DNA of 8,641 nt from Synergistaceae bacterium (GTDB lineage Bacteria; Synergistota; Synergistia; Synergistales; Synergistaceae). This document shows positions 1 to 8,641 of this stretch, in pieces. The notes under the pieces were generated by a model. The model worked only from the letters and a program-made list of their open reading frames with translations. It made no database searches and was not told where the DNA came from. The stretch lies in NCBI GenBank assembly GCA_028702015.1, contig JAQVPO010000045.1:1-8641 (forward strand). Reading direction: 5' to 3'. Positions within the stretch are counted from its first letter, which is position 1. Every line of letters begins with the position of its first letter. A program made the translations under genes and the position numbers.

Positions 1-92
1 ATATTTACTGCCTGCTGTTTTATTTTTCACGCCGATGGGATGTATTGTACAGAATAAAACCTAACTTCACAAGTGGTAGTCATATGTATATA
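1..92. other. Sequence downstream of recG, no gene seen
   Basis: This short stretch follows the recG stop codon on the minus strand. I see no start codon with a ribosome binding site and no strong GC-rich hairpin followed by a T-run. A 4-bp stem (ACTT-GTG-AAGT on the minus strand, near 67-77) is followed by TAGGTTTTATT, which is too weak to call a terminator. Transcription may continue into the next gene beyond the window. Confidence 0.5.
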
Positions 93-2159
93 TTATGCGT
101 CAAATGATACTTTAAAATCATTCTTCTGAAAAACATAAAGTTTTTTCATAAACTCAGGATCATTCAAAAGGAAGGTGGAATGAGAAATCAGCCATTCTGC
201 ATCTTCCTTGGCATATTTCAACAATTCACTGTCCCTAAAAATATCCGCCACTTTGAAACCTGCGGCCCCATGCTGTTTTAAGCCTAGGATCTTTCCCGGC
301 CCTCTCAAAAGGAAATCAGCTTCAGCAATTTTAAAGCCATCACTTACCTTCAGCATTACTTTGAGCCTTTCAGCCACATCATCCCCGGTTTTATTAACAA
401 ACAGAACACATACTCCGCGCCTGAATCCCCTGCCTATCCTGCCTCTCAGCTGATGCAGCTGAGAAAGGCCGTATCTCTCTGGAGATTCTATCACTACAAC
501 TGAAGCCTCAGGAACATCCAGACCAACTTCAAGAACTGTTGTTCCCACAAGCACCTTTGTTGTTCCATCCCTAAATTTCCCTAGTTCGCTATTTTTATCA
601 TTTCCTGACATTTGACCATGAATATAACCTATTCCCAAAGGCCCCAAATGTTTTTTTAAAAAAGCATATCTCTTACCAACGGACACGAGCTGATCTGCCA
701 TATCATCTTCCACCCTAGGACAGATCCAGTAGACCCTGCCGCCCGCTGCAGACTCATTTATTATAAATTGCATCAGGTCCCTTATCTTGGTCAAATCTAT
801 CAATCTGGTCTCGATTTTTTTTCTTCCTTCTGGTTTTTCGGTAATAAATGAAACATCCATATCACCGAACAGACAGACAGCAACCGTTCTTGGAATAGGC
901 GTCGCCGACATCATTAAAAGATGAGGATTTTTCCCTCTGCTCAGCATTTCTCCTCTTTGCATCACCCCAAACCGCTGCTGCTCATCTATTATGACAATTC
1001 CTAAATTATCGAACTCTACACCTTCCTGTATCATTGCATGTGTTCCTACAACGACCTGAGCCTGTCCTGTCTTTATCGATCTTATCAGATGGATCCTTTC
1101 CGGTCTGCCTTGCCCACCCTTGAGCAGGACAGAGGTTATTCCGGCATGATGAAGGAGTTTTTGCGCCTGGGAGTAAAGCTGCTCTGCAAGGATCTCTGTT
1201 GGAGCCATCACAGCTGTCTGTATGCCTGCGTCAGCACCTGCGGCCGCAAGACCAAGTGCTATGACAGTTTTGCCTGAACCGACATCGCCCTGCAACAGGC
1301 GTGACATGGGATGTCCATCCTTGGTGTCTTTAAATACCTGTGTAAAAACCGCTTTTTGAGAATCCGTTAGTTCAAAGGGCAGGGACTCAATGAATTTTAA
1401 AAAACTTGATCCCGTTGGCTTGATTTTTGCTGCTTCATTAGATTTTTTCAGCCTTTCTCTTCTTAGGATCAGAGATATCTGAAGAAAATAAAACTCTTCG
1501 TAGGCGAGTCTTTTACGGGAAGCTTGCCAGTGTTCTTCTGAATCAGGCCTGTGCATTCCAATGATGGCTTCCCTTATTCCCAGTAACCCCCTTTTTTCTA
1601 TAATGCTGTCAGGAATATATTCAGATACAAGAGGAATATTTTCTTCTAAAATTCTGGACATCAGCGTCTGCAACCACCTGGCAGACAAACCGGACGTCGA
1701 TGGATAAACTGGTACTATACCTGTAAATTTATCGACATCTGAACTATTTTTTAATACTTCAAAATCTGGATTTGAAAATTCTATCTTGCCATTACCAAAA
1801 GAAGGATGTCCGGAAATAGCTATCGGCGTCCCTTGTTTTAATATATTATCAAGGCCTTTTCTGTTGAACCAGACTATTGATACAGTACCTGTGCCGTCTT
1901 TCGCTTCACACAGACAGATGTAAGTGCCGCTCCTGAAGCTTCTTTTGGAACTGACGCTTATTATCCTCGCAATTACTACCGAACTCTCATTCTCCCGAAG
2001 TTCAGAAATCTTACGTATTTCTCTCCGATCCACATATTTTCGCGGGAAAAACCAGAGAGCATCGTTTATCGTAAAAATGCCCAATTTCTCCAAAAGCCTG
2101 GCTCTGCCAGGCCCTATACCCTTGATATTTGTAACCGGCCTGTAGATATCTCCTGTCAC
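93..2159 (-). CDS. recG: ATP-dependent DNA helicase RecG
   Basis: RecG is a cytosolic double-stranded-DNA translocase that remodels stalled replication forks and branch-migrates Holliday junctions. The 688 residues match the family's usual length. A helix-hairpin-helix-like N-terminus (NIKGIGPGRARLLEKLGI, 11-28) leads into the wedge/OB-fold (about 55-150), which grips the branched DNA. The helicase core shows Walker A GDVGSGKT (291-298), the Walker B/motif II box DEQQRFGV (392-399), motif III SATPIPRT (418-425), VGTTVLEVGLDVP (538-550) and motif VI QLHQLRGRIGRG (567-578). DFLLRGPG (615-622) is the C-terminal RecG signature. The box reads DEQQ where E. coli and B. subtilis RecG have DEQH. The GTG start is the only start codon before an in-frame stop upstream; an AGGGG lies 16 bases upstream, which is long spacing. 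The start is 7 bases after the divIVA stop, so the two genes are probably cotranscribed. Confidence 0.98.
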   Translation of the reverse strand: MTGDIYRPVTNIKGIGPGRARLLEKLGIFTINDALWFFPRKYVDRREIRKISELRENESSVVIARIISVSSKRSFRSGTYICLCEAKDGTGTVSIVWFNRKGLDNILKQGTPIAISGHPSFGNGKIEFSNPDFEVLKNSSDVDKFTGIVPVYPSTSGLSARWLQTLMSRILEENIPLVSEYIPDSIIEKRGLLGIREAIIGMHRPDSEEHWQASRKRLAYEEFYFLQISLILRRERLKKSNEAAKIKPTGSSFLKFIESLPFELTDSQKAVFTQVFKDTKDGHPMSRLLQGDVGSGKTVIALGLAAAGADAGIQTAVMAPTEILAEQLYSQAQKLLHHAGITSVLLKGGQGRPERIHLIRSIKTGQAQVVVGTHAMIQEGVEFDNLGIVIIDEQQRFGVMQRGEMLSRGKNPHLLMMSATPIPRTVAVCLFGDMDVSFITEKPEGRKKIETRLIDLTKIRDLMQFIINESAAGGRVYWICPRVEDDMADQLVSVGKRYAFLKKHLGPLGIGYIHGQMSGNDKNSELGKFRDGTTKVLVGTTVLEVGLDVPEASVVVIESPERYGLSQLHQLRGRIGRGFRRGVCVLFVNKTGDDVAERLKVMLKVSDGFKIAEADFLLRGPGKILGLKQHGAAGFKVADIFRDSELLKYAKEDAEWLISHSTFLLNDPEFMKKLYVFQKNDFKVSFDA

Positions 2160-2166
2160 GGATAGC

Positions 2167-2808
2167 TCAGTTGTTCCCCTCTCTGCCTGGGTCGTTTTCC
2201 ATTATTTCTTTTGGATTGACCCCAAGCATAGCATAGGCAGCTTCAAGATCGCCCTTGTCAACAGAAGAGACTGATTCCATTTCCATTTCATTTGGATAAT
2301 CATCTTTTGCCGGAACCTCTTCAAGGATAGAATTGACCGCTGAAGTGATAGTGGAAGAGTTTATGCTCTGATTAAGCATATTATCAAATTTTGCAAGCAA
2401 ACCCCTGAACTCCTGCTCGTAAAGATTTCTTACATTACGGATCTGTGAGACCCCGTCACGAAGACGCTCCGCCTCCTGGGCTGCATCCCTGCATATAATA
2501 TCTGCTTTTTCCCTTGCATCTGATATTATTTGTTCAGCTTGCGCCTGAGCACTTTTAACTTTTTCATCTGCGCTCTTCTGGGCCATAAGCAGAGCTTCAT
2601 GAAGCACATCTTTCATTCTCTCATACTCTGCAAGGCTTTCCTCTTTCAGATGCAGATCTCTCTCGAGATCTTTCGTTTTTTGAGCATATACCTGCAGTGT
2701 CTCTGCAACATTATCAAGAAATTCATCTACTTCTGCCGAATCATAACCTCGCATGCTTTTCTTGAAAGACTGGTTGACAACATCCAAAGATGTCAAAAGT
2801 TCCAGCAT
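2167..2808 (-). CDS. divIVA: DivIVA-family cell-pole/division protein
   Basis: DivIVA proteins form coiled-coil oligomers that bind strongly curved membrane at poles and septa and recruit division, chromosome-anchoring or wall-synthesis partners. The N-terminal lipid-binding domain is clear: LTSLDVVNQSFKKSMRGYD followed by AEVDEFLDNV. The pattern matches the SFRGYD loop of B. subtilis DivIVA, but Met occupies the position of the membrane-inserting Phe17, while the following Arg is kept. A long charged coiled coil rich in Ala, Glu, Lys and Gln runs from about residue 25 to 145, then an acidic, Ser-rich tail. I chose the ATG at 2808 (213 residues) over the ATG at 2820 (217), because AAGGATGGTGGG (2813-2824) lies 4 bases upstream of the former but overlaps the latter. 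The start also matches the family, which begins a few residues before L-T-x-x-D. recG follows 7 bases downstream. Confidence 0.93.
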   Translation of the reverse strand: MLELLTSLDVVNQSFKKSMRGYDSAEVDEFLDNVAETLQVYAQKTKDLERDLHLKEESLAEYERMKDVLHEALLMAQKSADEKVKSAQAQAEQIISDAREKADIICRDAAQEAERLRDGVSQIRNVRNLYEQEFRGLLAKFDNMLNQSINSSTITSAVNSILEEVPAKDDYPNEMEMESVSSVDKGDLEAAYAMLGVNPKEIMENDPGREGNN

Positions 2809-2886
2809 AAAACCCACCATCCTTATTGAAAATAAAAGCTCTATAAATCAAATCGATATATTTTATAAAAATTTACCATGCTACCA

Positions 2887-2915
2887 ATTATACAAGAGAA
2901 CCCACATTTTAAACT
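2887..2915 (-). promoter_or_regulatory. Candidate divIVA-recG promoter
   Basis: On the minus strand a perfect TATAAT -10 box lies at 2892-2887, preceded directly by TTG. The region 16-17 bases upstream reads GTTTAA/AGTTTA, a poor -35 box. Transcription would start near 2880, leaving about 70 bases of leader before the divIVA ATG at 2808. It is the best match to a housekeeping promoter in this gap, but the DNA is AT-rich and TATAAT also occurs by chance. Confidence 0.4.
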
Positions 2916-2944
2916 CCTAAAGAAAAATACGTCCGCTCGTTTTT

Positions 2945-2972
2945 AAAAAAGGCCGTTTACCGTGGCCAAAAA
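2945..2972 (-). terminator. Weak hairpin plus T-run, possible terminator
   Basis: On the minus strand GGCC (2967-2964), a 9-base loop and GGCC (2954-2951) are followed at once by TTTTTT (2950-2945). The position between the ATP-grasp gene run and the divIVA promoter suits a rho-independent terminator. However, the stem is only 4 bp and is also preceded by TTTTT, so it would be a weak one. Confidence 0.25.
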
Positions 2973-3111
2973 TCGATAATAATAATAATTGTAATATGGC
3001 CTCACACAGCAAACATATCTGTCATAAAAGCAGTCAAACGTATTCTTTGTAAACTTCATAACCAAAGGGGCGTATTTTTAACAAAATCATTGCTAATCAT
3101 TGTTCAATATT

Positions 3112-3204
3112 CTATTTTCCGGATAGTTTCTGTACGTTTTTAAAAGGAGAAACGACCCTTACAAAGCACTTTGACCCAAAATCTGCCGGATCAGATAATT
3201 CCAT
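3112..3204 (-). CDS. Possible 30-residue peptide, coupled to ATP-grasp gene
   Basis: A short reading frame starts ATG one base after the TGA of the upstream ATP-grasp gene (TGA-T-ATG) and ends TAG at 3114-3112. The last codons of the ligase gene supply a well-placed Shine-Dalgarno, AAAGGA, 5 bases before the ATG, so translational coupling is plausible. The peptide begins MELSDPADFGSKCFVRVV and ends with VQKLSGK: one cysteine, mixed charge, no signal peptide and no membrane segment. Codon use resembles the neighbours. I do not recognise it. It could be a small accessory peptide, a substrate of one of the ATP-grasp enzymes, the remnant of a longer gene, or chance. It lacks the Thr/Asp/Glu-rich core typical of graspetide precursors, which argues against that class. 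Confidence 0.35.
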   Translation of the reverse strand: MELSDPADFGSKCFVRVVSPFKNVQKLSGK

Positions 3205-3205
3205 A

Positions 3206-4315
3206 TCATCCTTTATAATAGTTCGTTCCAGCATATTCTCTTCTTCTCTTTGCTTCTAATAAAAGCTTTTTGTAGATACCATTTTCAAAGGTCCCGCAAA
3301 GCGCCTGTATAATGTGAAAAGCAGGATTCCGTAAATTATACTCAATAAGTACTGGTGCTCCATCTTTATCAATAGCAATGTCCCACGCGATTAGTCCAAA
3401 GTAAGGAAGCTGAGGATGCAGTTTTTTGATAGATCTGACTGCCTTTTGGTAGAACTGGATAAGCACATTGGGGTCACTGATCATCTTTTCTGTGCCTTCA
3501 ACGATCCTTCCCGCCAAGTTAAGCCCCGGACCTGATATGGACCCATTTTCTTTTACACAAAAAGCAAAACCTCCCCCTGAGATATTGTCAACTACCGAGC
3601 CAGGCATACCAACTCTTAATATTGCCAACAATATATATACATCAACACCGTCAAACCAGCTCATGACCCTAAATGTATTCACAGAGGACTTGTTAAATTT
3701 TGAGAACGCATCATGTTGTTCAACTTTCTTTTGGATCAGATAATCAGAGGAATAGTCATCAAATATCAACAAAAACTCCTGTTTCAATGTATAAAGCCTG
3801 ATATTTTTACCCTTTCCTGAATCCAGTGTGGGTTTTGCTATAAGGGTTTCTTCTTTTTCAATAAGCTTAAAAGCTTCATGAATATCAATCCTGTTATAGC
3901 TGTTATCGTAGAATATCCCATTGATATTGCGGACTAAGGTATGGGGCGTTCCTATGCATTTAAACCGAAAACGGCTGTCATAATAGGCTTTATCTGCCCA
4001 CGCAAGTGATAACCTTGAATTATTAAATTGATTTAAAATCTGGTGGTTCATAACGCACTCTGGAACACAGGAAGGGGAAAAGATCCCTGTTACTTCATAA
4101 TACCAGCGGTGAAAATAATAATCATTTAGTACTAGCCCGTAATTTTTATACCAAGCATCTATTTCATCTTTCTGAGACTTGCTAAGCAAAGGAAGCAAAG
4201 CCCCGTCCTGATGTTTCAGCCCTTTTCTGAGTGAAGCTCTTTTTCTGTAATTTATATATATTTTTTTGACAGGCTGGAGTATCCTTTGAGGTGAAGACAA
4301 GCTACTTAGAGTCAT
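3206..4315 (-). CDS. ATP-grasp ligase, sugar-transfer-associated type (divergent)
   Basis: This is a soluble ATP-grasp protein of about 369 residues resembling the ATPgrasp_ST group (PF14397) found in surface-polysaccharide clusters. Visible motifs, counted from the ATG, are: the nucleotide-binding Lys in LIAKP (158-162), a glycine loop DSGKGKN (165-171), the hinge YLIQKKVEQH (192-201), SSVNTFRV (210-217), SVVDNISGGGFA (240-251), AWDIAID (310-316) and the metal-binding strand VLIEYNLRNP (322-331). The N-terminal third is basic (YRKRASLRKGLKH) and lacks catalytic motifs. Compared with its paralogue at 5564-6682 it lacks the HPDTG segment and ends the metal-binding strand with NLRNP rather than NSAQG, so its substrate probably differs. 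The start could be ATG 4315 or the TTG just before it at 4318; GGAGAGG lies 14 and 11 bases upstream respectively. The acyl acceptor is unknown. Confidence 0.85.
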   Translation of the reverse strand: MTLSSLSSPQRILQPVKKIYINYRKRASLRKGLKHQDGALLPLLSKSQKDEIDAWYKNYGLVLNDYYFHRWYYEVTGIFSPSCVPECVMNHQILNQFNNSRLSLAWADKAYYDSRFRFKCIGTPHTLVRNINGIFYDNSYNRIDIHEAFKLIEKEETLIAKPTLDSGKGKNIRLYTLKQEFLLIFDDYSSDYLIQKKVEQHDAFSKFNKSSVNTFRVMSWFDGVDVYILLAILRVGMPGSVVDNISGGGFAFCVKENGSISGPGLNLAGRIVEGTEKMISDPNVLIQFYQKAVRSIKKLHPQLPYFGLIAWDIAIDKDGAPVLIEYNLRNPAFHIIQALCGTFENGIYKKLLLEAKRRREYAGTNYYKG

Positions 4316-4395
4316 CAAACAGCATCGTTCCTCTCCGCTAGTATTTTAAGCATCTTTTAAGAGACAAAGACAGATTTCACTTAAAGCAAGAAATA

Positions 4396-5418
4396 CTATT
4401 CTGTAAGAGGAAAAACTTTTACAGCATCCTTGTATTTATGTGAAATCACTCCATATTTCTCCTTAAATATCTCCTGAGCCACTGACTCTTTCTTAATCCA
4501 TTTTACTATTGCCAAAGGGAGATCTGCTCCTGCAAGATGACTGAAGTAGTATCCCCCTCCAAACCTCGGATTCATTTCCAGCAAGTAAGGTGTGTCTCCT
4601 TCCATAAAAAGATCCACATCTAGATTACCTATGTGTCTGATCCTACCGCTTAAAAAAGATCCCAATTTCTTCAAAATGTCGCTGTCTATTACTTCTCCGC
4701 ACTCTGTAGAACCTGAACGCATTGAATATTTGATTTTAACTATTGAATTCCGGTAATTCGCGTTGAGGTCATTTATCACATCCATACCATATTCCTGTAC
4801 ATCAAGTTTCTGCTGTATCAGGACATTGTTATCATTAGGGCCATCTGTTTCATATCGGAGATCCGATGACATAATATTTTTACGGGTCTTTTTGAAAAAA
4901 GTCAGCAGCTCGTCCTCATCATCCGCTTCGAATATATACAATGAACCGTGCCCCCATCTAGGCTTAACTATCAAAGGGAATGAGATTATATTCTTCTCAA
5001 TATCATACAAAGCATCTTCCACCGAGAGATATGTCTTCGGAGTCCTGATATCATTCTTTAAACAAAAACCATAGGTTTGCCATTTGTCGCAGCATATTGA
5101 GACAGTATCTATATCTGAAACTAATACTTTTATTCCTGCTCTTTCAAAAAGACTTTTGTTGAGAGAAAGAGGCCTTAGATCTGCATCTGAGAAAGGTATC
5201 AGCGCCTCTATCTGATTTTCAGTGCAGTAATTCAACAGGAATGCAATGTAATTTTCTTCATGTGGTTTAGGAGAGACGATACTCACGTCAGCAAACTGGA
5301 ATACTGGCGACTTGCTGCTACTGACTGCTGCATGAAGACAGCCAATGCCATCGAGAGCTTTTTTAAAATACCGGAGCAAGCATACTGCGCTGCCGACTGA
5401 AGTAAGCAGTAAGTTCAT
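4396..5418 (-). CDS. ATP-grasp ligase, carbamoyl-phosphate-synthetase/PylC-like
   Basis: The 340-residue protein has the three-part layout of carboxylate-amine ligases. The N-terminal pre-ATP-grasp domain starts MNLLLTSVGSAVCLLRYF and carries PFSDADL (75-81). A linker holds DKWQTYGF (111-118) and TPKTYLS (126-132). The ATP-grasp domain has FPLIVKPRWGHGS (147-159), the hinge VLIQQKLDVQEYGMDV (199-214), GNLDVDLF (264-271) and the Mg-binding LLEMNPRFGGGYYFSHLAG (279-297). Proteins of this kind form amide bonds through an acyl-phosphate and often sit in capsule, peptide or antibiotic clusters. It is cytosolic, with no signal peptide. The start is well supported: GAGGTGA (5425-5431) ends 6 bases before the ATG. 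The gene lies between two sugar-transfer-type ATP-grasp genes, 77 bases before the next and 145 after the previous. The specific substrate cannot be read. Confidence 0.9.
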   Translation of the reverse strand: MNLLLTSVGSAVCLLRYFKKALDGIGCLHAAVSSSKSPVFQFADVSIVSPKPHEENYIAFLLNYCTENQIEALIPFSDADLRPLSLNKSLFERAGIKVLVSDIDTVSICCDKWQTYGFCLKNDIRTPKTYLSVEDALYDIEKNIISFPLIVKPRWGHGSLYIFEADDEDELLTFFKKTRKNIMSSDLRYETDGPNDNNVLIQQKLDVQEYGMDVINDLNANYRNSIVKIKYSMRSGSTECGEVIDSDILKKLGSFLSGRIRHIGNLDVDLFMEGDTPYLLEMNPRFGGGYYFSHLAGADLPLAIVKWIKKESVAQEIFKEKYGVISHKYKDAVKVFPLTE

Positions 5419-5529
5419 TTGCTCTCACCTCTTTATGTATATTTAAAATAAGAATCAAATATAACCTGCTAGAAATTCCAATCGTTTATGTTCACACAGA
5501 CGGAAGGTTATTGTTGACTGTAAGTTATA

Positions 5530-5559
5530 TTCAGTAATTATAAATATATTTTTACTGAA
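5530..5559. repeat. 8-bp perfect inverted repeat between ligase genes
   Basis: TTCAGTAA (5530-5537) and TTACTGAA (5552-5559) are exact reverse complements around a 14-base AT-only spacer. The element lies immediately past the stop of the 5564-6682 gene. On the minus strand it is not followed by a T-run, so it is not a standard terminator. It could be an mRNA-end hairpin or an operator. A TATAAT on the minus strand overlaps one arm (5542-5537) but no -35 box matches it. Confidence 0.4.
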
Positions 5560-5563
5560 GCAG

Positions 5564-6682
5564 CTAAAAACCGTTTTGTGATCTTATTCCCTTTCTTTTC
5601 AGCAATCTGGAGAAATACCCCCTCAGCCTTTCATCCCATTCATTAGTTGTCCTGTTAAGCCCCTGAGCTGAGTTTATTTCAATAATTTTAAAGCCATCAG
5701 CAGTTACAGCAACATCAAACCCCATATATTCGATCTGCGGGATATGCCTGCATATTTTTAATATTCCATCCTGAAGAAGCTGCCAGTTTGGCATAATACC
5801 TTCCAGTCTCATCCCGGTATCAGGATGCACAGTATGCTTAAGAAATTCTTTGTTTTTTGTGATCTCGAACCCTCCGTTGAAGTATCCAGTTTTTATGTTG
5901 ATCCAGCAGCTGATACCCCCAGAGGATATATTGTCTACAAAACCTGACCGTTTTGTACCGAATTTGATGGCCCCCTCTCCAATGAACGGATCATCTCCGT
6001 TCTCGTTTACTACCTTCAGTCTTATCGTGTTAAGAGAACAGGGATAGATTCTTTTTAATTCTTCATGCATCTCTACGTATTCGGTAATTATAAAACCGTT
6101 CTTTGAGAGCAGCAGTTCACATATTCCATTTTCATCAATCTCTTTGTCGTTTACCGTATATCGTAACGATTTAAATCCTAGTTTAGTAAAGCCTGAGCCA
6201 AATGCCCCTGAGACAGGCTTTAAGGCCAGTTGCTCTTTTGCCTTAAGCAGCTTTAAAATACTTCCTATATCAGATGATAATCCATCAGGACAATCCATTA
6301 GTTTAAGAATTTTGTTAGGATTTCCCTTTAATAAATGGAAATAATATTCCGGCATGCAGTCGCTGTATTTTGACAGGACATATTTGGTTGTAAGTTTGTC
6401 ATCTATCCAGAAAACAAACTTACCATTGATTGGAAATAATCTCATATAATCATAGTCTGACAGGAACCTGCTCAAGTTTTTGCTGTTGAGTCCAACCTGA
6501 TCTATCCTTCTCGAAAGGAATCCATGTCTGTATGCCCAGATTTTTTGACCTGCAGAGCAGGTTTTATTCCGTTTTGCATCCCTGTAGATCATCATTATCC
6601 ATTTTCTCTGATATTTGAGCTTAATATTATTTTTTATCCGTCTATACTTTTCTTCTCCCAGCATGGTTTTGATACTGCACAT
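5564..6682 (-). CDS. ATP-grasp ligase, sugar-transfer-associated type
   Basis: This 372-residue soluble protein matches the ATPgrasp_ST pattern (PF14397) well. Before the catalytic domain is a family-typical segment FLSDYDYMRLFPINGKFVFW followed by IDDKLTTKYVLSKY (about 73-106). Motifs counted from ATG 6682 are: ALKPVSGAFGSGF (153-165, nucleotide Lys and glycine loop), the hinge ITEYVEMH (199-206), CSLNTIRL (215-222), SGFVDNISSGGIS (246-258), HPDTG (286-290), GFDVAV (321-326) and the metal-binding IIEINSAQG (333-341). The reading frame extends upstream to a TTG at 6748, but only the ATG at 6682 has a good Shine-Dalgarno (GGAGG at 6690-6694, 7 bases away); ATG 6688 is too close to it. Proteins of this group accompany glycosyltransferases in capsule-type loci and are thought to link an amino acid or similar carboxylate to a sugar precursor. 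That role is inferred here from family and context. Confidence 0.9.
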   Translation of the reverse strand: MCSIKTMLGEEKYRRIKNNIKLKYQRKWIMMIYRDAKRNKTCSAGQKIWAYRHGFLSRRIDQVGLNSKNLSRFLSDYDYMRLFPINGKFVFWIDDKLTTKYVLSKYSDCMPEYYFHLLKGNPNKILKLMDCPDGLSSDIGSILKLLKAKEQLALKPVSGAFGSGFTKLGFKSLRYTVNDKEIDENGICELLLSKNGFIITEYVEMHEELKRIYPCSLNTIRLKVVNENGDDPFIGEGAIKFGTKRSGFVDNISSGGISCWINIKTGYFNGGFEITKNKEFLKHTVHPDTGMRLEGIMPNWQLLQDGILKICRHIPQIEYMGFDVAVTADGFKIIEINSAQGLNRTTNEWDERLRGYFSRLLKRKGIRSQNGF

Positions 6683-6773
6683 ACTCATCCCTCCATAAAG
6701 ATTCTTCTGCTGCATAAGCTCTCTTCTTATTAGGCTCAGGACATACAAATGGAATACACCTAGTTACAGTAAA

Positions 6774-7973
6774 TCATTCGACAAGCACCTGTATCCATTT
6801 ATCTTGCACATCTGCCATTTCAAGCATTTCTGTCATTGAGCTGAATTTCATCAGAAATATACCTATTGCAGCATTGGAGTACATATATGGCTTGATAATG
6901 TCACCTGGCTGCTGGTTGAAATAAGATTCAATTATGTTGTTCTTTTTGACATTACTGTCGATACGGATATCTTTAAGAACACCCTCTTTATATGAATGGA
7001 CAGCAAAGTATCCGCAGAATCCTCTTGGCTCAGTAAATCTGAGTTCGCTGCAGTCTTCGCCAAGCGCAGCCTTTATCGTATATTCGACCAGATCTGTGCC
7101 TGTGAGAAATTCGATGACCTGGGGAATATAACATCCGCCGTTTCGGGGACCTATTTCAATTATGTATATCTTACCGTCTTCAGCTACGCGGATGTCAAAA
7201 TTATAGGCTCCTGTCTTCATTTGAAGCAGAGATATCAATCGTTGTATTTCTTCATGGACCTTAGCCTGTATTTCTGAGGACATTATGGATGGAAAGGTTG
7301 CCGCGACTGGAACAAATGGATTCAAATTTGCAGGATCAAAGTGATCATTTCCAAAACATCTGAATACCAGCTCGCCATCAACAGAAAAACCGTCACCTGC
7401 GACCTGGTATGAATCAATATTTATGCATTCTTCAATAATTATACGTTTTTCTCTTGAGAAAGCCTGCGCTTTTTCGAACGCTTCCTTTAGTCCATAAATA
7501 TCAGATATTAATGAAATTCCCTTGCTGCCAGATGAATCAACTGGTTTTACAAAAACTGGAGGGCTGAAAAACATAAAGTCATTCACAGCTGTTTCGTACG
7601 AATAATATCCTTTAGCCTTAGGCGCATTAAAACCATTCTTCGTCAGAAAAGATCGGAACTGATCCTTCTTCGAAAGTATCTCAACCGACCTGTAAGGGCT
7701 GGTAGGAAGATCCATCTGCTCTGCGACATAAGCTGCAGTAGATGCTGACGGATCAGATGCATATGAAACGATACCATCGATATTAAGTTTTTTTGCAAGA
7801 TTAAGAATTGATTCTTTGTCTGTTGTGCTTATATTATAGTATTCATCTGAATAATGATGTCCCGGATTATCCGGCAGGTAATCACAGGTAATGACATGAC
7901 AGCCAAGTTTTTTGGCGGAGAGGATACATGGGATCTGTTGTCTTGATGCACCAAGAAGAATAATCTTTTTCAT
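6774..7973 (-). CDS. ATP-grasp ligase, L-amino-acid-ligase/PurK-like
   Basis: The 399-residue protein opens with a Rossmann-like pre-ATP-grasp domain (MKKIILLGASRQQIPCILSA, then HVITCDYLPDNPGHHYSDEY) typical of L-amino-acid ligases and PurD/PurK relatives. The ATP-grasp domain has VFVKPVDSSGSKGIS (140-154, nucleotide Lys and glycine loop), the hinge IIIEECI (178-184), VAGDGFSVDGEL (191-202), AYNFDIRV (256-263) and the Mg-binding YIIEIGPRNGG (270-280). A C-terminal lid (about 315-399, beginning GYFAVHSYKEG) resembles the biotin-carboxylase-like end of amino-acid ligases. Such enzymes join two amino acids, or an amino acid to an amine, using ATP. The frame extends to a TTG at 8015, but GGGAGGG (7979-7985) 5 bases before ATG 7973 decides the start. 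It is the first gene of the four-ligase run, 91 bases before the next, and probably has its own promoter in the 273-base gap upstream. Confidence 0.9.
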   Translation of the reverse strand: MKKIILLGASRQQIPCILSAKKLGCHVITCDYLPDNPGHHYSDEYYNISTTDKESILNLAKKLNIDGIVSYASDPSASTAAYVAEQMDLPTSPYRSVEILSKKDQFRSFLTKNGFNAPKAKGYYSYETAVNDFMFFSPPVFVKPVDSSGSKGISLISDIYGLKEAFEKAQAFSREKRIIIEECINIDSYQVAGDGFSVDGELVFRCFGNDHFDPANLNPFVPVAATFPSIMSSEIQAKVHEEIQRLISLLQMKTGAYNFDIRVAEDGKIYIIEIGPRNGGCYIPQVIEFLTGTDLVEYTIKAALGEDCSELRFTEPRGFCGYFAVHSYKEGVLKDIRIDSNVKKNNIIESYFNQQPGDIIKPYMYSNAAIGIFLMKFSSMTEMLEMADVQDKWIQVLVE

Positions 7974-7978
7974 CGCGG

Positions 7979-7985
7979 CCCTCCC
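7979..7985 (-). promoter_or_regulatory. Strong ribosome binding site setting the 7973 start
   Basis: GGGAGGG on the minus strand ends 5 bases before ATG 7973. The upstream in-frame TTG at 8015 has no such site, and the protein N-terminus from 7973 (MKKIILLGAS) is the expected first strand of the domain. Confidence 0.75.
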
Positions 7986-8056
7986 TTTTACAAAATTCAG
8001 GATAGTACATTTCAATGCAGCTTAGGTAGATGCAATGGAATAAAAGCCGTTTACTG

Positions 8057-8086
8057 ATTTTATTGCTCTTTTAACTTTAATTGCAA
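8057..8086 (-). promoter_or_regulatory. Candidate promoter for the ATP-grasp run
   Basis: On the minus strand TTGCAA (8086-8081) and TAAAAT (8062-8057) are separated by 18 bases and lie about 85 bases before the ATG of the first ligase gene. Four of six and five of six positions match the housekeeping consensus. A second TATAAT on this strand at 8137-8132 has no convincing -35. Either is only suggestive in such AT-rich DNA. Confidence 0.3.
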
Positions 8087-8097
8087 AAAGATTAACT

Positions 8098-8119
8098 CAG
8101 TACATCCTAAAGCAGTACA
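8098..8119. repeat. Direct repeat CAGTACA upstream of the ligase genes
   Basis: CAGTACA occurs at 8098-8104 and again at 8113-8119, 15 bp apart; the core AGTACA recurs at 8004-8009. The pair sits just upstream of the candidate -35 box at 8081-8086, where an activator would bind. No matching regulator gene is in the window. Confidence 0.3.
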
Positions 8120-8246
8120 AAGTTTGAATAAATTATATAATATGTTGGATGAAAATTTATTTAATAAAAATACTTGTTTTAATTATCTTCAAATTCTCTT
8201 ATTTTTTAACGCTTGCTCCGCAACTAATTTTTACAGATATCTTAAT

Positions 8247-8641
8247 TCAACATACTAACAAAAACCTCAGAAACAAACGATACGCATGAATATATATTTT
8301 ACTTTTTATATAATTAACTTCACTACACAAAGCATAAAATATATTCATGTCTTTCATTTTAAGTTTCCTCTTAATACGGAAACTGCGAACCTTGCATTTT
8401 AAAGCCATAAATTCTGTAAAAGGGCAATATTTACTATGAATATTTACAGCAAATTCTTTATACATATCTGACATGGCCTTCTGCTGATTTATTTGTTTTT
8501 GACCAATCCCATCTCCGATTTCTGAAGTCCATGATCCTGGAACGCCTGTACGGTAATCAGCCATATTGTCATGAAAATAAAAAACGCTGCCCTTGCTTGC
8601 CAGAAAAAGATGGAGCGGGACATCTCCCACAGGAGCATGGA
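8247..8641 (-). CDS. Family-2 glycosyltransferase, C-terminal part (cut by window edge)
   Basis: The reading frame is open to the window edge, so the first codons and the nucleotide-sugar-binding domain lie outside. The first visible residues are HAPVGDVPLHLFLASKGSVF, then YFHDNMADYRTGVPGSWTS. This is the end of a GT-A family-2 catalytic domain: GDVPL supplies the acceptor-side catalytic Asp region, and the M-x-x-Y-R...GSWT stretch is typical of family-2 transferases in surface-polysaccharide clusters. After it comes a basic, hydrophilic tail of roughly 80 residues and a hydrophobic end (YRLFLRFLLVC) that may contact the membrane. The GTG at 8630 is internal (Val of PVGDVP), not the start. 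Its donor sugar and acceptor are unknown. The adjacent ATP-grasp genes suggest a glycan decorated with amino acids or peptides. Confidence 0.8.
   Translation of the reverse strand, partial: HAPVGDVPLHLFLASKGSVFYFHDNMADYRTGVPGSWTSEIGDGIGQKQINQQKAMSDMYKEFAVNIHSKYCPFTEFMALKCKVRSFRIKRKLKMKDMNIFYALCSEVNYIKSKIYIHAYRLFLRFLLVC

What the first reader, a model, noticed from the sequence alone, without database searches (positions are those of the whole stretch)
3206..7973. Four consecutive, mutually divergent ATP-grasp ligase genes behind a glycosyltransferase
Four adjacent same-strand genes each carry a complete set of ATP-grasp motifs (nucleotide Lys plus glycine loop, hinge, E-x-N or E-x-G-P metal strand) yet belong to three sub-branches: amino-acid-ligase-like, sugar-transfer-associated (twice) and carbamoyl-phosphate-synthetase/PylC-like. 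The motifs are seen directly; that such enzymes form acyl-phosphate-dependent amide or ester bonds is known. The inference is a pathway that successively adds amino acids or other acids to a surface glycan precursor, or builds a small peptide attached to one. An uninterrupted set of four with no transporter, aminotransferase or modifying enzyme between them is unusual.
Basis: partly seen in the sequence, partly recalled or inferred. Interest (0 to 1): 0.72.

Follow-up and report, generated by a model that had tools for sequence, protein, structure and literature searches.

The report
Four-ligase sugar-decorating gene island
Squeezed into a spot where nearly all examined relatives carry nothing, this bacterium has a run of four different, intact ligase genes behind the end of a sugar-transferase gene; they are predicted to hang amino acids or similar small acids one after another on a cell-surface sugar, a known kind of chemistry in an uncommonly long and apparently swappable set.

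Summary
Window 3206-7973 (minus strand) encodes four consecutive full-length ATP-grasp proteins: two sugar-transfer-associated (PF14397), one PylC/CPS-like, one L-amino-acid-ligase-like. Their main catalytic residues are nearly invariant across homologs, so none looks dead. The gene before them is the end of a GT2 protein. New here: the quartet sits in an island before divIVA, where 47 of 50 examined loci of the same family have yggS directly upstream, including all 7 other genomes of the genus. One other genus (G016) fills the slot with a set sharing the GT2, the PylC-like ligase (there fused to an acetyltransferase) and the last ATP-grasp, but with an aminotransferase, a PLP enzyme and an AMP-ligase-like protein instead of g4-g3. 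Elsewhere g4-g3 relatives are direct neighbours in 4 of 26 named loci, and a DegT aminotransferase (DesI-like where tested) stands beside such a ligase in 5 of 26. I read it as an exchangeable cassette that aminoacylates a surface-glycan sugar stepwise; substrates, and whether the four serve one pathway, are not shown. The quartet was not found elsewhere, and g1-type genes elsewhere in the phylum are mostly single. The idea is in print in general form: a new variant of a known kind.

The parts
8247..8639 (-). 3' end of a GT2-type glycosyltransferase gene, cut by the contig end
   Evidence: 57% identity over 124 aa to the G016 protein that directly follows yggS; that protein has PF00535, 75.6 bits
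6774..7973 (-). g4: L-amino-acid-ligase-like ATP-grasp, 399 aa, ATG start behind a purine-rich stretch
   Evidence: Pfam; profile matches to solved 4dim (178 bits), L-amino acid ligase 3vot (117.9), BacD, 4wd3; catalytic columns; start context
5564..6682 (-). g3: sugar-transfer-associated ATP-grasp (PF14397), 372 aa
   Evidence: 112.1 bits; start set by homologs; model pLDDT 92.1; best fold matches ArgX/RimK
4396..5418 (-). g2: PylC/CPS-like ATP-grasp, 340 aa
   Evidence: PF21360 60.5 bits; 56% identity to the G016 slot protein that is fused to a GNAT domain; closest solved sequence 2pn1, 219 bits
3206..4318 (-). g1: second sugar-transfer-associated ATP-grasp (PF14397), about 370 aa; start uncertain (TTG 4318 or ATG 4315)
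   Evidence: 96.1 bits; 43% identity to the gene in the same place of G016; model of its last 330 residues pLDDT 91.2
2167..2820 (-). divIVA, right border of the slot
   Evidence: PF05103 111.3 bits; in 47 of 50 family loci it directly follows yggS
93..2159 (-). recG, conserved downstream neighbour of divIVA
   Evidence: PF17191, PF00270, PF00271; recG match beside divIVA in all 30 loci fetched with downstream sequence (L076-L083, L101-L122)

Best explanation
The four ATP-grasp genes are the visible part of an island that fills a slot before divIVA, and they likely form an exchangeable cassette that activates amino acids or other small carboxylic acids with ATP and would join them, step by step, to a sugar of a surface-glycan precursor handled by the GT2 enzyme in front of them. 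Proposed order (inferred): the amino-acid-ligase-like g4 and the PylC-like g2 each make an amide, first on an amino sugar or its nucleotide form; the RimK/LysX-like g3 and g1 extend or branch it. The result would be an aminoacyl or short-peptide side chain on a lipopolysaccharide-type glycan, built without ribosome or tRNA. Shown: gene order, families, intact catalytic residues, a slot that is empty in most relatives, the shared frame with G016, the g4-g3 pairing elsewhere. Inferred: that yggS lies beyond the contig end, substrates, order of action, target glycan, and that all four serve one product.
Against: No aminotransferase lies in the window; of 11 DegT-family hits in this genome the three strongest were examined and none is DesI-type (genome 65.5% complete). 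The quartet recurs nowhere in the material examined; of 185 genomes in the phylum, own genome included, 3 have a g3-type match at E 1e-20 and 9 a g1-type match at 1e-12, and none of the other g1-type loci fetched has a second ATP-grasp directly beside it by my profiles (G016 has its PylC-like gene two genes away). No flippase, polymerase or transporter is visible. In the fold lists Ddl/VanA-type ligases, CPS and pyruvate carboxylase come within about 2 Z units of the top, so the fold does not single out amino-acid addition. The GC difference is small. Substrates cannot be read from these data.
Confidence: 0.5

Rival explanations
1. The slot is a landing place where ligase genes pile up, and the four act separately, each decorating a different sugar or position, rather than as one successive pathway.
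For: G016 keeps g2 and g1 relatives without g3 and g4; g4-g3 relatives occur without g1- or g2-type genes within the fetched stretch in L064, L066, L067, L075; in the other fetched phylum loci the g1-type gene has no ATP-grasp neighbour; G004 holds a shortened g1 relative at another place.
Against: All four are on one strand with gaps of about 77-145 bp and no terminator-like site on their strand between them; paired contig lengths suggest that g3 goes with g4 and, once, with g1.
Confidence: 0.3
2. The set makes a free or secreted small peptide (bacilysin-like or other L-amino-acid-ligase product), not a glycan decoration.
For: g4 is closest in sequence to L-amino acid ligases among solved proteins with a ligase name (3vot, BacD, 4wd3); in G124 a g4-like and a g3-like gene lie with a class I aminotransferase and a GNAT-like ORF (20.3 bits, cut-off 20.7), flanked by a TrkA-N protein and an ADP-ribosylglycohydrolase, not by sugar genes among the neighbours scanned.
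Against: GT2 directly in front, shared with the G016 slot; PF14397 twice; DegT sugar-aminotransferase-type neighbours in relatives; no exporter among the window's scanned ORFs.
Confidence: 0.12
3. The ligases modify proteins or a ribosomal peptide precursor (RimK-, TTL- or graspetide-like).
For: The folds of g3 and g1 are RimK/LysX/TTLL6-like, and the g1 profile has weak sequence matches to TTL, TTLL6 and a Ddl (15 chains at E 0.1, one under 0.001).
Against: No plausible precursor among ORFs of 25 aa or more in the five gaps around and between the four genes (judged by eye); a GT2 lies in front here and in G016; divIVA and recG are core genes before which yggS normally sits.
Confidence: 0.05

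Closest known systems
Cj1438 (C-terminal TupA-like ATP-grasp amidoligase beside a GT2 domain), Campylobacter jejuni capsule; PMC11800379, passages read
   Same: An ATP-grasp enzyme linked to a GT2 that makes an amide on a sugar of a surface polysaccharide.
   Different: One ligase, TupA family (g2 reaches only 14.7 bits in PF14305, cut-off 25), amine donor serinol-P or ethanolamine-P onto a uronic acid; here four ligases of other families and an unknown sugar.
Linked ATP-grasp/GNAT peptide-ligase operons described by Burroughs, Zhang and Aravind 2015 (PMC4431377, passages read)
   Same: They state that linked peptide ligases often do successive ligations, O-antigen and teichuronopeptides included, and posit GNAT capping; G016 has a PylC-like+GNAT fusion.
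   Different: They treat the R2K clade; the families here are PF14397, PylC-like and LAL-like, four in a row, in a slot before divIVA.
L-amino acid ligases (BL00235 3vot, BacD, 4wd3)
   Same: g4 profile aligns with 3vot over most of its length, with an E-x-G-x-R strand in both.
   Different: PF18603 C-terminal domain only 18.0 bits against a cut-off of 29.4; sugar-locus context.
ArgX/LysX/RimK amino-acid-adding ATP-grasp enzymes
   Same: Best fold matches of the g3 and g1 models.
   Different: 14-20% identity in the top rows; the g3-led profile matches no solved sequence at E 0.1, the g1-led one only weakly.

Membership tests
PF14397 sugar-transfer associated ATP-grasp (g1, g3) | Profile score over the gathering cut-off | tested here: met
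   96.1 and 112.1 bits, cut-off 31.4
PF14397 sugar-transfer associated ATP-grasp (g1, g3) | ATP-grasp catalytic residues kept | tested here: met
   60 of 60 and 34 of 34 rows at the listed columns, one g3 column 59 of 60
PF14397 sugar-transfer associated ATP-grasp (g1, g3) | Sugar-transfer gene in the neighbourhood | tested here: met
   GT2 fragment in the window by homology to G016
L-amino acid ligase (g4) | Sequence relation to LALs of known structure | tested here: met
   3vot 117.9 bits, BacD about 61-62, 4wd3 58.5
L-amino acid ligase (g4) | LAL C-terminal domain PF18603 over cut-off | tested here: not met
   18.0 bits, cut-off 29.4
L-amino acid ligase (g4) | Dipeptide-forming activity | not testable with these tools
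   needs an enzyme assay
PylC/CPS-like ATP-grasp (g2) | PF21360 over cut-off | tested here: met
   60.5 bits, cut-off 27
PRK12767 carbamoyl phosphate synthase-like (NF009404) | Equivalog cut-off | tested here: not met
   289.9 bits, cut-off 316
TupA-type capsule amidoligase | PF14305 over cut-off | tested here: not met
   Only g2 listed at E 0.1, 14.7 bits against 25
Graspetide cluster | Precursor peptide gene next to the ligase | tested here: inconclusive
   No plausible precursor by eye in the five gaps checked, but the contig ends inside the locus
Complete O-antigen/capsule locus | Flippase and polymerase genes | tested here: inconclusive
   None among the window ORFs scanned, but the contig ends inside the locus
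4-amino-4,6-dideoxy-sugar aminoacylation | DesI-like aminotransferase in the same genome | tested here: inconclusive
   Three strongest of 11 DegT hits score best as PseC-, LegC- and ArnB-like; the other 8 not examined; genome 65.5% complete

The most novel reading that the evidence does not exclude
A four-ligase, tRNA-free assembly line writes a defined short peptide onto a sugar of the cell's outer glycan, carried as an exchangeable 'decoration cassette' in the yggS|divIVA slot: the GT2, the PylC-like ligase and the last PF14397 ligase stay, while the middle (g4-g3 here; PLP enzyme, AMP-ligase-like protein, GNAT and aminotransferase in G016) is swapped, changing the surface antigen.
Probability: 0.27. 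Interest if true: 0.62.

Novelty: new variant of a known kind. Interest (0 to 1): 0.4.

Why it matters
PF14397 enzymes occur in many lineages, the two here have no clear solved relative by sequence, and I know of no assayed member (recall). This locus gives a small testable set: intact genes, confident fold models of the amino-acid-ligase type, recurring partners (4-amino-sugar-type aminotransferase, GNAT) and an empty-site comparison. If right, it shows how bacteria build peptide-like branches on surface sugars and exchange them as cassettes.

Tried and rejected
Loss of catalytic residues: rejected. Chance or mis-called ORFs: rejected (full-length, family-conserved proteins). Assembly chimera: unlikely, since G016 carries a partly homologous island with the same borders; not excluded by reads. 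Graspetide precursor: none seen in the window's gaps. Named genomes with close g3 relatives: the first genome-contig scan found none; the 26 loci of the second reach 41% identity at most. Plasmids: 7 of 72,556 records hold a distant g3 relative, 25-32% identical, so no support for plasmid carriage. Papers: seven searches (titles and abstract starts seen, lists capped at 10-25 rows) showed me no paper on such a quartet; the full PF14397 name is in 0 held papers. The 2009 amidoligase survey by Iyer and co-workers is recalled only (not held). One search (Synergistetes and O-antigen) gave nothing used. My guess that the phylum is Synergistota is recall; no call names it.

Limits: ORFs under 80 aa (90, 100), and those overlapping a longer ORF by more than 40%, were dropped in the scripts; a DegT-profile hit under 60 bits was relabelled (one, in L057). 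Only chosen neighbours were Pfam-scanned: 20 proteins and 9. The 26 named loci come from two short patterns in g3, so the neighbour counts are not a random sample. Where I give 'to the eye' for a gene, no tool supports the name; two such guesses (a flippase in L163, a transposase in L036) had no Pfam match when checked and are dropped.
Full report
What is there. All the main genes lie on the minus strand in this order: end of a GT2 protein (8639-8247), g4 (7973-6774), g3 (6682-5564), g2 (5418-4396), g1 (4318-3206), divIVA (2820-2167), recG (2159-93). Between them lie only short gaps (91, 145 and 77 bp) and no terminator-like site on their strand.

Intact or not. In alignments of 60 (g3), 34 (g1), 23 (g4) and 5 (g2) rows, the two lysines, the arginine, and the acid and E-x-N columns (E-x-G/A/S-P-R in g4) listed in the observation check are invariant or nearly so (residue roles recalled from the ATP-grasp literature). 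The g4 variant matches the E-x-G-x-R strand of the L-amino acid ligase 3vot in the HMMER alignment, so it is not a loss. Exception: g2 column 245, chosen as the aspartate, is D in 3 of 5 rows, which may be misalignment.

The slot. In the other 7 genomes of the genus yggS lies 129-221 bp before divIVA. In the family, 51 of 52 genomes gave a divIVA match; 50 loci were examined (G059, at a contig edge, was not), and 47 have yggS at 33-421 bp. The three without are the window, G016, and G043, whose contig ends before it. The G016 yggS used as query passes TIGR00044 (178 bits, cut-off 106). G016 holds between yggS and divIVA: GT2, a PALP enzyme related to the D-cysteine desulfhydrase/ACC deaminase group, a 433-aa protein weakly like AMP-dependent CoA ligases (65 bits, cut-off 300), a PylC-like ATP-grasp fused to GNAT, a DegT aminotransferase, and a PF14397 ATP-grasp. 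Its GT2, PylC-like and PF14397 proteins are 57%, 56% and 43% identical to the window's. So both islands share a frame and differ in the middle. That yggS also borders the window's island on the far side is inferred: the contig ends first. Island genes are poorer in GC than the flanks in both (0.35-0.40 against 0.43; 0.34-0.43 against 0.50-0.53).

Wider occurrence. g3: 229 homologs at E 0.001 (120 listed), the nearest 11 at 66-70% identity and without informative source names. g4: 6960 homologs at E 0.001 among the 7998 candidates scored (120 listed), nearest 8 at 71-76%, then a broad family at 53-65% with Clostridium and Bacilli among the few named. g1: 42 homologs, 13 at 56-75%. g3 and g4 homologs come from contigs of the same lengths (16585, 36157, 78800, 7769, 15559); g3 and g1 share 4184. 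I take these as same contigs (inference), which would mean that g3-g4 travel together, often without g1. In 185 genomes of the phylum, own genome included, g3-type matches at E 1e-20 occur in 3 and g1-type at 1e-12 in 9. Of the seven g1-type loci fetched from G108, G113 (two), G114, G119 and G163 (two), none has a second ATP-grasp directly beside it by my profiles; two of them lie near a contig end, and in L161 a g1-type gene and a shorter relative lie 5 kb apart. G109 (L147) holds one, near the contig end. This counts against a conserved four-step pathway.

Partners. Among 26 named loci found with g3, the longest same-strand run of ATP-grasp ORFs is 3 in one (L060, with a truncated first ORF), 2 in nine, 1 in sixteen, 4 in none. 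g4-g3 or g3-g4 neighbours: L064, L066, L067, L075; g2-g3: L062. DegT is in 9 of 11 loci with a g4-type gene and 5 of 15 without (Fisher p 0.02; loci not independent), and directly beside a ligase in L057, L058, L062, L064 and L075. Five DegT proteins, from L035, L057, L062, L064 and L075, score best against PLP_DesI, below cut-off, and the two compared with the PDB match 2po3 best. GNAT-type genes flank L054 and L057 members. G124 has aminotransferase, g4-like, a no-Pfam 435-aa protein, a GNAT-like ORF (20.3 bits, just under the 20.7 cut-off) and g3-like genes in a row.

Mechanism. The commitment is stepwise amide formation on a sugar of a surface-glycan precursor, with g4 and g2 as amino-acid or small-acid ligases and g3 and g1 as RimK/LysX-like extenders. 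The chemistry (acyl phosphate, then attack by an amine) is established for the superfamily (recalled). Precedent on a capsule sugar: Cj1438 (PMC11800379, passages). The general idea of linked peptide ligases acting in succession, O-antigen included, with GNAT capping, is printed in PMC4431377 (passages), and an ATP-grasp domain predicted to put amino acids or peptides on cell-surface polymers of certain animals in PMC2824669 (passages). PMC11915815 was looked at in passages only and adds nothing decisive.

What speaks against it. No aminotransferase or flippase in the window; the three strongest of 11 DegT hits in this genome are of other types; relatives keep parts of the set without the rest; the fold matches do not single out amino-acid addition. 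The pile-up rival therefore gets 0.3.

Verdict. A real and uncommon arrangement whose chemistry class is known: new variant of a known kind, interest 0.4.

Noticed in passing
L036 11774-12574 (G004 C3): A shortened g1-type PF14397 relative (62% identity, N-terminal part missing; a further piece with one stop follows), while the same genome's yggS|divIVA slot is empty: looks like a decaying copy elsewhere. The ORF before it (10723-11883) has no Pfam match.
   Followed up: partly
L146 4368-10590 (G124): Class I aminotransferase, g4-like ATP-grasp, a 435-aa protein without Pfam match, a GNAT-like ORF and a PF14397-like ATP-grasp in a row, next to an ADP-ribosylglycohydrolase gene (PF03747): possible small-molecule or protein-modifying version.
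   Followed up: partly
L053 6643-11119 (Eggerthella sinensis), also L050 and L056: Proteins of 670-890 aa with PF14397 at the C-terminal end behind a roughly 400-580-aa N-terminal part that matches no Pfam family at E 0.001; two such genes adjacent in L053.
   Followed up: partly
L066 10992-11942 and L067 10992-11939: A 315-316-aa protein directly after the g4-g3 pair in both loci, without Pfam match at E 1e-5; the L066 copy has no NCBIfam match either.
   Followed up: partly
L086 3-2013 (G000 C197, contig end): ArnB-like aminotransferase piece beside an ArnT-type protein (PMT_2 66.8 bits, Arnt_C 40.2 bits); with kdsB on C250 it suggests lipid A/LPS modification in this genome.
   Followed up: partly
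L037 131-14860 (G008 C7): Surface-polysaccharide-type cluster with a UDP-galactopyranose mutase (PF03275), a flippase-type protein (PF13440), a DegT aminotransferase and two g4-type ATP-grasp genes (39% and 28% identity to g4).
   Followed up: partly
window 2821-3205: 385-bp gap between g1 and divIVA without a convincing ORF; the yggS-divIVA gap is under 140 bp in 45 of the 47 loci measured, so extra island sequence or a regulatory stretch may lie here.
   Followed up: no
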